A stretch of 60,373 nt of DNA from Ruminococcus sp. (GTDB lineage Bacteria; Bacillota; Clostridia; Oscillospirales; Ruminococcaceae), in NCBI GenBank assembly GCA_017397925.1, contig JAFQHO010000014.1, forward strand, positions 1 through 60,373, read 5' to 3'. A model generated the notes under the pieces. It did no database searches, was not told where the DNA came from, and saw only the letters and a program-made list of their open reading frames with translations. Below, piece after piece: positions 1 through 60,373 of the stretch. Numbering within the stretch: position 1 is the first letter of the stretch; each line of letters starts with the position of its first letter. Both the position numbers and the translations under genes were made by a program.

Positions 1-46
1 AATGCGGAATAACACCGCCGAAAAAGGGACGTCCGAAAGGGGTAAA

Positions 47-814
47 ATGACAAGAGAAGAATTACTTAATAGCTGTGAGGTAGTTATACATACACAGGCT
101 AAAAAGCTTTGCCGCAGATACAAGCTAAACAATAATGATACAATTTCCGACCTTGAACAGGAAGGCAGACTTGCTGTATTGAAGCTGATAAAGAAAAACA
201 CATACGATCCAAATAAAAGCCCGTTCCATGTTTATGCACAGCCCTTTATTCACGGAGCGATGCGCAGATGCATTGAGAAAAACATTGGAAATCTGTCGCT
301 ATCAAAACAGGAGATGAACACAATTCTGGATGCAAAGCTGATGCACTTTGACGGATACTCTGACGATGAAATATGCAAGAAGCTGAACATCACATCTGTA
401 GAACTGGGTAAACACCTCGGATATGATTTGAAATCCTGTTACATCAACGACCTTACGGAAACAGAGGAAGACGATCCTTACGACCTTGAAATTATGGTAG
501 ATAAGACAGCTTGTAATCCTCATAAATTCGTTCACAGGCGGTACTGCATCAAGTATTTTAAAGAGATATTCGATTCGCTTTCCGATAAGGATAAAAGTCT
601 GCTTGGACATTGCTATGGTGCTTTCGGCTATGAAGAAATGACAATTAAGGACATCGCCACTCTTGAAATGATGACAGAAAACGGTGTCAAAAAAGCAAAG
701 GAAAAGGCTATAGAACACTTTTGGGAACTATTTCCTCGAAGCAATTTCAGCGTATGGATTGATGCTTTTCATAGAGTTAGATTGCAGATTAAATATCTCG
801 ACAGGGATTATTGA
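47..814 (+). CDS. Sigma-70-like factor, accessory type
   Basis: About 255 residues. The N-terminal 90 residues resemble sigma-70 region 2 (AKKLCRRYKLNNNDTISDLEQEG, then LAVLKLIKKNTYDP and FHVYAQPFIHGAMRR). A C-terminal helical part near residues 170-220 (FDSLSDKDKSLLG, then MTIKDIATLEMMTENGVKKAKEKA) resembles a region-4 helix-turn-helix. I chose ATG at 47 because AAAGGGG sits just upstream; the frame is open from base 2, so a longer form or a gene beginning before the window cannot be excluded. It precedes an ECF sigma/anti-sigma-like pair and dockerin genes. Its target promoters are unknown. The family assignment rests on motif resemblance only. Confidence 0.7.
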   Translation: MTREELLNSCEVVIHTQAKKLCRRYKLNNNDTISDLEQEGRLAVLKLIKKNTYDPNKSPFHVYAQPFIHGAMRRCIEKNIGNLSLSKQEMNTILDAKLMHFDGYSDDEICKKLNITSVELGKHLGYDLKSCYINDLTETEEDDPYDLEIMVDKTACNPHKFVHRRYCIKYFKEIFDSLSDKDKSLLGHCYGAFGYEEMTIKDIATLEMMTENGVKKAKEKAIEHFWELFPRSNFSVWIDAFHRVRLQIKYLDRDY

Positions 815-817
815 GTA

Positions 818-846
818 TTGCAAAATATATTTTGAAATGGTATAAT
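818..846 (+). promoter_or_regulatory. Promoter of the ECF sigma operon
   Basis: TTGCAA at 818-823 and TATAAT at 841-846 are separated by exactly 17 bases. The promoter begins immediately after the stop codon of the preceding sigma-like gene. It matches the housekeeping sigma-A consensus, so the ECF gene appears to have vegetative transcription in addition to any autoregulation. Confidence 0.75.
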
Positions 847-870
847 GGTGTTGAAAGGTGCTGACTGATT

Positions 871-933
871 ATGAATATTGCGATTTGTGATAAATTAGAT
901 TCAGCATGTTTCTTTGAAAGGAGATTGAAATGA
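871..933 (+). CDS. 20-codon leader ORF or response-regulator relic
   Basis: A tiny reading frame (MNIAICDKLDSACFFERRLK) starts 25 bases after the -10 box and its TGA overlaps the ATG of the ECF sigma gene (ATGA). The beginning resembles the MNIAICDDE start of LytTR-type response regulators, so it may be a decayed remnant. The overlap would equally suit a translated leader that couples to the sigma gene. It is too short to prove coding. Confidence 0.3.
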   Translation: MNIAICDKLDSACFFERRLK

Positions 934-1472
934 TTAATCTATACTTAATGATTCTTGAAACCGATGCGGATAAGAGCCTATTTGAAGAACTTTATAAAAA
1001 ATATAAGGCAAGAATGTACAAATGTGCGTATAGCATATTGCATAATAAGGAAGATGCTGAAGATGTGGTTCATCAAGCGTTTTTAACAATTGCGAACATT
1101 TTTGAAAAGTTCAAAGCTTTTTCTTGTCATGAAATGGACGCCTATATTGTTATTCTTATAAGGAACACATCAATTAATCTTTATAATAAAAACAAAAGAA
1201 GTGCTGAAAGATGCACAGAATTTGATGAAGAACAGATTGCTGTTGATGTTGACTATTTTGATAAAATTAATTATGAGTACTTAGTAAAAATCATTTCAAA
1301 GCTACCTTTGATTTATAAGGAGGTTCTTCTTTTGCGTTATGTTGAGGATTTTTCCGTAAAACACATTTCAAAAATATCAGGCATTTCTGTTGATGGTGTT
1401 CGTAAGAGGATTGAACGAGCAAAAAAGCTACTGAAAGAAGAGATAGAAAGCGGTGAATATTATGGCAAATGA
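930..1472 (+). CDS. ECF-type RNA polymerase sigma factor
   Basis: 180 residues, the usual ECF length. Region 2 is visible around residues 12-80 (LFEELYKKYKARMYKCAYSI, then LHNKEDAEDVVHQAFLTI) and region 4 around 115-170 (LPLIYKEVLLLRYVEDFSVK, then ISGISVDGVRKRIERAKKLL). The start follows GAAAGGAG. The 3' end overlaps the next gene by 11 bases, the normal arrangement of a sigma/anti-sigma pair. Downstream come secreted and dockerin-bearing proteins, which makes regulation of exoproteins plausible but unproven. Confidence 0.9.
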   Translation: MINLYLMILETDADKSLFEELYKKYKARMYKCAYSILHNKEDAEDVVHQAFLTIANIFEKFKAFSCHEMDAYIVILIRNTSINLYNKNKRSAERCTEFDEEQIAVDVDYFDKINYEYLVKIISKLPLIYKEVLLLRYVEDFSVKHISKISGISVDGVRKRIERAKKLLKEEIESGEYYGK

Positions 1473-2136
1473 CATTTTTAAAAAAGCTTTATATGATGCA
1501 TTAATTCCTGAGTTTTCTGACATGTTGCCACATGCTGATGAAAACGAGTATGTCTTTTCTCATAAATTTGAAAGTAATATGCAGAAACTAATAAAGAGAA
1601 GGAACAAGCCTTACTATAGAATAATAAATACTGTTGGTAAACGCATTGCTTGTATTGCTGTAATTATACTTGTTGCTTCATCTGTAACGATTTTTAGCGT
1701 AGAAGCGTTCAGAAATGCTGTAGCAGACTTTTTTGTGAATATATATGAAAAATTCTCAACAATACAATCTTCTGATGAAACAGGTGTATCACCACTGACT
1801 ATTGAAAATCTATACGATATAACTTGGGATTTAGATGGATATGAGGTAGTATATGAAGAACGAACAATCTATAATTTTTTCAAGACCTATGTTAACAAAG
1901 ACATTGTTATTAATTACGCTCAGTATACCAAAGCAAAATTCAATATAGATACTAATACAGAGAATGCGGAAATATCCAGTATAAATATAGGTCAATATGA
2001 TGCAATTTATTTTTATGATAACCATAATTATCATCATTTGATATGGTATAACGAAGATTACGTAATTGAGATTATGTCGAATATCAACAAAAACACACTT
2101 ATTGAAATTGCGAATTCTGTGAAAAAAGTAGAATAA
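1462..2136 (+). CDS. Membrane anti-sigma-like protein with DUF4367-like domain
   Basis: About 224 residues. A short cytoplasmic N-terminus (residues 1-60, basic near KRRNKPYYR) is followed by one membrane helix (IACIAVIILVASSVTIFSV) and an extracytoplasmic domain ending in WYNEDYVIEI...LIEIANSVKK, the pattern of DUF4367 domains found on anti-sigma factors. The gene overlaps the ECF sigma gene, so a role as its membrane-bound partner is the natural inference. An in-frame GTG nine bases upstream (1453) is an alternative start. No zinc-binding ZAS motif is seen. Confidence 0.7.
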   Translation: MANDIFKKALYDALIPEFSDMLPHADENEYVFSHKFESNMQKLIKRRNKPYYRIINTVGKRIACIAVIILVASSVTIFSVEAFRNAVADFFVNIYEKFSTIQSSDETGVSPLTIENLYDITWDLDGYEVVYEERTIYNFFKTYVNKDIVINYAQYTKAKFNIDTNTENAEISSINIGQYDAIYFYDNHNYHHLIWYNEDYVIEIMSNINKNTLIEIANSVKKVE

Positions 2137-2179
2137 CATATAAATTCTATAATACTTGTCATGTTTTCACTTCCTACAT

Positions 2180-2230
2180 TGTTATTACTTATTGAAGGGA
2201 AATTATTTCCATTTCGAAAGAGTAATAACA
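2180..2230. promoter_or_regulatory. Nested dyad upstream of secreted peptide gene
   Basis: TGTTATTACT (2180-2189) and AGTAATAACA (2221-2230) form a perfect 10-bp inverted repeat. It encloses a second palindrome GGAAATtATTTCC (2198-2210). The structure ends just before the ribosome-binding site of the next gene. It could be an operator, an ECF-dependent control region or an mRNA structure; no clear sigma-A promoter lies in the gap. Confidence 0.45.
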
Positions 2231-2247
2231 GTTAGGGGGTGATTTTT

Positions 2248-2655
2248 TTGTTTAAGAAGCCAATATCTTTGCTTTGTGCTATTTTACTTTCAACATCATT
2301 TGTTGCAGGAAGTAACGTTTCTGCTGCCGTTGTTCTTCCTGATGCTCCTGCATATTCATACACGAGCAGTTGTAGTTCACAATTAACAATAACAGGTTCT
2401 ACTGCTGAATGTTACAGTTGTGTTACAGGTTATTATGGAAGTACGACAAAAATTGTTATTAAACAGATGCTTCAGAAGAAAACTTCTTCAGGAAATTGGG
2501 AAGATGTATGTAGTTGGAATAGTACCATAAATAACTTTATGGGGTCTGTGACAAACTATAAATATTCTTTATCAAGCGGTACATATCGTTTGAAATCTGT
2601 CTTTACTGTTTATGCAGGCAGTAATTATGAAACAATCACAAAGTATGGTTATTAA
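2248..2655 (+). CDS. Small secreted protein, unknown function
   Basis: About 135 residues. A signal peptide is clear (basic FKKP, hydrophobic ISLLCAILLSTSFVAG, cleavage near VSA|A). The mature part is rich in Ser, Thr, Gly and Tyr, with four Cys at the start (SSCSSQL, ECYSCV) and predicted beta structure (YKYSLSSGTYRLKSVFTVY). I chose TTG at 2248 because AGGGGG is eight bases upstream; a GTG at 2239 would overlap that site. I do not recognise the family. It sits between the anti-sigma-like gene and dockerin proteins, so a surface role is likely. Confidence 0.65.
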   Translation: MFKKPISLLCAILLSTSFVAGSNVSAAVVLPDAPAYSYTSSCSSQLTITGSTAECYSCVTGYYGSTTKIVIKQMLQKKTSSGNWEDVCSWNSTINNFMGSVTNYKYSLSSGTYRLKSVFTVYAGSNYETITKYGY

Positions 2656-2735
2656 TTAAGTATCACACACTATTTAAGAATAAAGTGTGGTATAAAAATT
2701 GTATGATTGGCTAACCAATCGGAAAGGAGTTTCAA

Positions 2736-3605
2736 ATGAAAAAGATTATTTCAGCTCTCACAGCAACTACAATGGTTGCAACAACACTCGTTTCCACTTC
2801 TGCATCCGCACTTAGTATTCCACTTTCAAACCAGTATTCACTCACAACAAGCACTGTCGAAGACAACATAGTTGTTGAAGGTATAACAATTCCTGCTGGT
2901 TCACTTAGTGTTACTATCAACATTTCAAATAACACAGGCTTTAGTGCATCGACACTTGAAATTGCTATTGGTGATGCTTATGAAGCTATAGTTGACGAAA
3001 GAGGAATGCTTGTTATCGAAAACGGAAGTGTCCTTAATGATACTCATGTCAGCGGTGCTGTAGGTGAAGAATATGTATTTGTAGCAACAGCATCAGCAGA
3101 AGATAATACAGCAGATGGCGACGTACTTACCTTCTTTGTTTCAGATAATGGCGGTACCGACGAAACTCTCTCAGTTATTTCAACCGATTTATGCGATATT
3201 GAGTCTGTTACTACTTCTGCTATTAGACCAATGGGCAGTTCACAGGGCTTCTATAAAATAGGTGATGTAAATGATGATGATAGAATAAACTCTATTGATG
3301 CTTCATTTACTCTTTCTGCACTTTCACTGGCAGGCAGAGAAAGATTACCACATTCTGAAGCTTCAATATTACCTACCTATTATTTCCCACAAATCTATGA
3401 TATTAATGCGGCATATATTTGGGAGGGCAAACCTGACATTACAAGGGCAAATACAGCTGAGATTATGCTTGACTATTATTCTTGCTCTTCAACAGGACAG
3501 CCATATATTTATGAGGAGGGTACTATTCAAGATACATCATATAATTATTCAAACAGTAATTTGTTGATTGGATATGTTCGAATTTCTTCAAATTCAACTT
3601 ACTAA
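2736..3605 (+). CDS. Secreted dockerin-containing protein
   Basis: 289 residues: signal peptide (MKKIISALTATTMVATTLVS, cleaved near ASA|L), a cohesin-like or beta-sandwich stretch at about 45-140 (VEGITIPAGSLSVTINISNN, then DNTADGDVLTFFVSDNGGTD), and a C-terminal dockerin with one clear calcium loop (GDVNDDDRINSIDASFTLSA) and a more divergent second (DINAAYIWEGKPDITRANTAEI). The middle part resembles the scaffold repeat pattern in which short beta strands end in a cohesin-like domain, but I am not sure of that. A perfect 6-bp dyad (GATTGG ctaa CCAATC, 2705-2720) precedes the GGAAAGGAG site and could be an operator. Confidence 0.75.
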   Translation: MKKIISALTATTMVATTLVSTSASALSIPLSNQYSLTTSTVEDNIVVEGITIPAGSLSVTINISNNTGFSASTLEIAIGDAYEAIVDERGMLVIENGSVLNDTHVSGAVGEEYVFVATASAEDNTADGDVLTFFVSDNGGTDETLSVISTDLCDIESVTTSAIRPMGSSQGFYKIGDVNDDDRINSIDASFTLSALSLAGRERLPHSEASILPTYYFPQIYDINAAYIWEGKPDITRANTAEIMLDYYSCSSTGQPYIYEEGTIQDTSYNYSNSNLLIGYVRISSNSTY

Positions 3606-3629
3606 TTTAATATAAGGTTGTGTTTAAAC

Positions 3630-5435
3630 ATGAAAAAACTTTACAGTATGATTTTAGCTTTATCAGTGTTATCATCATCTTCTGTTAATACTGCAATGGC
3701 TATCGACAATTCAATCAACGGTGTTGTTCCAACTGTGAATAAAGCGTCAGATAATGATTCAAACAATGCTGATTTAAAGAAACTTGCCTCCTCTTTAGGA
3801 GCCGATACGGATTATTTTAATTTTCCGAATAATGGCATTACAACTCCTGAAAAGGATATAATGACAGCTTTTCAGAAAAATATATCGCAAAATGAAGCGT
3901 TGCTTTATAAAGGAGAAAATGCACCTTATCACTTTGAAGATTCAGACGGTAGTTATGGTATGGCAGTTTTGCAGGTACTCTCACACAATGGGGGTATACC
4001 CGTTTCAGCTATACAGGAGGATGCAAAAAATCTGTGTGATGTGAAGTTTGATAAATCTGTAAATGACATTATTGCTTATTACGATATGTCACAGGAGTTT
4101 CTCAGACAGGAATTTATTATGTCATACGATTTTTGTAATCACACCACAGAGCAGCAATTGAAAAAGCTTGTGGATACAGCTGAAAATGCAATGGAAAAAA
4201 ATAAATATTTCTTCGTTTCATTCCACTCAAATAACAGCATACATTCAGTTGCAGGTATTGGTGCGGCTGACGGAAATTGGTTATTCAACGGTAAAACATA
4301 CAACAAGTGTATATTAACTCTTAATTCCAATTTCGATAATGCCAATGATATAACAGGCGGGTTTAATGAAAATAACTGCATTTATATAAATACAGCGGAT
4401 AATACGTACTATATCCCAGTCTACAATGCAGATGAAAACAATTCAAGCTTCCGTAGTGTTATCGACAACGATAATTTATTAAATTACAAGGGACTGATAA
4501 ATCCCTCTGCTGAAATAGATGTTCCAACTGCTGAAAATATAGCGTCAGTTCAGGTTGGAAGCTCTGCCAAAAGCAGAGAATTCAATTTTTCCATTATAAA
4601 TGGTGATGAAAGTGAAACTTATAAAGGAACATATAATGATTTCAGCCTAACTGAAAAAATGTTTTATGAAGGCAAATCGTCATTGAAGAATTTCTATCTC
4701 GATAGTGCTGATTGCTATAAATTCGAAACAGCAAATATTTCAGAAGAAGATTTTAAAAGTTCAGGCGAAATTAGCGTTCATACTGAAAATTCATTACAAG
4801 AAATAGCAGCTTTCGGAGATTTTTCAGCAGAGATAAAGAAAAATTATTTAAGCGTTACGTGCAAATCCTATACTGAAACCGCTGGAATCTCTATGAGTTT
4901 ATCTTCCGTTGACGGCTTGTATAAAAATCCTCGTTTTTGTAAATACAACGTGTGGGGCAAGTGTGCAGGAACGATTTCTGTTGAAGAAACAGCAGAGGGA
5001 ATATTTGTAAGACATGATGCTCCCCTTGATGCAAAAATCACATTCCTTGGTACTCAGACAGACGAAAACGGAGCTCAGATATATCTGCCGCAGAATGAGA
5101 ATATTAATCAGATAGGATACGAGATTTATTCGGTTGCGGATAATCTTTGGAAGTATGATGAAAAAACAGATGATCTTGTGTGTTATGCCGATCCTGACAA
5201 TGACGGTATTTTTGACACAGAAGTTGTCACAGGCGATGTGAATTGCGACGGTAAATTAGATTCAAGCGACGCATCAAAAATACTTGAAATATACGCCGAT
5301 CTTTCAACAAATGATACACTTGGTCCGCTTGTTATAATGAAAAGATATGCCGATTGGAACGGCGACGGAAAAGTGGACTCCATTGACGCATCATGTGTTC
5401 TCCAGAAATATGCTGAACTTTCCACAACAAAATAA
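3630..5435 (+). CDS. Secreted dockerin protein with papain-like-fold N-domain
   Basis: About 601 residues. Signal peptide MKKLYSMILALSVLSSSSVN. The first half resembles a papain-like cysteine-peptidase fold: a helix start GSYGMAVLQVLSHNGGIP, then SIHSVAGIGAADGNWLFNGK and KCILTLNSN. In related proteins a Cys normally precedes the YGM helix; here that position is Ser, so activity is doubtful. The C-terminal 60 residues are a dockerin with two calcium loops (GDVNCDGKLDSSDASKILEI and DWNGDGKVDSIDASCVLQKY). The start is the ATG at 3630; the in-frame ATG at 3618 is less well placed. A terminator follows. Confidence 0.75.
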   Translation: MKKLYSMILALSVLSSSSVNTAMAIDNSINGVVPTVNKASDNDSNNADLKKLASSLGADTDYFNFPNNGITTPEKDIMTAFQKNISQNEALLYKGENAPYHFEDSDGSYGMAVLQVLSHNGGIPVSAIQEDAKNLCDVKFDKSVNDIIAYYDMSQEFLRQEFIMSYDFCNHTTEQQLKKLVDTAENAMEKNKYFFVSFHSNNSIHSVAGIGAADGNWLFNGKTYNKCILTLNSNFDNANDITGGFNENNCIYINTADNTYYIPVYNADENNSSFRSVIDNDNLLNYKGLINPSAEIDVPTAENIASVQVGSSAKSREFNFSIINGDESETYKGTYNDFSLTEKMFYEGKSSLKNFYLDSADCYKFETANISEEDFKSSGEISVHTENSLQEIAAFGDFSAEIKKNYLSVTCKSYTETAGISMSLSSVDGLYKNPRFCKYNVWGKCAGTISVEETAEGIFVRHDAPLDAKITFLGTQTDENGAQIYLPQNENINQIGYEIYSVADNLWKYDEKTDDLVCYADPDNDGIFDTEVVTGDVNCDGKLDSSDASKILEIYADLSTNDTLGPLVIMKRYADWNGDGKVDSIDASCVLQKYAELSTTK

Positions 5436-5477
5436 CATTAAAATCTATTATTTTCGTGCTATGTAATTAGATGAATT

Positions 5478-5506
5478 GCTGCACTCTAAATCAGAGTGTA
5501 GCAGTT
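5478..5506 (+). terminator. Rho-independent terminator after dockerin gene
   Basis: GCTGCACTC and GAGTGTAGC pair over nine positions (one G-T) around a 7-base loop and are followed by a short T-rich run. The run is weak, so efficiency is uncertain. Confidence 0.55.
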
Positions 5507-5543
5507 TCATAATTATAAATCAAATTTAAGGAAGTACAAATCT

Positions 5544-5951
5544 ATGAACGAATTAAAATCAACATATACACAGAAAAATACAGATGAATTAATGCAGTAT
5601 ATTTCCGAATCTCTTTTGGATTTAGGTTTTTCACCAAACCTTAAAGGGTTTACTTATGTCAAAGAAGCAATATATATCTATATGCATAAATATTACGAAG
5701 ATGTAAAAAACAGCGATGTATTATTATCAATTTCACAAAAGCACTCAGTTACTGCTTCAAGTGTAAATCTCACAATTAGAAAATCAATAGAATTAACGTG
5801 GTTAAGCGGCAGATTAAACACCAAACATAAAATGTTTGAATCTTCCTATATAGATAAACGATTTCCACTTACCAATTCAGAATTTATTGCTACAATGGTG
5901 GAAATAATCAGAATAAATCTTCGTGAAAACGATAAAAGTGTTGGATATTAA
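5544..5951 (+). CDS. Stand-alone Spo0A C-terminal DNA-binding domain protein
   Basis: 135 residues, all of them matching the Spo0A_C effector domain: LLDLGFSPNLKGFTYVKEAI near the start, VTASSVNLTIRKSIELTWLS in the recognition region, and the signature PLTNSEFIATMVEII near the end. The N-terminal receiver domain of Spo0A is absent. Such proteins would bind 0A-box-like DNA without phosphorylation control. Start follows AAGGAAG. The gene has a terminator before it and a 120-bp repeat beginning at its stop codon. Target genes are unknown; the neighbouring dockerin genes are candidates. Confidence 0.85.
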   Translation: MNELKSTYTQKNTDELMQYISESLLDLGFSPNLKGFTYVKEAIYIYMHKYYEDVKNSDVLLSISQKHSVTASSVNLTIRKSIELTWLSGRLNTKHKMFESSYIDKRFPLTNSEFIATMVEIIRINLRENDKSVGY

Positions 5952-6068
5952 TTCCACTAACGTGACGCTGCCCTCAGGTGCCAGTCGGGGCAACTCGGTG
6001 CAGGTTCAACTCCTGTTATCCGCACCATAAAAAACAAGGCTTCTCGAATAAAATCGGGAAGCCTTTTT
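5949..6068 (+). repeat. 120-bp direct repeat, copy 1, tRNA-3'-like plus terminator
   Basis: Identical to 7309-7428 except at four or so positions and without gaps. The middle contains a tRNA T-arm look-alike (GCAGG TTCAACT CCTGT, loop fits TTCRANY) followed by TATCCGC, A and CCA, as in the 3' end of a tRNA with an encoded CCA. No matching 5' half (GCGGATA) is present. It ends in a hairpin (AAGGCTTC/GAAGCC) with five T, a good intrinsic terminator. It may be a tRNA fragment used as an attachment site, or a small RNA gene. Confidence 0.8.
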
Positions 6069-6080
6069 GGCTATAAGCTC

Positions 6081-6109
6081 TTGCTTTTTTATAAATAAAA
6101 TGTTATAAT
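6081..6109 (+). promoter_or_regulatory. Promoter of the toxin-immunity cassette
   Basis: TTGCTT (6081-6086), a 17-base spacer and TATAAT (6104-6109). It lies directly downstream of the first 120-bp repeat's terminator, so the cassette has independent transcription. Confidence 0.7.
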
Positions 6110-6143
6110 TAGGTTGAAAAACAATTAATATGGGTATAAAGTT

Positions 6144-6221
6144 ATGAAAAAGAAAATATATTTAATTGTTATTGCAGTTGTTTTAGGGTTGTATTTTATC
6201 TCACCGTGTATTTTGGAATAA
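6144..6221 (+). CDS. 25-codon signal-peptide-like ORF before toxin domain
   Basis: A short frame MKKKIYLIVIAVVLGLYFIS-PCILE starts about 35 bases after the -10 box. It has a basic start and a hydrophobic core like a signal anchor. It overlaps the GIY-YIG frame by 16 bases in another phase, so a single-base shift would fuse it to the toxin domain. It may be the true N-terminus separated by a frameshift, or just spacer. The upstream SD is weak. Confidence 0.3.
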   Translation: MKKKIYLIVIAVVLGLYFISPCILE

Positions 6222-6550
6222 AAAATAAAAAACCTGTATATGTTGGAATAACTAACGATCTGGATAAACGATATTATCAACACAATTACATATGGAATAA
6301 ATTATATAAAGAAGATAGATTTGACAACTTATTGCAATTAAATGATTTGGCGAAAGAAGATAATTTATTAACCAAAGATCAAGCACGTGGTGTTGAGCAG
6401 GTAATAATTGAAAGAAATAGAGAATTTGAAAATCAAATAAATAGTATAAGTGTATTTAACATTAATTATTTGTATACATTATTTGGAGAAAAATATTTAG
6501 AAACCAATATGGTATATAATAGATATAAGGAAGATGGAGTGGTTAACTAA
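6206..6550 (+). CDS. Orphan GIY-YIG nuclease toxin domain
   Basis: 114 residues starting at a GTG without a convincing SD. The motif pair VYFGI-8-VYVGITNDLDKR with a following QH matches GIY-YIG nucleases, including the conserved Tyr and Arg; the Glu is in LTKDQARGVEQVIIERN. That last stretch and NQINSIS are typical of the GIY-YIG module at the C-terminus of polymorphic (Rhs/WapA-like) toxins. No delivery domain is attached, so this is an orphan toxin tip. Its TAA abuts the ATG of the immunity-like gene. A DNase activity is expected from the family; expression is unproven. Confidence 0.7.
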   Translation: MYFGIKNKKPVYVGITNDLDKRYYQHNYIWNKLYKEDRFDNLLQLNDLAKEDNLLTKDQARGVEQVIIERNREFENQINSISVFNINYLYTLFGEKYLETNMVYNRYKEDGVVN

Positions 6551-7138
6551 ATGAAAGAAATAAAACATTATGAAACGGAAGAAATTGAAAGAAGTAGAAA
6601 AAAAATACGAAATGGAGACGTCTTTGTAGTTAAAATAAAAGATTATGAACTTTACTTTTACGGAAAAGTCATAGATGTAAATGCTAATTATAATAATATA
6701 ACAAAACCTATATTTATTTTCTTATATAAGACACCTACAACAAAAATTATTACTCCTGATAATATGGATGAAAACGATATAATGACGATAATGTTAAGTA
6801 ATCAATATGGATGGAGATGCGGACATTTTAAAACTATTTGTAATATTCCTGTAAAAAATGAAGAATTAAGTGTAGATTATGGTTTTCTAAGCACTAATCA
6901 TGGCAATTGGATAAAAGAAGATGAAGTTGAAAGTCATATATATAATCACGAAATATTATATCTTAAGGATGGCAGAATAATTGCAGAAGCATATGTGGAT
7001 GCTTATAATAACATTTTAGATCATAAACCTAAAATAACAAGTAGATACTATCTTTCTTTTTATAATGCTGTATCAGAAGAAATATCTAAATACTTACATA
7101 AAAATCCAGATATAAAGAGAAAATATGGTTTGGAATAG
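6551..7138 (+). CDS. Imm26-like immunity protein
   Basis: 195 residues. The segment RSRKKIRNGDVFVVKIKDYE and the following LYFYGKVIDV match the Imm26 pattern (a small beta-barrel start, GDVF...G.V). It begins on the base after the toxin stop codon, the standard toxin-immunity arrangement, so it probably neutralises the GIY-YIG domain by direct binding. The C-terminal half (about 100-195) is not recognised. Base composition is very AT-rich, like the toxin and unlike the genes at 21-60 kb, which suggests transfer as a unit. Confidence 0.65.
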   Translation: MKEIKHYETEEIERSRKKIRNGDVFVVKIKDYELYFYGKVIDVNANYNNITKPIFIFLYKTPTTKIITPDNMDENDIMTIMLSNQYGWRCGHFKTICNIPVKNEELSVDYGFLSTNHGNWIKEDEVESHIYNHEILYLKDGRIIAEAYVDAYNNILDHKPKITSRYYLSFYNAVSEEISKYLHKNPDIKRKYGLE

Positions 7139-7155
7139 CATATAGGAGAACTAAA

Positions 7156-7257
7156 ATGAGTATGACTGTAAAGCAGCTCGCCGACAGCGAGGGCGACGGT
7201 TTAACCGTTAACGACGCTGTGGGAATTCAGAAGAAGCTTGCAGGAATAGCTGAATAA
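7156..7257 (+). CDS. 33-residue dockerin-tail fragment
   Basis: A short frame with its own AGGAG site and ATG encodes a sequence containing EGDGLTVNDAVGIQKKLAGI, which resembles the second half of a dockerin (calcium loop plus helix). There is no signal peptide or catalytic domain. It is richer in G and C than the flanking cassette. It is probably the 3' stump of a dockerin gene left by recombination, although the intact ribosome-binding site would let it be translated. A 9-bp perfect hairpin (ATCGTAGCC/GGCTACGAT, 7269-7298) follows without a T-run. Confidence 0.4.
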   Translation: MSMTVKQLADSEGDGLTVNDAVGIQKKLAGIAE

Positions 7258-7308
7258 AATTAAGTTCAATCGTAGCCTGTCATTTGATGGGCTACGATCA
7301 CTGGAATA

Positions 7309-7428
7309 TAATTCCACTAACGTGACGCTACCCTCAGGTGCCAGTCGGGGCAACTCGATGCAGGTTCAACTCCTGTTATCCGCACCATAATAATCAAGGC
7401 TTCTCGAATAAAATCGGGAAGCCTTTTT
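7309..7428 (+). repeat. 120-bp direct repeat, copy 2
   Basis: Second copy of the element at 5949-6068, in the same orientation, with the same T-arm-like hairpin, CCA-like end and terminator. The two copies flank a 1,240-bp block that holds the toxin domain, immunity gene and dockerin fragment. Recombination between them would delete that block. Confidence 0.8.
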
Positions 7429-7457
7429 CATATTATGTGGCTATTAGATGTAGTGGA

Positions 7458-9131
7458 TTAGTTTATGATTCTTCCGGCTGTAATACCGTTCATTTCATAA
7501 ATCTGTAGTTTTTCATTATCCTCAGGGATGCAAGCTTTATCGAAAAAGATGTACAACACATCCTTTCGACCGCCACCGTTCTTTAATTCAAGCAGGGATT
7601 TTTCAGAATATTCAACCATATCCTCATAGTTTTCTCTGGCACAATAAAAACTGCTCATCTCTATATCGTTTTCACTTGCATATATGCCTAAAGTCATATA
7701 TTGGTCATAGTTTTCCTTATGATTAGGAGCAATCGGCATATAGTGTATTTCAGATACTCCAACAAGTATTTTCTGCCATTCTTCAGAATACAGAGGTGAT
7801 GTATATTCCATATTTTTATTATAAGCTTTATTTTCTTTTTTTAACATAGTTGAGAGGTCTGCAACTTGTATTAAAGTGATTGATAAAACAATTATATATG
7901 CAGCTTTTTTAAAATTCATTTTTGATAATATCATAAAAACCGCAGTATATATCATATAATCGCATATCCATATAAATCTTCCGGAAGCGCGGAATACAGA
8001 TAAGGCAGAAACAATAATTTTAGGATAAGAACGCATAATAAGCATATTATCATTGAATGCAACGTCAGGACTTACAGCAAGATCGAATGCTGCGATGAAA
8101 ATGAGAATACCGCCTATTATATATCCCTTGTGTTCTTTTACATATTTAAAAAAGCCTTTATTTCTGAATAATCTGCAAATAAAAAAAGCTGATACGAACA
8201 AAGCTATAAAACAGCCTATTATTAAACCTAATCCCAGATATCCGTATCCTTCTCCTTGTCCATCGAATATTTTCATAGGTTTCAGAAAAGCACTGTTTTT
8301 CATTGGATTTATAAAAGTGTTGAGATTTGAACTGTATAATCCAAGGCCGCCGTCTGTATAACCTCCTTTACTGTAAAATGCACCGAATGAGAACATTGTA
8401 ATAAGTGAACTTGCAACAGAAACAGAGCCGCATATCAATACATAACGGATTTTTTTATGGTTGAGTATATAAGTTATAAATGCACCAGCCATTACAATGT
8501 AGACCATAGCCATAAGGTAAATATGAATCAGCGGAGCAACCGCAGCTACAATTGCCCATAATACAGCAGGAGTAGACTTGTTTTTCCATTTATGCTCCTG
8601 ATATACCCATAGGACAAGGGCAGCAATTATAAGCCAGTGGGCGGAAAGTGAATCGTGCCCATATAAACGTTGAAGTATTGTAGGCGTTAATATAAAGCAT
8701 ATGCTTGCAGGGAGGCAGAAAAGAGGGTTTCTGCTGAATTTTTGTAATAAAACTGTAGACATAAATCCTTGCACAGCAAAGCTGAATAATCCCCATATTC
8801 CGGCATATTGAAATGTTTCAGGCAAAATCGGTGATAATATTTTGAAGAATACAGCAAATAAAGGTATGCTGTCTGTGTATATACAGGAAATTTTGTCAGG
8901 TTTAGTCAAGCCATCAATCAGACCTAAGGGGAATGTCCAAGGGGTATCCCTGTAATAGACCCAACCAAGGTAATGCTGTACAAGATCACCGCTTCTGCCT
9001 GTAATCCATTCGACGTATGTGGGATTCAATATTTTTACTCCATAAATAAGGCAGAATAATAGTATGCCGATAAATGCACTTATGATAGGTAAAATAAAAA
9101 AATTTGTTTTTTTATTAGAAATTGAATTCAT
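7458..9131 (-). CDS. Polytopic membrane protein, DUF6311-like
   Basis: 557 residues with about ten to twelve hydrophobic helices and a C-terminal soluble part (about 440-557). Near the N-terminus, GRSGDLVQHYLGWVYYRDTP followed by WTFPLGL is the hallmark of DUF6311 proteins, which have the architecture of GT-C glycosyltransferases such as YfhO; an Asp after the first helix is the putative catalytic residue in that fold. Its substrate is unknown; a cell-surface glycan is likely. It is transcribed alone from a consensus promoter at 9169-9197. The terminator of the 120-bp repeat lies just beyond its 3' end on the other strand. Confidence 0.7.
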   Translation of the reverse strand: MNSISNKKTNFFILPIISAFIGILLFCLIYGVKILNPTYVEWITGRSGDLVQHYLGWVYYRDTPWTFPLGLIDGLTKPDKISCIYTDSIPLFAVFFKILSPILPETFQYAGIWGLFSFAVQGFMSTVLLQKFSRNPLFCLPASICFILTPTILQRLYGHDSLSAHWLIIAALVLWVYQEHKWKNKSTPAVLWAIVAAVAPLIHIYLMAMVYIVMAGAFITYILNHKKIRYVLICGSVSVASSLITMFSFGAFYSKGGYTDGGLGLYSSNLNTFINPMKNSAFLKPMKIFDGQGEGYGYLGLGLIIGCFIALFVSAFFICRLFRNKGFFKYVKEHKGYIIGGILIFIAAFDLAVSPDVAFNDNMLIMRSYPKIIVSALSVFRASGRFIWICDYMIYTAVFMILSKMNFKKAAYIIVLSITLIQVADLSTMLKKENKAYNKNMEYTSPLYSEEWQKILVGVSEIHYMPIAPNHKENYDQYMTLGIYASENDIEMSSFYCARENYEDMVEYSEKSLLELKNGGGRKDVLYIFFDKACIPEDNEKLQIYEMNGITAGRIIN

Positions 9132-9168
9132 TTCTACAGCTCCTTTATTAATATAAAAACCTTAATTT

Positions 9169-9197
9169 ATTATACAGTATATTATAAATGTTGTCAA
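9169..9197 (-). promoter_or_regulatory. Promoter of the DUF6311-like gene
   Basis: On the minus strand TTGACA (9192-9197) and TATAAT (9169-9174) are 17 bases apart, 38 bases before the start codon. Confidence 0.75.
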
Positions 9198-9240
9198 TAG
9201 TTGCGATAGAGGAGAGGTATGAAAAAAGCAATAATTGAAC

Positions 9241-9269
9241 TTGCAATAAAGATAAAAATATGATATAAT
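9241..9269 (+). promoter_or_regulatory. Promoter of the AI-2E permease gene
   Basis: TTGCAA (9241-9246), 17-base spacer, TATAAT (9264-9269), 29 bases before the start codon. Confidence 0.7.
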
Positions 9270-9297
9270 AGAAATAACAAAAAACAGGGGTGAAACG

Positions 9298-10554
9298 ATG
9301 AAAATAAACTGGAATTCAAAATATACAACAATATCCGTATATACAATATTGACATTTACAGTCTGCATATTAATATATGCTGTGTTGTTCAATTTCACAG
9401 TAATAGGCGATTTTATCAGAAAAATGATAAAAATTCTCGCGCCTATAATATGGGGAATAGTAATAGCATATCTTGTAAATCCAATAATGAAATGGATAGA
9501 AAAGCGGCTTTCAAAGGTTATTGAGAAGAATAAGCCTCATTTTAAAATTACAAGAATATTGTCATTAAGCTTTGCGATGATAGTTTTTCTTGCGGTAATT
9601 TCAGCATTAGGCGCTATAATCCTGCCTCAGGTTATTGAGAGTATTACTACGATTATCAATAATATAAGTACGTATATCAATAATTTTGAAAAGTGGATTG
9701 ATTCATTTCTTGTGAAATACCCGGAGCTGCTGACGATTGTAAGCGACCAGATTGACAATATTGAAAAGGCTGCTATGGAGTTTGCCAATAATATTGCACC
9801 GAAGCTTGGCGATATTATGATGAAGATAACCGACAGTACATTGAGCTTTATTGTAGCAGTAAAGGATGTCCTTATTGGTATAATCGTCGCAGTGTATCTC
9901 CTTTACGGCAAGGAGCATTTTCAGGCGCAGATGAAAAAAATGGTCTATGGTATTTTACCGTCAAAGATTACAGAGACAATTCTCAGGGTGTGTGCTCAGA
10001 CAAACAGTTCAATAAGCGGCTTTATATCGGGAAAAATTGTAGATTCCATAATTATAGGCTGTCTTTGCTTTATATGTATGACAGTTATGAAGTTCGATTT
10101 CATTGTTCTTATATCTGTTATAGTAGGTGTAACAAATATAATACCATTTTTCGGGCCTTTCATCGGGGCAATTCCCAGCGCGCTTCTTCTTCTTGTGGCT
10201 GCTCCGAAGCAGGTTATACCATTTCTTATACTTGTATTAATAATACAGCAGCTTGACGGCAACGTTATCGGTCCGAAAATCCTTGGACAGACAACGGGTA
10301 TATCTGCATTCTGGGTACTTTTCTCAATTCTTGTGGGCGGCGGATTATTCGGCTTTGCAGGTATGATACTTGGCGTTCCTGTATTTGCGGTATTGTATTC
10401 ACTTCTCAATGAGTTTATAGCATATCGCCTTGAAGGAAGGGATATGTCCTCCGATACTAACGATTATCTCCCCGAAAGATGTCGCGTTGCATTAGTAGAG
10501 AAAAAGAACACTAAAGCTAAAAAATCGGATGTATCGCAGAATAAGAAAAAATAA
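9298..10554 (+). CDS. AI-2E family transporter
   Basis: 418 residues, about eight membrane helices. N-terminal IIWGIVIAYLVNPIMKWIEK and the C-terminal IIPFFGPFIGAIPSALLLL, QQLDGNVIGPKILG and GLFGFAGMILGVPVFAVL are typical of the AI-2E/PerM (PF01594) family. Members include autoinducer exporters and sodium/proton antiporters, so the substrate cannot be named. The tail is Lys-rich. Transcribed as a single gene between its own promoter and a strong terminator. It marks the chromosomal side of the guaA insertion site. Confidence 0.88.
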   Translation: MKINWNSKYTTISVYTILTFTVCILIYAVLFNFTVIGDFIRKMIKILAPIIWGIVIAYLVNPIMKWIEKRLSKVIEKNKPHFKITRILSLSFAMIVFLAVISALGAIILPQVIESITTIINNISTYINNFEKWIDSFLVKYPELLTIVSDQIDNIEKAAMEFANNIAPKLGDIMMKITDSTLSFIVAVKDVLIGIIVAVYLLYGKEHFQAQMKKMVYGILPSKITETILRVCAQTNSSISGFISGKIVDSIIIGCLCFICMTVMKFDFIVLISVIVGVTNIIPFFGPFIGAIPSALLLLVAAPKQVIPFLILVLIIQQLDGNVIGPKILGQTTGISAFWVLFSILVGGGLFGFAGMILGVPVFAVLYSLLNEFIAYRLEGRDMSSDTNDYLPERCRVALVEKKNTKAKKSDVSQNKKK

Positions 10555-10555
10555 C

Positions 10556-10590
10556 AAAAACCGCACAGGCTGATGCTTGTGCGGTTTTTT
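10556..10590 (+). terminator. Terminator of the AI-2E permease gene
   Basis: CCGCACA (10561-10567) pairs with TGTGCGG (10578-10584), flanked by A5 and T6 tracts, so it could work in both directions. Confidence 0.85.
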
Positions 10591-10610
10591 GCTACGTTAT
10601 ATGAACTCAA

Positions 10611-10631
10611 TCTTGTTTATTATTCCCACTC
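10611..10631. repeat. Attachment site 1 (left end of guaA accretion)
   Basis: These 21 bases are identical to 21369-21389, which cover the stop codon and last codons of guaA (GAGTGGGAATAA on the coding strand). Here they are not attached to any guaA gene. They therefore mark the distal chromosomal junction of elements inserted into the 3' end of guaA. Confidence 0.8.
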
Positions 10632-10711
10632 GCTCCCGACAAACCTGTCTTAAACAAATCTGTATAGGAGATTTAGCTTATAATATTTGTATTACTTGAA
10701 TTATCCATAGA

Positions 10712-10840
10712 TTATGGACTATCGGATTTTATGTTGCCTTTTGTTCTGGTCGGGTCAACATTTTCACACAGAAACTCACGGTTATTGTGAGGCAGGCTGT
10801 GCTTCTTGCTGATTCGACCGCTGATTGTTCTTTTTTCGAT
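10712..10840 (-). pseudogene. Relaxase N-terminal remnant (MobV/Pre type)
   Basis: On the minus strand, 42 codons read RTISGRISKKHSLPHNNREF and ENVDPTRTKGN before a stop. This matches the start of the relaxase at 17486 (GSLTHNNREF, AENIDRNR). An AAAGGAG site lies upstream, but the expected start codon is ATC. The rest of the gene is gone. It is the relic of an older mobilizable element at the same site. Lines 10632-10711 otherwise hold only the degenerate operator described separately. Confidence 0.65.
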
Positions 10841-10858
10841 AGGGATTGCTCCTTTCTA

Positions 10859-10887
10859 TTGAATTTTGTGGGTGGATGTGGTATAAT
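10859..10887 (+). promoter_or_regulatory. Promoter of flavodoxin-like gene
   Basis: TTGAAT (10859-10864), 17-base spacer, TATAAT (10882-10887). Confidence 0.65.
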
Positions 10888-10966
10888 GTGTTTAATGTTT
10901 TAGATATTATGAATTATGATGCCAACTTTAAAAAGAATAAAGTATTCTTATGAAGGAAGAAATGAT

Positions 10967-11662
10967 ATGAAAGCAGTAGTTTTTTACGGAAGTCCGAGAA
11001 AAGGCAATACATATACTGCCACCAAAATTTTTATGGACGAGATGTCTCAATGTGGCGAAGTAAGTTATTCGGAATTTTTCTTGCCGAAAGATGTTCCTGA
11101 GTTTTGTCTCGGGTGTCAGTTGTGCCTTGGCAATCCGCGTGAAAAATGTCCCCACGCTTCATATATCGACCCGATATATAAGGCGATAATGGAGGCTGAC
11201 GCACTTATTTTTACCACTCCGCATTACGGCGGAAGCAGTATGACAGGAAGTATGAAAAATCTGTTAGACCATCTTGATTTTTTCACACTGACCGTATCTC
11301 CCCGAAAAGAAATGTTCGGCAAAAAGGCTTTTATACTTACGACAGGAACAGGCAGTACCTCTGCTGTTAAACAGATAGAGAAATGCTTAAAAGGCTGGGG
11401 GATAAACAGAGTATCCTCGGCAGGAATAAAGATGTTTACAAACAAGTGGGATAAAATGCCGATAAAGAAGCAGAAAAGTCTGGAAAAAAGGCTTGTGAAA
11501 GCGGCACGAAACTTCTACTCGATGAAGAAAAAAACACCTTATGCGTCGTCTGTTTTTATGTATTATATAAACAAGTTTGTTATCAGAAAATATATGGGCG
11601 TGGGAAGTTATCCGTTTGAGTACTGGAAAGAAAACGGGTATTTTGATAAGTGTCCTTTTTAA
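10967..11662 (+). CDS. Flavodoxin-fold NAD(P)H-dependent oxidoreductase
   Basis: 231 residues from the ATG at 10967 (GGAAGAA upstream); an in-frame ATG at 10916 lacks an SD. MKAVVFYGSPRKGNTYTAT is the FMN-phosphate-binding start of the NADPH-dependent FMN reductase/iron-sulfur flavoprotein group, and ADALIFTTPHYGGSSMTGSM is the second flavin-binding segment. CLGCQLCLGN with a further Cys (KCPHA) suggests redox or iron-sulfur ligands. The C-terminus is a helical extension ending in EYWKENGYFDKCPF. It lies alone between attachment sites 1 and 2, and is probably cargo of a decayed element. Confidence 0.85.
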   Translation: MKAVVFYGSPRKGNTYTATKIFMDEMSQCGEVSYSEFFLPKDVPEFCLGCQLCLGNPREKCPHASYIDPIYKAIMEADALIFTTPHYGGSSMTGSMKNLLDHLDFFTLTVSPRKEMFGKKAFILTTGTGSTSAVKQIEKCLKGWGINRVSSAGIKMFTNKWDKMPIKKQKSLEKRLVKAARNFYSMKKKTPYASSVFMYYINKFVIRKYMGVGSYPFEYWKENGYFDKCPF

Positions 11663-11809
11663 ATTAATCTGCTATTTATAAAAATATATTATTTGACAAA
11701 TTCCGATTTATCTGTCCGAACCAACCTCGCGCCAGACGTTCCCTCTGGACTCCCTTTGCGTGACGGCTGTTTAGACACTGCTTTCTGTTATAAAAAGACC
11801 AAAGAAAAT

Positions 11810-11841
11810 CCCGAAAACCCCTTCGCTTAGAGGTTTTCGGG
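11810..11841. terminator. Strong hairpin at the end of the left element
   Basis: CCCGAAAACC (11810-11819) and GGTTTTCGGG (11832-11841) form a perfect 10-bp stem with a 12-base loop. The downstream sequence ACTATTTATTTT is T-rich but not a pure run. It could terminate the flavodoxin transcript or be a recombination-related structure. Confidence 0.5.
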
Positions 11842-11851
11842 ACTATTTATT

Positions 11852-11863
11852 TTATTCCCACTC
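11852..11863. repeat. Attachment site 2 (internal, between tandem elements)
   Basis: TTATTCCCACTC, the 12-bp core shared with sites 1 and 3. The bases on its left differ from those at 1 and 3. It divides the insertion into a 1.2-kb left relic and a 9.5-kb right element. Confidence 0.65.
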
Positions 11864-11882
11864 CTCAAAGAGTGATGAAACT

Positions 11883-11898
11883 TAAACAAATTTGTTTA
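11883..11898. promoter_or_regulatory. 16-bp palindromic operator at element left end
   Basis: TAAACAAATTTGTTTA is a perfect palindrome 20 bases inside attachment site 2. A degenerate copy TAAACAAATCTGTATA lies 20 bases inside site 1 (10651-10666). Half sites of the same motif occupy both divergent promoters beside the XRE gene (20640-20730). It is therefore probably a binding site of the element's own regulator or directionality factor. Confidence 0.55.
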
Positions 11899-12180
11899 GG
11901 AAATATACTCTGTGGTATCTCAGTTATCCATTTTGCTCTGTACGATAATCGACCGCCGATTCCCCGTTATCATATTGTTAGCGGATTGATAACGAAATCC
12001 AGCGACTTATAGGAGAATATGTGCCTGGTGGCTTGCTCCTTATTTGATATTATAGCGCAGATTTGGGCGGTTGTCAAGAGTATTTCATTAACTGTTTAAA
12101 TACAATTTATTCGTTATATTTCACAAGTTTTTTGAAATATTTTAGATGCTTGAATATACAGTAATTATAGTGTTAAGGTA

Positions 12181-12209
12181 TTGACTTTCTACTATTGTTG
12201 TGCTATAAT
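12181..12209 (+). promoter_or_regulatory. Promoter of the RiPP-like operon
   Basis: TTGACT (12181-12186), 17-base spacer, TATAAT (12204-12209): a near-consensus promoter 66 bases before the peptide gene. Confidence 0.8.
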
Positions 12210-12216
12210 AAAAATG

Positions 12217-12243
12217 GTATAGTAGAATTCAACACTACTATAC
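12217..12243. promoter_or_regulatory. Dyad operator in the RiPP operon leader
   Basis: GTATAGTAG (12217-12225) and CTACTATAC (12235-12243) form a perfect 9-bp inverted repeat with a 9-base spacer at the transcription start. A third half-site CTACTAT lies in the promoter spacer (12189-12195). Three phased half-sites around a promoter point to a repressor, though an mRNA hairpin is also possible. No dedicated regulator gene lies in the operon. Confidence 0.65.
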
Positions 12244-12274
12244 AAACATTTTTGCTACTAAGGAGTTGGTATTT

Positions 12275-12469
12275 ATGAACGCTACCGAATTTGATTATAA
12301 GGAATTATATGGAAATATCAATAAAGATGAAGACATTATTTGTATGTCAAAGTGTCGCTGTGTAGCGTGTAATAGATGTTCTTGTGGAACATGCGAAAAA
12401 TGCATAAGTCAGTGTACTGGATGCGTGAGTAATGATATTTCCATGGAGCTTGAGTGGGAGGCAGTTTGA
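12275..12469 (+). CDS. Cysteine-rich RiPP precursor peptide
   Basis: 64 residues with ATG at 12275, nine bases after AAGGAG. An acidic, Cys-free leader (residues 1-22, with FDYKELYGNINKDED) is followed by a core with ten Cys at positions 23, 27, 29, 32, 35, 37, 40, 43, 47 and 50, then an acidic tail (SMELEWEAV). There is no signal peptide. Its TGA overlaps the ATG of a radical SAM/SPASM protein, so translation is coupled. Such Cys-rich peptides beside SPASM maturases are RiPP substrates, often with thioether links; it resembles the CLI_3235-type clostridial peptides. A Cys-rich metal-binding protein is the alternative. Confidence 0.75.
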   Translation: MNATEFDYKELYGNINKDEDIICMSKCRCVACNRCSCGTCEKCISQCTGCVSNDISMELEWEAV

Positions 12470-13875
12470 TGATTAAACTCTCTCGCTTTACACATACATT
12501 TGACTTAGGTGATTCAGTTGCTCTTTATCATTCACTTCGTATGAAGCCAGTTTATTTGGAGAGAGATACTTATCAGAGCTTGCAGGAGTGGCTTGCAAGC
12601 TCTTTTTGTATTGATCTTAACAATGCTCCAAAAAATATAAAGGATGAGGTGCAGCTACTAAGAAAATGCAAGATACTTACGATATCAGATGATGAAGATG
12701 ATAAAGTTTTGGCATTTATAAGATCTCGTATAACCCGTCCTGCCATAAGTGTATGTTATATGATTCTAAGTGAACAGTGTAATTTAGCTTGTAAGTATTG
12801 CTTTCTAGGTAATAACGATACTTTAAAGAGAAAACAATTTGAATTGAAGAATATGTCAGAAGATACTGCTGACAAAGCGATTGATTTCTATCTTGCTCAA
12901 CTTAAAAAATCTGGATTAAATTTTGAACACCAGAAGCCAGTTGTGATTTTTTACGGCGGCGAACCCATGGTCAATTACCCTACTCTGCTCCATATCGCTT
13001 CAAAGCTCAACGAACTTAAGAAGACGGAGCCTATATTAAAGAATCTCGAATTAACTATGGTGACTAACGGTATTCTTTTGAATGAAGAAAGAATAGAAAG
13101 ATTAAATGAACTTCATGTTGGTATCGGTATTTCTATTGATGGCTTTTCAGAGGAAGACAATTCGATGAGAGTGGACAGATTTGGGAAACCGATTTTTAAT
13201 GAGCTTTTAGAAATTCTTTCATTGTTAAAAAAGCATAAAGCTGATTTTTCGCTTTCAGTAACTCTTAACGAGGAAACAATAAAACATAAAGATAGTGTAC
13301 TTAAACTAATAAAGGAATATAATGTTAGATCGTTTGGTTTCAATATAATGATGTCGAGCGATACGTTTATTGTTCCAAATTCATATAATGAAGCAGCAGC
13401 CAAATTTATTATTGACGAATTCATCGAATTAAGAAAGCTGGGAATATATGAAGATAGAATGATGAGAAAACTTGATGCTTTTACGAAAGCACAAGTTTAT
13501 TATTCAGATTGTGCTGCCACGGCAGGTGGACAAATTGTTATTGCACCTAATGGACAAGTAGGAATTTGTCACGGATGTCTTTATAATAAAAAATATTTCG
13601 TGACAGATGTTAATGATATTGATTTTAATTGTATTGAAAATGAATACTTTATAGAGTGGTCACAGCTTACTCCGATAAATCATGAGGAGTGCCTTGATTG
13701 CTCTGCTCTTGGAATATGTGGAGGCGGTTGTCCGATAAATGCTATGTATTTAAAAGAGGGAAATACTATTCATTCGATTGATACTCGATTTTGTACACAT
13801 TCAAAAATGACCCTTGACTTTCTGATTCGAGATTTATATCGAATTATATGTGACAGGAGAAAAAAAGATGATTGA
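12469..13875 (+). CDS. Radical SAM/SPASM peptide maturase
   Basis: 468 residues. The first 80 or so could be a peptide-recognition (PqqD-like) domain (LSRFTHTFDLGDSVALYHSL). The radical SAM motif is CNLACKYC (Cys 104, 108, 111), followed by VVIFYGGEPMVNY (the GGE motif) and ISIDGFSEEDN. The C-terminal SPASM part shows YYSDCAATAGGQIVIAPNGQ, GICHGCL and CLDCSALGICGGGCPINAMY, ligands for two auxiliary [4Fe-4S] clusters. Length and order fit the CcpM type of Cys-rich-peptide maturases. It presumably installs thioether or related cross-links on the ten-Cys peptide encoded just upstream. Start ATG overlaps the peptide stop; GGGAGG precedes it. Confidence 0.88.
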   Translation: MIKLSRFTHTFDLGDSVALYHSLRMKPVYLERDTYQSLQEWLASSFCIDLNNAPKNIKDEVQLLRKCKILTISDDEDDKVLAFIRSRITRPAISVCYMILSEQCNLACKYCFLGNNDTLKRKQFELKNMSEDTADKAIDFYLAQLKKSGLNFEHQKPVVIFYGGEPMVNYPTLLHIASKLNELKKTEPILKNLELTMVTNGILLNEERIERLNELHVGIGISIDGFSEEDNSMRVDRFGKPIFNELLEILSLLKKHKADFSLSVTLNEETIKHKDSVLKLIKEYNVRSFGFNIMMSSDTFIVPNSYNEAAAKFIIDEFIELRKLGIYEDRMMRKLDAFTKAQVYYSDCAATAGGQIVIAPNGQVGICHGCLYNKKYFVTDVNDIDFNCIENEYFIEWSQLTPINHEECLDCSALGICGGGCPINAMYLKEGNTIHSIDTRFCTHSKMTLDFLIRDLYRIICDRRKKDD

Positions 13876-15994
13876 CACTATTGATGTATGGGGAGTTGAA
13901 ACCAACAACCTCAAAAACATTGATGTCAGCCTTGAAAAGCACGCTATCAACTTAATTATCGGACCGTCTGGAAGTGGTAAATCCTCACTTGCCTACGATA
14001 CTGTTGCACAAATTGGTCAACATGAGTTTATGTCTATGTTTGCTGATGACGCTTCCGATCCTACCTATAAGGTAAAAGGGTATCGTAATATGTTGGCTGC
14101 TGTTCCGTTGAAGCAAGCCAATTATAACAATAATATGCGTTCAACCATTGGCACGTATTTCGGCATCAATAGGTATATAGGATTTATTTTCTCAGTTATA
14201 TCGGGTGTTAGCGAAGATTTCTTTGTTCTAAACCGGGAGAGCAATCTTTGTGAAGTATGTCACGGTATAGGAACTGTTAAGGAGCTGGATGTTAATAAGC
14301 TGATAAGCTTTAATACTAAGCTTAAAGATAATCCTGTAAGGTGTTGGGACAGATATAAGGATTTCTATCGTAGTATCATTGAAAAGTTTTGCAATGAAGT
14401 CGACATTGATTCTAACAAGACGTTTAGAGAACTTACTGATAAAGAAAGGCAGACATTCCTTTACGGGGAAAGTAAGTCAAAGTATCAGATTCTTTATCAT
14501 AAGGTAAATTCTAAATCGAGTCGTACTACAAAGTTTTACGGCGTAATGTGTGAGAAGCCACTTATTGTTGGTGCAAGCATAAGTGATAAATACTATTCTG
14601 ACACGGTATGTCCACACTGCCAAGGAAAGAAATATGCTTCCTCCCATGATGAAATCAAAGTTGGCGGCGTATCTATCGGTGAATATATGATTACACCTTT
14701 TGCTGATCTATTAAAAGTCAATAAAGCTATTAGAAAAAATAAAAAAATTGAATCGTTGACTTTTGCATTAGATGCTATTGATACATTTTTGCAGAAAACT
14801 ATTGATTTTAATCTTGGATACCTGTTTTTCAATCGTTCTATCCCAACGCTTTCAGGCGGAGAGCTTCAGCGCTTGCGTATGGTGCAGGTATTTAACACTC
14901 AGTTGACAGATTTGCTGATTGTTCTTGATGAGCCGTTAGCTGGCTTATCAGGCAAAGAAAAAAAGAAAATATTTGATAGTATTATTGAACTTAAAGATAA
15001 ACATACCCTTGTTATCGTGGATCATACCGATATATTTGTAAAATCCGCTCATACAATCGTTGCACTTGGCGAAAAAAGCGGAAGAAATGGCGGTTATCTG
15101 ATTGATGCACAACAATATATCGAGAAACAGAAAATTCCGATGTTAGAACTTGAGCATACTCTCGGTTTACCCATAAAAGTTGTACTGAACAGCAAGATAT
15201 ATCAGTATAATGGTGTTGATATTGAGCTCTCGGAAGGTTGCCTCAATCTCATCACAGGTGCATCTGGAATTGGAAAATCAACATTGATCAGAGAATATTT
15301 TCCACAGTTTTTTGAAAGTTATGCTTTTGTGAACCAGCGCCCGATATTAGGTAATAAGAATTCAAATGTGGCTACCGCATTAGACATTGCTACTGAAATA
15401 TTCAGTACGTTTGAAAAGAAATTCAAAAAGGAAAAGAATTATTTTTCAAACAATACTGGAAACGAGGGTTGTTGTCCATCTTGTTTAGGGGCAGGTTATA
15501 TTGAATATGGTAGTGAAAAGACTTCTGTATTGCGCCTTGAATGTGCCGACTGCGTTGGAACAGGCTTTAATAAGAATCTATCTAAGCATAAAATCAAGGG
15601 GCAATCCATATTTGATATATGGAGAATGACTGTAGATGAAGCAGCAGAGTTTTTTAAGGATATTAATCCTAAGATAACAAATGTATTAGAGAATGCTTCA
15701 TCAATATTGTTGGGGCATTTACTAATTGGCCAGCCTACATCTACGCTGTCAGGCGGTGAGAATATACGAATAAAGCTCTTAAAACTGCGGAACACCAAAT
15801 CCGATGTTCTTGGCATTGATGAGCCGTTTAAGGGGCTGAGCTTAACAGAAATACATAGCGTTGTATCATTCCTTATAGGTATGATAGTTAAAGGAAAAAC
15901 AATAGTTGTCATAGACCATAACGAAGAGGCTTTCCCGTATTTTGCAAAGCATATTGAACTTATATTAGATAAAGGCATATTAAAAGGGATTTGA
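13868..15994 (+). CDS. Short UvrA-like ABC ATPase (possible self-resistance)
   Basis: 708 residues against about 940 for UvrA. Two ABC modules are complete: GPSGSGKSS (32-40), LSGGELQRLRMVQ and LIVLDEPLAGLS; then GASGIGKST, LSGGENIRIKLLKL and VLGIDEPFKGLS. Zinc modules are CEVCHGIG with CPHCQGKK, and CCPSCLGAGY with CADCVGTG. The missing length lies mainly in the insertion regions that contact UvrB and DNA. The ATG overlaps the maturase gene by eight bases. UvrA-like proteins (DrrC and relatives) give self-resistance to DNA-binding antibiotics, so it may protect the producer or act on the peptide product. This role is an inference. Confidence 0.85.
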   Translation: MIDTIDVWGVETNNLKNIDVSLEKHAINLIIGPSGSGKSSLAYDTVAQIGQHEFMSMFADDASDPTYKVKGYRNMLAAVPLKQANYNNNMRSTIGTYFGINRYIGFIFSVISGVSEDFFVLNRESNLCEVCHGIGTVKELDVNKLISFNTKLKDNPVRCWDRYKDFYRSIIEKFCNEVDIDSNKTFRELTDKERQTFLYGESKSKYQILYHKVNSKSSRTTKFYGVMCEKPLIVGASISDKYYSDTVCPHCQGKKYASSHDEIKVGGVSIGEYMITPFADLLKVNKAIRKNKKIESLTFALDAIDTFLQKTIDFNLGYLFFNRSIPTLSGGELQRLRMVQVFNTQLTDLLIVLDEPLAGLSGKEKKKIFDSIIELKDKHTLVIVDHTDIFVKSAHTIVALGEKSGRNGGYLIDAQQYIEKQKIPMLELEHTLGLPIKVVLNSKIYQYNGVDIELSEGCLNLITGASGIGKSTLIREYFPQFFESYAFVNQRPILGNKNSNVATALDIATEIFSTFEKKFKKEKNYFSNNTGNEGCCPSCLGAGYIEYGSEKTSVLRLECADCVGTGFNKNLSKHKIKGQSIFDIWRMTVDEAAEFFKDINPKITNVLENASSILLGHLLIGQPTSTLSGGENIRIKLLKLRNTKSDVLGIDEPFKGLSLTEIHSVVSFLIGMIVKGKTIVVIDHNEEAFPYFAKHIELILDKGILKGI

Positions 15995-16000
15995 TTAAAA

Positions 16001-16031
16001 ACAAGGCAGTCAGAAATATTGACTGCCTTGT
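16001..16031. terminator. Terminator closing the RiPP operon
   Basis: ACAAGGCAGTCA (16001-16012) pairs perfectly with TGACTGCCTTGT (16020-16031) around seven bases, with A5 before and a mixed T-rich sequence after. It separates the plus-strand cargo from the minus-strand mobility genes and could serve both. Confidence 0.75.
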
Positions 16032-16066
16032 TGCTATATTGACGACTATTTCTTTATGCTATATCA

Positions 16067-16471
16067 TTACACATACACCATAGCCGCATATATAGGTTCT
16101 CTCGCACATAGGCGATCCATGTTCTCCAGACCTTTCGCTTTGACAAGATCACCGACCTCCACGGCTCTGAGATACTCTGTATCATTTTCGAGCATCATTC
16201 CGACCTGACGTTCAATGGCTTCCGTTATAGAACGGTCAAGATTGGTCAGATAGCTGAGAATCGTTCCGTCGTTGACAAGGTTTATCAGCCTTGCAGGACG
16301 GTACTCAGCAGAATAGTGCAGATGATACTTGATATGGTCAGAGTTGAATATTGTCACATTCGGCTCGGCATCGGGTGTGTTTTGGGTGACGGTCAAGGCA
16401 TCGGTGTCGAGAATCCATACGGGATTGTTTTTGCCATTTACATTAATCTTATCTTTGCTTCTGATTATCAT
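16067..16471 (-). CDS. IME-associated protein, unknown function
   Basis: About 134 residues from the ATG at 16471 (TAGGAG eight bases upstream). It begins MIIRSKDKINVNGKNNPVWI and has a helical C-terminal half (SITEAIERQVGMMLENDTEY). No catalytic motif or membrane helix. It lies just downstream of the relaxase gene on the same strand, so it probably belongs to the mobilization operon of the element. I do not recognise a named family. Confidence 0.6.
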   Translation of the reverse strand: MIIRSKDKINVNGKNNPVWILDTDALTVTQNTPDAEPNVTIFNSDHIKYHLHYSAEYRPARLINLVNDGTILSYLTNLDRSITEAIERQVGMMLENDTEYLRAVEVGDLVKAKGLENMDRLCAREPIYAAMVYV

Positions 16472-16482
16472 ATTAAACACTC

Positions 16483-17486
16483 CTATTCTAATTCAAATCT
16501 ATTGGTTGAATTAAATTTTGTCTTTTCATATTCGGCTTTCAAACCGTATTTTTCAATAACTATCATTGCTCTTTTCAGCTTGCGTGTTAAATCTTCTTGC
16601 TTTGAAATTCGCTGACTCTCTTTACTCAGATTTTCACGTGAGAAAGTCGCAGGCTGTCTGTATTTTTCAAGTTCAGCATTTTGCTTTTCTGCAAGCTTTC
16701 TCAACTCTGCATTTTCTTTGCGAAGTTCAGCATTTTCGGATTTCAGCTTTTTTGTTTGTTTTGTACTTGTAACGTGCTTTTTCGCCAAGTTAGAAAGAGT
16801 TTCATAATCCTCTTTTGAAACAGTAACCTTGCCGCCGAAAACAGACTTTTTCGTTTCAACGCTGTCAATATCTATCAGCTTATATTCAGCACTTCAACCT
16901 CAGCTGCTCTCCAACGGGCAATAGATTGTTTACCCGTACCGTATCCCATTTCTTCCAAAGCCTTTGCAATACCATTTTGGATATCCTGCCCACGTTTGTG
17001 GTGTGCTATGGGGATATAATCAATGTGAAGATGCAGTGTAGCTTCATCCATATGCAGAACTGCATTGAAAACATAAAAGTTTGGATTTCTTGATTGAAAA
17101 TCTTTCATATATTCTTTCAGACATTCTGCAACAAGTTCAGCATCCTCTGTACCAACTCCCGAATCATCCATTTTACCAATTTGTACAACGTCCTCGTAAA
17201 AGCTTTTTCGTTTGTCGGCAGCTGTAACAACTGTATTTGACGGTTTCTGATGAAATAAACTTTCATAATATGTACCGTGAATTTTTCTGTCATTTCGCTT
17301 TTGTTTTGCATTATAACGCTCTGTCGATTCAGCGAAAAGCTGGTCGTAAGCCTTACCCAAATCCTGACGGATAAATGTAACATTATCCTTGATTCTGTTT
17401 CGGTCAATATTCTCCGCAATGAATTCCCGATTATTATGTGTAAGGCTGCCCTTACCCTGACAGAACGAAATTCTCTTTTCTTTCAT
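16483..17486 (-). pseudogene. MobV/Pre-type relaxase, frameshifted
   Basis: Reading from 17486, the first frame starts MKEKRISFCQGKGSLTHNNR and contains the metal-binding motif HMDEATLHLHIDYIPIA of plasmid recombination/mobilization relaxases; it stops at 16875. The protein continues in another frame from about 16890 (AEYKLIDIDSVETKKSVFGG, KVTVSKEDYETLSNL) into a coiled coil (LKSENAELRKENAELRK) ending at 16483. One inserted or deleted base near 16885-16895 explains this. Unless it is a sequencing error, the relaxase is truncated to 203 residues, which keeps the catalytic motif but loses the C-terminal coil. Confidence 0.8.
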
Positions 17487-17775
17487 AATTCACCTCATTT
17501 CATATTCACAATGGGCAAGCACAAACCGTCACGATTGATTGATGAGAGTGACGGCAGTGTGCTTGCGATAAGACGGCTCAAAGAGCCGTGTTTTACAAAA
17601 GGCTACGCCATTTGTAACGCCATAGTACTTGTGACGGGGAATTCTTCCTCCATCACAAATACAGGCGCTCTTTGAGAAGCAGCCGTTCCCTCTGCACTCC
17701 CTTGCGTGACGGTTGGTGACAGTTGTGACGGTTATTTTATACCGCCACAAAAACCGTCACAGCCGTCACGAACTG
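17487..17775. other. oriT-like region with CCGTCAC repeats
   Basis: Between relaxase and RepA-like genes lies a two-part hairpin: GCAAGCACA (17515-17523) with TGTGCTTGC (17558-17566), and inside it CCGTCAC (17526-17532) with GTGACGG (17548-17554). A second hairpin, ACGGCTC/GAGCCGT, is at 17573-17589. The CCGTCAC/GTGACGG heptamer then recurs several times to 17780 in both orientations, suggesting iterons. The position and structure fit the transfer and/or replication origin of the IME. Confidence 0.6.
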
Positions 17776-18927
17776 TCACGGGGATTCACTCACTAAGTGA
17801 AATTCAAGAAATCTGCCCTCGTGATTTTTCGTATAACGATAACTTATTCCGTAGTCATTCAACAATTTTCCTGCATTGACATTCAGCTTTTTCGTAAGCG
17901 AATTAACAGGAATATCCACCTGCAAAATTTTCGATAAATCAGTTGCATTTCCAATCCAATCCGGAGTATCGTTTGTAATCAATTTTGCTATTTCATCAAG
18001 CAATGGTTCAGCAGGTTCTTTCCATAATTCATTTTCCACACGTTCCAAATCCCAAGCAAGTGTTTGTTCATTACGGATAAGATGAAATTTTCTGTCTTGT
18101 TGGTCACGTCCTGAAATTTCAAGAACAGCATTTCTGCCGGTGCGTTTTTCTTTGTGAAGAAGAAATGCACCGTCAGCTGCTCCAAGCAATCCATTTGTTC
18201 CCGAAATCATATCAAATCCGTCATCTGCTTTTTGCTTTCTTGTATGATGAACAAGCAACAGGCATATTCCCATACTGTCGGCAAAAGATTTCAATTGCGT
18301 TATTATTTCATAATCCTTTGCATAGCTGTAATTATCGCTGTCACATTCACGGACTTTCTGCAAGGTGTCTATAATAATAAGATTGGTATCAGGGTGATTG
18401 GTTATGAAACTTCGCAGCTGTTCATTTAAACCTTGTCCGAGTGATTTTGAAGCTACTGAAAAGAAAAGATTTTCAGTCATTTCTGTACCAAACATTCTGT
18501 AAAGTCTTGCCTGTAAACGCTTGTAATCATCTTCCAAAGCAAGATAAAGTACTGTTCCTTTGCGGACTTCGCAATTCCACATAGATGTCCCCGAACTTAC
18601 GTGATAGGCTATCTGTGCCATCATAAAGCTTTTACCGACTTTCGGAGAGCCAACAAACAGATAAGTTCCCGGATAAAGCAGACCGTCAATAATTGGTGCT
18701 TTACCAGTATACACCATTTCATAAAGTTCAGGCATCGATATCGTTTCAATGTAATTCGGATTCATCTTATTGAGCATTTCTATCTGCTTTCGGGCGAAAT
18801 ATTCAGCTTCAGGGTTGCAATTTTTCTTAGTTTCTGTTATAATAGTATTGGTAAAGTTATTGAATGACTGCTCTGCACCTGCGTCAACAGGTGCATACGG
18901 AGCGGTCATTTCTTCTTTTATAGTCAT
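17776..18927 (-). CDS. RepA-like AAA (RecA-fold) ATPase
   Basis: 383 residues. GTYLFVGSPKVGKSFMMAQI holds the Walker A motif, LIIIDTLQKV the Walker B, and LLLVHHTRKQKADD a sensor-like strand; VLYLALEDDYKRLQARLYRM is typical of RSF1010 RepA-like hexameric helicases (AAA_25). The C-terminal 90 residues look like a winged-helix DNA-binding part (GNATDLSKILQVDIPVNSLT). It follows MobC-like and integrase genes with two-base spacing, and faces the iteron-like repeats, so it may drive autonomous replication of the excised circle. Confidence 0.82.
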   Translation of the reverse strand: MTIKEEMTAPYAPVDAGAEQSFNNFTNTIITETKKNCNPEAEYFARKQIEMLNKMNPNYIETISMPELYEMVYTGKAPIIDGLLYPGTYLFVGSPKVGKSFMMAQIAYHVSSGTSMWNCEVRKGTVLYLALEDDYKRLQARLYRMFGTEMTENLFFSVASKSLGQGLNEQLRSFITNHPDTNLIIIDTLQKVRECDSDNYSYAKDYEIITQLKSFADSMGICLLLVHHTRKQKADDGFDMISGTNGLLGAADGAFLLHKEKRTGRNAVLEISGRDQQDRKFHLIRNEQTLAWDLERVENELWKEPAEPLLDEIAKLITNDTPDWIGNATDLSKILQVDIPVNSLTKKLNVNAGKLLNDYGISYRYTKNHEGRFLEFHLVSESP

Positions 18928-18929
18928 TC

Positions 18930-19250
18930 TTATTCTCCTTTCAAGCCGTAGAGTGTGGTGTTGATTAAGCGTATTGTTTCAAGCAGTTCGGTATCAATAT
19001 TTGCACCGTTTTCTATTCTTTTCAGTTCTGCAAGAACCTCAGCAAGCTGATTTTTCAGAGCCTTATACACTCTCGGATTACCCTGTACAACAACATCACG
19101 GCAGAGAAGTCGTTTCACGATATAGTCTTGTTTTGTCATTCCCGAAAGAGCCACCGCTGAGTTTATCAGCTTGTCTTCTTCGGGCGAGACACGGAAACCG
19201 ATGGTTCTCGCCCTGAACCGTCCCTTGCTGTCAAGATTCTTTGCTGACAT
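18930..19250 (-). CDS. MobC-like relaxosome protein
   Basis: 106 residues from the ATG at 19250, preceded by a perfect GGAGGTG. ARTIGFRVSPEEDKLINSAV followed by LSGMTKQDYIVKRLL is the ribbon-helix-helix pattern of MobC/plasmid mobilization accessory proteins; the rest is helical. It overlaps the 3' end of the integrase gene by 20 bases. It probably binds the nearby oriT-like region and assists the relaxase. Confidence 0.72.
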   Translation of the reverse strand: MSAKNLDSKGRFRARTIGFRVSPEEDKLINSAVALSGMTKQDYIVKRLLCRDVVVQGNPRVYKALKNQLAEVLAELKRIENGANIDTELLETIRLINTTLYGLKGE

Positions 19251-20328
19251 TAAAATCACCTCCCTTCTTCAGCTCACCGAGCCTATTCGCCATCTCCGCC
19301 TGCTTGGACGGGAACAGATGTGCATAACGGTAGGTGATTTCGATACTCTCGTGTCCTACACGGTCAGCGATTGCAACCGCCGAGAAGCCAAGCTCAATAA
19401 GTAGGGAAACGTGACTATGACGCAGATCGTGGATACGAATACGCTTTAATCCGGTTGCTTTCACACCTCTGTCCATTTCGTGATGCAGATAGCTTTTGGA
19501 TATGGGGAAAAGGCGGTCATCAGGCTTCTGGTCATACAGCATATTGATGTATTCTTGCATTTCATCACAAAGAAAATCGGGTATTTTGATTGTGCGGTTA
19601 CTTTTCTTGGTCTTGGGATCAGTGATGACATCCTGATTCTTAATACGCTGATAGGACTTCGAGATAGTGACTGTCTGATTCTTGAAATCAAAGTCCTCAG
19701 CTGTGAGAGCAAGCAGCTCACCGAGACGGATTCCGCACCAATACAACATCTCAAACGCATAGTAGGAGAGAGGCTTATCCATCATCACTTCGGAGAATTT
19801 CAGGTACTCGTCCTTTGTCCAGAAGTTCATTTCTTTGGCATTTTTCACGCCGATACTTCCAGCTTTGGCGGCTGGATTGGCACTGAGATCATAGAATCGG
19901 ACAGCAAGATTAAAGATACAAGAAAGCTGATTATGCAGATTTTTCAGATAGGTTTCAGAATAGGGCTTGCCATTTTTATCACGATAACGAAGAAGTTCAT
20001 TCTGCCACGAAAGAACGTCCCTCGCCTGTATGTCTTTCATACGCTTTTCCCCGAAATAGGGGAGTATCTTCGACTTGATGACATAAGCTTTATGCTCCCA
20101 TGTATTCTGTTTCAAGCGACTTTTCATATCCTCCTCATAGAGCTTATAAAAGTCCTTGAACAGCATATCCAGATCACCATTCTGCTGGAGCAGAAATCTT
20201 CGCTCCCAGTCCTGAGCTTCACGTTTGGTAACAAAGCCACGCTTACATTTTTGCTTGCGTTTGCCATCCCAGTCATCATAACGTACCATAGCATACCATG
20301 AGCCGTTTTTATCTTTATGAATTGACAT
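19231..20328 (-). CDS. int: Tyrosine integrase of the guaA element
   Basis: 365 residues. An AP2-like arm-binding N-terminus (GSWYAMVRYDDWDGKRKQKC), SAM-like core-binding domain (about 55-150) and catalytic domain with CGIRLGELLALT (Arg), HDLRHSHVSLL (His-x-x-Arg), HESIEITYRYAHL (His and the Tyr nucleophile). The start codon overlaps the stop of the excisionase-like gene. Its location about 1 kb from the guaA 3' end, whose sequence is repeated at the other boundaries, identifies it as the recombinase that inserted the element there. Confidence 0.93.
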   Translation of the reverse strand: MSIHKDKNGSWYAMVRYDDWDGKRKQKCKRGFVTKREAQDWERRFLLQQNGDLDMLFKDFYKLYEEDMKSRLKQNTWEHKAYVIKSKILPYFGEKRMKDIQARDVLSWQNELLRYRDKNGKPYSETYLKNLHNQLSCIFNLAVRFYDLSANPAAKAGSIGVKNAKEMNFWTKDEYLKFSEVMMDKPLSYYAFEMLYWCGIRLGELLALTAEDFDFKNQTVTISKSYQRIKNQDVITDPKTKKSNRTIKIPDFLCDEMQEYINMLYDQKPDDRLFPISKSYLHHEMDRGVKATGLKRIRIHDLRHSHVSLLIELGFSAVAIADRVGHESIEITYRYAHLFPSKQAEMANRLGELKKGGDFNVSKES

Positions 20329-20531
20329 TACTGCTCACCTTCTTTCTTTTCTGGAGCGTTCACCGTGTATACCCTCTCATTGAAATATTCACGGTTTACT
20401 CTGCCGGTGATGGTGATGTAGCCCTTGGCATCAAGTTCGGCATTGAGCTTTTTGATGATTTTGTACGCATACGGAACGGAGATTTCCATAACCTCAGCGA
20501 CTTCCTCTGCACGGATAAATTTTTCTGACAT
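20328..20531 (-). CDS. Excisionase-like small HTH protein
   Basis: 67 residues with one helix-turn-helix (FIRAEEVAEVMEISVPYAYK, then IIKKLNAELDAKGY) and a basic tail, as in excisionases and MerR-like directionality factors of Gram-positive elements. It is co-transcribed with and overlaps the integrase. It likely controls excision versus integration. Confidence 0.75.
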   Translation of the reverse strand: MSEKFIRAEEVAEVMEISVPYAYKIIKKLNAELDAKGYITITGRVNREYFNERVYTVNAPEKKEGEQ

Positions 20532-20632
20532 AGATAGTCATTCCTTTCATGTTTTTTGTTCTGTGTTATATCAGACACCGTTTTGTATCCGATAAAGCAA
20601 AATTCTCTTTCTAAACATTTTTGCTTAATATC

Positions 20633-20661
20633 ATTATACTAAACAAATTTACTTTTGTCAA
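20633..20661 (-). promoter_or_regulatory. Promoter of the xis-int operon
   Basis: On the minus strand TTGACA (20656-20661) and TATAAT (20633-20638) are separated by 17 bases. The operator half TAAACAAATTTA (20640-20651) lies inside the spacer, so a bound regulator would block it. Confidence 0.75.
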
Positions 20662-20683
20662 CCCCTAAATGAAAATTTTTCTA

Positions 20684-20733
20684 AATTTTTTTGTTTAGTA
20701 TCCGTTGACTATCTTAAACAAATATGTTATAAT
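20684..20733 (+). promoter_or_regulatory. XRE gene promoter with operator copies
   Basis: TTGACT (20705-20710), 17-base spacer, TATAAT (20728-20733). The TAAACAAAT motif is inside the spacer (20715-20723), and an inverted copy TTTGTTTA lies upstream (20690-20697). This suggests autoregulation by the encoded XRE protein of both divergent promoters. Confidence 0.7.
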
Positions 20734-20773
20734 GTCTTTACAAACAGAACTATATTATAAGGAGTGAACCACC

Positions 20774-21265
20774 ATGTCCATTATCGGAAATAAGATACAC
20801 CGTATTCGTGATCTGAGAAGAATGACGCAGAAACAGCTTGGTGTTGCAGTAGGATTTGATGAGAAATCCGCTGATGTCCGTATCGCACAGTATGAATCAG
20901 GTACTCGCACACCAAAGCAGGCACTTGTTGAGAAGCTTGCCGAAGTGCTTGATGTGAATCCACGCTTTCTCGCCGATGACGAGATACTCGGAGCGGAGGG
21001 GATTATGATGATGCTTTTTGAGCTTGACGAGCATTATCCAATCATTATTGAGGACTGTGAGGACGAATACGGCAACAAACGCAAGGGTGTCGTTTTCGAC
21101 TCTATTCTGATGACTGGTTTCCTTTCTGAGTGGCAGAGACGAAAAAAAGACCTTGCTGACGGTAAAATCAGCAAGGCCGAATATACAGAATGGAAGCTTA
21201 ACTGGCCGAAAACGACCGATGACTGCGGTAAACATGAGCCCTCGAAAGAGTGGCGCAACGTCTAA
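20774..21265 (+). CDS. XRE-family regulator of the element
   Basis: 163 residues. The HTH_3 domain (IGNKIHRIRDLRRMTQKQLG, DVRIAQYESGTRTPKQALVE) is followed by LAEVLDVNPRFLADDE and an unfamiliar acidic/aromatic C-terminal part (WQRRKKDLADGKISKAEYTE). Start follows AAGGAGTG. Divergent from xis-int, with shared operator motifs between them, it is the likely repressor of excision genes. Confidence 0.85.
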   Translation: MSIIGNKIHRIRDLRRMTQKQLGVAVGFDEKSADVRIAQYESGTRTPKQALVEKLAEVLDVNPRFLADDEILGAEGIMMMLFELDEHYPIIIEDCEDEYGNKRKGVVFDSILMTGFLSEWQRRKKDLADGKISKAEYTEWKLNWPKTTDDCGKHEPSKEWRNV

Positions 21266-21368
21266 GCCACCTGAATTGCAGAACAATTCAGTTCAGCTCC
21301 CTGTTATCAAATTGTTATCACTGAGATTTTAAGGCTTCGGAAACAGCGTAGATACGTTGTTTCTGAGG

Positions 21369-21389
21369 TCTTGTTTATTATTCCCACTC
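21369..21389. repeat. Attachment site 3 at the 3' end of guaA
   Basis: Identical over 21 bases to 10611-10631. It covers the guaA stop codon and last three codons plus nine bases downstream, so the insertion leaves the guaA coding sequence intact. The 12-bp core is also at 11852-11863. Confidence 0.8.
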
Positions 21390-22358
21390 AATAGTACCAA
21401 CAGGCTTAGGAGTGAGGTCATAAAGGACACGGTTAATACCCTCAACTTCAGCAGTAATACGAGCTGTAATCTTGTGGAGGAGAGCGTAAGGAATTTCCTC
21501 AATAGTAGCGCTCATAGCATCTGTAGTATTGACAGCACGGATAATAGCTGGCCAACCCTCATATCTCTTGTCATTCTTTACACCAACGCTCTTCATATCG
21601 GGAACAGCGATGAAGTACTGCCATACAGTCTGATTAAGACCTGCAATATCGAATTCCTCGCGGAGAATAGCGTCAGCCTTGCGGAGAGCATTAAGACGGT
21701 CACGAGTGATAGCACCGAGGCATCTTACGCCAAGACCAGGGCCTGGGAAAGGCTGACGGTCAACCATTTCAGCAGGAAGTCCAAGAGCTTTACCAACTAC
21801 ACGAACCTCGTCCTTGTAGAGGAGCTTTACAGGCTCAACAAGCTCAAACTGCATATCTTCCGGAAGTCCGCCGACGTTGTGGTGAGCCTTTACGCCGTCG
21901 CTTTCGAGGATATCGGGGTAGATAGTACCCTGAGCAAGGAAAGAGATACCCTCAAGCTTGCTTGCTTCCTCGTCAAATACCTTGATGAATTCACCGCCGA
22001 TGATTTTACGCTTCTTTTCAGGAGCGTCAACGCCTGCGAGAAGGTCAAGGAAACGATCTGTAGCGTCGATGTAGATAAGGTTAGCGTCAAGCTGGTTCTG
22101 GAAAACCTCAATAACCTGCTCGCTTTCGCCTTTACGCATAAGTCCGTGATTTACGTGAACGCATACCAGCTGCTTGCCGATAGCCTTAATAAGGAGAGCA
22201 GCAACAACTGAGCTGTCAACGCCGCCTGAAAGTGCAAGCAGAACTTTTTTGTCGCCTACCTGAGCTTTAACAGCAGCAACCTGCTCGTCTATGAAAGCGT
22301 TAGCAAGTTCGGGGGTAGTGATACGTACCATTGTATCAGGTCTTTTGTTTGAATCCAT
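21378..22358 (-). CDS. guaA: GMP synthase ATP-PPase subunit (split type)
   Basis: 326 residues, lacking the N-terminal class I glutaminase domain of the usual ~510-residue enzyme. The PP-loop is LLALSGGVDSSVVAALL (about 41-57); PFPGPGLGVRCLG and the C-terminal KPVGTIEWE are GuaA signatures for the dimerization domain. It amidates XMP to GMP with ammonia, which must come from a separate GuaA glutaminase subunit or free ammonium. Start ATG follows GGAGGAAAT. A 5-bp hairpin (CCGGC/GCCGG) lies in the leader. The 3' end serves as the IME attachment site. Confidence 0.92.
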   Translation of the reverse strand: MDSNKRPDTMVRITTPELANAFIDEQVAAVKAQVGDKKVLLALSGGVDSSVVAALLIKAIGKQLVCVHVNHGLMRKGESEQVIEVFQNQLDANLIYIDATDRFLDLLAGVDAPEKKRKIIGGEFIKVFDEEASKLEGISFLAQGTIYPDILESDGVKAHHNVGGLPEDMQFELVEPVKLLYKDEVRVVGKALGLPAEMVDRQPFPGPGLGVRCLGAITRDRLNALRKADAILREEFDIAGLNQTVWQYFIAVPDMKSVGVKNDKRYEGWPAIIRAVNTTDAMSATIEEIPYALLHKITARITAEVEGINRVLYDLTPKPVGTIEWE

Positions 22359-22440
22359 AATATTTCCTCCTTCACCGGCGAAGAATCAAGCCGGGATATA
22401 TATACCAATTCTGTCGTCTTTGACAGAAAAGTACAGCGTG

Positions 22441-22809
22441 TTAATTTTCTGACGGGGTATCCGCATTTTTGCAGGAAACAAAACCGTTTGTTTCCAGTGT
22501 GCGTATGAACATCGAAAGGCGTTCATACAAGGGCAGAGCCTTTTCGCCGAAATGTTCCTCTACAGGCTTGCCGATATCAAAAACAGTTTTTTCTCCGTCA
22601 ATCTGCAGCCATATGAAGCTTCCCATTTCATCGAGGTGAATATGGGAAACCTTAGGCTTTTTTATAAGCTTCTGGGCAATTCTGTTGGCAACACCCTTAT
22701 TTTCCATATGTAGGGTAACAAGTCCGTTGTCTTCAACAGACCACTGTATCTCCTCATTGCGGACAGGGATTTTTTCAACATAATTTTCACCCTTGGATTT
22801 ACTTTTCAT
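22441..22809 (-). CDS. PqqD family (RRE-like) protein
   Basis: 122 residues. The PqqD pattern is clear: QWSVEDNGLVTLHMENKGVA, then LDEMGSFIWLQIDGEKTVFD, and a winged-helix end (LYERLSMFIRTLETNGFV). PqqD-like domains bind leader peptides for radical SAM and other RiPP enzymes, but no such enzyme is adjacent; the element's maturase at 12469 carries its own N-terminal domain. The start overlaps the 3' end of the OPT transporter gene by 11 bases, so the two are translationally coupled and may act together. Confidence 0.8.
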   Translation of the reverse strand: MKSKSKGENYVEKIPVRNEEIQWSVEDNGLVTLHMENKGVANRIAQKLIKKPKVSHIHLDEMGSFIWLQIDGEKTVFDIGKPVEEHFGEKALPLYERLSMFIRTLETNGFVSCKNADTPSEN

Positions 22810-24745
22810 TTTTCTTGTTTACCTTTGCAGGCTTCTTCCAGATGGAGAATTTGAGAAGTGAAAGTATGATAAGTGCAAACAGTACAAGGCTTGATGCTGT
22901 TGATGCCCAACCGGGGAGATTAATCATACCTGAGATGTCAATAACCTTGTCAATTTCAAATACAGCAAGGAGAGCAATGAGAACGCCTACAAGACCTTCG
23001 CCTGCAATCATACCTGAGCTGAAAAGGATACCGTCGTTGATGATGTCCTTCTTGCGCTGTTCACCGATTTTATCTGTCTTCATCTTGTCGAAGATAAGAC
23101 GGATAATACCGCCTGCCATAATGCAGGCATTGAGGTGAACGGGGAGGTATACACCGATAGCAAATGGAAGTACGGGGATGCCGATAATTTCAACGAGAAT
23201 TGCGATAAATACGCCGATAAATACCAGATTCCAAGGAAGATCAGCGCTCATAACGCCCTCAACGATCATCTTCATAAGAGTTGCCTGAGGAGCAGGAAGG
23301 GTATCAGTACCGAAGCCCATTTCGTTATCAAGAAGATAAAGAGTAGCACCGATAGTAAGAGCAGCTGCAACAACACCGATAATTTCACCTATCTGCTGCT
23401 TCTTAGGTGTAGAACCAAGAATATAGCCTGTCTTTAAATCCTGCGAGGTATCGCCTGCGATAGCTGCAACGATACAGATAACAGAACCGATAGCAATAGC
23501 GGCTGTCATGCCTTCTGCACCCTCTGCACCTGTAAATTTGAGGATAAGTGTAGAGAGAAGAAGTGTAGCAATTGCCATACCTGAAACAGGGTTGTTACTG
23601 CTTCCTACAAGACCAACCATTCTTGAAGATACTGTTGCAAAGAAGAAGCCGAATACTACAATAATAAATGCACCGAGAAGTGAAACGGGAATTGCAGGGA
23701 TAAGCCATACAAGGAGAGTGAGAACAACGATAGCACCGATAACTATCTTTAAGTTGATATCCTGTGCTGTTCTATCATTGGACTTAACACCTGATTTGTC
23801 GCTCATGCTCTTGATAGCATCTCTGAATGTACGCACAATAATAGGAAGTGACTTGATAAGGCTGATAATACCGCCGGCAGCGAGTGCGCCTGCACCGATA
23901 TATCTTATATAGTTGCTCCAGATACCGGAAGCACCGCTTGCAGCGTAAATTTCACCGATTGTCTGCTCTGTGCTTGGGTACATAATTACGTTCTCGCCGA
24001 AAAGAACGATAAGGGGGATAAGAACCAGCCAGCTGAGAATACCGCCTGAGAACATATAGGAGGATATTCTGAAACCGCAGATATAACCAACGCTCATTAC
24101 AGCGGGATAAATCTGTGTGCCGAACTCGCCTGCGTATCCTTTCACCTTAAAGGCAACTTCGCCCGGAATTGCCTTTAAGCCGTCGATTATAAGCTTGAAT
24201 ATAGCTGCAAAGCCCATACCTGCAAATACAGTTGAAGCGTTTGCGCCGCCGTTTTCACCTGCAAGGAGGATTTCAGCACAAGCGGTACCCTCGGGGTAGG
24301 GGAGTGTGCCGTGTTCCTTTACGATAAGGGCATTTCTCAGTGGCACCATAAAGAAGATACCGAGAAGTCCGCCTATAAGGGAGATAAGTGTTATTTCGAG
24401 AATTCCGGGCTTGTCTGTAACGCCGTCCTTAGCCCAGAGGAAAAGTGCGGGAAGTGTGAATATAGTACCTGCTGCAAGAGATTCACCTGCAGAGCCTATT
24501 GTTTGTACTACGTTGCTTTCAAGGATTGAGTTTCTTTTAAGAAGAACTCTGATAACTCCCATTGCAATAACTGCTGCAGGGATAGAGGCTGAAACTGTCA
24601 TACCTACTCTTAAACCGAGGTAAGCGTTAGCCGCGCCGAAAATAATGGCGAGGAGTATACCCATAAAGATAGAGGTGAAAGTAAGCTCGGGAGTTACCTT
24701 ATCTGCGGGTATATAGGGTTTGAATTCTTTTTGTTTGTTTTCCAT
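22799..24745 (-). CDS. OPT family oligopeptide/metal-chelate transporter
   Basis: About 648 residues with 14-16 membrane helices. FGAANAYLGLRVGMTVSASI, GTLPYPEGTACAEILLAGEN and AIAGDTSQDLKTGYILGSTP are signatures of the OPT family (prokaryotic EspB-like branch), which imports small peptides or metal chelates. The start is the second of two ATGs, six bases after GGAG; longer reading is ruled out because the consensus promoter overlaps it. It forms a two-gene operon with the PqqD-like gene, an uncommon pairing for a peptide importer. Confidence 0.9.
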   Translation of the reverse strand: MENKQKEFKPYIPADKVTPELTFTSIFMGILLAIIFGAANAYLGLRVGMTVSASIPAAVIAMGVIRVLLKRNSILESNVVQTIGSAGESLAAGTIFTLPALFLWAKDGVTDKPGILEITLISLIGGLLGIFFMVPLRNALIVKEHGTLPYPEGTACAEILLAGENGGANASTVFAGMGFAAIFKLIIDGLKAIPGEVAFKVKGYAGEFGTQIYPAVMSVGYICGFRISSYMFSGGILSWLVLIPLIVLFGENVIMYPSTEQTIGEIYAASGASGIWSNYIRYIGAGALAAGGIISLIKSLPIIVRTFRDAIKSMSDKSGVKSNDRTAQDINLKIVIGAIVVLTLLVWLIPAIPVSLLGAFIIVVFGFFFATVSSRMVGLVGSSNNPVSGMAIATLLLSTLILKFTGAEGAEGMTAAIAIGSVICIVAAIAGDTSQDLKTGYILGSTPKKQQIGEIIGVVAAALTIGATLYLLDNEMGFGTDTLPAPQATLMKMIVEGVMSADLPWNLVFIGVFIAILVEIIGIPVLPFAIGVYLPVHLNACIMAGGIIRLIFDKMKTDKIGEQRKKDIINDGILFSSGMIAGEGLVGVLIALLAVFEIDKVIDISGMINLPGWASTASSLVLFALIILSLLKFSIWKKPAKVNKKNEK

Positions 24746-24848
24746 CATCGTCTCCAATCTGCTTTTAAGCATAGTTTTTCGAGTTTTGACGCTATGATAC
24801 GGATTATTCGGCTTGTCCGTCTGCAGTTCATAGCATTCATACCTTATA

Positions 24849-24877
24849 ATTATAACAGTTTTTTTGTCGGATTTCAA
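24849..24877 (-). promoter_or_regulatory. Promoter of the OPT-PqqD operon
   Basis: Minus-strand TTGAAA (24872-24877), 17-base spacer, TATAAT (24849-24854). It sets the true start of the transporter gene inside the long open frame. Confidence 0.7.
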
Positions 24878-25173
24878 GGGGGAATGAATAATGATAAATA
24901 TAAAATTTTTATGACTTAATTATGTATATTTTGTGATGGATGTAAATTTGTTGGGTGGTAATGATACAGTTAAAACGCTGTGTATTTATCTTCTGCTTAT
25001 ATTGTATCATATAATTCTACTTATGTCAATAGGTTTTGAAAGTCTTTTTGGAAATTTGTATGATTGCACAAAACCGCAACAGCAAAACTGTGAGTTTTGA
25101 CAATAAAAAGATGTGGATGTGGATATTATCCGCTCCAGATTGTCGAAAAACCTGAATTTCATTCTGAAATTAC

Positions 25174-25245
25174 GGTCACGGCACGCCGTGATCCTACGTC
25201 ATATAACGTAGAATAGACATTTTGTAGGGGCGAGCATTACTCGCC
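25174..25245. repeat. Cluster of three intergenic palindromes
   Basis: Three hairpins follow each other: CACGGC/GCCGTG (25178-25191), CTACGT/ACGTAG (25194-25211) and GGCGAG/CTCGCC (25229-25245). The sequence GTAGGGGCGAGCATTACTCG is of the kind seen in dispersed intergenic repeats. The rest of 24878-25173 shows no gene. Confidence 0.55.
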
Positions 25246-25268
25246 TTTATAAAATATGTCTTTTTCAT

Positions 25269-25627
25269 ACTACGCTGTAACACTTAAAACTTATTTTTTA
25301 TTTATAATAAATTCAAAAGGGCAGTTTATCGCCAAAGAGGACAACCTACGGGGAACGAGGGAGGGGAAAACTAAACTGGAACAAAAATCGGCATTCCCCT
25401 CCCTCTTTCCCCTACGGTTTTCCTCTCTGGACTCTCCTTTCCCTTTCCCCTTTCTCCTTCCCTTTCCGATTTTTGAACTCAGGGGTTTGTTACATATGCT
25501 GAAGACAAGTCTTTTCATACGAGGCAGGTGGTCTTTTCAAAAGCTTATTTTTTAAACTTCTCTATTATACGCATTGATATAAAAATTGTTTTATTAAACA
25601 TAAAATTTTAGTTGTTACAGCGTACTA
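25269..25627. mobile_element. MITE-like element with a large GC-rich hairpin
   Basis: Imperfect terminal inverted repeats of about 25 bases bound 359 bp; they share TACGCTGTAACA (from 25271 and, inverted, to 25624). Inside, 25345-25368 and 25394-25417 pair over 24 positions with few mismatches (purine-rich GAGGGAGGGGAA arm). A 99-codon open frame inside has no SD and a low-complexity composition, so I do not call it a gene. A non-autonomous transposon is the simplest reading. Confidence 0.55.
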
Positions 25628-25689
25628 CAGGCAAAGGCGCAATATACTGCGTTTTTTAGGATTAATTAGAAGTTGTGTGTAAAAAAGGA

Positions 25690-25718
25690 TTGACAAAAAA
25701 TAAACAATGTGGTATAAT
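25690..25718 (+). promoter_or_regulatory. Promoter of the lipase-TM1266-hydG operon
   Basis: TTGACA (25690-25695), 17-base spacer, TATAAT (25713-25718), a perfect consensus. The transcript has a leader of about 140 bases. Confidence 0.85.
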
Positions 25719-25830
25719 ATTATCAGCGGGCAGCGGGATTTATTCCGTTATCGGCATTACATTAAAATATCGTTTTCTGAATGCGGAGTCTTCTTTGCTT
25801 TCGGTCAACTTTGTATGCTGAAATTTTATG

Positions 25831-25851
25831 CCCCACTATCTATATGTGGGG
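25831..25851 (+). promoter_or_regulatory. Leader hairpin that could hide the lipase RBS
   Basis: CCCCAC (25831-25836) and GTGGGG (25846-25851) form a perfect 6-bp stem followed by ATTTTTGTT. The 3' arm holds the only SD-like purine run (GTGGGGA) before the ATG at 25864. It could block translation or act as an attenuator. Confidence 0.5.
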
Positions 25852-25863
25852 ATTTTTGTTGCT

Positions 25864-26691
25864 ATGGAAAATTATAATTGCAAAACAAAATATCCTGTTT
25901 TACTCATTCACGGTATGGGCTTCCGCGATGGGAAAATCGGCTACTGGGGCAGGATACCCCATATGCTCAGCAAATGGGGTGCTGACGTGTATTTCGGCTG
26001 TCAGGACGCCAATGGTTCAATTGAGTCAAACTGCGAAACGCTGAAAAAATCCCTTGAAAAAGCACTTGCGGAAAGCTCTGCCGAAAAAATCAATATTATA
26101 GCGCATTCAAAGGGCGGAATTGAGGCGCGTTATCTCATATCCACTCTGGATATGGGCGGATATATTGCCTCTTTGACCACTATCAGCACTCCCCATAAGG
26201 GTTCGCGGACTATGGATAAGCTTATAAAACTGCCGAAAATACTCCTTAAAGCTGGCAGCAGGGTATTTGATTTTTTCGAGGGTATAGGCGGTGACAGAAA
26301 CCCCGATACCTATCGCTGTTTGGAACAGCTTACAACGGATTTTATGAAGAGGTTTAATGAGGAAAATCCTGATAATCCTTACGTTTTTTATCAGAGTTTT
26401 GGCTTTAAGATGAGAAATCCTTTGAGTGATATCTTTATGTCTGTGCCGTATATCGCCGTTAAGTTTCTAAACAGTCAGAGTGACGGACTTCTTGTGCCTG
26501 ACGAGGTGAAATGGAGCAATTTCCGCGGAGTGTACACGGGAACTGGAAACCGCGGTATATCTCATTGCGACGAGGTAGATATGCGCCGTCGTCCGCTGAG
26601 CAAAAAAGTGCCTGCAAATGAATATGAAATATCCGATATAACTGAATTTTACGGAAAAATTGTATCGGAGCTTAGAGAAAAGGGGTTGTAA
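25864..26691 (+). CDS. Alpha/beta hydrolase, lipase/esterase-like
   Basis: About 275 residues. YPVLLIHGMGFRDG carries the oxyanion strand-loop, INIIAHSKGGIEARY the nucleophile elbow (Ser in HSKGG), TTISTPHKGSRTMD is the usual following motif of class 2 lipases, and SDGLLVP and SHCDEVD supply acid and base candidates. Without a signal peptide it acts in the cytoplasm. ATG at 25864 is preferred over the in-frame ATG at 25828 because homology begins right after it. The stop overlaps the next start by one base, coupling it to the TM1266-hydG pair; the connection with hydrogenase maturation is unclear. Confidence 0.8.
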   Translation: MENYNCKTKYPVLLIHGMGFRDGKIGYWGRIPHMLSKWGADVYFGCQDANGSIESNCETLKKSLEKALAESSAEKINIIAHSKGGIEARYLISTLDMGGYIASLTTISTPHKGSRTMDKLIKLPKILLKAGSRVFDFFEGIGGDRNPDTYRCLEQLTTDFMKRFNEENPDNPYVFYQSFGFKMRNPLSDIFMSVPYIAVKFLNSQSDGLLVPDEVKWSNFRGVYTGTGNRGISHCDEVDMRRRPLSKKVPANEYEISDITEFYGKIVSELREKGL

Positions 26692-26939
26692 TGGAAGAAA
26701 AAAGAATAGCCGTAGCGGCAATTGTAATTGACGATATATCGGCAGTTGACGAAGTCAATAAGGTGCTGCACCAGTTCAATGAAATAATCATCGGCAGAAT
26801 GGGCATACCATACAGAGAGCGCGGTGTTTCCGTTATATCCGTAGCCGTTGACGCATCTCCCGACAAAATAAGCTGTCTTACAGGAAAACTGGGACATATA
26901 GGCGGCGTATCTGTTAAAGCCGCAATTTCGAAGAAATAG
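26691..26939 (+). CDS. TM1266-type [FeFe]-hydrogenase regulator
   Basis: 82 residues, beginning MEEKRIAVAAIVIDDISAVD, with HQFNEIIIGRMGIPYRERGV and a closing GKLGHIGGVSVKAAISK. This is the TM1266/iron-only hydrogenase system regulator family, an ACT/NikR-like small domain usually encoded beside HydG, as here. It probably senses a metabolite or metal and affects hydrogenase gene expression; no DNA-binding domain is visible. Confidence 0.88.
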   Translation: MEEKRIAVAAIVIDDISAVDEVNKVLHQFNEIIIGRMGIPYRERGVSVISVAVDASPDKISCLTGKLGHIGGVSVKAAISKK

Positions 26940-26951
26940 GAGGAAAAGTAT

Positions 26952-28391
26952 ATGTATAATGTGAAATCTTTAAAGGCTGAGGAATTTATCAATCACGAGG
27001 AAATCCTTGAAACCCTTGAATATGCGGAGGCTAACAAGAGCAACCGTGAGCTTATTGAGGAAATTCTCGAAAAGGCTCGTCCTAAGAAAACAGGCAGAGG
27101 TGTGGAATGTGCAGGTCTTTCCCACAGGGATGCAAGCGTTCTCCTTGCCTGCGATATCCCCGAAATGACGGAGAAAATTTACGCTCTTGCCAATGAGATT
27201 AAGGAAAATTTCTACGGTGACAGAATTGTTATGTTTGCACCCCTTTATCTTTCAAATTACTGCGTAAATCAGTGCGTATACTGCCCTTATCATATTCAGA
27301 ATAAGGAAATTCCACGTAAAAAGCTTACAATGGAAGAAGTTGAAAAGGAAGTAATCGCACTGCAGGATATGGGACACAAGCGTCTTGCTATTGAAGCCGG
27401 TGAGGACCCTATAAACAACCCCATTGAGTATATCATTGATTGCATCAAGACAATTTACTCTATCAAGCACAAGAATGGCGCTATCAGACGTGTAAATGTC
27501 AACATTGCCGCTACAACTGTTGAAAACTACCGCAAACTCAAAGAGGCTGAAATCGGAACATATATCCTTTTCCAGGAGACATATCACAAGGAGAGCTATG
27601 AGGAGCTTCATCCCGCAGGTCCCAAGCACAACTATGCATACCACACAGAGGCTATGGACAGAGCTATGGAAGGCGGTATTGACGACGTCGGTCTTGGCGT
27701 ACTGTTCGGACTTGATAAATATAAGTACGAATTTGCAGGACTTCTTATGCACGCAGAGCATCTTGAAGCTGTACACGGTGTAGGTCCTCATACAATCAGC
27801 GTGCCACGTCTGAAAAGAGCCTCTGATATTGACCCTACACAGTTTGACAACGGTATTGATGATGATACATTTGCTAAAATTATCGCTTGTATCAGAATAT
27901 CTGTGCCTTATACAGGTATGATTATCTCCACAAGAGAGAGTGAGGAATGCCGCAAAAAGGTTCTCAAGCTCGGTATATCTCAGATTTCAGGCGGTTCAAG
28001 AACATCTGTAGGCGGTTATGCAAACGAAGAAAGACCACACGATACAGAACAGTTTGACGTATCTGACCAGCGTACTCTTGACGAGGTTGTAAAGTGGCTT
28101 ATGGAAGGCGGATATATTCCATCATTCTGCACGGCTTGCTACCGTGAGGGACGTACAGGCGACAGATTTATGGCTCTTTGCAAGGTGGGACAAATTCAGA
28201 ATTGCTGTCACCCTAACGCACTGCTGACATTGCAGGAGTATTTACAGGACTATGCAAGCCCTGAGACAAGAAAAATCGGCGAAGCACTTATTGACCGTGA
28301 AATCGTGAAAGTTCCCGATGATAAAAAGCGTGAAAGAGCGCTTGAATATCTTGATAAAATCAGAAATGGTGAGCGTGATTTCCGTTTCTGA
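26952..28391 (+). CDS. hydG: [FeFe]-hydrogenase maturase, radical SAM tyrosine lyase
   Basis: 479 residues, full length. Radical SAM motif CVNQCVYCPYH (CxxxCxxC, about residue 100), ThiH-like barrel, and the C-terminal cluster-binding pattern CTACYREGRTG with a further Cys (ALCKVGQIQNCC) that binds the dangler-iron [5Fe-5S] cluster. It cleaves tyrosine to p-cresol and makes the CO and cyanide ligands of the H-cluster. Start follows AGGAGG. HydE, HydF and the hydrogenase itself are not in the window. Confidence 0.96.
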   Translation: MYNVKSLKAEEFINHEEILETLEYAEANKSNRELIEEILEKARPKKTGRGVECAGLSHRDASVLLACDIPEMTEKIYALANEIKENFYGDRIVMFAPLYLSNYCVNQCVYCPYHIQNKEIPRKKLTMEEVEKEVIALQDMGHKRLAIEAGEDPINNPIEYIIDCIKTIYSIKHKNGAIRRVNVNIAATTVENYRKLKEAEIGTYILFQETYHKESYEELHPAGPKHNYAYHTEAMDRAMEGGIDDVGLGVLFGLDKYKYEFAGLLMHAEHLEAVHGVGPHTISVPRLKRASDIDPTQFDNGIDDDTFAKIIACIRISVPYTGMIISTRESEECRKKVLKLGISQISGGSRTSVGGYANEERPHDTEQFDVSDQRTLDEVVKWLMEGGYIPSFCTACYREGRTGDRFMALCKVGQIQNCCHPNALLTLQEYLQDYASPETRKIGEALIDREIVKVPDDKKRERALEYLDKIRNGERDFRF

Positions 28392-28420
28392 TTGACAAAT
28401 TGTGTAAAACGTGGTATAAT
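28392..28420 (+). promoter_or_regulatory. Promoter of the 51-residue membrane protein gene
   Basis: TTGACA (28392-28397), 17-base spacer, TATAAT (28415-28420), beginning immediately after the hydG stop codon. Confidence 0.8.
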
Positions 28421-28473
28421 TAAGATTGCAGGGTTGTTCCTGTGACTATTAACTTCGTGGGAGGACAAAAATA

Positions 28474-28629
28474 ATGGATATGTTATCAATTCTTACACTT
28501 GCGGCTGCATCGCCTGCTACAGGAGACAGATTTCCTGTAATTCCCCTTGTGATTATAGTTGGTCTTGCGCTTGTTATAGCGGTTGTATCATCTATAGTTG
28601 CTGCTAAGAATAAGAAGGACGACGAATAA
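28474..28629 (+). CDS. 51-residue single-span membrane protein with TGD motif
   Basis: A small gene with GGGAGG site, own promoter and own terminator. MDMLSILTLAAASPATGDRF is followed by a hydrophobic helix (PVIPLVIIVGLALVIAVVSS) and a charged tail AAKNKKDDE. The layout PATGD-helix-basic residues resembles an LPXTG-type sorting signal without a preceding domain. It could be a sortase substrate, a membrane small protein, or a relic of a sorted protein. Family not known to me. Confidence 0.65.
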   Translation: MDMLSILTLAAASPATGDRFPVIPLVIIVGLALVIAVVSSIVAAKNKKDDE

Positions 28630-28636
28630 ATTACAG

Positions 28637-28664
28637 AGGCACCGCTTTTATGCGGTGCCTTTGC
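28637..28664 (+). terminator. Terminator after the 51-residue gene
   Basis: AGGCACCGC and GCGGTGCCT form a perfect 9-bp stem around six bases, with a short T-run. Confidence 0.75.
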
Positions 28665-28712
28665 ATATCTGACAGGCATAATGTCATAAAATGGCGGAAA
28701 GGGGGCGGTTTT

Positions 28713-29000
28713 ATGATTTGCAGTCTTGATGAAATAAAGAAAAAAGAGGTTATTGACGTTAAAACGGGTGAACGTCTTGGCTATATTGACGATGTGCGTA
28801 TGGATACGGAGAAATCAGAGATAATTTCTGTTATAATTTACGGCGGATACCGATTTTTCGGGCTTTTTGGCAAGGAGGACGATGTGGAGCTGCCTTGTAA
28901 TTCCATAAAGGTAATAGGCAGCGATACCATTCTTGCGGATACATCTTTTGCAAAATGCACAAAAAATAAATTCCTGCGTTTTAAAAGTTTGTTGGGTTAG
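28713..29000 (+). CDS. ylmC: YlmC/YmxH family PRC-barrel protein
   Basis: 95 residues: MICSLDEIKKKEVIDVKTGE, RLGYIDDVRMD and IYGGYRFFGLFGKEDDVELP match the YlmC/YmxH PRC-barrel proteins, sporulation-associated in Bacillus. ATG at 28713 follows GGGGGCGG; the open frame extends upstream without a better site. Single gene followed by the rpsB promoter. Confidence 0.87.
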   Translation: MICSLDEIKKKEVIDVKTGERLGYIDDVRMDTEKSEIISVIIYGGYRFFGLFGKEDDVELPCNSIKVIGSDTILADTSFAKCTKNKFLRFKSLLG

Positions 29001-29005
29001 ATATT

Positions 29006-29034
29006 GCCAAAAATAAGGAAATATGGTATAATAA
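29006..29034 (+). promoter_or_regulatory. Promoter of rpsB
   Basis: TTGCCA (29006-29011), 17-base spacer, TATAAT (29029-29034). A GC-rich 100-base leader follows (29041-29146), with potential stems around TGCGGGTCGGTGCG; it may be the S2 autoregulatory leader, but I cannot match it to a model by eye. Confidence 0.75.
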
Positions 29035-29146
29035 TTAGGCAATTCACACGCAGGATTTTTGCGGGTCGGTGCGTCTGCGGACGTGGCACGCAAGGTAAAT
29101 GCTGCGGAGGATTAATTAATAACCAATTTTAAGGAGGACTACCACA

Positions 29147-29896
29147 ATGGCAGTAGTTTCAATGAAGCAGCTTCTTGAAGCAGGCGTTCACTTCGGACAC
29201 CAGACAAGACGCTGGAACCCCAAAATGGCACCATACATCTTCACAGAGAGAAATGGTATCTACATCATCGACCTTCAGAAGACAGTTAAGAAGCTCGAAG
29301 AGGCTTATATGTTCGTTCGCGACATCGCAGCTGAGGGCGGCGAAGTTCTTTTCGTAGGTACAAAGAAGCAGGCCGGCGATTCCGTTAAGGAAGAGGCTAC
29401 ACGTGCAGGCGCTCACTACGTAAATGCAAGATGGCTGGGCGGTATGCTCACAAACTTCAAGACAATCCAGACTCGTATCAAGAGACTTGAGCAGCTCCAC
29501 ACAATGGAAGAGGACGGCACATTTGATCTTCTCCCTAAGAAGGAAGTTGTTAAGCTCAACCTCGAAATCGAGAAGCTTGAGAAGTTCCTCGGCGGTATCA
29601 AGACAATGAAGAAGCTCCCTGCAGCTCTCTTTATCGTAGACCCCCGCAAGGAAAAGATTGCTGTTGCTGAGGCTAAGAAGCTCAACATCCCGATCGTTGC
29701 TATCGTTGATACAAACTGCGATCCTGATGAAGTTGACTACGTTATCCCCGGTAACGATGACGCTATCCGCGCTGTAAAGCTTATTGCAGGTGCAATCGCT
29801 AACGCTGTTATCGAAGGCAGACAGGGCGATGACGCTGCTGAGGCTGTAGAGGCTCCCGCAGAGGAAGCTGCAGCTGATGAGGCAGAGGCTGAATAA
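29147..29896 (+). CDS. rpsB: 30S ribosomal protein S2
   Basis: 249 residues: [20 protein letters not shown], then [20 protein letters not shown] and the C-terminal [20 protein letters not shown] are canonical for S2. An acidic, Ala-rich tail ([15 protein letters not shown]) extends the C-terminus. Start follows AAGGAGG. Upstream of tsf as in most bacteria, but with a terminator between. Confidence 0.98.
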
Positions 29897-29913
29897 TTCA
29901 AGTAATACAATCA

Positions 29914-29941
29914 AAAACCCGAATATAACGTTCGGGTTTTT
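29914..29941 (+). terminator. Terminator between rpsB and tsf
   Basis: ACCCGAA/TTCGGGT stem followed by T-rich sequence. It would reduce tsf read-through from the rpsB promoter; no strong promoter is visible before tsf, so it probably acts as a partial terminator. Confidence 0.75.
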
Positions 29942-29979
29942 GCGGATTATACAACAAATATTTTTAGGAGGTAATAACA

Positions 29980-30897
29980 ATGGGAAAGGTTTCCGTTGCA
30001 GAGATTAAAGAACTTATGAGCGCTACAGGCGTTGGTATGATGGACTGTAAGAAGGCTCTTGAAGCTAACGATGGCGATATGGACAAGGCTATTGAATTCC
30101 TCAGAGAAAAAGGTCTTGCTACACAGGCTAAGAAGAGCGGCAGAGCTGCTGCTGAGGGTATCGTTACAGCTGTTGTAAACGGCAATGTTGGCGTACTCCT
30201 CGAAGTAAACACAGAGACAGACTTCGCTGCTAACACAGACGATATCAAGAACTTTGTTGCAGGCGTTGCAAATACAATCATTGAGAAGAATCCTGCTGAC
30301 GTTGAGGCTCTCAAGGCTGAGGTTATCAGCGGCGGTACATCTACAATCGGCGATGTTCTTACAGAACTTGCTGGTATGAAGATCAGAGAGAATATCGTTA
30401 TCCGTCGTTTCGTAAGAATGGAAGGCAAGCTTGCTTCTTACATCCACAACGGCGGCAGCATCGGCGTTCTCGTAAAGATGGATACAGAGCTTGACGCAGA
30501 CGCAGTTGCAGCTATCGGTAAGGATGTTGCTATGCAGTCCGCAGCTCTCAATGCTCCTTATCTCAACCGTGAGCAGGTTCCTGCTGACGTAATCGACAAG
30601 GAGAGAGAGATTATGATGGCTCAGATGGCTGAAGATCCTAAGATGGCTAACAAGCCTGAGCAGGTAAGAGCTAAGATTGTTGAAGGTAAGATCGGCAAGT
30701 ACTATTCTGAGAACTGCCTCCTTGAGCAGGCATTCGTTAAGGATGACAAGCTCAGCGTTCAGGGCTATGTTGATGCAGAGGCTAAGAAGCTCGGCGGCAC
30801 AATCGCTGTAACTGACGTTGTACGTTACGAGAGAGGCGAAGGCGTTGAGAAGAAGGAAGACAACCTCGCTGACGAAGTTGCAAAGATGATCAAGTAA
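29980..30897 (+). CDS. tsf: Elongation factor Ts
   Basis: 305 residues. The N-terminal UBA-like helices (AEIKELMSATGVGMMDCKKA), then MDKAIEFLREKGLATQAKKS, and TDFAANTDDIKNFV (the TDF/FxxN core contact) are diagnostic. It catalyses GDP release from EF-Tu. Start follows AGGAGG, and a strong terminator follows the gene. Confidence 0.98.
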   Translation: MGKVSVAEIKELMSATGVGMMDCKKALEANDGDMDKAIEFLREKGLATQAKKSGRAAAEGIVTAVVNGNVGVLLEVNTETDFAANTDDIKNFVAGVANTIIEKNPADVEALKAEVISGGTSTIGDVLTELAGMKIRENIVIRRFVRMEGKLASYIHNGGSIGVLVKMDTELDADAVAAIGKDVAMQSAALNAPYLNREQVPADVIDKEREIMMAQMAEDPKMANKPEQVRAKIVEGKIGKYYSENCLLEQAFVKDDKLSVQGYVDAEAKKLGGTIAVTDVVRYERGEGVEKKEDNLADEVAKMIK

Positions 30898-30914
30898 TTT
30901 AATTACGATATGTT

Positions 30915-30945
30915 AAAAGGTCTGCTTTCGGGCAGACCTTTTTGA
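30915..30945 (+). terminator. Terminator of tsf
   Basis: AAAGGTCTGC (30916-30925) and GCAGACCTTT (30932-30941) pair perfectly, with T5 at the end. Confidence 0.88.
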
Positions 30946-30954
30946 TTTATATTA

Positions 30955-30983
30955 TTGCTTTTTAAAACAGAATATGGTATAAT
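30955..30983 (+). promoter_or_regulatory. Promoter of the CPBP protease gene
   Basis: TTGCTT (30955-30960), 17-base spacer, TATAAT (30978-30983). Confidence 0.7.
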
Positions 30984-31013
30984 TAGTAAAATAATTAGTT
31001 TGGAGATGATTTC

Positions 31014-31685
31014 GTGAAAAAACATCTGATTATGGCGGCAGTTCTCATATTTTCAGTAATAGTATGCCTTATTGACGCTGTTTTGCAGCCAAATTATTTT
31101 GTAAAGATCCCCATAAAAATTGTATTTTTCCTTGCCTTGCCTATGATCTTTTTTATACGTAATAAAAGCGATTTCAAGGATTTCAAAAGCCTCTTTGTAT
31201 TCAGAAAAAGGGGCGTTCTGAAAGCTCTTGCATTGGGAATTGCTGTATATGCGGTGATTTTATCAGCGTTTTTACTGACGAGGAATATATTTGATTACTC
31301 AAACGTGACATCAAGCCTTACAGAGGGTATGGGCATAACAGCAGATAATTTTATATACGTATCTCTTTACATATCCCTTGCGAACTCATTTCTTGAAGAA
31401 TTCTTTTTCAGAGGGTTCGGATTTATGACGCTGAAAAGGCATACATCGCCAAAAATTGCCTATATATTCAGCTCTGCGGTGTTTGCAGTGTATCATATAG
31501 GTATGCTGTGGGAGATGTTCAACATCGGTGTCCTGCTGTTGTTGATGTTCGGTCTTATAGTGGGCGGATGTATATTCAACTATTTGAATGAGCACAACGA
31601 TAATATTTATCCCTCCTGGTTTGTGCATATGTTTGCCAATTTTGCGATAAATACCGTGGGATTTATCCTGTTTGGGATAATATAA
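31014..31685 (+). CDS. CPBP family intramembrane metalloprotease
   Basis: 223 residues, about seven membrane helices, GTG start after GGAGATG. The catalytic motifs are in order: NSFLEEFFFRGFGF (EExxxR), AVFAVYHIGML (FxxxH) and SWFVHMFANF (HxxxN). Family members process prenylated proteins or bacteriocins, or protect against them. It stands alone, so its role cannot be specified. Confidence 0.88.
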   Translation: MKKHLIMAAVLIFSVIVCLIDAVLQPNYFVKIPIKIVFFLALPMIFFIRNKSDFKDFKSLFVFRKRGVLKALALGIAVYAVILSAFLLTRNIFDYSNVTSSLTEGMGITADNFIYVSLYISLANSFLEEFFFRGFGFMTLKRHTSPKIAYIFSSAVFAVYHIGMLWEMFNIGVLLLLMFGLIVGGCIFNYLNEHNDNIYPSWFVHMFANFAINTVGFILFGII

Positions 31686-31817
31686 ATATATGACTAATAT
31701 GATTAAAAAATAAAAATATATCAAATTTGCCGTTTTTTATGTCCTTTTTTTCTGACTTTTCTCGAATGTATTATATAGAGGGCAAAATAAACCGACATTT
31801 TTGAATGGAGTAGTAAA

Positions 31818-32744
31818 ATGAACTATAAAATAAGGAAAATCCGTGAAAACGAATACAAATTATTAGACGATTTTATATATGAAGCGATTTTTATACTCGA
31901 AGGAGAAACTCTGCCGCCGAAATCAATTATAAATCAGCCTGATTTGCAGGTGTATATCAAAGATTTCGGTAAGGAAAAGGACGATATGTGCTTTGTTGCA
32001 GAGGTTGAGGGGGAAGTTGTAGGAGCCGTCTGGGTGCGTGATATGCAGGATTACGGGCATATTGCCGACGGTGTGCCGTCCTTTGCTATATCTTTATACA
32101 AGGAATACCGCAATTACGGAATTGGGACGGCGATGATGAAAACTATGCTTGCAGAGTTGAAAAATCGCGGATATGAAAAGGCATCTTTAGCGGTGCAAAA
32201 GGCAAACTATGCTGTGAAAATGTATAAAAAAGTCGGATTTTACGTCATTGACGAAAATGATGAGGAATATATAATGGTGTGCGATTTGAAAATAGATATA
32301 GTAAAATATGATGATAAATATTTTGCTAAATTGGTTGAATTTCTTGAAAAATGTCTGCCTGAATCGGGGCGTGCTTTAGATATTGACGGACGACACAGCT
32401 TTTATAAGGATATAGAAAACAATTTCAAAGGTTTCTGGTGTATGCTCCATAATGAAGAAATTATCGGGGCTGTGGCAGTGCATCAGCTTAGTGAAAAGAA
32501 CTGCGAGCTGAAATCCCTCTATTTATTTGAGAAATATCACGGCAGAGGTTACGGAAGAAAGCTGCTTGATACGGCAATAGATTTTGCTAAGAATTACGGT
32601 TATGAGAAAATGTATCTGGACTCCCTGTCCACAAGTACAAGGGCAGTTGCTTTGTACAGGAAAAATGGTTTTGTTGATACCGAAAAGTATAATGACAGCG
32701 TGCGTTCTGATGTGTTTATGGTGTTGGATTTAAAAGTAGAATAA
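31818..32744 (+). CDS. Tandem-GNAT acetyltransferase
   Basis: 308 residues with two GNAT domains. Domain 1 (about 1-155) has the acetyl-CoA loop KEYRNYGIGTAMMKTMLAEL; domain 2 (about 160-308) has EKYHGRGYGRKLLDTAIDFA and a C-terminal LYRKNGF. The substrate is not predictable. Part of domain 1 was duplicated downstream (32793-32960). A GGAG site precedes the ATG. Confidence 0.85.
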   Translation: MNYKIRKIRENEYKLLDDFIYEAIFILEGETLPPKSIINQPDLQVYIKDFGKEKDDMCFVAEVEGEVVGAVWVRDMQDYGHIADGVPSFAISLYKEYRNYGIGTAMMKTMLAELKNRGYEKASLAVQKANYAVKMYKKVGFYVIDENDEEYIMVCDLKIDIVKYDDKYFAKLVEFLEKCLPESGRALDIDGRHSFYKDIENNFKGFWCMLHNEEIIGAVAVHQLSEKNCELKSLYLFEKYHGRGYGRKLLDTAIDFAKNYGYEKMYLDSLSTSTRAVALYRKNGFVDTEKYNDSVRSDVFMVLDLKVE

Positions 32745-32754
32745 CTGACTTAAT

Positions 32755-32789
32755 AATCGACACTTGATAATTAACAATAAAAATCTTGC
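32755..32789. repeat. 35-bp direct repeat, copy 1
   Basis: Identical to 33588-33622 (starts AATCGACACTTGATAATTAA). Here it follows the GNAT gene, and copy 2 covers the last codons of the GyrI-like gene. The pair brackets the GNAT fragment and GyrI-like gene, so it records a local duplication. Confidence 0.75.
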
Positions 32790-32792
32790 GTT

Positions 32793-32960
32793 TTTATACC
32801 CGAAGGAGCAACTCTGCCGCCGAAATCAATTATAAATCAGCCTGTTTTGCAAGTATATGTCAAGGATTTTGGTAAGGAAAAGGACGATAGGTGCTTTGTT
32901 GCAGAGGTTGAGGGGGAAGTTGTAGGAGCCGTCTGGGTGCGAAATCTGAAAGGAGAATAA
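32793..32960 (+). pseudogene. Duplicated GNAT fragment
   Basis: 55 codons that repeat residues about 25-75 of the upstream tandem-GNAT protein (FIPEGATLPPKSIINQP, then FVAEVEGEVVGAVWVRN), with scattered substitutions, ending in NLKGE and a stop. It lacks a start codon. It is directly followed by the SD of the GyrI-like gene. Confidence 0.8.
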
Positions 32961-32962
32961 CA

Positions 32963-33607
32963 ATGCCATTTGATTATAAAAAAGAATACAAGGAATATTA
33001 TATGCCGAAGAATAAGCCTGCAATAGTGAATATTCCGAAGATGAATTACATAGCTGTAAGGGGAAAGGGAAATCCCAACGAGGAAGGCGGAGCATATCAG
33101 CAGGCAATAAGCGTACTTTATGCCGTTGCCTATACCCTTAAAATGAGCTATAAAACCGATTACAAAATAGAGGGATTTTTCGAATATGTAGTTCCACCCC
33201 TTGAAGGATTCTGGTGGCAGGAGGGAGTGGTCGGCGTTGATTATACAGATAAATCGACATTTAACTGGATTTCTGTCATTCGTCTGCCTGATTTTGTTAC
33301 AAAGCAGGATTTTGAATGGGCAGTGGAAACGGCTTCAAAAAAGAAAAAGCTTGATTGTTCAGCTGCTGAATTTCTCACAATAGATGAGGGACTGTGTGTT
33401 CAGATAATGCATCTCGGTTCATATGACGATGAGCCGGCAACAGTGGCTTCAATGGACGGATATCTTGCTGAAAATGGCTATGAAAATGATATGACTGATG
33501 AACGTCTGCACCACGAAATATATCTTTCTGACCCAAGGAAAACAGCTCCCGAAAATTGGAAAACGGTTATAAGACATCCCATTAAGAAATCGACACTTGA
33601 TAATTAA
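32963..33607 (+). CDS. GyrI-like domain protein
   Basis: 214 residues. IPKMNYIAVRGKGNPNEEGG, the central VVPPLEGFWWQEG and the final VRH-like stretch (WKTVIRHPIKK) match the GyrI-like/SOUL-type small-molecule-binding fold found as stand-alone proteins. Function is probably binding of a drug or metabolite. The SD (AAAGGAG) lies within the preceding GNAT remnant. Its last codons fall in the 35-bp repeat. Confidence 0.82.
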   Translation: MPFDYKKEYKEYYMPKNKPAIVNIPKMNYIAVRGKGNPNEEGGAYQQAISVLYAVAYTLKMSYKTDYKIEGFFEYVVPPLEGFWWQEGVVGVDYTDKSTFNWISVIRLPDFVTKQDFEWAVETASKKKKLDCSAAEFLTIDEGLCVQIMHLGSYDDEPATVASMDGYLAENGYENDMTDERLHHEIYLSDPRKTAPENWKTVIRHPIKKSTLDN

Positions 33608-33622
33608 CAATAAAAATCTTGC
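33588..33622. repeat. 35-bp direct repeat, copy 2
   Basis: Second copy of 32755-32789, covering the last six codons of the GyrI-like gene and its 3' flank. Confidence 0.75.
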
Positions 33623-33675
33623 AATTTTGTGCATAATACACAAAAGTAAGAGGCTATTATTTATGCCAAAAACAC

Positions 33676-33704
33676 TTGCTATATTTATGAAAATATGTTA
33701 TAAT
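33676..33704 (+). promoter_or_regulatory. Promoter of the MoxR-DUF58-transglutaminase operon
   Basis: TTGCTA (33676-33681), 17-base spacer, TATAAT (33699-33704). Confidence 0.7.
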
Positions 33705-33778
33705 TATAAAAGCTGTAAGTTTAAAGGCTTGCACAATAATATATTTTACAACAGATTACCAGAAACAGGGGTAAAAAT

Positions 33779-34717
33779 ATGAATGAAAAAATCAGACTTC
33801 TTGCTGATTCTATAGGAAAAGTAATTGTAGGAAAAGAAGATACGGTTATACGTCTTATTTCGGCTATGCTCTGCGAAGGACACGTTCTTCTTGAGGATGT
33901 TCCGGGAGTTGGAAAAACTCAGCTTATTACGGCGCTTTCCCGTTCAGTAGGCGGAAAATTCAACCGTATACAGTTAACCCCCGACGTTATGCCGTCGGAT
34001 ATCGCAGGCTTTACAATGCCTGACAGCAAAACAGGCGAATTCACTTACCGCGAGGGCGCAGCAATGTGTAATTTCCTCCTTGCGGATGAAATAAACCGTG
34101 CTTCACCAAAGGTGCAGTCGGCACTTCTTGAAGCAATGGAAGAACGCCAGATTTCAATGGACGGTACTACATATCCGCTTCCTAAGCCATTTCTCGTAAT
34201 GGCTACGCAAAACCCCGTTGAAACCTACGGTACGTTCCACTTGCCCGAAGCTCAGATGGACAGATTTTTTATGAAGCTGTCAATGGGATATCCCGACGCT
34301 GAGGAGGAAATGAAAATCCTCGAAAGAACGGAAATGTACAATCCCATAAACAACATCACAGAGCCAGCAATGAGCATTGACGAAATACTTGAAATGCAGC
34401 AGGAGGTGCGGAATGTCCGCGTTACTGAGGCTGTAAAGAAGTATGTCGTTGATATCGTAAGATTTACACGAAGCGACAGAAATGCCTCTCTCGGCGTAAG
34501 TCCCAGAGGAAGTATAGCTCTTTACAAGGCGGCTAAGGCATTCGCTTATATATATGAGCGTGACTATGTAACGCCCGACGATGTAAAGAAAACAGCTGTA
34601 TCTGTCCTTGCCCACAGAATTATCCTTTCACCACAGGGCAGAACGGAGTTTAACTCCACAGAGGCGTATGTTGAGGCAGTTCTGAGTACGCTTGCCGTTC
34701 CGTCAATGGGAAACTGA
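33779..34717 (+). CDS. MoxR family AAA+ ATPase
   Basis: 312 residues. EDVPGVGKTQL (Walker A), FLLADEINRASPKVQSALLE (Walker B and extension), FLVMATQNPVETYGTFHLPE (sensor 1) are typical of MoxR ATPases, which act as chaperones for metal or cofactor insertion or for von Willebrand proteins. First gene of an operon with a DUF58 protein and a transglutaminase-like membrane protein; the three probably act together at the cell surface. Confidence 0.93.
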   Translation: MNEKIRLLADSIGKVIVGKEDTVIRLISAMLCEGHVLLEDVPGVGKTQLITALSRSVGGKFNRIQLTPDVMPSDIAGFTMPDSKTGEFTYREGAAMCNFLLADEINRASPKVQSALLEAMEERQISMDGTTYPLPKPFLVMATQNPVETYGTFHLPEAQMDRFFMKLSMGYPDAEEEMKILERTEMYNPINNITEPAMSIDEILEMQQEVRNVRVTEAVKKYVVDIVRFTRSDRNASLGVSPRGSIALYKAAKAFAYIYERDYVTPDDVKKTAVSVLAHRIILSPQGRTEFNSTEAYVEAVLSTLAVPSMGN

Positions 34718-34718
34718 T

Positions 34719-35873
34719 ATGGGAACACTATTATCCATAATATCAATTGTGGTAGTACTTCTTGTATTTACCTTTTATATAGACGGTGAAATCGGAGTAG
34801 TAATTATCGCATTTATGGTATTTGCCCCCCTTGTATCCCTGTTTTTCGCCTGGTACGGCAGAAAAAGGGTTGAAGTATCCTTCGATTGCGACGGATATGT
34901 TAAAAAGGGCGGAAAGCTGACCGTTAATGTAAAAGCTGAAAAAACGGGATTTTTCCCTTTAGGTATAGTTGAAATACAGCTTGCCGCCAGTGAGGTTTTC
35001 GGCAGTATAGATAAGCTTTACAAGCTGTCCGTTATAAAAGGGGACAGTGAAAGCTTCTCAATTGAGGTGGACGCCAACACAGGAGGAAACGGCGAAATAG
35101 CTGTAACTTCCGTCCGTTCCTGCGGATTTCTCGGATTTCTCGGATTTAAAGCAAAAAATCCACTTCCGCCGCCTAAAAGCGTGGGAGTTATCCCCGAAAT
35201 TCCGGAAATTAAAACAACATCAAAGCTTTTCAGAAGCATTGCCGATTCTGTTATGACATCCGATGATGAAGAAAACAGCGATTCATCGCAGCTTTTCTCA
35301 GCAAATACAACTCCGGGCTATGAACACCGCGAGTATGAGGCAGGAGACCCTCTTAAACGCGTCAACTGGAAACTTTCCGCAAAGAAAAATCAGATGATGG
35401 TTCGTCTTGATGAAGCTGTAGCGTCAGTTCAGCCTGTAATTGCCATTGACCTGTTCAGAGAGGCAAAGGCAGACGCTTCAAAGTCAGTATTGACAGAGGA
35501 AAGGATAATCTGCTCTGTATTCGGTCTTGCTTCAATGCTTATAAAAAACGGCATTGCCTCAACCTTTGTATACTACGAGGCAGACGGCAGAGTTGTGTCT
35601 GAGAGTATCGACAATCCCGAATATCCTCCCCAGCTTCTTCTGAAAGTGCTTGCATCACGGGTTGAACGTGACAGGAGAATAAGCATTGATGCAGAATCAG
35701 CCTGTGCCTGCGTTATAGCCTCCACTGATTGTTCAGCCTCAATAAACAGCGTTATAGCTAAATTTGAGGACAAGGATGCTGTAAGCCTTATCGGTGAATC
35801 GGCACGTTCCAAGAATGAAACTGAATGTAAGATGTGGTATCTTGACGGAGATAATAATTTTAAGTTGGTATAA
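34719..35873 (+). CDS. DUF58 domain membrane protein
   Basis: About 384 residues. Two N-terminal helices (LLSIISIVVVLLVFTFYIDG, VVIIAFMVFAPLVSLFFAWY), a beta-rich part, then the DUF58 motif GYEHREYEAGDPLKRVNWKL near residue 210 and a von-Willebrand-A-like end. ATG at 34719 sits two bases after the MoxR stop, so it relies on coupling. DUF58 proteins are constant partners of MoxR ATPases. Confidence 0.9.
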   Translation: MGTLLSIISIVVVLLVFTFYIDGEIGVVIIAFMVFAPLVSLFFAWYGRKRVEVSFDCDGYVKKGGKLTVNVKAEKTGFFPLGIVEIQLAASEVFGSIDKLYKLSVIKGDSESFSIEVDANTGGNGEIAVTSVRSCGFLGFLGFKAKNPLPPPKSVGVIPEIPEIKTTSKLFRSIADSVMTSDDEENSDSSQLFSANTTPGYEHREYEAGDPLKRVNWKLSAKKNQMMVRLDEAVASVQPVIAIDLFREAKADASKSVLTEERIICSVFGLASMLIKNGIASTFVYYEADGRVVSESIDNPEYPPQLLLKVLASRVERDRRISIDAESACACVIASTDCSASINSVIAKFEDKDAVSLIGESARSKNETECKMWYLDGDNNFKLV

Positions 35874-35876
35874 AAA

Positions 35877-38126
35877 ATGACTGATAGAAAAGAAACTGCA
35901 AAGGCATTTTTAATAAGAACTATTGCAGACCCTGTGCTTATATATGCTGTCATTGCGATGATGTCGATTATGAACCATTACCGCAGTACAATGATGTGGA
36001 TGTACGGCATAGCGGCTTATGTGGCAGGCTGGGTTATATTCCGTCTGTTTGACTATATAAATAAACATCACTTTATTGGCTTTTTTGCCTATATAGCACT
36101 GTTTGCCCTGTTTATGACGGGTACAGTGTCAGCAGTAAGGCGAGGCAGCGAAAATTACCCTATTTCCTGGGGATTGTGGTTCCTTACACCTGTAAATGCG
36201 ATGCAGTACAATAAATGGTACACAGTGTCGATTTTCCTGCTGTTCCTTATATTTATGCTTTCAGTAATATACTATTTCACCCGAGTGCGGTACAGGCTTT
36301 TTATGAATTTCCTCATACTTATAATTCCCTTTTCCATATACGGTAAGGAAAACGAGGAAATGGAAATCGGCTTTATTATCGCCCTCTGCGTAGGATTTTT
36401 CATAATTCTTGCCAATTTCCGCCAGATGTCTGATACCAGGGAGGCAAAGGCGGTTGACAGGCCGGAAATGTTCCGTTCTGCTGCGGTATTTACGGTGATT
36501 TTTGCCATTATATCGGCATTCTTCCCCAAGCCTGCCATTGAAGCGGACAGAACAATGATTGAAACAATGATTAACGCTGACGCTCTCACGGATAAATTCC
36601 TGAAAATGCTTGATGTTTTCCGCGATGATTCCGACGGCGAGCAATTCAGGCGTAATATGGGCAATATCCCTATGTATTACGCAAAATCTCCCCACCCATT
36701 ACAGCTGAAAACAGCCACCTTTACTTCTTATGATTTCAGTACTGATAAGTGGGAGTATTCGAAGATTGACAGCAAATACCATTACACCGAGGATAAGCCT
36801 TTATCCATTTATTACAACGGCGGAGTTACAGAGGCTATTATGTATGCGGCTGAAAATGACGCTGACTTTGCTGAAAAATACGGTCTTACCGAGTTTATCG
36901 GGGCGGAAATCATAACTCCCGAACCCCGTTCGCTCTACATTACATCTGTAAGAAGCGGCGGTACTTCGGCACCTGTTCCTGCCGGAGCAGTATCTCTTGA
37001 TAAAAGCTCCTTTGAGCATCCTTTCGGACTTTCGGAATCGGGCGTTGTCTACGCTCACGACGATGAATTCGAGCAGAATGAATGGTTTGAATTCAGCTTT
37101 GTATCGCCTTCTTATTTTGGTCTTGGCGATAACAAGGAAGTTACAGATTATATTGCTGAAATTGAGAATTATGAGGTGTTTTTGCTGGACGCAATTATGT
37201 CACTAAGATTTGCTGATCTGAAAGATACGGAATATTATGACATACTTGTTGAAAACAGACACTTCTATGAAGAAGTTGAGGAAAACTACCTCGACTACAA
37301 TGACAGCGAGGAAATATACAATCTCTCACAGGAGATTACAGCAGGACTTGAATCCCCCTACGATAAGGCAAAGGCACTTGAAATGTACTTCATTGAAAAT
37401 GATTTCATTTATGACCTTGGATATCGTAAGGAAAGAGGGGAAAACGTAGAGGACTTCCTTTTCAGAACGAACAGGGGAGTATGCTACGAATACGCAACGG
37501 CTATGACGCTTCTTGCAAGAGCTGCAGGTATACCTGCAAGATACTGCGAGGGCTTCAATATGCAGACATACTATACTGACGACAAAGGAAACAATTATAT
37601 TGTTACAGCCAACGATGCACACGGCTTCCCTGAGCTTTATATCAAGGGTTATGGCTGGATGTGTTTCGAGCCCACAAGAGTGGCAGGCGAAATCGAAAAG
37701 GAGAAGGAGGACGTTACAACGCTCCTTGTAAAGTCAGGACTTATTATCCTTGGCTTATCCGCAATAGTGCTTCTATTCATCTTCCTTATGCCAATGATAA
37801 CACACAGGGTATTCCTTGTGCTTATCAGACGTAAATCGCCTAATGCCGCAGTTGCCGCTGTAATAAGACGTATATGCAGGGTGTATGGCATACCCCGTAC
37901 ATCATCGGCACATGAGGCAGAAGCCGCGGTATACCGCAGGTCAGCTGCTGACATCTCAACTGCTGTTTTACTCTTTGAAAAAGGAGAGTACGGCGGCTGT
38001 AAGCTTACAGAGGAAGACAAGACAAAGACTGTAGACATTTATATCACTGCGTACAATGCTTTGGGTGAGGCTAAAAAAGCTGAGCGCAAGGCAAAGGGAA
38101 AAAAGAAAGATAAACGCACGACATAA
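35877..38126 (+). CDS. TgpA-like transglutaminase membrane protein
   Basis: 749 residues: about six N-terminal helices (to about 200), a large extracellular domain, one helix near 630 (LIILGLSAIVLLFIFLMPM) and a cytoplasmic DUF4129-like C-terminus. The transglutaminase core shows the triad: Cys in RGVCYEYATAMTLLARAAGI, His in ANDAHGFPELYIKG, and an acidic residue in GWMCFEPTRV. The gene follows the DUF58 gene by three bases. Likely role: cross-linking or hydrolysis of surface peptides. Confidence 0.9.
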   Translation: MTDRKETAKAFLIRTIADPVLIYAVIAMMSIMNHYRSTMMWMYGIAAYVAGWVIFRLFDYINKHHFIGFFAYIALFALFMTGTVSAVRRGSENYPISWGLWFLTPVNAMQYNKWYTVSIFLLFLIFMLSVIYYFTRVRYRLFMNFLILIIPFSIYGKENEEMEIGFIIALCVGFFIILANFRQMSDTREAKAVDRPEMFRSAAVFTVIFAIISAFFPKPAIEADRTMIETMINADALTDKFLKMLDVFRDDSDGEQFRRNMGNIPMYYAKSPHPLQLKTATFTSYDFSTDKWEYSKIDSKYHYTEDKPLSIYYNGGVTEAIMYAAENDADFAEKYGLTEFIGAEIITPEPRSLYITSVRSGGTSAPVPAGAVSLDKSSFEHPFGLSESGVVYAHDDEFEQNEWFEFSFVSPSYFGLGDNKEVTDYIAEIENYEVFLLDAIMSLRFADLKDTEYYDILVENRHFYEEVEENYLDYNDSEEIYNLSQEITAGLESPYDKAKALEMYFIENDFIYDLGYRKERGENVEDFLFRTNRGVCYEYATAMTLLARAAGIPARYCEGFNMQTYYTDDKGNNYIVTANDAHGFPELYIKGYGWMCFEPTRVAGEIEKEKEDVTTLLVKSGLIILGLSAIVLLFIFLMPMITHRVFLVLIRRKSPNAAVAAVIRRICRVYGIPRTSSAHEAEAAVYRRSAADISTAVLLFEKGEYGGCKLTEEDKTKTVDIYITAYNALGEAKKAERKAKGKKKDKRTT

Positions 38127-38210
38127 TATTTTTGGGAACTGTGGAATCAGAAATTTTCGTGAATGACGAGGGATTAAGAAATACCTCAGATATGAAAAGG
38201 AGTGATACCA

Positions 38211-39590
38211 ATGCAGCACAAAAAAATTATAAGTTTATTTGCCGCATTTCTGACGGCAGCATATTGTTCGGCTCCCGCAGCTATGGCTGTTGAGGAAACC
38301 GAGGAATTACCTTCTATAGTAACAGAAATCTCAACAAGTTCAATCTATGACGAGTACCGCGATTGGAGTCAGATGGATTCACGCTGGAGTGATACAGCAA
38401 TGGGCGGTACAACAATAAGAAAATCGGGCTGTCTGCTGACATCTCTGGCAATTATGGCAGTCCACTCAGGCTCAATTGACAGTACAGCTCTTGCAAATAT
38501 GGGTATAACTGATATTGAGCAGTTCAACCCCGGTGTTCTTGCAAATGCCTATACAAATGCCAACGGTTTCAGCTATGATGGTTCAATTGCAAGCTGGGGA
38601 ACAATCAGCACAATTATTCCCAATATAACCTTCGGCGCTGACAAGTATTTTCAGAATACCGAAAAAACAGCTGTAGCAGAGGAGCTTAAAGCTCTTATGG
38701 CTGAGGGATGGCATATTATCGCAAGAGTCAACAACGGCAGCTACCACTGGGCTTATATTGAAAGCGTAGGGGCAGACGGTTCAATCATAATGTGCGACCC
38801 TGCTGTTGATACACACGATTTATACGAGGCATATCCAAACGGCTTACAGGGTGAATACTGGATGCTGAAAGGCACAAATCCTCCTACAGCGTCAGCTGCG
38901 GAAAAAGAGGAAATCGGTACACCAAGCGAAATGGAAATTGCTTCAATGCCCGATAGAACTACATTCCAGTGTGGAGAGTCCCTTGATTTAACAGGTGGAA
39001 CAGTTACTCTCAACGGAATTGATGAAGAAAAGGGTGAATGGACAAAAACTATTGATATGACAGCTTCTGATGTGATATCTGTAGATGCATCAGCCTACGA
39101 TTCAAAGACTCCCGGAGAATATGAAATTATCATTACAGCTGATACAGAAAGCGGAAAGGTAAAGACATCTTTCAAAGTAATTGTCTGCTACGCTATAGGC
39201 GAGTATTACGTTTCATCCGAAGAACCTGCCGATGTGTATTCAGAGCAGGGAGAGGGTGAAGTTCAGTATTCCTTCAAAAAAGGCAATGTAATTCACATTG
39301 CAAAGGTTGAGGGGGATTTCGGCTATATTGCATCAACTGATATAAGCGGCTGGATTGATATGGTGCTTCTGGAGAAAACAGAAGACCATCTTCACGAAAA
39401 AGGTGATATCAACAACGACGGAAATGTGGATAAATATGATTTATCTCTGCTTAATACATATTTACAGCAGAAAGAAATACTTCCCAACGGAGTTTCGGTT
39501 CTTACAGCTATTCAGCTATATTCCGCTGACCTCAACGGTGACGGAATGACAGACCTTAACGATGTAAGAGAGTATCTTATGATAGTATAA
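38211..39590 (+). CDS. Secreted C39-like peptidase with dockerin
   Basis: About 459 residues: signal peptide (IISLFAAFLTAAYCSAPAAM), a C39-type papain-like domain (residues about 45-220; WSQMDSRWSDTAMGGTTIRK, SGCLLTSLAIMA with the Cys, HIIARVNNGSYHWAYIESV with His, then DP), a beta-sandwich, an SH3-like segment, and a dockerin (KGDINNDGNVDKYDLSLL, SADLNGDGMTDLNDV). It may bind a cohesin scaffold and cleave peptides outside the cell. Start at 38211 follows AAAAGGAG. Confidence 0.85.
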   Translation: MQHKKIISLFAAFLTAAYCSAPAAMAVEETEELPSIVTEISTSSIYDEYRDWSQMDSRWSDTAMGGTTIRKSGCLLTSLAIMAVHSGSIDSTALANMGITDIEQFNPGVLANAYTNANGFSYDGSIASWGTISTIIPNITFGADKYFQNTEKTAVAEELKALMAEGWHIIARVNNGSYHWAYIESVGADGSIIMCDPAVDTHDLYEAYPNGLQGEYWMLKGTNPPTASAAEKEEIGTPSEMEIASMPDRTTFQCGESLDLTGGTVTLNGIDEEKGEWTKTIDMTASDVISVDASAYDSKTPGEYEIIITADTESGKVKTSFKVIVCYAIGEYYVSSEEPADVYSEQGEGEVQYSFKKGNVIHIAKVEGDFGYIASTDISGWIDMVLLEKTEDHLHEKGDINNDGNVDKYDLSLLNTYLQQKEILPNGVSVLTAIQLYSADLNGDGMTDLNDVREYLMIV

Positions 39591-39605
39591 CAGGAGGATT
39601 TTTCA

Positions 39606-40568
39606 ATGGAATGGACAGAGGTTAATATATATACCTCCGCCGAGGGAATTGAGCTGCTTTGCGCAAAGCTTATGGATATCGGCGTAAAAGGCTTTGTTAT
39701 AAAGGATTCCGAGGATTTTAAGGAGTTTCTTGACAACAAGAATGGTCAGTGGGATTACATTGACGACGATCTTATGGGACTTGCTGACTGTGAAACCTGT
39801 GTTACAGTGTACTTGCCCGGAAATGATCAGGGAGCAGATATGCTTATGTCGGTAAAGTCAATGCTTGCTGATATGAAGGCTGCTGATACTGATAATATCT
39901 ATGGCAGACTGGAAGCGGAGCTTTCCGATATCCGCGAGGAGGATTGGGCTAATAACTGGAAGCAGTATTTCAAGCCTTTTACAGTAGGCGAAAGACTTGC
40001 TGTAAAGCCCTCTTGGGAGGAGTATTCCGATGACAGCAGAATAATCCTTGAAATTGATCCTGCATCAAGCTTTGGTACAGGACAGCATCATACAACAAGG
40101 CTTTGTCTTGAAATCATTGAAAAATCTGTGAATAAGGGCGATAAAGTCCTTGATTTAGGCTGCGGAAGCGGTATTCTTTCAATTGCTGCACTGCTTTTAG
40201 GCGCGGAGAGTGCCGTTGCTGTTGATATCGAGGAAAATGCAGCTGCAACAGCAATGGAAAATGCAGAGAAGAACAATATTACTGCTGAGCAGTATAAGAC
40301 ATACTTCGGAAATATCCTTTCCGATGAAGCTCTTGCTGACGAGATAGACGGCAAGTATGATATGATTACAGCAAATATTGTTGCTGATGTGCTTATTGCA
40401 ATGAAAGACTTTTTTGTACGCTATCTCAAAAAAGGCGGTACTCTTATTATTTCGGGTATCATCGAGGAGCGTATGGAGGAGGTTCTCACAGCTGTTGAGG
40501 GCGTAGGCTTCATCAGAAAGCAGGTCAGCGTAAAGGAAGGCTGGGCAGCTGCCGAGTATACCTTATAA
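39606..40568 (+). CDS. prmA: Ribosomal protein L11 methyltransferase
   Basis: 320 residues. EEDWANNWKQYFKPF, IDPASSFGTGQHHTTRLCLE and the SAM motif VLDLGCGSGILSIAALLLGA are diagnostic of PrmA, which trimethylates L11. It follows AGGAGG 15 bases after the dockerin gene. Confidence 0.96.
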   Translation: MEWTEVNIYTSAEGIELLCAKLMDIGVKGFVIKDSEDFKEFLDNKNGQWDYIDDDLMGLADCETCVTVYLPGNDQGADMLMSVKSMLADMKAADTDNIYGRLEAELSDIREEDWANNWKQYFKPFTVGERLAVKPSWEEYSDDSRIILEIDPASSFGTGQHHTTRLCLEIIEKSVNKGDKVLDLGCGSGILSIAALLLGAESAVAVDIEENAAATAMENAEKNNITAEQYKTYFGNILSDEALADEIDGKYDMITANIVADVLIAMKDFFVRYLKKGGTLIISGIIEERMEEVLTAVEGVGFIRKQVSVKEGWAAAEYTL

Positions 40569-40709
40569 TTGAATTTGCAGGTAGAATGCTGTTTCTGCAA
40601 AATCCGACAACGTTCAATACGGACGGTGTTCCGTTTGAAAATCCCGTATATAGGAAGGCACTATCCAAGTGCGGGAGTAATATATATATTGACAAGGAGA
40701 ATGATTAAA

Positions 40710-41918
40710 GTGGCATTATTTAAGAAGAAGAATCAGGTTGAGGAGAAGAAAACTGAGACTGTAGAAAACGCAGATAAGGCTAATTACAAAGAACTTGTAC
40801 TCAGCGCTCTTGATAAAAAAATGGAAAAGGGAAACCTTTATGATGGCTGCATCATTATGCCCAGAGGTTTTACAATTGATGTAAGAATCGGCAGATATGA
40901 AGAAAAGGACGATGTAAAGCTGCTTCAGGTTATGTTTATCATCAATCACGATGATTTTGACGAGCCTCTTATGGATCCCGTTGATGCACAGGGCAAGACA
41001 TTTGATGAGGCTGCAAAGATGGCTGTAGATATTTTCTACGGCGGAATCTGGCATCCCCTTGACCAGTCAATGCAGAAGAAGAACCCTCTTAAGGTGCCTG
41101 TAAGATATCTCAGACAGCGTTATGAATTTGAGATGTTTGCACAGTCTATCGTCAGAATTGGTGCAGCAGAGAAGGGACAGCCTGTAATGCTCATTAACTT
41201 TATTCTTAACGAAATGCCTAAGTATCTCGGTTCCAAGAAGTATTACTGGGTAAGAATTTACCTTGCAAAGCACAAGGACAGAGAAATTATCGAGGTAAGA
41301 ATCAACGGTTCTGTATGTATGGAGCTTTCTAAGTTCTTCGTTGATTATGTAAAGTCCTGGGATGCTGAAAATACATTTATCTGCGAAAAGCAGTGTGCTG
41401 TATTTGTTAATCAGGCTGACGATGAGTGTCCTTTCACAAAGCAGACAGTTGTTGAAGGCGCACAGTTCGTTCTTGACAGACTTGTAGACATCGACAGTCA
41501 GGATAAGTATCTTGCTATGACAAACGAGCTTGAGGAAATGATTGGCGATAAGAATCTTGCTTCTGAGATAAGAATTTTTGTTCCTGAGATAATGGCAAAG
41601 CTTACTCTTGGCTATCAGGAGGGCGACAGCCTGTTCCTTATGGAGGATGGAAGCAATATCGAGTTCAAGAAAACTCAGCTCCGTTCATATTTCTACATTC
41701 AGCAGGCAGTTATTGAGTATCTCAGCAAGCAGCCTCCGCAGGAGAATGTTCAGAATATCGTAAGAACAAGCGTTGCTTACAGAGAACTGAGAAAGCTTAT
41801 TCAGTCCGCTAACGAGAAGGCACAGGCAGAGGGTAAGGAATCCAATCTTACTCCTAACGATATGTACGTTCCCGGTACAGCTTACAGAGTAAACTCTGAG
41901 AACTATAAGCCTTGGTAA
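40710..41918 (+). CDS. Conserved protein of unknown function
   Basis: About 402 residues from GTG at 40710, nine to ten bases after AAGGAG (an ATG at 40701 is too close). KKKNQVEEKKTETV forms a charged N-terminus; the rest is soluble alpha/beta with MPRGFTIDVRIGRYEEKDDV, SKFFVDYVKSWDAENTFICE and EIRIFVPEIMAKLTLGYQEG. No signal peptide, membrane helix or catalytic motif. I do not recognise the family. Well-spaced SD and codon use like its neighbours argue for a real gene. Confidence 0.75.
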   Translation: MALFKKKNQVEEKKTETVENADKANYKELVLSALDKKMEKGNLYDGCIIMPRGFTIDVRIGRYEEKDDVKLLQVMFIINHDDFDEPLMDPVDAQGKTFDEAAKMAVDIFYGGIWHPLDQSMQKKNPLKVPVRYLRQRYEFEMFAQSIVRIGAAEKGQPVMLINFILNEMPKYLGSKKYYWVRIYLAKHKDREIIEVRINGSVCMELSKFFVDYVKSWDAENTFICEKQCAVFVNQADDECPFTKQTVVEGAQFVLDRLVDIDSQDKYLAMTNELEEMIGDKNLASEIRIFVPEIMAKLTLGYQEGDSLFLMEDGSNIEFKKTQLRSYFYIQQAVIEYLSKQPPQENVQNIVRTSVAYRELRKLIQSANEKAQAEGKESNLTPNDMYVPGTAYRVNSENYKPW

Positions 41919-41945
41919 TAGTCTGAGGAAAATTTTTAAAAGCCC

Positions 41946-42057
41946 TTGACAAATCGGGGTAAATGTGATATAATGATATATGCCGCATGCAGACAGGCTT
42001 TAAAGTTGTGCAAACACGCCCGTCGCAGCGAGTTTTGAAAAAAGGCAGGTGCCAGAA
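41946..42057 (+). promoter_or_regulatory. rplU promoter and L21-type leader
   Basis: TTGACA (41946-41951), 17-base spacer, TATAAT (41969-41974), then an 80-base leader up to the rplU ATG. Leaders in this position commonly form the L21 autoregulatory RNA; the sequence can pair GCATGCAGACAGGC-like stretches, but I did not confirm the fold. Confidence 0.65.
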
Positions 42058-42369
42058 ATGTACGCAGTAATTGAAACAGGCGGAAAGCAGTATCAGGTTA
42101 ACGAGGGAGATATCATCTTCATCGAGAAGCTCGCAGTTGAGGCTGACGAGACAGTTACTTTCGATAAGATCGTTGCTCTCGGTTCTGAGGACGGTATCAA
42201 GGTAGGTGCTCCCTATGTTGATGGCGCAGCTGTTGAAGCTAAGGTTCTTAAGAACGGCAAGGCTAAGAAGATTACAGTTTTCACTTACAAGCCCAAGAAG
42301 GGTCAGAAGAGAAAGCAGGGTCACAGACAGCCTTACACACAGGTTAAGATTGAAGCTATTAAGGCTTAA
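42058..42369 (+). CDS. rplU: 50S ribosomal protein L21
   Basis: 103 residues; [18 protein letters not shown] and the basic C-terminal [20 protein letters not shown] are canonical. The ATG at 42058 follows AAAGGCAGG. First gene of rplU-prp-rpmA. Confidence 0.98.
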
Positions 42370-42371
42370 TC

Positions 42372-42683
42372 ATGATTCGTGCAGAGTTTTATGACTCAAA
42401 CGGACTTCTGAATGGCTTTAGTATAAGCGGTCATGCAGGTTATGCCGAAAGTGGCAGCGATGTCGTATGTGCATCGGTTTCCTCGGCTGTTCAGCTTATT
42501 GTAAATCTGCTGAATGAATTTGACTGCGAGCCGAAAATGAATGTAGGTGAAAATATCATTGAATGTCGGACAACCGCCTCAATGAATACAGCCTCCGCTA
42601 TGCTGGAGCAGCTGAAACTACATTTTGAAGCTATTCTTGAAGAATTTCCAAAAACAATTAAAATCACTATTTCGGAGGTGTAA
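42372..42683 (+). CDS. prp: Ribosomal-processing cysteine protease Prp
   Basis: 103 residues. Catalytic His in [20 protein letters not shown] and the Cys in [10 protein letters not shown], the Prp signature. The gene lies between rplU and rpmA, and Prp cleaves the N-terminal extension of L27 encoded next. A two-base gap follows rplU. Confidence 0.95.
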
Positions 42684-42685
42684 GT

Positions 42686-42967
42686 ATGTTTAAGATTAGT
42701 ATGCAGTTCTTCGCTCATAAGAAGGGTGTTGGTTCTACAAAGAACGGTCGTGACTCTGAGTCCAAGAGACTTGGCGTTAAGCGTGCTGACGGACAGTTCG
42801 TTAAGGCTGGTAATATCCTCGTTCGCCAGAGAGGTACACACATCCATCCCGGTGTTGGTGTAGGTATCGGTTCAGATGATACTATTTTCGCTACAGTTAG
42901 CGGAAGAGTTAAGTTTGAGCGTCTTGGCAAGAGCCGTAAGAAGGTTTCTGTTTACGCAGAGCAGTAA
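42686..42967 (+). CDS. rpmA: 50S ribosomal protein L27
   Basis: 93 residues. [20 protein letters not shown] contains the N-terminal extension with the Prp cleavage site (QFF|AHKKG) that is typical of Firmicutes L27. Processing is required because the extension would block the peptidyl transferase centre. Confidence 0.98.
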
Positions 42968-42985
42968 TCATTTCTGATTGCTTAT

Positions 42986-43013
42986 AAATCCCGAGCTTTT
43001 GCTTGGGATTTTT
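42986..43013 (+). terminator. Terminator after rpmA
   Basis: AAATCCC-GAGC and GCTTGGGATTTTT form a stem around TTTT with a T-run. Confidence 0.75.
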
Positions 43014-43073
43014 CATTAATGAAATTAAAGGCAGTTACTATTACTGCCTGTTTCTCCCGATTTTAGGAGGTAA

Positions 43074-44354
<1,281 letters not shown>

Positions 44355-44364
44355 TGAGGGACAT

Positions 44365-44769
44365 ATGACAGAACGTGATGTGAATATGTACAGTCCTCTT
44401 ACGCTTGCATTTTTAGGGGACAGCGTATACGATACCCTTGTAAGGGAAAAACTTCTGCGAAGTGCCAATATGCCGGCTTCAAAGCTTCATTCGGCAAAGA
44501 TTAAGCTTGTTTGTGCGGAGTTTCAGTCAAAGGTGTATGATAAAATATCAGAAGTGCTGACTGAAAAGGAAATGGCAGTGCTTAAAAGGGGCAGAAATGC
44601 CACGGGAAATAATATCCCCAAACACGCAGAGGCGGCTGAATACCGCAGAGCTACGGCGGTTGAATGCCTTTTAGGATACTTGCACCTGCTGAGCAATACG
44701 GAACGGATAGCGGAGCTATTTGATGTTGCTATGCAGGGTGTTGATATAAATGAAATAATCGGGAACTGA
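44365..44769 (+). CDS. mrnC: Mini-ribonuclease 3
   Basis: 134 residues. SPLTLAFLGDSVYDTLVREK is the RNase III catalytic loop (GDS.YD); the domain ends with EYRRATAVECLLGYLHLLSN (AxxLLGYL). There is no dsRNA-binding domain. It matures 23S rRNA. ATG at 44365 follows GAGGGA. Confidence 0.93.
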   Translation: MTERDVNMYSPLTLAFLGDSVYDTLVREKLLRSANMPASKLHSAKIKLVCAEFQSKVYDKISEVLTEKEMAVLKRGRNATGNNIPKHAEAAEYRRATAVECLLGYLHLLSNTERIAELFDVAMQGVDINEIIGN

Positions 44770-44796
44770 TTCCCATATATAAAGGAGAGCTGAAAA

Positions 44797-45531
44797 ATGT
44801 CAGGTCATTCAAAATGGAATAATATTAAGCGTAAAAAGGAAGCTACCGACGCTGCAAAGGGTAAGATTTTTACAAAAATCGGCAGAGAAATTACTGTTGT
44901 TGTAAGAGAGGGCGGCCCTGACCCAAACAATAACAGCAAGCTCCGTGACCTTATCGCTAAGGCAAAGGCTAATAACGTGCCCAATGATAATATTGAGCGA
45001 GTTATCAAAAAGGCTGCAGGCGGCGAAGATAAGAACAACTACGAGAATATGGTATACGAGGGATACGGTCCAAACGGTGTTGCTGTAATCGTTGAGTGTC
45101 TTACTGATAACAAGAACCGAACAGCAGGTGATGTCCGCCACTATTTCGATAAATTCGGCGGAAATCTCGGTACAACAGGCTGTGTATCCTTTATGTTCAC
45201 CACAAAGGGTATAGTAATCCTTGAAAATAACGGTCTTGATGAGGATGCTGTTATGGAGGATGTATTTGAGTGCGGCGGTGATGATTTCGATATCACAGAG
45301 GAAACAGTTGAAATTGAGTGTGCTCCTGAGGCTCTCCACGAGCTGAGAGAAGGACTTACAGCTAAGGGCTACAACGTGCTTTCCGCTGAAACAGACCGCA
45401 TTCCTGCAAATTATACAGCACTTACAGATGAGGAACACATCAAGAAGATGAATCTTCTCCTTGAACATCTTGAAGATAACGACGATGTTCAGAATGTTTA
45501 CCACAACTGGGAGATGCCTGAGGAAGAATAA
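44797..45531 (+). CDS. yebC: YebC/PmpR family regulator or translation factor
   Basis: 244 residues, starts MSGHSKWNNIKRKKEATDAA, with GRDTK-like helices and VMVECLTDN/KNRTAGDVRHYFDK-type core, all canonical. Recent work places YebC in translation of proline stretches as well as regulation. GGAGAG precedes the start. Confidence 0.95.
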   Translation: MSGHSKWNNIKRKKEATDAAKGKIFTKIGREITVVVREGGPDPNNNSKLRDLIAKAKANNVPNDNIERVIKKAAGGEDKNNYENMVYEGYGPNGVAVIVECLTDNKNRTAGDVRHYFDKFGGNLGTTGCVSFMFTTKGIVILENNGLDEDAVMEDVFECGGDDFDITEETVEIECAPEALHELREGLTAKGYNVLSAETDRIPANYTALTDEEHIKKMNLLLEHLEDNDDVQNVYHNWEMPEEE

Positions 45532-45540
45532 TAGCAGAAA

Positions 45541-45574
45541 AAGCGGACATTGCAATTTTGCTTTGTCCGCTTGA
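45541..45574 (+). terminator. Terminator after yebC
   Basis: AAGCGGAC (45541-45548) and GTCCGCTT (45565-45572) pair around a 16-base loop; the T-run is weak (TTGATTTA). Confidence 0.55.
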
Positions 45575-45591
45575 TTTATCTGAGGTGAATT

Positions 45592-46146
45592 ATGTCAATA
45601 ACTCTTGAAAAATACGATAAATCGGACAGAAAGCAGCTGAAAAGGCTCTATCTTTCTGCATTTCCTTTTGAAGAACGATGTCCATATTTCATAATGATGA
45701 ACAGGGAGAAAAAGGGAAAGTCAGAAATGCTTGTGGCACGGGACAATGGTGAATTTATCGGCTTTGCCTATATGGTGTGCAATGAGAAGCTTGCGTATAT
45801 TTTTTATCTTGCCGTTGAGGAGTCTAATCGCGGGCGTGGCTACGGAAAGAAAATAATTGCAGCCCTTAAGGAAAAATACAGGGGCAGACGGCTTTTTCTC
45901 GCAAGGGAGCAGCTTGACAAATCCGCTGAAAACTATGAGCAGAGGGTTAACAGGCATAATTTTTATCTCCATTGCGGCTTTGAGGACTTGCCCTGCTGCA
46001 TAAAAGAGGGACCCGTTGTATATGATGTAATGGGCATTGGCGGAAATGTCACAGCTGAGGAATACCACAGCCTTATTAAGGATTGGGCAGGAATATTGCT
46101 GAAAATCGTTGATATGAAGATTATTGAAAAGCAGGTGGAAAAATGA
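45592..46146 (+). CDS. GNAT family N-acetyltransferase
   Basis: 184 residues. IFYLAVEESNRGRGYGKKII is the acetyl-CoA loop, and NRHNFYLHCGFEDL the last strand. The substrate is unknown. The stop region overlaps the ATG of a second GNAT gene, so the two are coupled. Confidence 0.87.
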   Translation: MSITLEKYDKSDRKQLKRLYLSAFPFEERCPYFIMMNREKKGKSEMLVARDNGEFIGFAYMVCNEKLAYIFYLAVEESNRGRGYGKKIIAALKEKYRGRRLFLAREQLDKSAENYEQRVNRHNFYLHCGFEDLPCCIKEGPVVYDVMGIGGNVTAEEYHSLIKDWAGILLKIVDMKIIEKQVEK

Positions 46147-46643
46147 GTGTTGAGATTACAAAAGTAAAGTATTATCCGGAATTGCGTGAAATAGCGGTTC
46201 TTGCTGATGAGATATGGCACGAGTGCTACGGGGAATTGCTGGGACAGGGGCAGGTTGACTATATGGTGGAAAAATTTCAGTCTCTTGACGCAATGACGGA
46301 GCAGATTGAGTTTCAGAAGTATACGTATCTGTCAGTTTGTGAAAATGGGGAACTTTGCGGATATTTGGGCATAAAACCCGAAGATGACGACAGACTTTTC
46401 CTCAGTAAATTTTACCTGCACAAGGACTATCGGGGCAGGGGAATTGCCACAGCAATGATGAATTATATCTTTGATGAGGCACGTAAAATCGGGAAAAAAC
46501 GTGTATATCTCACAGTTAATAAGCATAATGACCACGCAATTGATGTGTACAAGAAAATTGGCTTTGTTGTTACAGATACAGCTGTTACAGACATTGGCGG
46601 CGGCTATGTAATGGACGACTTTATAATGGAGTATATCGTATAA
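46143..46643 (+). CDS. GNAT family N-acetyltransferase
   Basis: 166 residues. FYLHKDYRGRGIATAMMNYI binds acetyl-CoA; HAIDVYKKIGFVVTDTAVTD and MDDFIMEY are typical of the family. Overlaps the preceding GNAT gene by four bases. Confidence 0.87.
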   Translation: MSVEITKVKYYPELREIAVLADEIWHECYGELLGQGQVDYMVEKFQSLDAMTEQIEFQKYTYLSVCENGELCGYLGIKPEDDDRLFLSKFYLHKDYRGRGIATAMMNYIFDEARKIGKKRVYLTVNKHNDHAIDVYKKIGFVVTDTAVTDIGGGYVMDDFIMEYIV

Positions 46644-46693
46644 ACGGAATTTCTGTCAATAGGAGACAAAGATGATATAAGGGACGTGATTTT

Positions 46694-47284
46694 ATGGCGG
46701 AAGTATTACCAATCATGATAATGGCAGCTATTTTATTTTTTGTGCTAATGCTTGTCAATTTGTTCAAATTCAGAAATTACATTTGGCGAAAGAAAAATTC
46801 ATATATAACCTCGGCGGAAATAATTAAAATAGTTCCCACAGATACTATGATTATGCAGCACAGGGAATATATTCTCGAATTGCGATATGTAGACGAAAAC
46901 GGATTTAAAATATGTGAAGATATATCTGTATTTTGTTATAAGCCCATTCAGCTTGAGACAAAATATGATATGCTTGACGTTTCTGTTGTAAGGGATAAGG
47001 ATTACAGCAAGGGTATGAAGTATTTGTCATTTAAGGAATATGCAGAACGCTGCCCTGAGAACTGGACGGAGAAAAAGAAGAAAGCCATTTATAATACTAT
47101 CATTTCAGCCGACAAGCTTAAATTCAGCACAATTTTTTTATATCCCGCAGCATATGTGGAGAGAGTCGAGCTTGCCAACCCTAAACAGATAGGCGAAAGA
47201 AAACTGCCTGATTTGAGTGGTTTGGGATTTTTGCTTTGTTTTTTGGTTTTTCTGGTTTTTCTTGTGGGAATTATTCAGCTTTAA
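46694..47284 (+). CDS. Two-span membrane protein, unknown function
   Basis: 196 residues. One helix at each end (PIMIMAAILFFVLMLVNLF and LGFLLCFLVFLVFLVGIIQL) with a soluble middle of about 140 residues (YRLEL-like beta strands; EYILELRYVDENGFK). No motif recognised. The start follows GGGACGTG. A short sequence precedes mntP. Confidence 0.7.
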   Translation: MAEVLPIMIMAAILFFVLMLVNLFKFRNYIWRKKNSYITSAEIIKIVPTDTMIMQHREYILELRYVDENGFKICEDISVFCYKPIQLETKYDMLDVSVVRDKDYSKGMKYLSFKEYAERCPENWTEKKKKAIYNTIISADKLKFSTIFLYPAAYVERVELANPKQIGERKLPDLSGLGFLLCFLVFLVFLVGIIQL

Positions 47285-47353
47285 AGTTTACCGCTATAGC
47301 AAACTTTAGTTTGCGGATGTGCGAGGCACTATAAATTCAATTAAGGAGTAAAT

Positions 47354-47920
47354 ATGGGAATTACAGAACTTTTGCTTTTATCTCTCGGGCTTGCAATGGA
47401 CGCATTTTCCGTGTCCGTGTGCAAGGGACTTAGCATGAAGAAAATCGACTATAAGGGAGCAGCAGTTACAGCTTTGTTTTTCGGCGTATTTCAGGGAATT
47501 ATGCCACTTATCGGCTATTTCCTCGGCAGCCGCTTTGAGAAATTTATAAGTACATACAGCCATTGGATAGCTTTTATCCTCCTTGGATTTATCGGTGGGA
47601 AAATGATATACGAGGTTATAAAAGGCGGCGATGATGAAAGCGTTGGCGGTGAATATAAGCTTGATATCAAGGAACTTTTTATTCTCGCTATAGCCACAAG
47701 TATTGACGCGCTTGCAGTCGGAGTTATCTTTGCGGCACAGAAAACAAATCTTGTGATGTCCGTATCTGTAATTGCAGCTATTACCTTTGTGGTATGCCTT
47801 GCAGGCGTAGTTATCGGCAACCGTTTCGGCAGCAGATACGAGAAAAAAGCGGAGCTTGCAGGTGGTATCGTCCTTGTGATTATTGGTATAAAGCTTCTGA
47901 TTGACGGATTGTTGAAATAA
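47354..47920 (+). CDS. mntP: Manganese efflux pump MntP
   Basis: 188 residues, six helices. LGLAMDAFSVSVCKGLSMKK and the second repeat ATSIDALAVGVIFA show the two DA motifs of MntP. The 69-base gap upstream is too short for a yybP-ykoY riboswitch, so control must come from elsewhere. GGAG precedes the start. Confidence 0.93.
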   Translation: MGITELLLLSLGLAMDAFSVSVCKGLSMKKIDYKGAAVTALFFGVFQGIMPLIGYFLGSRFEKFISTYSHWIAFILLGFIGGKMIYEVIKGGDDESVGGEYKLDIKELFILAIATSIDALAVGVIFAAQKTNLVMSVSVIAAITFVVCLAGVVIGNRFGSRYEKKAELAGGIVLVIIGIKLLIDGLLK

Positions 47921-48023
47921 ATATAAAAGGCATACTTTTATATCGGGTTATTTCGGCTGCGTGGTGCAATACTTTTTTCGCTTTCATATATATAACGCAC
48001 GAGGATGCCAAAAAGTCACTTTT

Positions 48024-48102
48024 TTTGCAAATTCCTCAAAAAAATCAGCGTTTTGTACAAGTTGATGCTTTGTAATTTGTGCAGGTGTACGAAATTTGCA
48101 AA
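48024..48102. repeat. Inverted repeat in the mntP-GGDEF gap
   Basis: TTTGCAAATT (48024-48033) and AATTTGCAAA (48093-48102) are perfect inverted repeats 59 bases apart; nothing else in 47921-48156 is recognised. Confidence 0.45.
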
Positions 48103-48156
48103 TCAACATTTTTACTTTGGCTTTTTAGAAACACTTATTATTATAGAAACAATAAA

Positions 48157-48177
48157 GGCGGACTTCATTGTCCGCCC
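48157..48177 (-). terminator. Terminator of the GGDEF gene
   Basis: On the minus strand GGCGGAC/GTCCGCC with loop AATGAA followed by TTTATTG, three bases past the stop codon. Confidence 0.7.
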
Positions 48178-48179
48178 AT

Positions 48180-50102
48180 TTATTTATTCTTTTTATGTTC
48201 CATTTTGTCAACGTACATATTTCCGTCTGCAACTCTTATCATACCTTCAATATCAACTCTGCCGCATATTTTCTCAACACAACAGCCGATACTTGCATTT
48301 ACAATATACTGCTTGCCCGATTTACGGTTGTAATCATAGAGATAATCGCAGAATCGCTCTTTGAAATCGTTGAAGTAATATCCTGCGTCACCCTCGGCAA
48401 CTATTGCCGCAACGCAGAATTCATCGCCGCCGAATCGTGCACAGACCTCACCTTGAACAGAGCTGCTGACAAGGGCGCGGCTCACGGTACATATAGCGTC
48501 ATCGCCCTCTGCATGACCAAAGTTATCATTGATATATTTCAATCTGTCAAGATCGGCAGATATGACAACTATTGTGGAATTTTTCGGATATTCAGACAGA
48601 AGCATTTCATTGAGCTTATCAAAAAAGCCGCGGCGATTGAAAAGACCTGTCATAAAATCACGACGCGAAAGAAGACTAAGCTCATCATTGGCAAGCATAA
48701 GCTGCTTATTGATAGCACTTATTTGTATTTTACCGTGGAAATTGCCAAGAGCAGCTCCCACAGCGCTTACAAAAGCGTGTATCTTCTGATACTCGTCTAT
48801 GTCAATTTCAGGCTGGAATACACAATAGCCCATTACCATATCCATAAAATTAACGGCACACACAACTATAGGCTCCTTGCGTTTCAACATAAGCTCCGAA
48901 TGAGGTATAAGCTCATTCAGCTCAATGGTACAAGAGGCGATGTCAAACCAATAATACCGTTGATGAAGGATATCCACCTTTTTACTGAAGCTGTTATCTC
49001 CTTTTCTGTTGCATCCAAAATTCGGAGGGTCAAAAGCATCATTATTTACAGCGAATATCGCCGTATGGAAGCTGAACTTGTCAATCATAGCAGGTGCAAG
49101 CTCATTTATATCCGCCATTTTGGATATAGCTGACTGCATTGAGCACATCATAGTTTGTCGCTCATCAGATTTCTTTATATGATTAATTAGAGTTTGAATT
49201 GACATATTGAAGTCAGGAGAAGCAATATTACTGCATCCGCAGGAACGGGAATACATGATATTAAATCCGACTCTTGCACCCTCAAGAGAGTTATCCCCCG
49301 CCAGTGCAGAATTAATTTTTTTAATTATCAGCCTGCCCATATTATCATAATCAGGAATACATGTAGTAAGGGGCGGAATATGTATTTTTGACTGTTCAAT
49401 ACCATCAAAACCTGTAACAATACATTCTTCCGGTATACTATAACCACGTTTCTGCAGAAAGCTGCTGACTGCTATTGCCATAGTGTCATTGGCACATATT
49501 ATAGCATCCGGAACTTTTCGTTTCTCAATATCAAACCACTGCAATAATATATCATTTGTAGGACCTTCCCAGAAATTGCCGTATCCTACTTTATCCTCAT
49601 CATAGACTATTCCGTTGGCCTCCAGCGCCCTGCGGTAGGCAGCACGCCTTTCCTCGGCATAATTGTTGCCCTCTGTACCTGTTATAAGATACACATTTTT
49701 CGCTCCATGTACTTCAATGATATGACAACATAAAGTTTCAAAAGCGTCAGTATAGTTAAATGAAAGGCATATACATCCCTCAATTTCTTTATCTACAGAG
49801 ATTACAGGAATACCTCTTTTGCAGCATTTTTCAACGACCTCAGCAACTATTTCCTCATTATGCAAAATATTCGGGAATATTATCATTGCTGATAATTTTT
49901 TATATGGTATAAGCTTAAAAACAGATGAAGCACCCTCGTTATTCTTGTTGTATCGTTCATACAAATCGGTTACGGAATTGAATATCATAAGTCTGTAACC
50001 ACCGTCGATTGCATGTTTGTTAAGTTTTTTCACAAAATTATAACGGTCTTCATCAAAAAGAGTTGAGAGGCACACACCAATAAGTTTGGGTTCCTGTTCC
50101 AA
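48180..50102 (-). CDS. GGDEF protein with sugar-binding-protein-like sensor
   Basis: About 640 residues. Residues 5-290 match the LacI/GalR effector-binding fold (PKLIGVCLSTLFDEDRYNFV, IICANDTMAIAVSSFLQKRG, VTGFDGIEQSKIHIPPLTT). A middle part resembles a GAF-like domain, and the C-terminus is a GGDEF domain (SRRDFMTGLFNRRGFFDKL, CARFGGDEFCVAA at about 553-565). No helix-turn-helix and no membrane span are present. The start is TTG at 50102, eight bases after GGAGG. The fusion suggests sugar-responsive c-di-GMP synthesis in the cytosol. No product-inhibition RxxD site is seen. Confidence 0.85.
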   Translation of the reverse strand: MEQEPKLIGVCLSTLFDEDRYNFVKKLNKHAIDGGYRLMIFNSVTDLYERYNKNNEGASSVFKLIPYKKLSAMIIFPNILHNEEIVAEVVEKCCKRGIPVISVDKEIEGCICLSFNYTDAFETLCCHIIEVHGAKNVYLITGTEGNNYAEERRAAYRRALEANGIVYDEDKVGYGNFWEGPTNDILLQWFDIEKRKVPDAIICANDTMAIAVSSFLQKRGYSIPEECIVTGFDGIEQSKIHIPPLTTCIPDYDNMGRLIIKKINSALAGDNSLEGARVGFNIMYSRSCGCSNIASPDFNMSIQTLINHIKKSDERQTMMCSMQSAISKMADINELAPAMIDKFSFHTAIFAVNNDAFDPPNFGCNRKGDNSFSKKVDILHQRYYWFDIASCTIELNELIPHSELMLKRKEPIVVCAVNFMDMVMGYCVFQPEIDIDEYQKIHAFVSAVGAALGNFHGKIQISAINKQLMLANDELSLLSRRDFMTGLFNRRGFFDKLNEMLLSEYPKNSTIVVISADLDRLKYINDNFGHAEGDDAICTVSRALVSSSVQGEVCARFGGDEFCVAAIVAEGDAGYYFNDFKERFCDYLYDYNRKSGKQYIVNASIGCCVEKICGRVDIEGMIRVADGNMYVDKMEHKKNK

Positions 50103-50164
50103 ATCACTCACCTCCGGTACAACAGGACAAATCACCCTGTATTTTTCACGAAAAATATATTATT

Positions 50165-50193
50165 ATTCTATCATATTATCATAAAAAAGTAAA
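50165..50193 (-). promoter_or_regulatory. Promoter of the GGDEF gene
   Basis: Minus-strand TTTACT (50188-50193), 17-base spacer, TAGAAT (50165-50170). Confidence 0.55.
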
Positions 50194-50294
50194 GAGGTTT
50201 AGGCAAAAAATACTATATTTTTTTTGCATTTTAATCATTTTGTGATGAAAACGCAAAAAAATTGTCACAAAAAGTTACAAAAGCCCAATTTTGC

Positions 50295-50323
50295 TTTACA
50301 GGTTGTATTAAATGTGATATAAT
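50295..50323 (+). promoter_or_regulatory. Promoter of the carboxypeptidase gene
   Basis: TTTACA (50295-50300), 17-base spacer, TATAAT (50318-50323). Confidence 0.65.
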
Positions 50324-50371
50324 TTATATTGAAGAAATATATAAATTACCTCAATAATGGAGATGTGAGAA

Positions 50372-51625
50372 ATGAAAAGAAAAACTGAAAAAATAATCGC
50401 ATTGCTTACAGCTTTATGCTGTATGGCTTGCACTACAGCCTGTGGTCGTGAAATTCCTAACTCTAACAACAATAGCGAGTTTGTTGTAACAGGAGGCGAT
50501 GCTGACAAAAGCGTGATTGACGAAGACGGCGAAACAATAATGCTTGTTCCCCGCACCACAGCCGCCGCAGAGTATACAGATACCCCTGATTTAGGCACAA
50601 CAGCAACAGGCAAAAATGCATCCCTTGTAACACGTTCAAAGGAAGAACTTGACCGCATCAACAGCAATAAGAAACCTACTGTTACAGCAAAACCTTCGGG
50701 CGGAGCAAGTGGTGTATTGAGAACAACAGTCGTTAAAGTAACAGGTACAGGTGTAGGTGGCGGCACAGGTACCGGAACAGGCACATACGTTGGTACTCAG
50801 GCTGTTACAACAACTGCCACAACTCCCTCTGTCCCCACCATTCAGCTCAGCTACACATCGGCTGAAATCTGGGTCGGTACAACAAAGGATTATGCCATAG
50901 TAACAGGTAATTACATCGAAGAATGGACAACCTCCGACGCAAATATAGCAACTGTAGACCAGTTCGGCAATATCACAGGTGTCAGCGAGGGAAAATGTAA
51001 AATCAGAGTTACCGACAAAAACACAAAAGAATATGGTGAAATCGATGTAAACGTAGTAAAACCAAAGGGAATACAGGAAGTAGACGGTGTAACATATGCT
51101 GACGGCATACTCATTGCCAATAAGACATATGCTCTCCCAAAGACATACAATCCGGGCGGACTCACAAACGATACCTACAATGCATTCCAGTCACTTGTAC
51201 AAGCAGCAGCAAACAGTGGTATCAGCCTGTGGAATGCATCAGGTTTCCGTTCCTATGAAAGTCAGGAGCAGATTTACAACAACTACGTATATACCCACGG
51301 ACAGGCTACAGCAGATACATTCTCCGCAAGACCAGGACATTCTGAGCATCAAACTGGTATGGCAATTGATGTAAACAATCCCAGTGATTCATTCAACGGT
51401 ACACCCGAAGCAATATGGCTGAAGGAGCATTGCGTGGAATATGGCTTTATTATCCGCTATCCAGAGGGCAAGCAGGAAATCACAGGATACAAGTACGAAC
51501 CGTGGCATATCCGATATGTAGGCGTTGAAATGGCAAAGAAGATACGTGACGAAGGCATTGCAAGAGGCGACGTAAATATAACACTTGAAGAATATTTCGG
51601 TATTAATTCAGTATATCAGCAATAA
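50372..51625 (+). CDS. VanY-like D-Ala-D-Ala carboxypeptidase lipoprotein
   Basis: 417 residues: lipoprotein signal with lipobox TTAC|G at about residue 26, a Thr/Gly-rich linker, a Big2-like domain (about 150-225; VGTTKDYAIVTGNYIEEWTT and ITGVSEGKCKIRV), and an M15B peptidase domain with GHSEHQTGMAIDVNN (His, Asp) and EPWHIRYVG (Glu, His). It trims peptidoglycan stem peptides. Single gene with promoter and terminator. Confidence 0.92.
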   Translation: MKRKTEKIIALLTALCCMACTTACGREIPNSNNNSEFVVTGGDADKSVIDEDGETIMLVPRTTAAAEYTDTPDLGTTATGKNASLVTRSKEELDRINSNKKPTVTAKPSGGASGVLRTTVVKVTGTGVGGGTGTGTGTYVGTQAVTTTATTPSVPTIQLSYTSAEIWVGTTKDYAIVTGNYIEEWTTSDANIATVDQFGNITGVSEGKCKIRVTDKNTKEYGEIDVNVVKPKGIQEVDGVTYADGILIANKTYALPKTYNPGGLTNDTYNAFQSLVQAAANSGISLWNASGFRSYESQEQIYNNYVYTHGQATADTFSARPGHSEHQTGMAIDVNNPSDSFNGTPEAIWLKEHCVEYGFIIRYPEGKQEITGYKYEPWHIRYVGVEMAKKIRDEGIARGDVNITLEEYFGINSVYQQ

Positions 51626-51659
51626 CACAAAGGCGGCAGATTTTCTGCCGCCTTTGTGT
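51625..51659 (+). terminator. Terminator of the carboxypeptidase gene
   Basis: ACACAAAGGCGGCAGA and TCTGCCGCCTTTGTGT form a perfect 16-bp stem with a 3-base loop. Confidence 0.85.
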
Positions 51660-51686
51660 GGTATTACTCTAAAGGGTATCTCTAAA

Positions 51687-51844
51687 GGGCATCTCTAAAA
51701 ACCCCTTTTGAGAAAAAGCAGCTATGCATATCATCTGCTTCGTCAACCTCCCTCGGAGTGCGGCAGCACGTCTTCGGAAGGTTTCCTTGCAGCTGCCATA
51801 CCTATCTGTTTTTTCTTTAATCAAACGGGTTTTTAGAGCTGCCC
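51687..51844. mobile_element. 158-bp MITE-like element
   Basis: Ends are inverted repeats GGGCATCTCTAAAAACCC (51687-51704) and GGGTTTTTAGAGCTGCCC (51827-51844), 17 of 18 positions pairing. Three tandem copies of a CTCTAAAgggnAT unit are at the left border. No coding capacity. It sits between a terminator and the rlmB promoter, as intergenic MITEs do. Confidence 0.6.
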
Positions 51845-51877
51845 TAAAAATAATTTATTGAATTATAGTTTCAGTAC

Positions 51878-51906
51878 TTGTAATTTCTTTGAAAAAATGT
51901 TATAAT
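51878..51906 (+). promoter_or_regulatory. Promoter of rlmB operon
   Basis: TTGTAA (51878-51883), 17-base spacer, TATAAT (51901-51906). Confidence 0.7.
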
Positions 51907-51946
51907 ATAATGTAATCCTATTATGAGGGTGCAAAGGAGATAAATA

Positions 51947-52714
51947 ATGGAAAAAAATATAAAAAACACAGAGAATGAGGGCTTTTCTGACGTAATCTGC
52001 GGACGAAATCCTGTTATAGAAGCTCTTAAATCGGGAGCGGCTCTTGATATGATATATATGGACGGCAACGGCGGAAGCCTTAGTGTAATCAGACGGCTTG
52101 CCAAGGAGAAAGGTGTTCCCGTTAAGGATGTTAAAGAGGATAAGCTGAAAAAGCTTTCAGGTGGTGCTTCTCATCAGGGAGTTGCTGCTGTAGGTGCTTG
52201 CGGTGAATATGTTACTGTTGAGGATATTCTCGAAGTATCACAGAAAAAAGGAACTCCTCCATTTATTATTATATGTGATGAAATTGAGGATCCACACAAT
52301 CTGGGCGCGATTATCCGTACAGCTGAAACATCGGGTGCAGACGGTGTTATTATCCCCAAGCGCAGAAGTGCAGGGCTTAATGCTACTGTATTCAAGACAT
52401 CTGCCGGTGCAGCAAGTTATGTTCCTGTGGCAAGAGTATCTAATCTTGCAGCGGCTATTGACAAGCTTAAAGAAAACGGCGTGTGGATATATGGTACAGA
52501 CGCTGACGGTACTGACTACAGTGAAACAGATCTTACAGGCAGCTGTGGACTTGTTGTAGGCTCTGAGGGCTTTGGTATAAGTCGCCTTATCAGAGAAAAA
52601 TGTGATTTTATGATGCGCCTGCCTATGCTGGGAAAAATAAATTCACTTAATGCTTCCGTTGCAGCTGGTATATTTATGTATGAAATTCTCCGTCAGCGGA
52701 GAGCGAAAAAATAA
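51947..52714 (+). CDS. rlmB: 23S rRNA 2'-O-ribose methyltransferase (TrmH/RlmB type)
   Basis: 255 residues. N-terminal substrate-binding part (DVICGRNPVIEALKSGAALD), then the SPOUT knot with DEIEDPHNLGAIIRTAETSG, GLVVGSEGFGISRL and LPMLGKINSLNASVAAGIFM. All three SpoU motifs are intact. It probably methylates G2251 of 23S rRNA or a similar site. Confidence 0.92.
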   Translation: MEKNIKNTENEGFSDVICGRNPVIEALKSGAALDMIYMDGNGGSLSVIRRLAKEKGVPVKDVKEDKLKKLSGGASHQGVAAVGACGEYVTVEDILEVSQKKGTPPFIIICDEIEDPHNLGAIIRTAETSGADGVIIPKRRSAGLNATVFKTSAGAASYVPVARVSNLAAAIDKLKENGVWIYGTDADGTDYSETDLTGSCGLVVGSEGFGISRLIREKCDFMMRLPMLGKINSLNASVAAGIFMYEILRQRRAKK

Positions 52715-52730
52715 TTCAGGGGAGGTAATT

Positions 52731-55238
52731 ATGGCAGACACAAAGCTGTCCCTTGAGGACATTCTTGACGAATATAAGGCAAATCCTGATGATACCTCCA
52801 CGTCGAAGGTAGGCAGGGATGATACGCGAAAGATACTTAACTCTACGATTCCCGATCCCATAAAGGAAGCTGCAGAGGTTCCGAGAACAGTTTCTCATAA
52901 GAAAAATGAGCTTTTTGATGGTGTTGAGCCAAAGCTTAATCCTGCCAATGAGATACGTCCTGCGGAGGTTTCAACAAAAAAAGCGGCTGTTGCAGGTGAT
53001 GAAGGCATCACAGGAGTTAAATCAACTCACCCTATAGATAACACAGAGAATGATGGGCTTATTGACGGCTCATCGAAAATCCGCCCTATGTACGGCTCCA
53101 CAAGAGCAAGAGAAGCGGAAAAAAGCAAAAAGAAAAAGTGGTTTGGCAGAGATGATGCCAGACAGCCTTATTCAAAAGAAAAGGCGGCAGGGGAGTATAT
53201 GTACATTCCTCCCGAGGTGCGTAAGAAAAAGCGTACAAGGGATGATATAGTCAACGAAGCTGAGGCTCCTGAAAACAGAAAGTACGTTACAGATATCGTA
53301 CCATCTCCAGCGGCTCTTGAAGCTACACGTCCCATTGAGCTTGCTCCAAGGGCTGAAACAACTAATATAGACCTGAGCAGTATACGTGCTGCATCTGAGG
53401 AGAGCATTGACGTGCGTATTCAAAGCAATACAGAGGAATACACCCGTCAGGCGATGAAGGCAAAGCGTACAAAGCGAATTGTCGATTTCAACTATTACGG
53501 TGATGTTCAGGACGTAGGCAGAGATATTTATGAGCTTATGGGTATACTCAAAACAAGAGTTGCTGTTCTGGCTCTGACTGCATTTTTAAGCGTATATATC
53601 ACCATATGCAGCCGATTTAATTTCCCTATTGCGGAATTTCTGAGTATATACCACATAAATACATATCTTATTACGCATCTGCTGCTCGGCTTATTAGCAA
53701 TGTTTTATTCGTTCCCTGTTATAACAAAGGGATTTAAAAATCTTGTAAAGTTTAAAGCGGATAGTGACTCAATGACAGCTATAACGGCTTCAGCCTGCTT
53801 CATATCGCTGCTTGCTTCATTCCTGCGGACTGATATGGCAAGGGCGGAATTGATTCACATTTATATGCCTGTGGGTATACTTGCGCTTCTTACAAATGCC
53901 ATTGGAAAATATCTCATACTAAAAAGGGCAAGACGCAATTTCAGATTTGCCTCCCGTGATTTCAACCGTCACGCTGTTGTATACGTCAAGGATGAGGAAC
54001 GTGCGGAACGTCTTACTCACGGCACTCTCGGCGATTTCCCCATACTTGCGGCAATGCGTCCTACAGACTTCCTTACAGATTTCTTGAGATATACATATTC
54101 CGCTGATATTACCGACAGTTTTTGTCGTAAATCTGCACCTCTTTGCCTTGGTGCGTCCTTGATAATATCGGTAGTTCTCACATTTATCCGTATGGGTACG
54201 CTTTTTTCAATTGAGGCGTTTGTATTCGGATTATCGATACTTTCAATGCTTATCTGCGCTTGTTCCTGTATAGCGCTGCCTTTTGCAGCGAATATTCCTC
54301 TTGAAAAGGTTTCAAAGGAAACTATCAAGAATGACGGCATACTTCTTGGCTATCAGAGCGTTGACGACCTTTACGATACAAATTCAATCCTTGTAAAGGC
54401 TGATGATATCTTCCCTGAGGGTACAGTCCGACTTGGCGGAATAAAGGTGTTTTCAAATACAAAGCTTGATGAAGCCTTTCTGGATGCTGCAAGCCTTTCC
54501 TATTATGGCGGCAGTTTACTGCAACAGCTTTTTGCCGACCTTATAAAGGGTAAGGAGGAACTGCTTTATCCTATTGATAATTTCTCATATGAGGACGGAA
54601 TGGGGCTTTGCGGCTGGATAAAAAACAGACGTATACTCCTTGGCAGCCGTGAGCTTATGGAAACTCATAATATTGAGGGACTTCCAACAAAAAGCCGTGA
54701 AGCTGAATATTCACAGGGACACGAACCGATATATCTTTCAATTTCAGGAAATCTTGCTGCTTTGTTTGTCGTCGATGTAATTGCAGGCAGAGGTGTTAGA
54801 AAATGGGCTGAAAGACTTGTGAGAAAAAAGATATGTATGGTTGTTAAATCCGTTGACAGCTTTATTACAGCGGAAAAAATAGCGGCTGTTTATGGTATAC
54901 CTAAGGGTATGGTAAAGGTGCTGCCGAAAAAGCTTCACGAGGATTTTGATGCTGAAACTAAAAAAACTGTACGTATGAGTGCATCTATGGCTTGCGCAGG
55001 AAAATTCAGTTCAATGGCACAGCTTATACTCGGAATCAAGAGCATACACGCATCTGCTGTTATTGCCCTTATTTTCCAGACAGTTTCCATACTCCTCGGA
55101 TTTGGATTATCAATGATGCTGATACTTTCAAAGGCTTACGAGTCAAATTATATCTATATGTCTGCAACGGCAATGATAGTTTACAATCTTTTGTGTACAT
55201 TGTTTACTTGTCTTGCAGCAAGCACTAAAAAGAGGTAA
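52731..55238 (+). CDS. Degenerate P-type ATPase-like membrane protein
   Basis: 835 residues from ATG at 52731 (GGGGAGG). A charged, low-complexity cytoplasmic region (1-270) precedes membrane helices. After residue 530 the order follows heavy-metal P-type ATPases: KNDGILLGYQSVDDLYDTNS, then ILVKADDIFPEG where VVFDKTGTLTEG is expected, GMGLCGWIKNRRILLGSREL (N-domain), LAALFVVDVIAGRGVRKW, and VKSVDSFITAEKIAAVYGIP in place of TGDN...A. The phosphorylated Asp is Lys, and the TGD motif is lost, so ATP-driven transport is excluded. It follows rlmB by 16 bases and precedes an LCP gene; a structural or regulatory role is likely. Confidence 0.75.
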   Translation: MADTKLSLEDILDEYKANPDDTSTSKVGRDDTRKILNSTIPDPIKEAAEVPRTVSHKKNELFDGVEPKLNPANEIRPAEVSTKKAAVAGDEGITGVKSTHPIDNTENDGLIDGSSKIRPMYGSTRAREAEKSKKKKWFGRDDARQPYSKEKAAGEYMYIPPEVRKKKRTRDDIVNEAEAPENRKYVTDIVPSPAALEATRPIELAPRAETTNIDLSSIRAASEESIDVRIQSNTEEYTRQAMKAKRTKRIVDFNYYGDVQDVGRDIYELMGILKTRVAVLALTAFLSVYITICSRFNFPIAEFLSIYHINTYLITHLLLGLLAMFYSFPVITKGFKNLVKFKADSDSMTAITASACFISLLASFLRTDMARAELIHIYMPVGILALLTNAIGKYLILKRARRNFRFASRDFNRHAVVYVKDEERAERLTHGTLGDFPILAAMRPTDFLTDFLRYTYSADITDSFCRKSAPLCLGASLIISVVLTFIRMGTLFSIEAFVFGLSILSMLICACSCIALPFAANIPLEKVSKETIKNDGILLGYQSVDDLYDTNSILVKADDIFPEGTVRLGGIKVFSNTKLDEAFLDAASLSYYGGSLLQQLFADLIKGKEELLYPIDNFSYEDGMGLCGWIKNRRILLGSRELMETHNIEGLPTKSREAEYSQGHEPIYLSISGNLAALFVVDVIAGRGVRKWAERLVRKKICMVVKSVDSFITAEKIAAVYGIPKGMVKVLPKKLHEDFDAETKKTVRMSASMACAGKFSSMAQLILGIKSIHASAVIALIFQTVSILLGFGLSMMLILSKAYESNYIYMSATAMIVYNLLCTLFTCLAASTKKR

Positions 55239-55244
55239 TAAAAA

Positions 55245-56621
55245 ATGTCCGACAGAAATAATACAGACAATCAGAATACGAACACAATATATATTCCCCG
55301 TGATATGCAGAACAGACAGACTCCCAGGAAACCACTGAGGAGAGTTCAGCAGAATCCGTCCCAGTATGGCAATCAGCCGTATGGCGGTCAGCCGATGCAG
55401 AATCCGTCCCAGTATGGCAATCAGCCGTATGGCGGTCAGCCGATGCAGAATCCGTCACAGTACGGCAATCAGCCGTATGGCGGTCAGCCGATGCAGAATC
55501 CGCCTCAGTATGGAAATCAGCCGTATTATGACGATTATTACAGGGAACCGCCAAGAAATTATCCGCAAAACAGCGGCAATCCGCCTAAGAGGGCAACAGA
55601 GAGCAAAAGCGGAAATCCACAGCAGAAAAAGAAAAAACGCAGGAAAAAAAGTCCTGTTGGAAAATTTTTCGGCAGATTTATCAGAACTTTGCTGATAATT
55701 TTCCTTGTAATTTTCGGAATGTATTCCTGTACGTCAATCAGCCTTATAAATAAAATGGATTATGTGGCTACAGGCAGCCGAAATCGCCGAAGCGATGCTC
55801 TTTCGCGGAGTTATGTGAAGAATGTGCTGCTTATCGGTACAGACGGCAGAACAGAGGATGAAGCGGCACGGTCTGACACGATGATAATTGCCTCAATAAA
55901 CAGCAGAACCGATGAAATAAGTCTTATATCCCTTATGCGCGACTGTTATGTAGTTATACCGGGGTATGGCGAAAATAAGCTGAATGCTGCATATTCTTTT
56001 GGCGGTGCGGAGTTGCTTATGGATACAATTGAGTATAACTTCGGCATTGCTGTTGAGGATTATGTTTCGGTTAATTTTGTTTCATTTGCAAATGTTGTTG
56101 ATAGTGTAGGCGGAATTGATATTGAGATATCCGATGCTGAGGCGCAGGAAATCAACACTATTATGCAGGCTGAGGTTAATAGCATTATGGGTGATGATAT
56201 CCTTGATGATCTCCTTGACGGCGGCGGTGAGCTTCATCTCAACGGCAAGCAGGCATTATCCTATGCCCGAATCAGATATATCGGAAATGCCGATTTTGAG
56301 CGTACTGAGCGTCAGCGCAGGGTGATTGAGCTTGTGATGGATAAGGTTAAATCCTTTTATCCTACTATACTGCCGAATGTAGCTTCAAGCGTACTCCCAG
56401 GGGTTGAAACAAATATGTCAACAGCTGAGTTGTACTGGCTTTCTCTCAAAGCACCGTTTATTGTTGGTTATGAACGTCAGCAGCTGCAGGTGCCTGCGGA
56501 GGGAACTTATTACGGCGAATATAGAGATTGCGGTGATTCACTTATTGTGGATTTCAATGCGAATTATAACTTGATTTATGAAACGGCATATAAGGATCAG
56601 AAAATACAAAATGACCAGTGA
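55245..56621 (+). CDS. LytR-CpsA-Psr family protein
   Basis: 458 residues. The N-terminal cytoplasmic part has three-plus tandem QNPSQYGNQPYGGQPM units (about 35-95) and a basic stretch, then one membrane helix (LLIIFLVIFGMYSCTSISL) and the LCP domain: VLLIGTDGRTEDEAARSDTM, SLMRDCYVVIPGYGENKLNA, YARIRYIGNADFERTERQRR (Arg-rich pocket). LCP proteins attach teichoic acids or polysaccharides to peptidoglycan. It follows the P-type-ATPase-like gene by six bases and probably shares its transcript. Confidence 0.92.
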   Translation: MSDRNNTDNQNTNTIYIPRDMQNRQTPRKPLRRVQQNPSQYGNQPYGGQPMQNPSQYGNQPYGGQPMQNPSQYGNQPYGGQPMQNPPQYGNQPYYDDYYREPPRNYPQNSGNPPKRATESKSGNPQQKKKKRRKKSPVGKFFGRFIRTLLIIFLVIFGMYSCTSISLINKMDYVATGSRNRRSDALSRSYVKNVLLIGTDGRTEDEAARSDTMIIASINSRTDEISLISLMRDCYVVIPGYGENKLNAAYSFGGAELLMDTIEYNFGIAVEDYVSVNFVSFANVVDSVGGIDIEISDAEAQEINTIMQAEVNSIMGDDILDDLLDGGGELHLNGKQALSYARIRYIGNADFERTERQRRVIELVMDKVKSFYPTILPNVASSVLPGVETNMSTAELYWLSLKAPFIVGYERQQLQVPAEGTYYGEYRDCGDSLIVDFNANYNLIYETAYKDQKIQNDQ

Positions 56622-56634
56622 TGATATGTATCAA

Positions 56635-56670
56635 GGGGACGCTCTCACTTGCAGAGCGTCCCCTCTTTTC
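56635..56670 (+). terminator. Terminator of the LCP gene
   Basis: GGGGACGCTCT and AGAGCGTCCCC form a perfect 11-bp stem with a T-rich tail. The region 56671-56803 contains only a GCAGAGC/GCTCTGC hairpin. Confidence 0.88.
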
Positions 56671-56803
56671 AAGCAGTCCCGCTGACTGTTTAAAATTCAC
56701 CCATTGCAGAGCGCTTAAACGCTAAGCAGAGCTTTGCTCTGCCCCTGGACTCTGAGTGCTTTGGAAATCCGATTTGCGCAGAGGTGTTTTAATTTCTAAC
56801 AAA

Positions 56804-56833
56804 AAGGGTATCGTGAAAATCACGATACCCTTA
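56804..56833. terminator. Terminator of the aminotransferase gene
   Basis: AAGGGTATCGTG and CACGATACCCTT form a perfect 12-bp stem with A and T tracts on both sides. Confidence 0.8.
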
Positions 56834-56842
56834 AATTATACA

Positions 56843-58123
56843 TTATTCCATTTCGCTGAGAAGCTTTTCTGCGCTTGCAAGCTTAACGCTGATAACGAAA
56901 AGCTCCAGTGCCTTCTCTAAATCCTCCATAGATGGATATGTGGGAGCAATACGGATGTTTCTGTCGTCCTTGTCAAATCCGTAAGGGAATGTAGCACCGG
57001 CACCTGTAAGTGTTACACCAGCCTCTGCACAAAGCTTTACAACCCTCTTTGCACAGCCGCTGAGAGCGTTGAATGATACGAAATATCCGCCCTTAGGCTC
57101 TGTCCATTCACCGATACCGAGAGGAGTAATTTCCTTTTTAAGTGTATCGCATACGAGGTTGAACTTAGGAGCAATAATTGCAGCGTGCTTCTTCATATGT
57201 TCAACCATATTCTCGTATGTGCCGAAGAACTTAACGTGACGAAGCTGATTTACCTTGTCGTGGCCGATAATGGAAATACCAAGATATTTCTTTAATTCGT
57301 CAATATTTGCCTTGCTTGCACCCATAGCGGCAACACCTGCACCGGGGAATGTAACCTTTGATGTTGAGCCAAAGATGTATACAATATTCTCGTTTCCTGC
57401 TTTTTTAGCCTCATCGAGGATATTGAGGATATATGTGGGATTTTCCACAAGGTGGTGGATGCAGTATGCGTTATCCCAGAAGATGCGGAAATCCTCAGCT
57501 GCAGGCTTAAGATTTGCGAAACGCTTTACAGTTTCGTCACTGTAGCAGATACCGTCAGGATTTGAATACTGAGGAACACACCAGATACCCTTAATGGAGG
57601 CATCATCAGCCACAAGCTTTTCAACCATATCCATATCGGGGCCTGTAGGTGTCATAGGAATGTTTATCATTTCAATTCCGAAAAATTCAGTTACCTTGAA
57701 ATGTCTGTCGTAACCTGGAACAGGGCAAAGGAATTTAACCTTTTCAAGTTTGTTCCAGGGAGTTGAGCCGAGAATACCTTTATTGTAAGCAGTCTGGATT
57801 GACCAGTACATTGCGTTAAGGCTGGAGTTTCCGAATACAATTACCTCGTCCTCGTTAACGCCGAGCATATCAGAAAAGAGCTTTTTAGCTTCGGGAATAC
57901 CGTCAAGTATGCCGTAATTTCTTACGTCTGTACCATTTTCGGTTAAAAAATTATTATCGTCAAAAGCATTGAGCATATCAACAGAAAGCTCAAGCTGTTC
58001 TTTACAGGGATTACCTCTTGCCATATTAAGACAAAGTCCCTTAGCTTTAAATTCGTTATAGAGCTGCTCAGTTTCATTTTTAAAACCGAGGAGCTGTTCC
58101 TTGTTCATTTCTGATAAAAACAT
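56843..58123 (-). CDS. Class I aspartate-type aminotransferase (subgroup Ic)
   Basis: About 426 residues from the ATG at 58123 (GGAAAGGTG upstream). NMARGNPCKEQLELSVDMLN, RNYGILDGIPEAKKLF, CVPQYSNPDGICYSDETVKR (NPDG), WDNAYCIHHL (DNAY) and GSTSKVTFPGAGVAAMGASK (the PLP lysine in SK). This is the PF12897-type aspartate/MocR-like aminotransferase without a DNA-binding domain. Single gene with its own promoter and terminator. Confidence 0.9.
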   Translation of the reverse strand: MFLSEMNKEQLLGFKNETEQLYNEFKAKGLCLNMARGNPCKEQLELSVDMLNAFDDNNFLTENGTDVRNYGILDGIPEAKKLFSDMLGVNEDEVIVFGNSSLNAMYWSIQTAYNKGILGSTPWNKLEKVKFLCPVPGYDRHFKVTEFFGIEMINIPMTPTGPDMDMVEKLVADDASIKGIWCVPQYSNPDGICYSDETVKRFANLKPAAEDFRIFWDNAYCIHHLVENPTYILNILDEAKKAGNENIVYIFGSTSKVTFPGAGVAAMGASKANIDELKKYLGISIIGHDKVNQLRHVKFFGTYENMVEHMKKHAAIIAPKFNLVCDTLKKEITPLGIGEWTEPKGGYFVSFNALSGCAKRVVKLCAEAGVTLTGAGATFPYGFDKDDRNIRIAPTYPSMEDLEKALELFVISVKLASAEKLLSEME

Positions 58124-58182
58124 TTCGGAACACACCTTTCCATATTTATCGGGCAAAAACGTCGTTGTAAATGCCCTATTAA

Positions 58183-58211
58183 AGTATACCATAGGCTGAG
58201 AATAATTTCAA
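58183..58211 (-). promoter_or_regulatory. Promoter of the aminotransferase gene
   Basis: Minus-strand TTGAAA (58206-58211), 17-base spacer, TATACT (58183-58188). Confidence 0.65.
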
Positions 58212-58421
58212 GTGACAAGATTACGAATAATTTGGGTTATTTCGACTTTTTTTTAGTGTTTTCAGCTGAATTTGTCCGTCAGTGGTAAAAATGTGTACGC
58301 CTGTGACGGACAAAACAGAGAAAAAAACGGATTTTTATTTAAAATTTATACAATAAAATTAATAAAAAATATTCGTTCACAAAAAATTTACGCTTTTCTG
58401 TATTACAAAATGAAATTTGGG

Positions 58422-58450
58422 TTGACTTCTTAGATTTTTTGTCGTATAAT
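58422..58450 (+). promoter_or_regulatory. Promoter of the transglutaminase-dockerin gene
   Basis: TTGACT (58422-58427), 17-base spacer, TATAAT (58445-58450). The leader of about 140 bases (to 58595) is very AT-rich and shows no recognised riboswitch; 58212-58421 is also empty. Confidence 0.75.
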
Positions 58451-58595
58451 TGTATTAAACACAATAAATAAAAATCTGTTCACATATCGTTTATTTTTGT
58501 ATTGTTTTAAGATTATTTTAAGATAACTCGTTTATAATTGTAATCAGATATAGAAATGTAGTACGTGATAATATTCAGAAATGGAGGTTGTATAT

Positions 58596-60227
58596 ATGAA
58601 AAAAACAATTAAAAGTATAGCGGCTCTGGTTACAGCGCTATCGGTTACAGCTGGAATTGTACCTGTTTCGAGTTTTGCATATGAGACAGGCACTATTGAT
58701 ATGTCGGATATCACTCTCGAATTCGGCACAATGAAGTCAATGAGCCTTGAAATGCAGTCTATGCCCAGAATTCTTGCTGATGATGAAATAGAGGACTATC
58801 TTCTTGGTGCACACCTTGATGCCAACAACAGAGCAGTTTATGACGCTTTTTTGGAGCTTACTGAGCCTTCTCTTGAGGAATTTACAGTTAAGCTTCCTGA
58901 AACAGTATCCTTTAAAACAATGGATATTGAATCAGATGAAAATATGGATTTTTACAATGCTGTATTTACTAACTGTGCCAGCGGCATGGAGGCATCATCC
59001 TTTGATACTCCCTGGATTTTCTGGCTTGATCAGAACTTCACATCTGTTTCCGCAAGCAATATGAGATATACCAGAAATATTTTTACCAAGGAGTACACTT
59101 TCTACATAGAGGAGCTTACTTTTTCTCCTGCAATGTATGAGAGTTTTGAATCCTTTGAACAGGTACTTGAATACAAAGCAAAACTTGAAGAAACTGTTGA
59201 AAATTACGTTATTGAAGGCGAGACAACTGAGGAAAAGCTTAAAAGCATTCACGATAGTATATGTTATTTTACCGATTATGACACAGGCGGCAAATTTTCG
59301 GGTTCAGTTATAAGTTCTCTTGTTGAACCAGGAGCTGTTTGCGAAGGATATGCCAAGGGTTTTAAGCTTTTAGCCGATAAAATAGGAGTTCCTACTGTAT
59401 GTGTTTTCGGAAATTTTGAGGAAGATACTGCATCAGCTCATATGTGGAATTATGTTCAGATGGATGACGGCTATTGGTATGCTGTTGATGTTACTTGGGA
59501 TGACTACGATGGAGAATATGGTCTTGAAATAATATATGATTATTTCCTTAAAGGTTCTGAAGATTTCAATGTAAAGCATACAGAGTTTACAGATTATAAT
59601 CTTACACATCTTGAATTTCCCGAAATTGCAGAGTGGAATTATGGAGAAAACATTCCAGATGTTAAAGTAACAACTATGCCTGTTACAACTACAACAACCA
59701 AACCCACGACAACTACCACAAAGCCTACAACTACAACAACCAAGCCTACAACGACTACTACAAAGCCTACAACTACAACAACCAAGCCCACAACGACTAC
59801 TACAAAGCCTACAACTACAACAACCAAACCCACGACAACTACCACAAAGCCTACAACAACAACGACTAAGCCTACAACGACTACCACAAAGCCTACAACC
59901 ACAACAACAAAACCCACAACGACTACCACAAAGAAGCCAACGACCACAACAACCAAGCCTACAACAACTACTACAAAGCCCACAACGACTATAACTAAGC
60001 CTGTTACAACTACAACACCTCAGCCTGTATACGAGGAAGGAGATTTAAACCGTGATGGCAAGGTATCAATTGCTGATTTAGTATGCTGTGCAGAGGCGGC
60101 TATGGGTATTGCAGTTTTCGATTTCTCCTGCGATGTTAACAAGGACGGCAGAACAGATGTATTTGATGTTATTATAATGCGTCAGCTTGTAGTTGAAAAA
60201 GTGAGAAGCACCTTTGGACTAAGATAA
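58596..60227 (+). CDS. Secreted transglutaminase-like protein with dockerin
   Basis: About 543 residues: signal peptide (IKSIAALVTALSVTAGIVPV), a helical region, a transglutaminase/protease core with GAVCEGYAKGFKLLADKIGV (Cys), TASAHMWNYVQMDDGYWYAV (His) and DVTWDDYDGEYG (Asp), a PTTTTTK linker, and a dockerin (GDLNRDGKVSIADLVCCAEA and SCDVNKDGRTDVFDVIIMRQ). It probably joins a cohesin scaffold and processes peptides outside the cell. Start at 58596 follows GGAGG. The last base lies before a strong terminator. Confidence 0.9.
   Translation: MKKTIKSIAALVTALSVTAGIVPVSSFAYETGTIDMSDITLEFGTMKSMSLEMQSMPRILADDEIEDYLLGAHLDANNRAVYDAFLELTEPSLEEFTVKLPETVSFKTMDIESDENMDFYNAVFTNCASGMEASSFDTPWIFWLDQNFTSVSASNMRYTRNIFTKEYTFYIEELTFSPAMYESFESFEQVLEYKAKLEETVENYVIEGETTEEKLKSIHDSICYFTDYDTGGKFSGSVISSLVEPGAVCEGYAKGFKLLADKIGVPTVCVFGNFEEDTASAHMWNYVQMDDGYWYAVDVTWDDYDGEYGLEIIYDYFLKGSEDFNVKHTEFTDYNLTHLEFPEIAEWNYGENIPDVKVTTMPVTTTTTKPTTTTTKPTTTTTKPTTTTTKPTTTTTKPTTTTTKPTTTTTKPTTTTTKPTTTTTKPTTTTTKPTTTTTKPTTTTTKKPTTTTTKPTTTTTKPTTTITKPVTTTTPQPVYEEGDLNRDGKVSIADLVCCAEAAMGIAVFDFSCDVNKDGRTDVFDVIIMRQLVVEKVRSTFGLR
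59686..60015 (+). repeat. (PTTTTTK)n linker-coding repeat
   Basis: About 14 units of a 24-bp sequence encoding KPTTTTTK. The DNA units vary at third positions (ACA/ACG/ACC), so the repeat is maintained at the protein level. One unit has an extra Lys (KKPTT) and one Thr is replaced by Ile (TTTITKP). It forms an extended, likely O-glycosylated spacer. Confidence 0.9.
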
Positions 60228-60260
60228 AATATAAAAAGGCGCTGTAAAAAAAGTGAAACC

Positions 60261-60304
60261 AAAAGTCCGAGTGAGCCATGGAAATGGTCCACTCGGACTT
60301 TTTT
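60261..60304 (+). terminator. Terminator of the last dockerin gene
   Basis: AAAAGTCCGAGTG (60261-60273) pairs with CACTCGGACTTTT (60290-60302), an inner CCAT/ATGG pair strengthens the loop, and a T-run follows. Confidence 0.88.
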
Positions 60305-60373
60305 AAAATGTAAAAAGTGAAAAAGTACAAAATTGTTGAAAACAGGGTATAACGAACACACCGGCAGAAAAAT

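What the first reader, a model, noticed from the sequence alone, without database searches (positions are those of the whole stretch)
12181..16031. Ten-cysteine peptide, SPASM maturase and UvrA-like ATPase form one operon on a mobile element
Seen: a 64-residue peptide with Cys at 23, 27, 29, 32, 35, 37, 40, 43, 47 and 50, a radical SAM/SPASM enzyme whose ATG overlaps the peptide stop, and a short UvrA-like protein that overlaps the enzyme gene by eight bases. Known: SPASM enzymes modify Cys-rich RiPPs, and UvrA-like proteins such as DrrC protect producers of DNA-binding compounds. Inference: the product may act on DNA and the UvrA-like protein would give self-resistance or immunity. No ABC exporter or protease is present, so the product may stay inside the cell or use host functions. 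A UvrA-like partner for this class of RiPP is unusual.
Basis: partly seen in the sequence, partly recalled or inferred. Interest (0 to 1): 0.88.

Follow-up and report, generated by a model that had tools for sequence, protein, structure and literature searches.

The report
Mobile UvrA-partnered Cys-rich peptide cassette
Three linked genes on a mobile element of a Ruminococcus-like bacterium make an enzyme-modified cysteine-rich peptide together with a DNA-repair-like ATPase; the same partnership was seen in all 25 close loci examined, which hints at a peptide that acts on DNA and travels with its own protection.

Summary
A 64-aa, 10-Cys peptide, a radical SAM/SPASM maturase and a 708-aa UvrA-like ATPase overlap as one operon on a 9.5-kb integrated element bounded by a 12-bp repeat at the guaA 3' end. 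The maturase is FibroRumin (TIGR04136, 734 bits, cut-off 400), a family with a name but no paper in the library searched. The UvrA-like gene lies directly downstream in 25 of 25 loci whose maturase is at least 56% identical (seven phyla by record titles); two diverged loci lack it. The UvrA-like clade was met three times by its own search, each time beside the maturase. No shared exporter or protease was found nearby. In 21 of 25 loci there are two precursors, A and B; the window has one peptide joining a B core to the A motif CISQCTGC. Its UvrA-like gene is of R. albus type while its maturase is not, so the partner was exchanged. The fold is nearest Ecm16, yet the protein groups with UvrA-like proteins of a second, ThiF-type peptide operon. 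Most likely: a DNA-directed RiPP with UvrA-like self-protection. Operon and linkage are shown; DNA target and immunity role are inferred.

The parts
11852..11863 (.). left att repeat TTATTCCCACTC of the mobile element
   Evidence: exact 12-bp repeat of 21378-21389; homology with L002 begins at 11852
12181..12209 (+). sigma-70-type promoter TTGACT-17 nt-TATAAT
   Evidence: sequence; promoter-like match 93-94 nt upstream of the first peptide in WIN, L002, L012, L013 and L021
12217..12243 (.). 9-bp inverted repeat GTATAGTAG-9-CTACTATAC, possible operator; one arm is changed in L002
12260..12265 (+). ribosome-binding site AAGGAG
   Evidence: sequence
12275..12469 (+). 64-aa, 10-Cys precursor; leader and B-type core followed by the A-type motif CISQCTGC (single-peptide variant)
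12469..13875 (+). FibroRumin radical SAM/SPASM maturase, 468 aa
13868..15994 (+). UvrA-like ATPase, 708 aa, without UvrB-binding domain, with insertion domain, Zn modules 2 and 3 and two intact NBDs
16000..16032 (.). stem-loop with 13-bp arms after the operon (terminator-like)
   Evidence: read from the sequence; not scanned with a terminator tool
16875..17486 (-). relaxase remnant (Mob_Pre); the L002 copy is one 408-aa frame
18930..19259 (-). NikA-like mobilization protein
19231..20328 (-). tyrosine integrase of the element
   Evidence: Phage_integrase 1.3e-21
21378..21389 (.). right att repeat within the 3' end of guaA (21378-22358, minus strand)

Best explanation
The operon is a self-contained, mobile RiPP cassette, a variant of the FibroRumin system. 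Shown: the maturase and its Cys-rich precursor(s) go together, and a UvrA-like ATPase is their near-constant third partner. Inferred: (1) the maturase binds the leader (Y-x-x-L/M-L/F/Y-G-x-I) and installs thioether-type crosslinks on the Cys-rich cores; (2) cores A and B act as a pair, which the window's lineage makes as one peptide; (3) the product binds DNA or a DNA-bound complex inside cells; (4) the UvrA-like dimer scans DNA, recognises product-bound DNA through its insertion domain, as shown for Ecm16 and echinomycin, and displaces the product with ATP, so the carrier is protected. Release would rely on lysis or general host exporters, or the product acts only inside the carrier (against incoming DNA, or as an addiction module).
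Against: No chemistry or activity is known. The UvrA-like protein does not group with the short UvrA-like proteins that include the C-1027 cluster's. The genome keeps its own full-length UvrA, so a repair duty of the second one is not excluded. L010 keeps peptides and maturase although its UvrA-like frame is broken, hard to square with essential immunity unless it is an assembly error. Two diverged FibroRumin-type loci (L023, L041) have no UvrA-like gene; L041's maturase is over the TIGR04136 cut-off. No exporter is linked, odd for a secreted toxin. No LexA-type box was found upstream. Class I UvrA structures match the model nearly as well as Ecm16.
Confidence: 0.48

Rival explanations
1. A conflict (anti-phage or anti-plasmid) system: the modified peptides stay inside the cell and work with the UvrA-like ATPase as sensor or effector on foreign DNA; the ATPase is part of the weapon, not the shield.
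For: No exporter or protease family is shared by the neighbourhoods; the cassette lies on mobile elements and a plasmid; toxin-antitoxin and an Abi-like gene near some loci; the ThiF-type relative lies next to BREX; P0003 matches PADLOC mad3 over residues 12-407, E 2.7e-41; two diverged loci have a helicase protein instead.
Against: ABC ATPases hit many PADLOC models (20 for P0003); no nuclease domain among the families listed for the three proteins (best 25 of 42 shown for P0003); the defence-like neighbours differ from locus to locus; no phage-challenge data.
Confidence: 0.27
2. The UvrA-like ATPase acts on the peptide rather than on DNA: as a chaperone, release factor or metal/cluster-loading partner for the Cys-rich product.
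For: Trp160 and Cys175 of the insertion domain are in 15 of 15 UvrA-like partners of both peptide operons and in 0 of 8 other UvrA proteins compared; Cys159 in 14 of 15.
Against: Zn modules, insertion domain and fold of DNA-binding UvrA are kept; the partner was exchanged between systems with different peptides.
Confidence: 0.13
3. A secreted bacteriocin that uses a host exporter, in which the UvrA-like gene repairs damage caused indirectly.
For: Precursors with conserved leaders and Cys-rich cores; a core segment was replaced between two close copies.
Against: No shared exporter or protease near the loci; leader cleavage sites were not looked for.
Confidence: 0.08
4. Chance neighbourhood: the UvrA-like gene is a passenger.
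For: Two diverged loci without it.
Against: 25 of 25 and 3 of 3 linkage.
Confidence: 0.02

Closest known systems
FibroRumin system (NCBIfam TIGR04135/TIGR04136)
   Same: The maturase is an equivalog hit (734.5 bits, cut-off 400); the leader resembles TIGR04135; a Campylobacter plasmid locus annotated as FibroRumin has the same gene order.
   Different: One fused 10-Cys precursor instead of two; its score (32.4) is under the TIGR04135 cut-off (45). In the Campylobacter record the UvrA-like gene is called hypothetical protein.
Short UvrA-like self-resistance proteins (Ecm16; DrrC and SgcB2 named in PMC10192343 and PMC10413001)
   Same: No UvrB-binding domain, Zn modules 2 and 3, 116-residue insertion, two NBDs, best fold match; clustered with biosynthetic genes.
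   Different: Groups apart from seven short UvrA-like proteins incl. the C-1027 cluster's (AU p 4.25e-5, groups named after seeing the tree, long branches); Trp160/Cys175 in the insertion domain; the linked product is a ribosomal peptide.
SPASM peptide maturases 5wgg (CteB, name recalled) and TigE (8vpo)
   Different: 20-21% identity; the crosslink made here is unknown.
Peptide-ThiF-ThiF-UvrA-like operon on an Acinetobacter and a Moraxella plasmid
   Same: Small precursor, modifying enzymes, UvrA-like ATPase last, on plasmids typed mobilizable.
   Different: ThiF adenylyltransferases instead of radical SAM; different precursor; UvrA-like 29% identical.

Membership tests
FibroRumin system | maturase above the TIGR04136 cut-off | tested here: met
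   734.5 against 400 bits
FibroRumin system | precursor above the TIGR04135 cut-off | tested here: not met
   32.4 against 45 bits, matched over residues 1-38; therefore filed as a variant, not a full member
FibroRumin system | two precursors (A and B) upstream of the maturase, as in most loci seen here | tested here: not met
   one fused peptide in 4 of 25 loci incl. the window; A and B in 21 of 25
SPASM radical SAM peptide maturase | CX3CX2C and C-terminal auxiliary-cluster Cys | tested here: met
   C104/C108/C111 and C348, C367, C408, C411, C417, C421, C442 in 27 of 27; Pfam SPASM itself below cut-off, 13.7 against 21.5
Short (class II) UvrA of self-resistance | lacks the UvrB-binding domain | tested here: met
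   residues 111 and 116 align to 115 and 264 of T. maritima UvrA; 708 aa against 939 aa of the genome's own UvrA
Short (class II) UvrA of self-resistance | insertion domain, Zn modules 2 and 3, ATPase motifs | tested here: met
   eight Zn Cys and motif key residues in 22 of 22; Pfam UvrA_DNA-bind 2.9e-11 in P0003
Short (class II) UvrA of self-resistance | groups with such proteins in a tree | tested here: not met
   AU p 4.25e-5 against FibroRumin + seven short UvrA-like proteins as one clade; long branches, groups named after the tree, Ecm16 and DrrC themselves not in the tree
Short (class II) UvrA of self-resistance | confers resistance to the linked product | not testable with these tools
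   needs the purified product
Sactipeptide/ranthipeptide | thioether crosslinks from Cys | not testable with these tools
   needs mass spectrometry
Integrative mobilizable element | integrase, mobilization genes and flanking direct repeat | tested here: met
   the relaxase is broken in this copy; no empty site was found

The most novel reading that the evidence does not exclude
There is a class of UvrA-like ATPases, distinct from repair UvrA and from Ecm16/DrrC-type proteins, that is dedicated to ribosomal peptides. At least two unrelated modification chemistries (SPASM radical SAM with Cys-rich peptides; paired ThiF enzymes with Cys/Ser/Thr-rich peptides) make mobile, DNA-directed peptides without a linked exporter, and each brings this ATPase as guardian or as partner.
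Probability: 0.38. Interest if true: 0.9.

Novelty: new variant of a known kind. Interest (0 to 1): 0.77.

Why it matters
FibroRumin is a named RiPP family for which no paper was found in the library searched. A near-constant UvrA-like partner gives it a first functional clue and points to DNA as target, which is rare among RiPPs (recalled). The natural fusion of two cores suggests which parts act together, and the natural exchange of the UvrA-like gene says what the ATPase does not depend on. Both make the function directly testable with three genes.

Tried and rejected
Rejected: chance neighbourhood. Diversifying selection on the peptide: window against L002 has pN/pS 0.14 in the peptide gene (0.10 and 0.14 in the other two); the high difference is also synonymous (pS 0.446 against 0.028 and 0.027), so it looks like a replaced tract. 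SOS/LexA control: no GAACN4-6GTTC or CTGTN8ACAG site in 24 upstream stretches of up to 320 nt. Spread by phages: no relative in viral contigs with P0003 or P0002, no maturase in phage records at 1e-20; phage-record matches of P0003 were 29% or less in the 15 of 30 listed. The Kosakonia locus has no DNA-level match in E. coli genomes. A general helicase-HNH partner: seen in two diverged loci only; in 291 genomes only G567 itself had it, and the two Deinococcus plasmid homologues show no annotated peptide or radical SAM gene within 4.5 kb, in an incomplete gene table. An empty attachment site was sought in 60 genomes of the genus; the one long left-flank match (G1514) lies near a contig end and shows none.

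Literature: no paper holds FibroRumin or the two TIGR numbers; UvrA + radical SAM + RiPP + precursor peptide gave none and, without the last term, one paper that looks unrelated by title; one search gave none; some searches were read as listings with the starts of abstracts only. Seen as passages: PMC10192343, PMC10413001, PMC12250964. That the partner is undescribed rests on these searches of open-licence papers only.

Rows dropped: L006 (run of N), L007 (cut by the contig end) and L010 (broken frame) were left out of the UvrA-like tree and conservation counts; L014 was left out of the precursor profiles as nearly the same as L013; 13 of 25 FibroRumin UvrA-like proteins went into the tree. 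93 of 111 flank ORFs listed were given to Pfam, all of 110 aa or more and within 6.5 kb; 25 of 103 families were shown. The names CteB (5wgg) and SgcB2 (L076) are recalled or matched by context (enediyne chromoprotein next door; SgcB2 named in PMC10413001); 'class II' for the seven short proteins is my label.
Full report
WHAT IS THERE. The three frames are as described. The peptide runs 12275-12469, the maturase 12469-13875, the UvrA-like protein 13868-15994. A sigma-70-type promoter (12181-12209), a 9-bp inverted repeat (12217-12243) and a ribosome-binding site precede them and a stem-loop follows (16000-16032). The maturase is the NCBIfam equivalog TIGR04136, FibroRumin system radical SAM peptide maturase (734.5 bits, cut-off 400); the peptide's first 38 residues match TIGR04135 below its cut-off. 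By its nearest relative (G1436, same genus; its contig has the length of L002's, Ruminococcus sp.) the host is Ruminococcus-like.

THE ELEMENT. Homology between the window and L002 starts at 11852. There stands TTATTCCCACTC, repeated at 21378-21389, the 3' end of a GMP synthase gene (GMP_synt_C); the L002 junction has the same 12 bases. To the right the two genomes stay similar beyond the repeat, so only the left edge is set by comparison. Between the repeats lie the operon, a relaxase remnant, an AAA_25 ATPase, a NikA-like protein, a tyrosine integrase and an HTH regulator: an integrated, mobilizable element of about 9.5 kb. In the window the relaxase is in pieces; about 220 bases present in L002 are absent there.

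THE UVRA-LIKE GENE IS A NEAR-CONSTANT PARTNER. A scan of genome contigs gave 31 loci with a relative of the maturase. In all 21 whose maturase is at least 56% identical (L002-L022) a protein 52-99% identical to P0003 follows. With the window, a Campylobacter plasmid (L036), G340 (L040) and G1172 (L049), 25 of 25 loci have it on the same strand, from 17 bases of overlap to 153 bases of gap (L036 start from the annotation). In L006 most of that gene reads N, in L010 its frame is broken, in L007 and L014 it runs off the contig. The ten more distant maturases (L023-L032, 29-46% in the best segment) have none in the stretch fetched, some of which are short. In whole-genome samples, maturases over the TIGR04136 cut-off were in 2 of 391, 2 of 398 and 4 of 396 genomes (samples overlap): seven distinct genomes incl. 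the window's, six with the UvrA-like gene adjacent, one (G567, L041) without.

THE REVERSE. At E 1e-150 or better P0003 has relatives in 2 of 394 genomes of the order, the window's own and G340, both next to the maturase. Of 143 plasmid records with a match at 1e-60, one is 50.8% identical and lies next to an annotated FibroRumin maturase and two FibroRumin peptides; the other rows listed are at 30% or less. By record titles the 25 loci span Bacillota, Synergistota, Spirochaetota, Bacteroidota, Actinomycetota, Pseudomonadota and Campylobacterota. The Spirochaetota and Bacteroidota ones rest on metagenome bins only.

NOTHING ELSE IS SHARED. Clustering of flank ORFs of 80 aa or more in 26 loci gives the maturase in 26, the UvrA-like protein in 23 and no other cluster in more than 5. 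Of 93 flank ORFs from 19 loci no Pfam family is in more than 3, the commonest being MobA_MobL; no exporter or peptidase family is in two or more. Single, unrelated transporters near single loci are not excluded. The shared unit is peptide(s), maturase, UvrA-like ATPase.

TWO PRECURSORS, OR ONE FUSED. In 21 of 25 loci two short genes precede the maturase: A, with C-x-x-QCTGC-x-C and mostly further CxC (QCAGC and no first Cys in L018), and B, mostly CACVACNSCTCACSC. L007 and L016 have extra copies. The window, L002, L040 and L049 have one peptide: a B-type leader and core followed by CISQCTGC, the start of the A core. With Cys positions fixed, 0, 0, 1 and 2 of 200,000 shuffles of the rest gave that 8-mer (in L002 a longer stretch was shuffled; the motif was chosen after seeing it). 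The four maturases form one group in the tree with unstarred support (92/72; 96/86 for three of them). Fusion of two genes in some species is a known hint that the products act together (recalled); here it suggests that A and B work as a pair. The order in the fused peptide is B then A, while the genes stand A then B, so it is not a plain deletion between them.

EXCHANGE OF PARTS. The window's UvrA-like protein is 92% identical to that of R. albus 8, which has the A+B pair, while the maturases are 65% identical. DNA identity to R. albus 8 is 0.51-0.70 in every 100-base step of the maturase gene, 0.97 in the first step of the UvrA-like gene and 0.75-0.96 after that. Maturases of the window, L002 and the R. 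albus group as one clade are rejected (p 0.001); UvrA-like proteins of the four fused systems as one clade are rejected (p 6e-58). Against L002, all 25 differences in the peptide gene lie in 12301-12394, the end of the leader and the B part, none in the A part. The synonymous difference there is about 16 times that of the two other genes, with pN/pS 0.14. So the B part was itself replaced in one of the two copies.

A SECOND PEPTIDE OPERON WITH SUCH A PARTNER. An Acinetobacter plasmid has a 66-aa peptide, two ThiF-family adenylyltransferases and a UvrA-like protein, next to BREX genes; a Moraxella plasmid has the same four genes, the peptides 55% identical. In a tree of 23 UvrA proteins 13 FibroRumin and both ThiF partners stand together against the genome's own UvrA and seven short UvrA-like proteins (100/100); tying the ThiF or the FibroRumin partners to the seven is rejected (p 1.5e-5 and 4.3e-5). 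They share Trp160 and Cys175 in the insertion domain (15 of 15 against 0 of 8), and 14 of 15 have Cys159. Both groups have long branches and the tests were named after the tree was seen, so this stays provisional.

DIVERGED RELATIVES. Two loci with 39-42% identical maturases (L023, L041) have A/B-like precursors but no UvrA-like gene; upstream lies an 806-814-aa SF2 helicase, with an HNH domain by Pfam in L023 only. It hints at another DNA-acting partner, on two loci only.

READING. Shown: operon, mobility, near-constant partner, absence of a shared exporter, fused precursor, exchange of the partner. Inferred from families: crosslinking; DNA binding by the UvrA-like protein. Inferred only: DNA target of the product and self-protection. 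The defence reading is the main rival and is not excluded.

Noticed in passing
L052:3526-8121 and L072:2050-6654: Four-gene operon on an Acinetobacter and a Moraxella plasmid: Cys/Ser/Thr-rich peptide, two ThiF adenylyltransferases, UvrA-like ATPase; next to BREX in L052. No Pfam or NCBIfam model matches the L052 peptide.
   Followed up: partly
L023:6957-9398 and L041:5294-7711: Large SF2 helicase (HNH domain seen in L023) upstream of diverged FibroRumin-type precursors and maturase, where no UvrA-like gene is present.
   Followed up: partly
L025, L027, L028, L032: Distant maturases of candidate-phyla and archaeal bins lie near a frame with an HExxH (metallopeptidase-like) motif, read by eye.
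   Followed up: no
L016:3291-4225 and L007:593-1112: Extra precursor genes in tandem: four in L016 and three in L007, with further Cys patterns.
   Followed up: no
window 12217-12243: 9-bp inverted repeat just after the -10 box; a further half-site CTACTAT lies between -35 and -10. Possible operator, but one arm is changed in L002.
   Followed up: partly
window 11729-11769 and 17680-17781: Stretches in the left chromosomal flank and inside the element that both match the same place in G1514.
   Followed up: no
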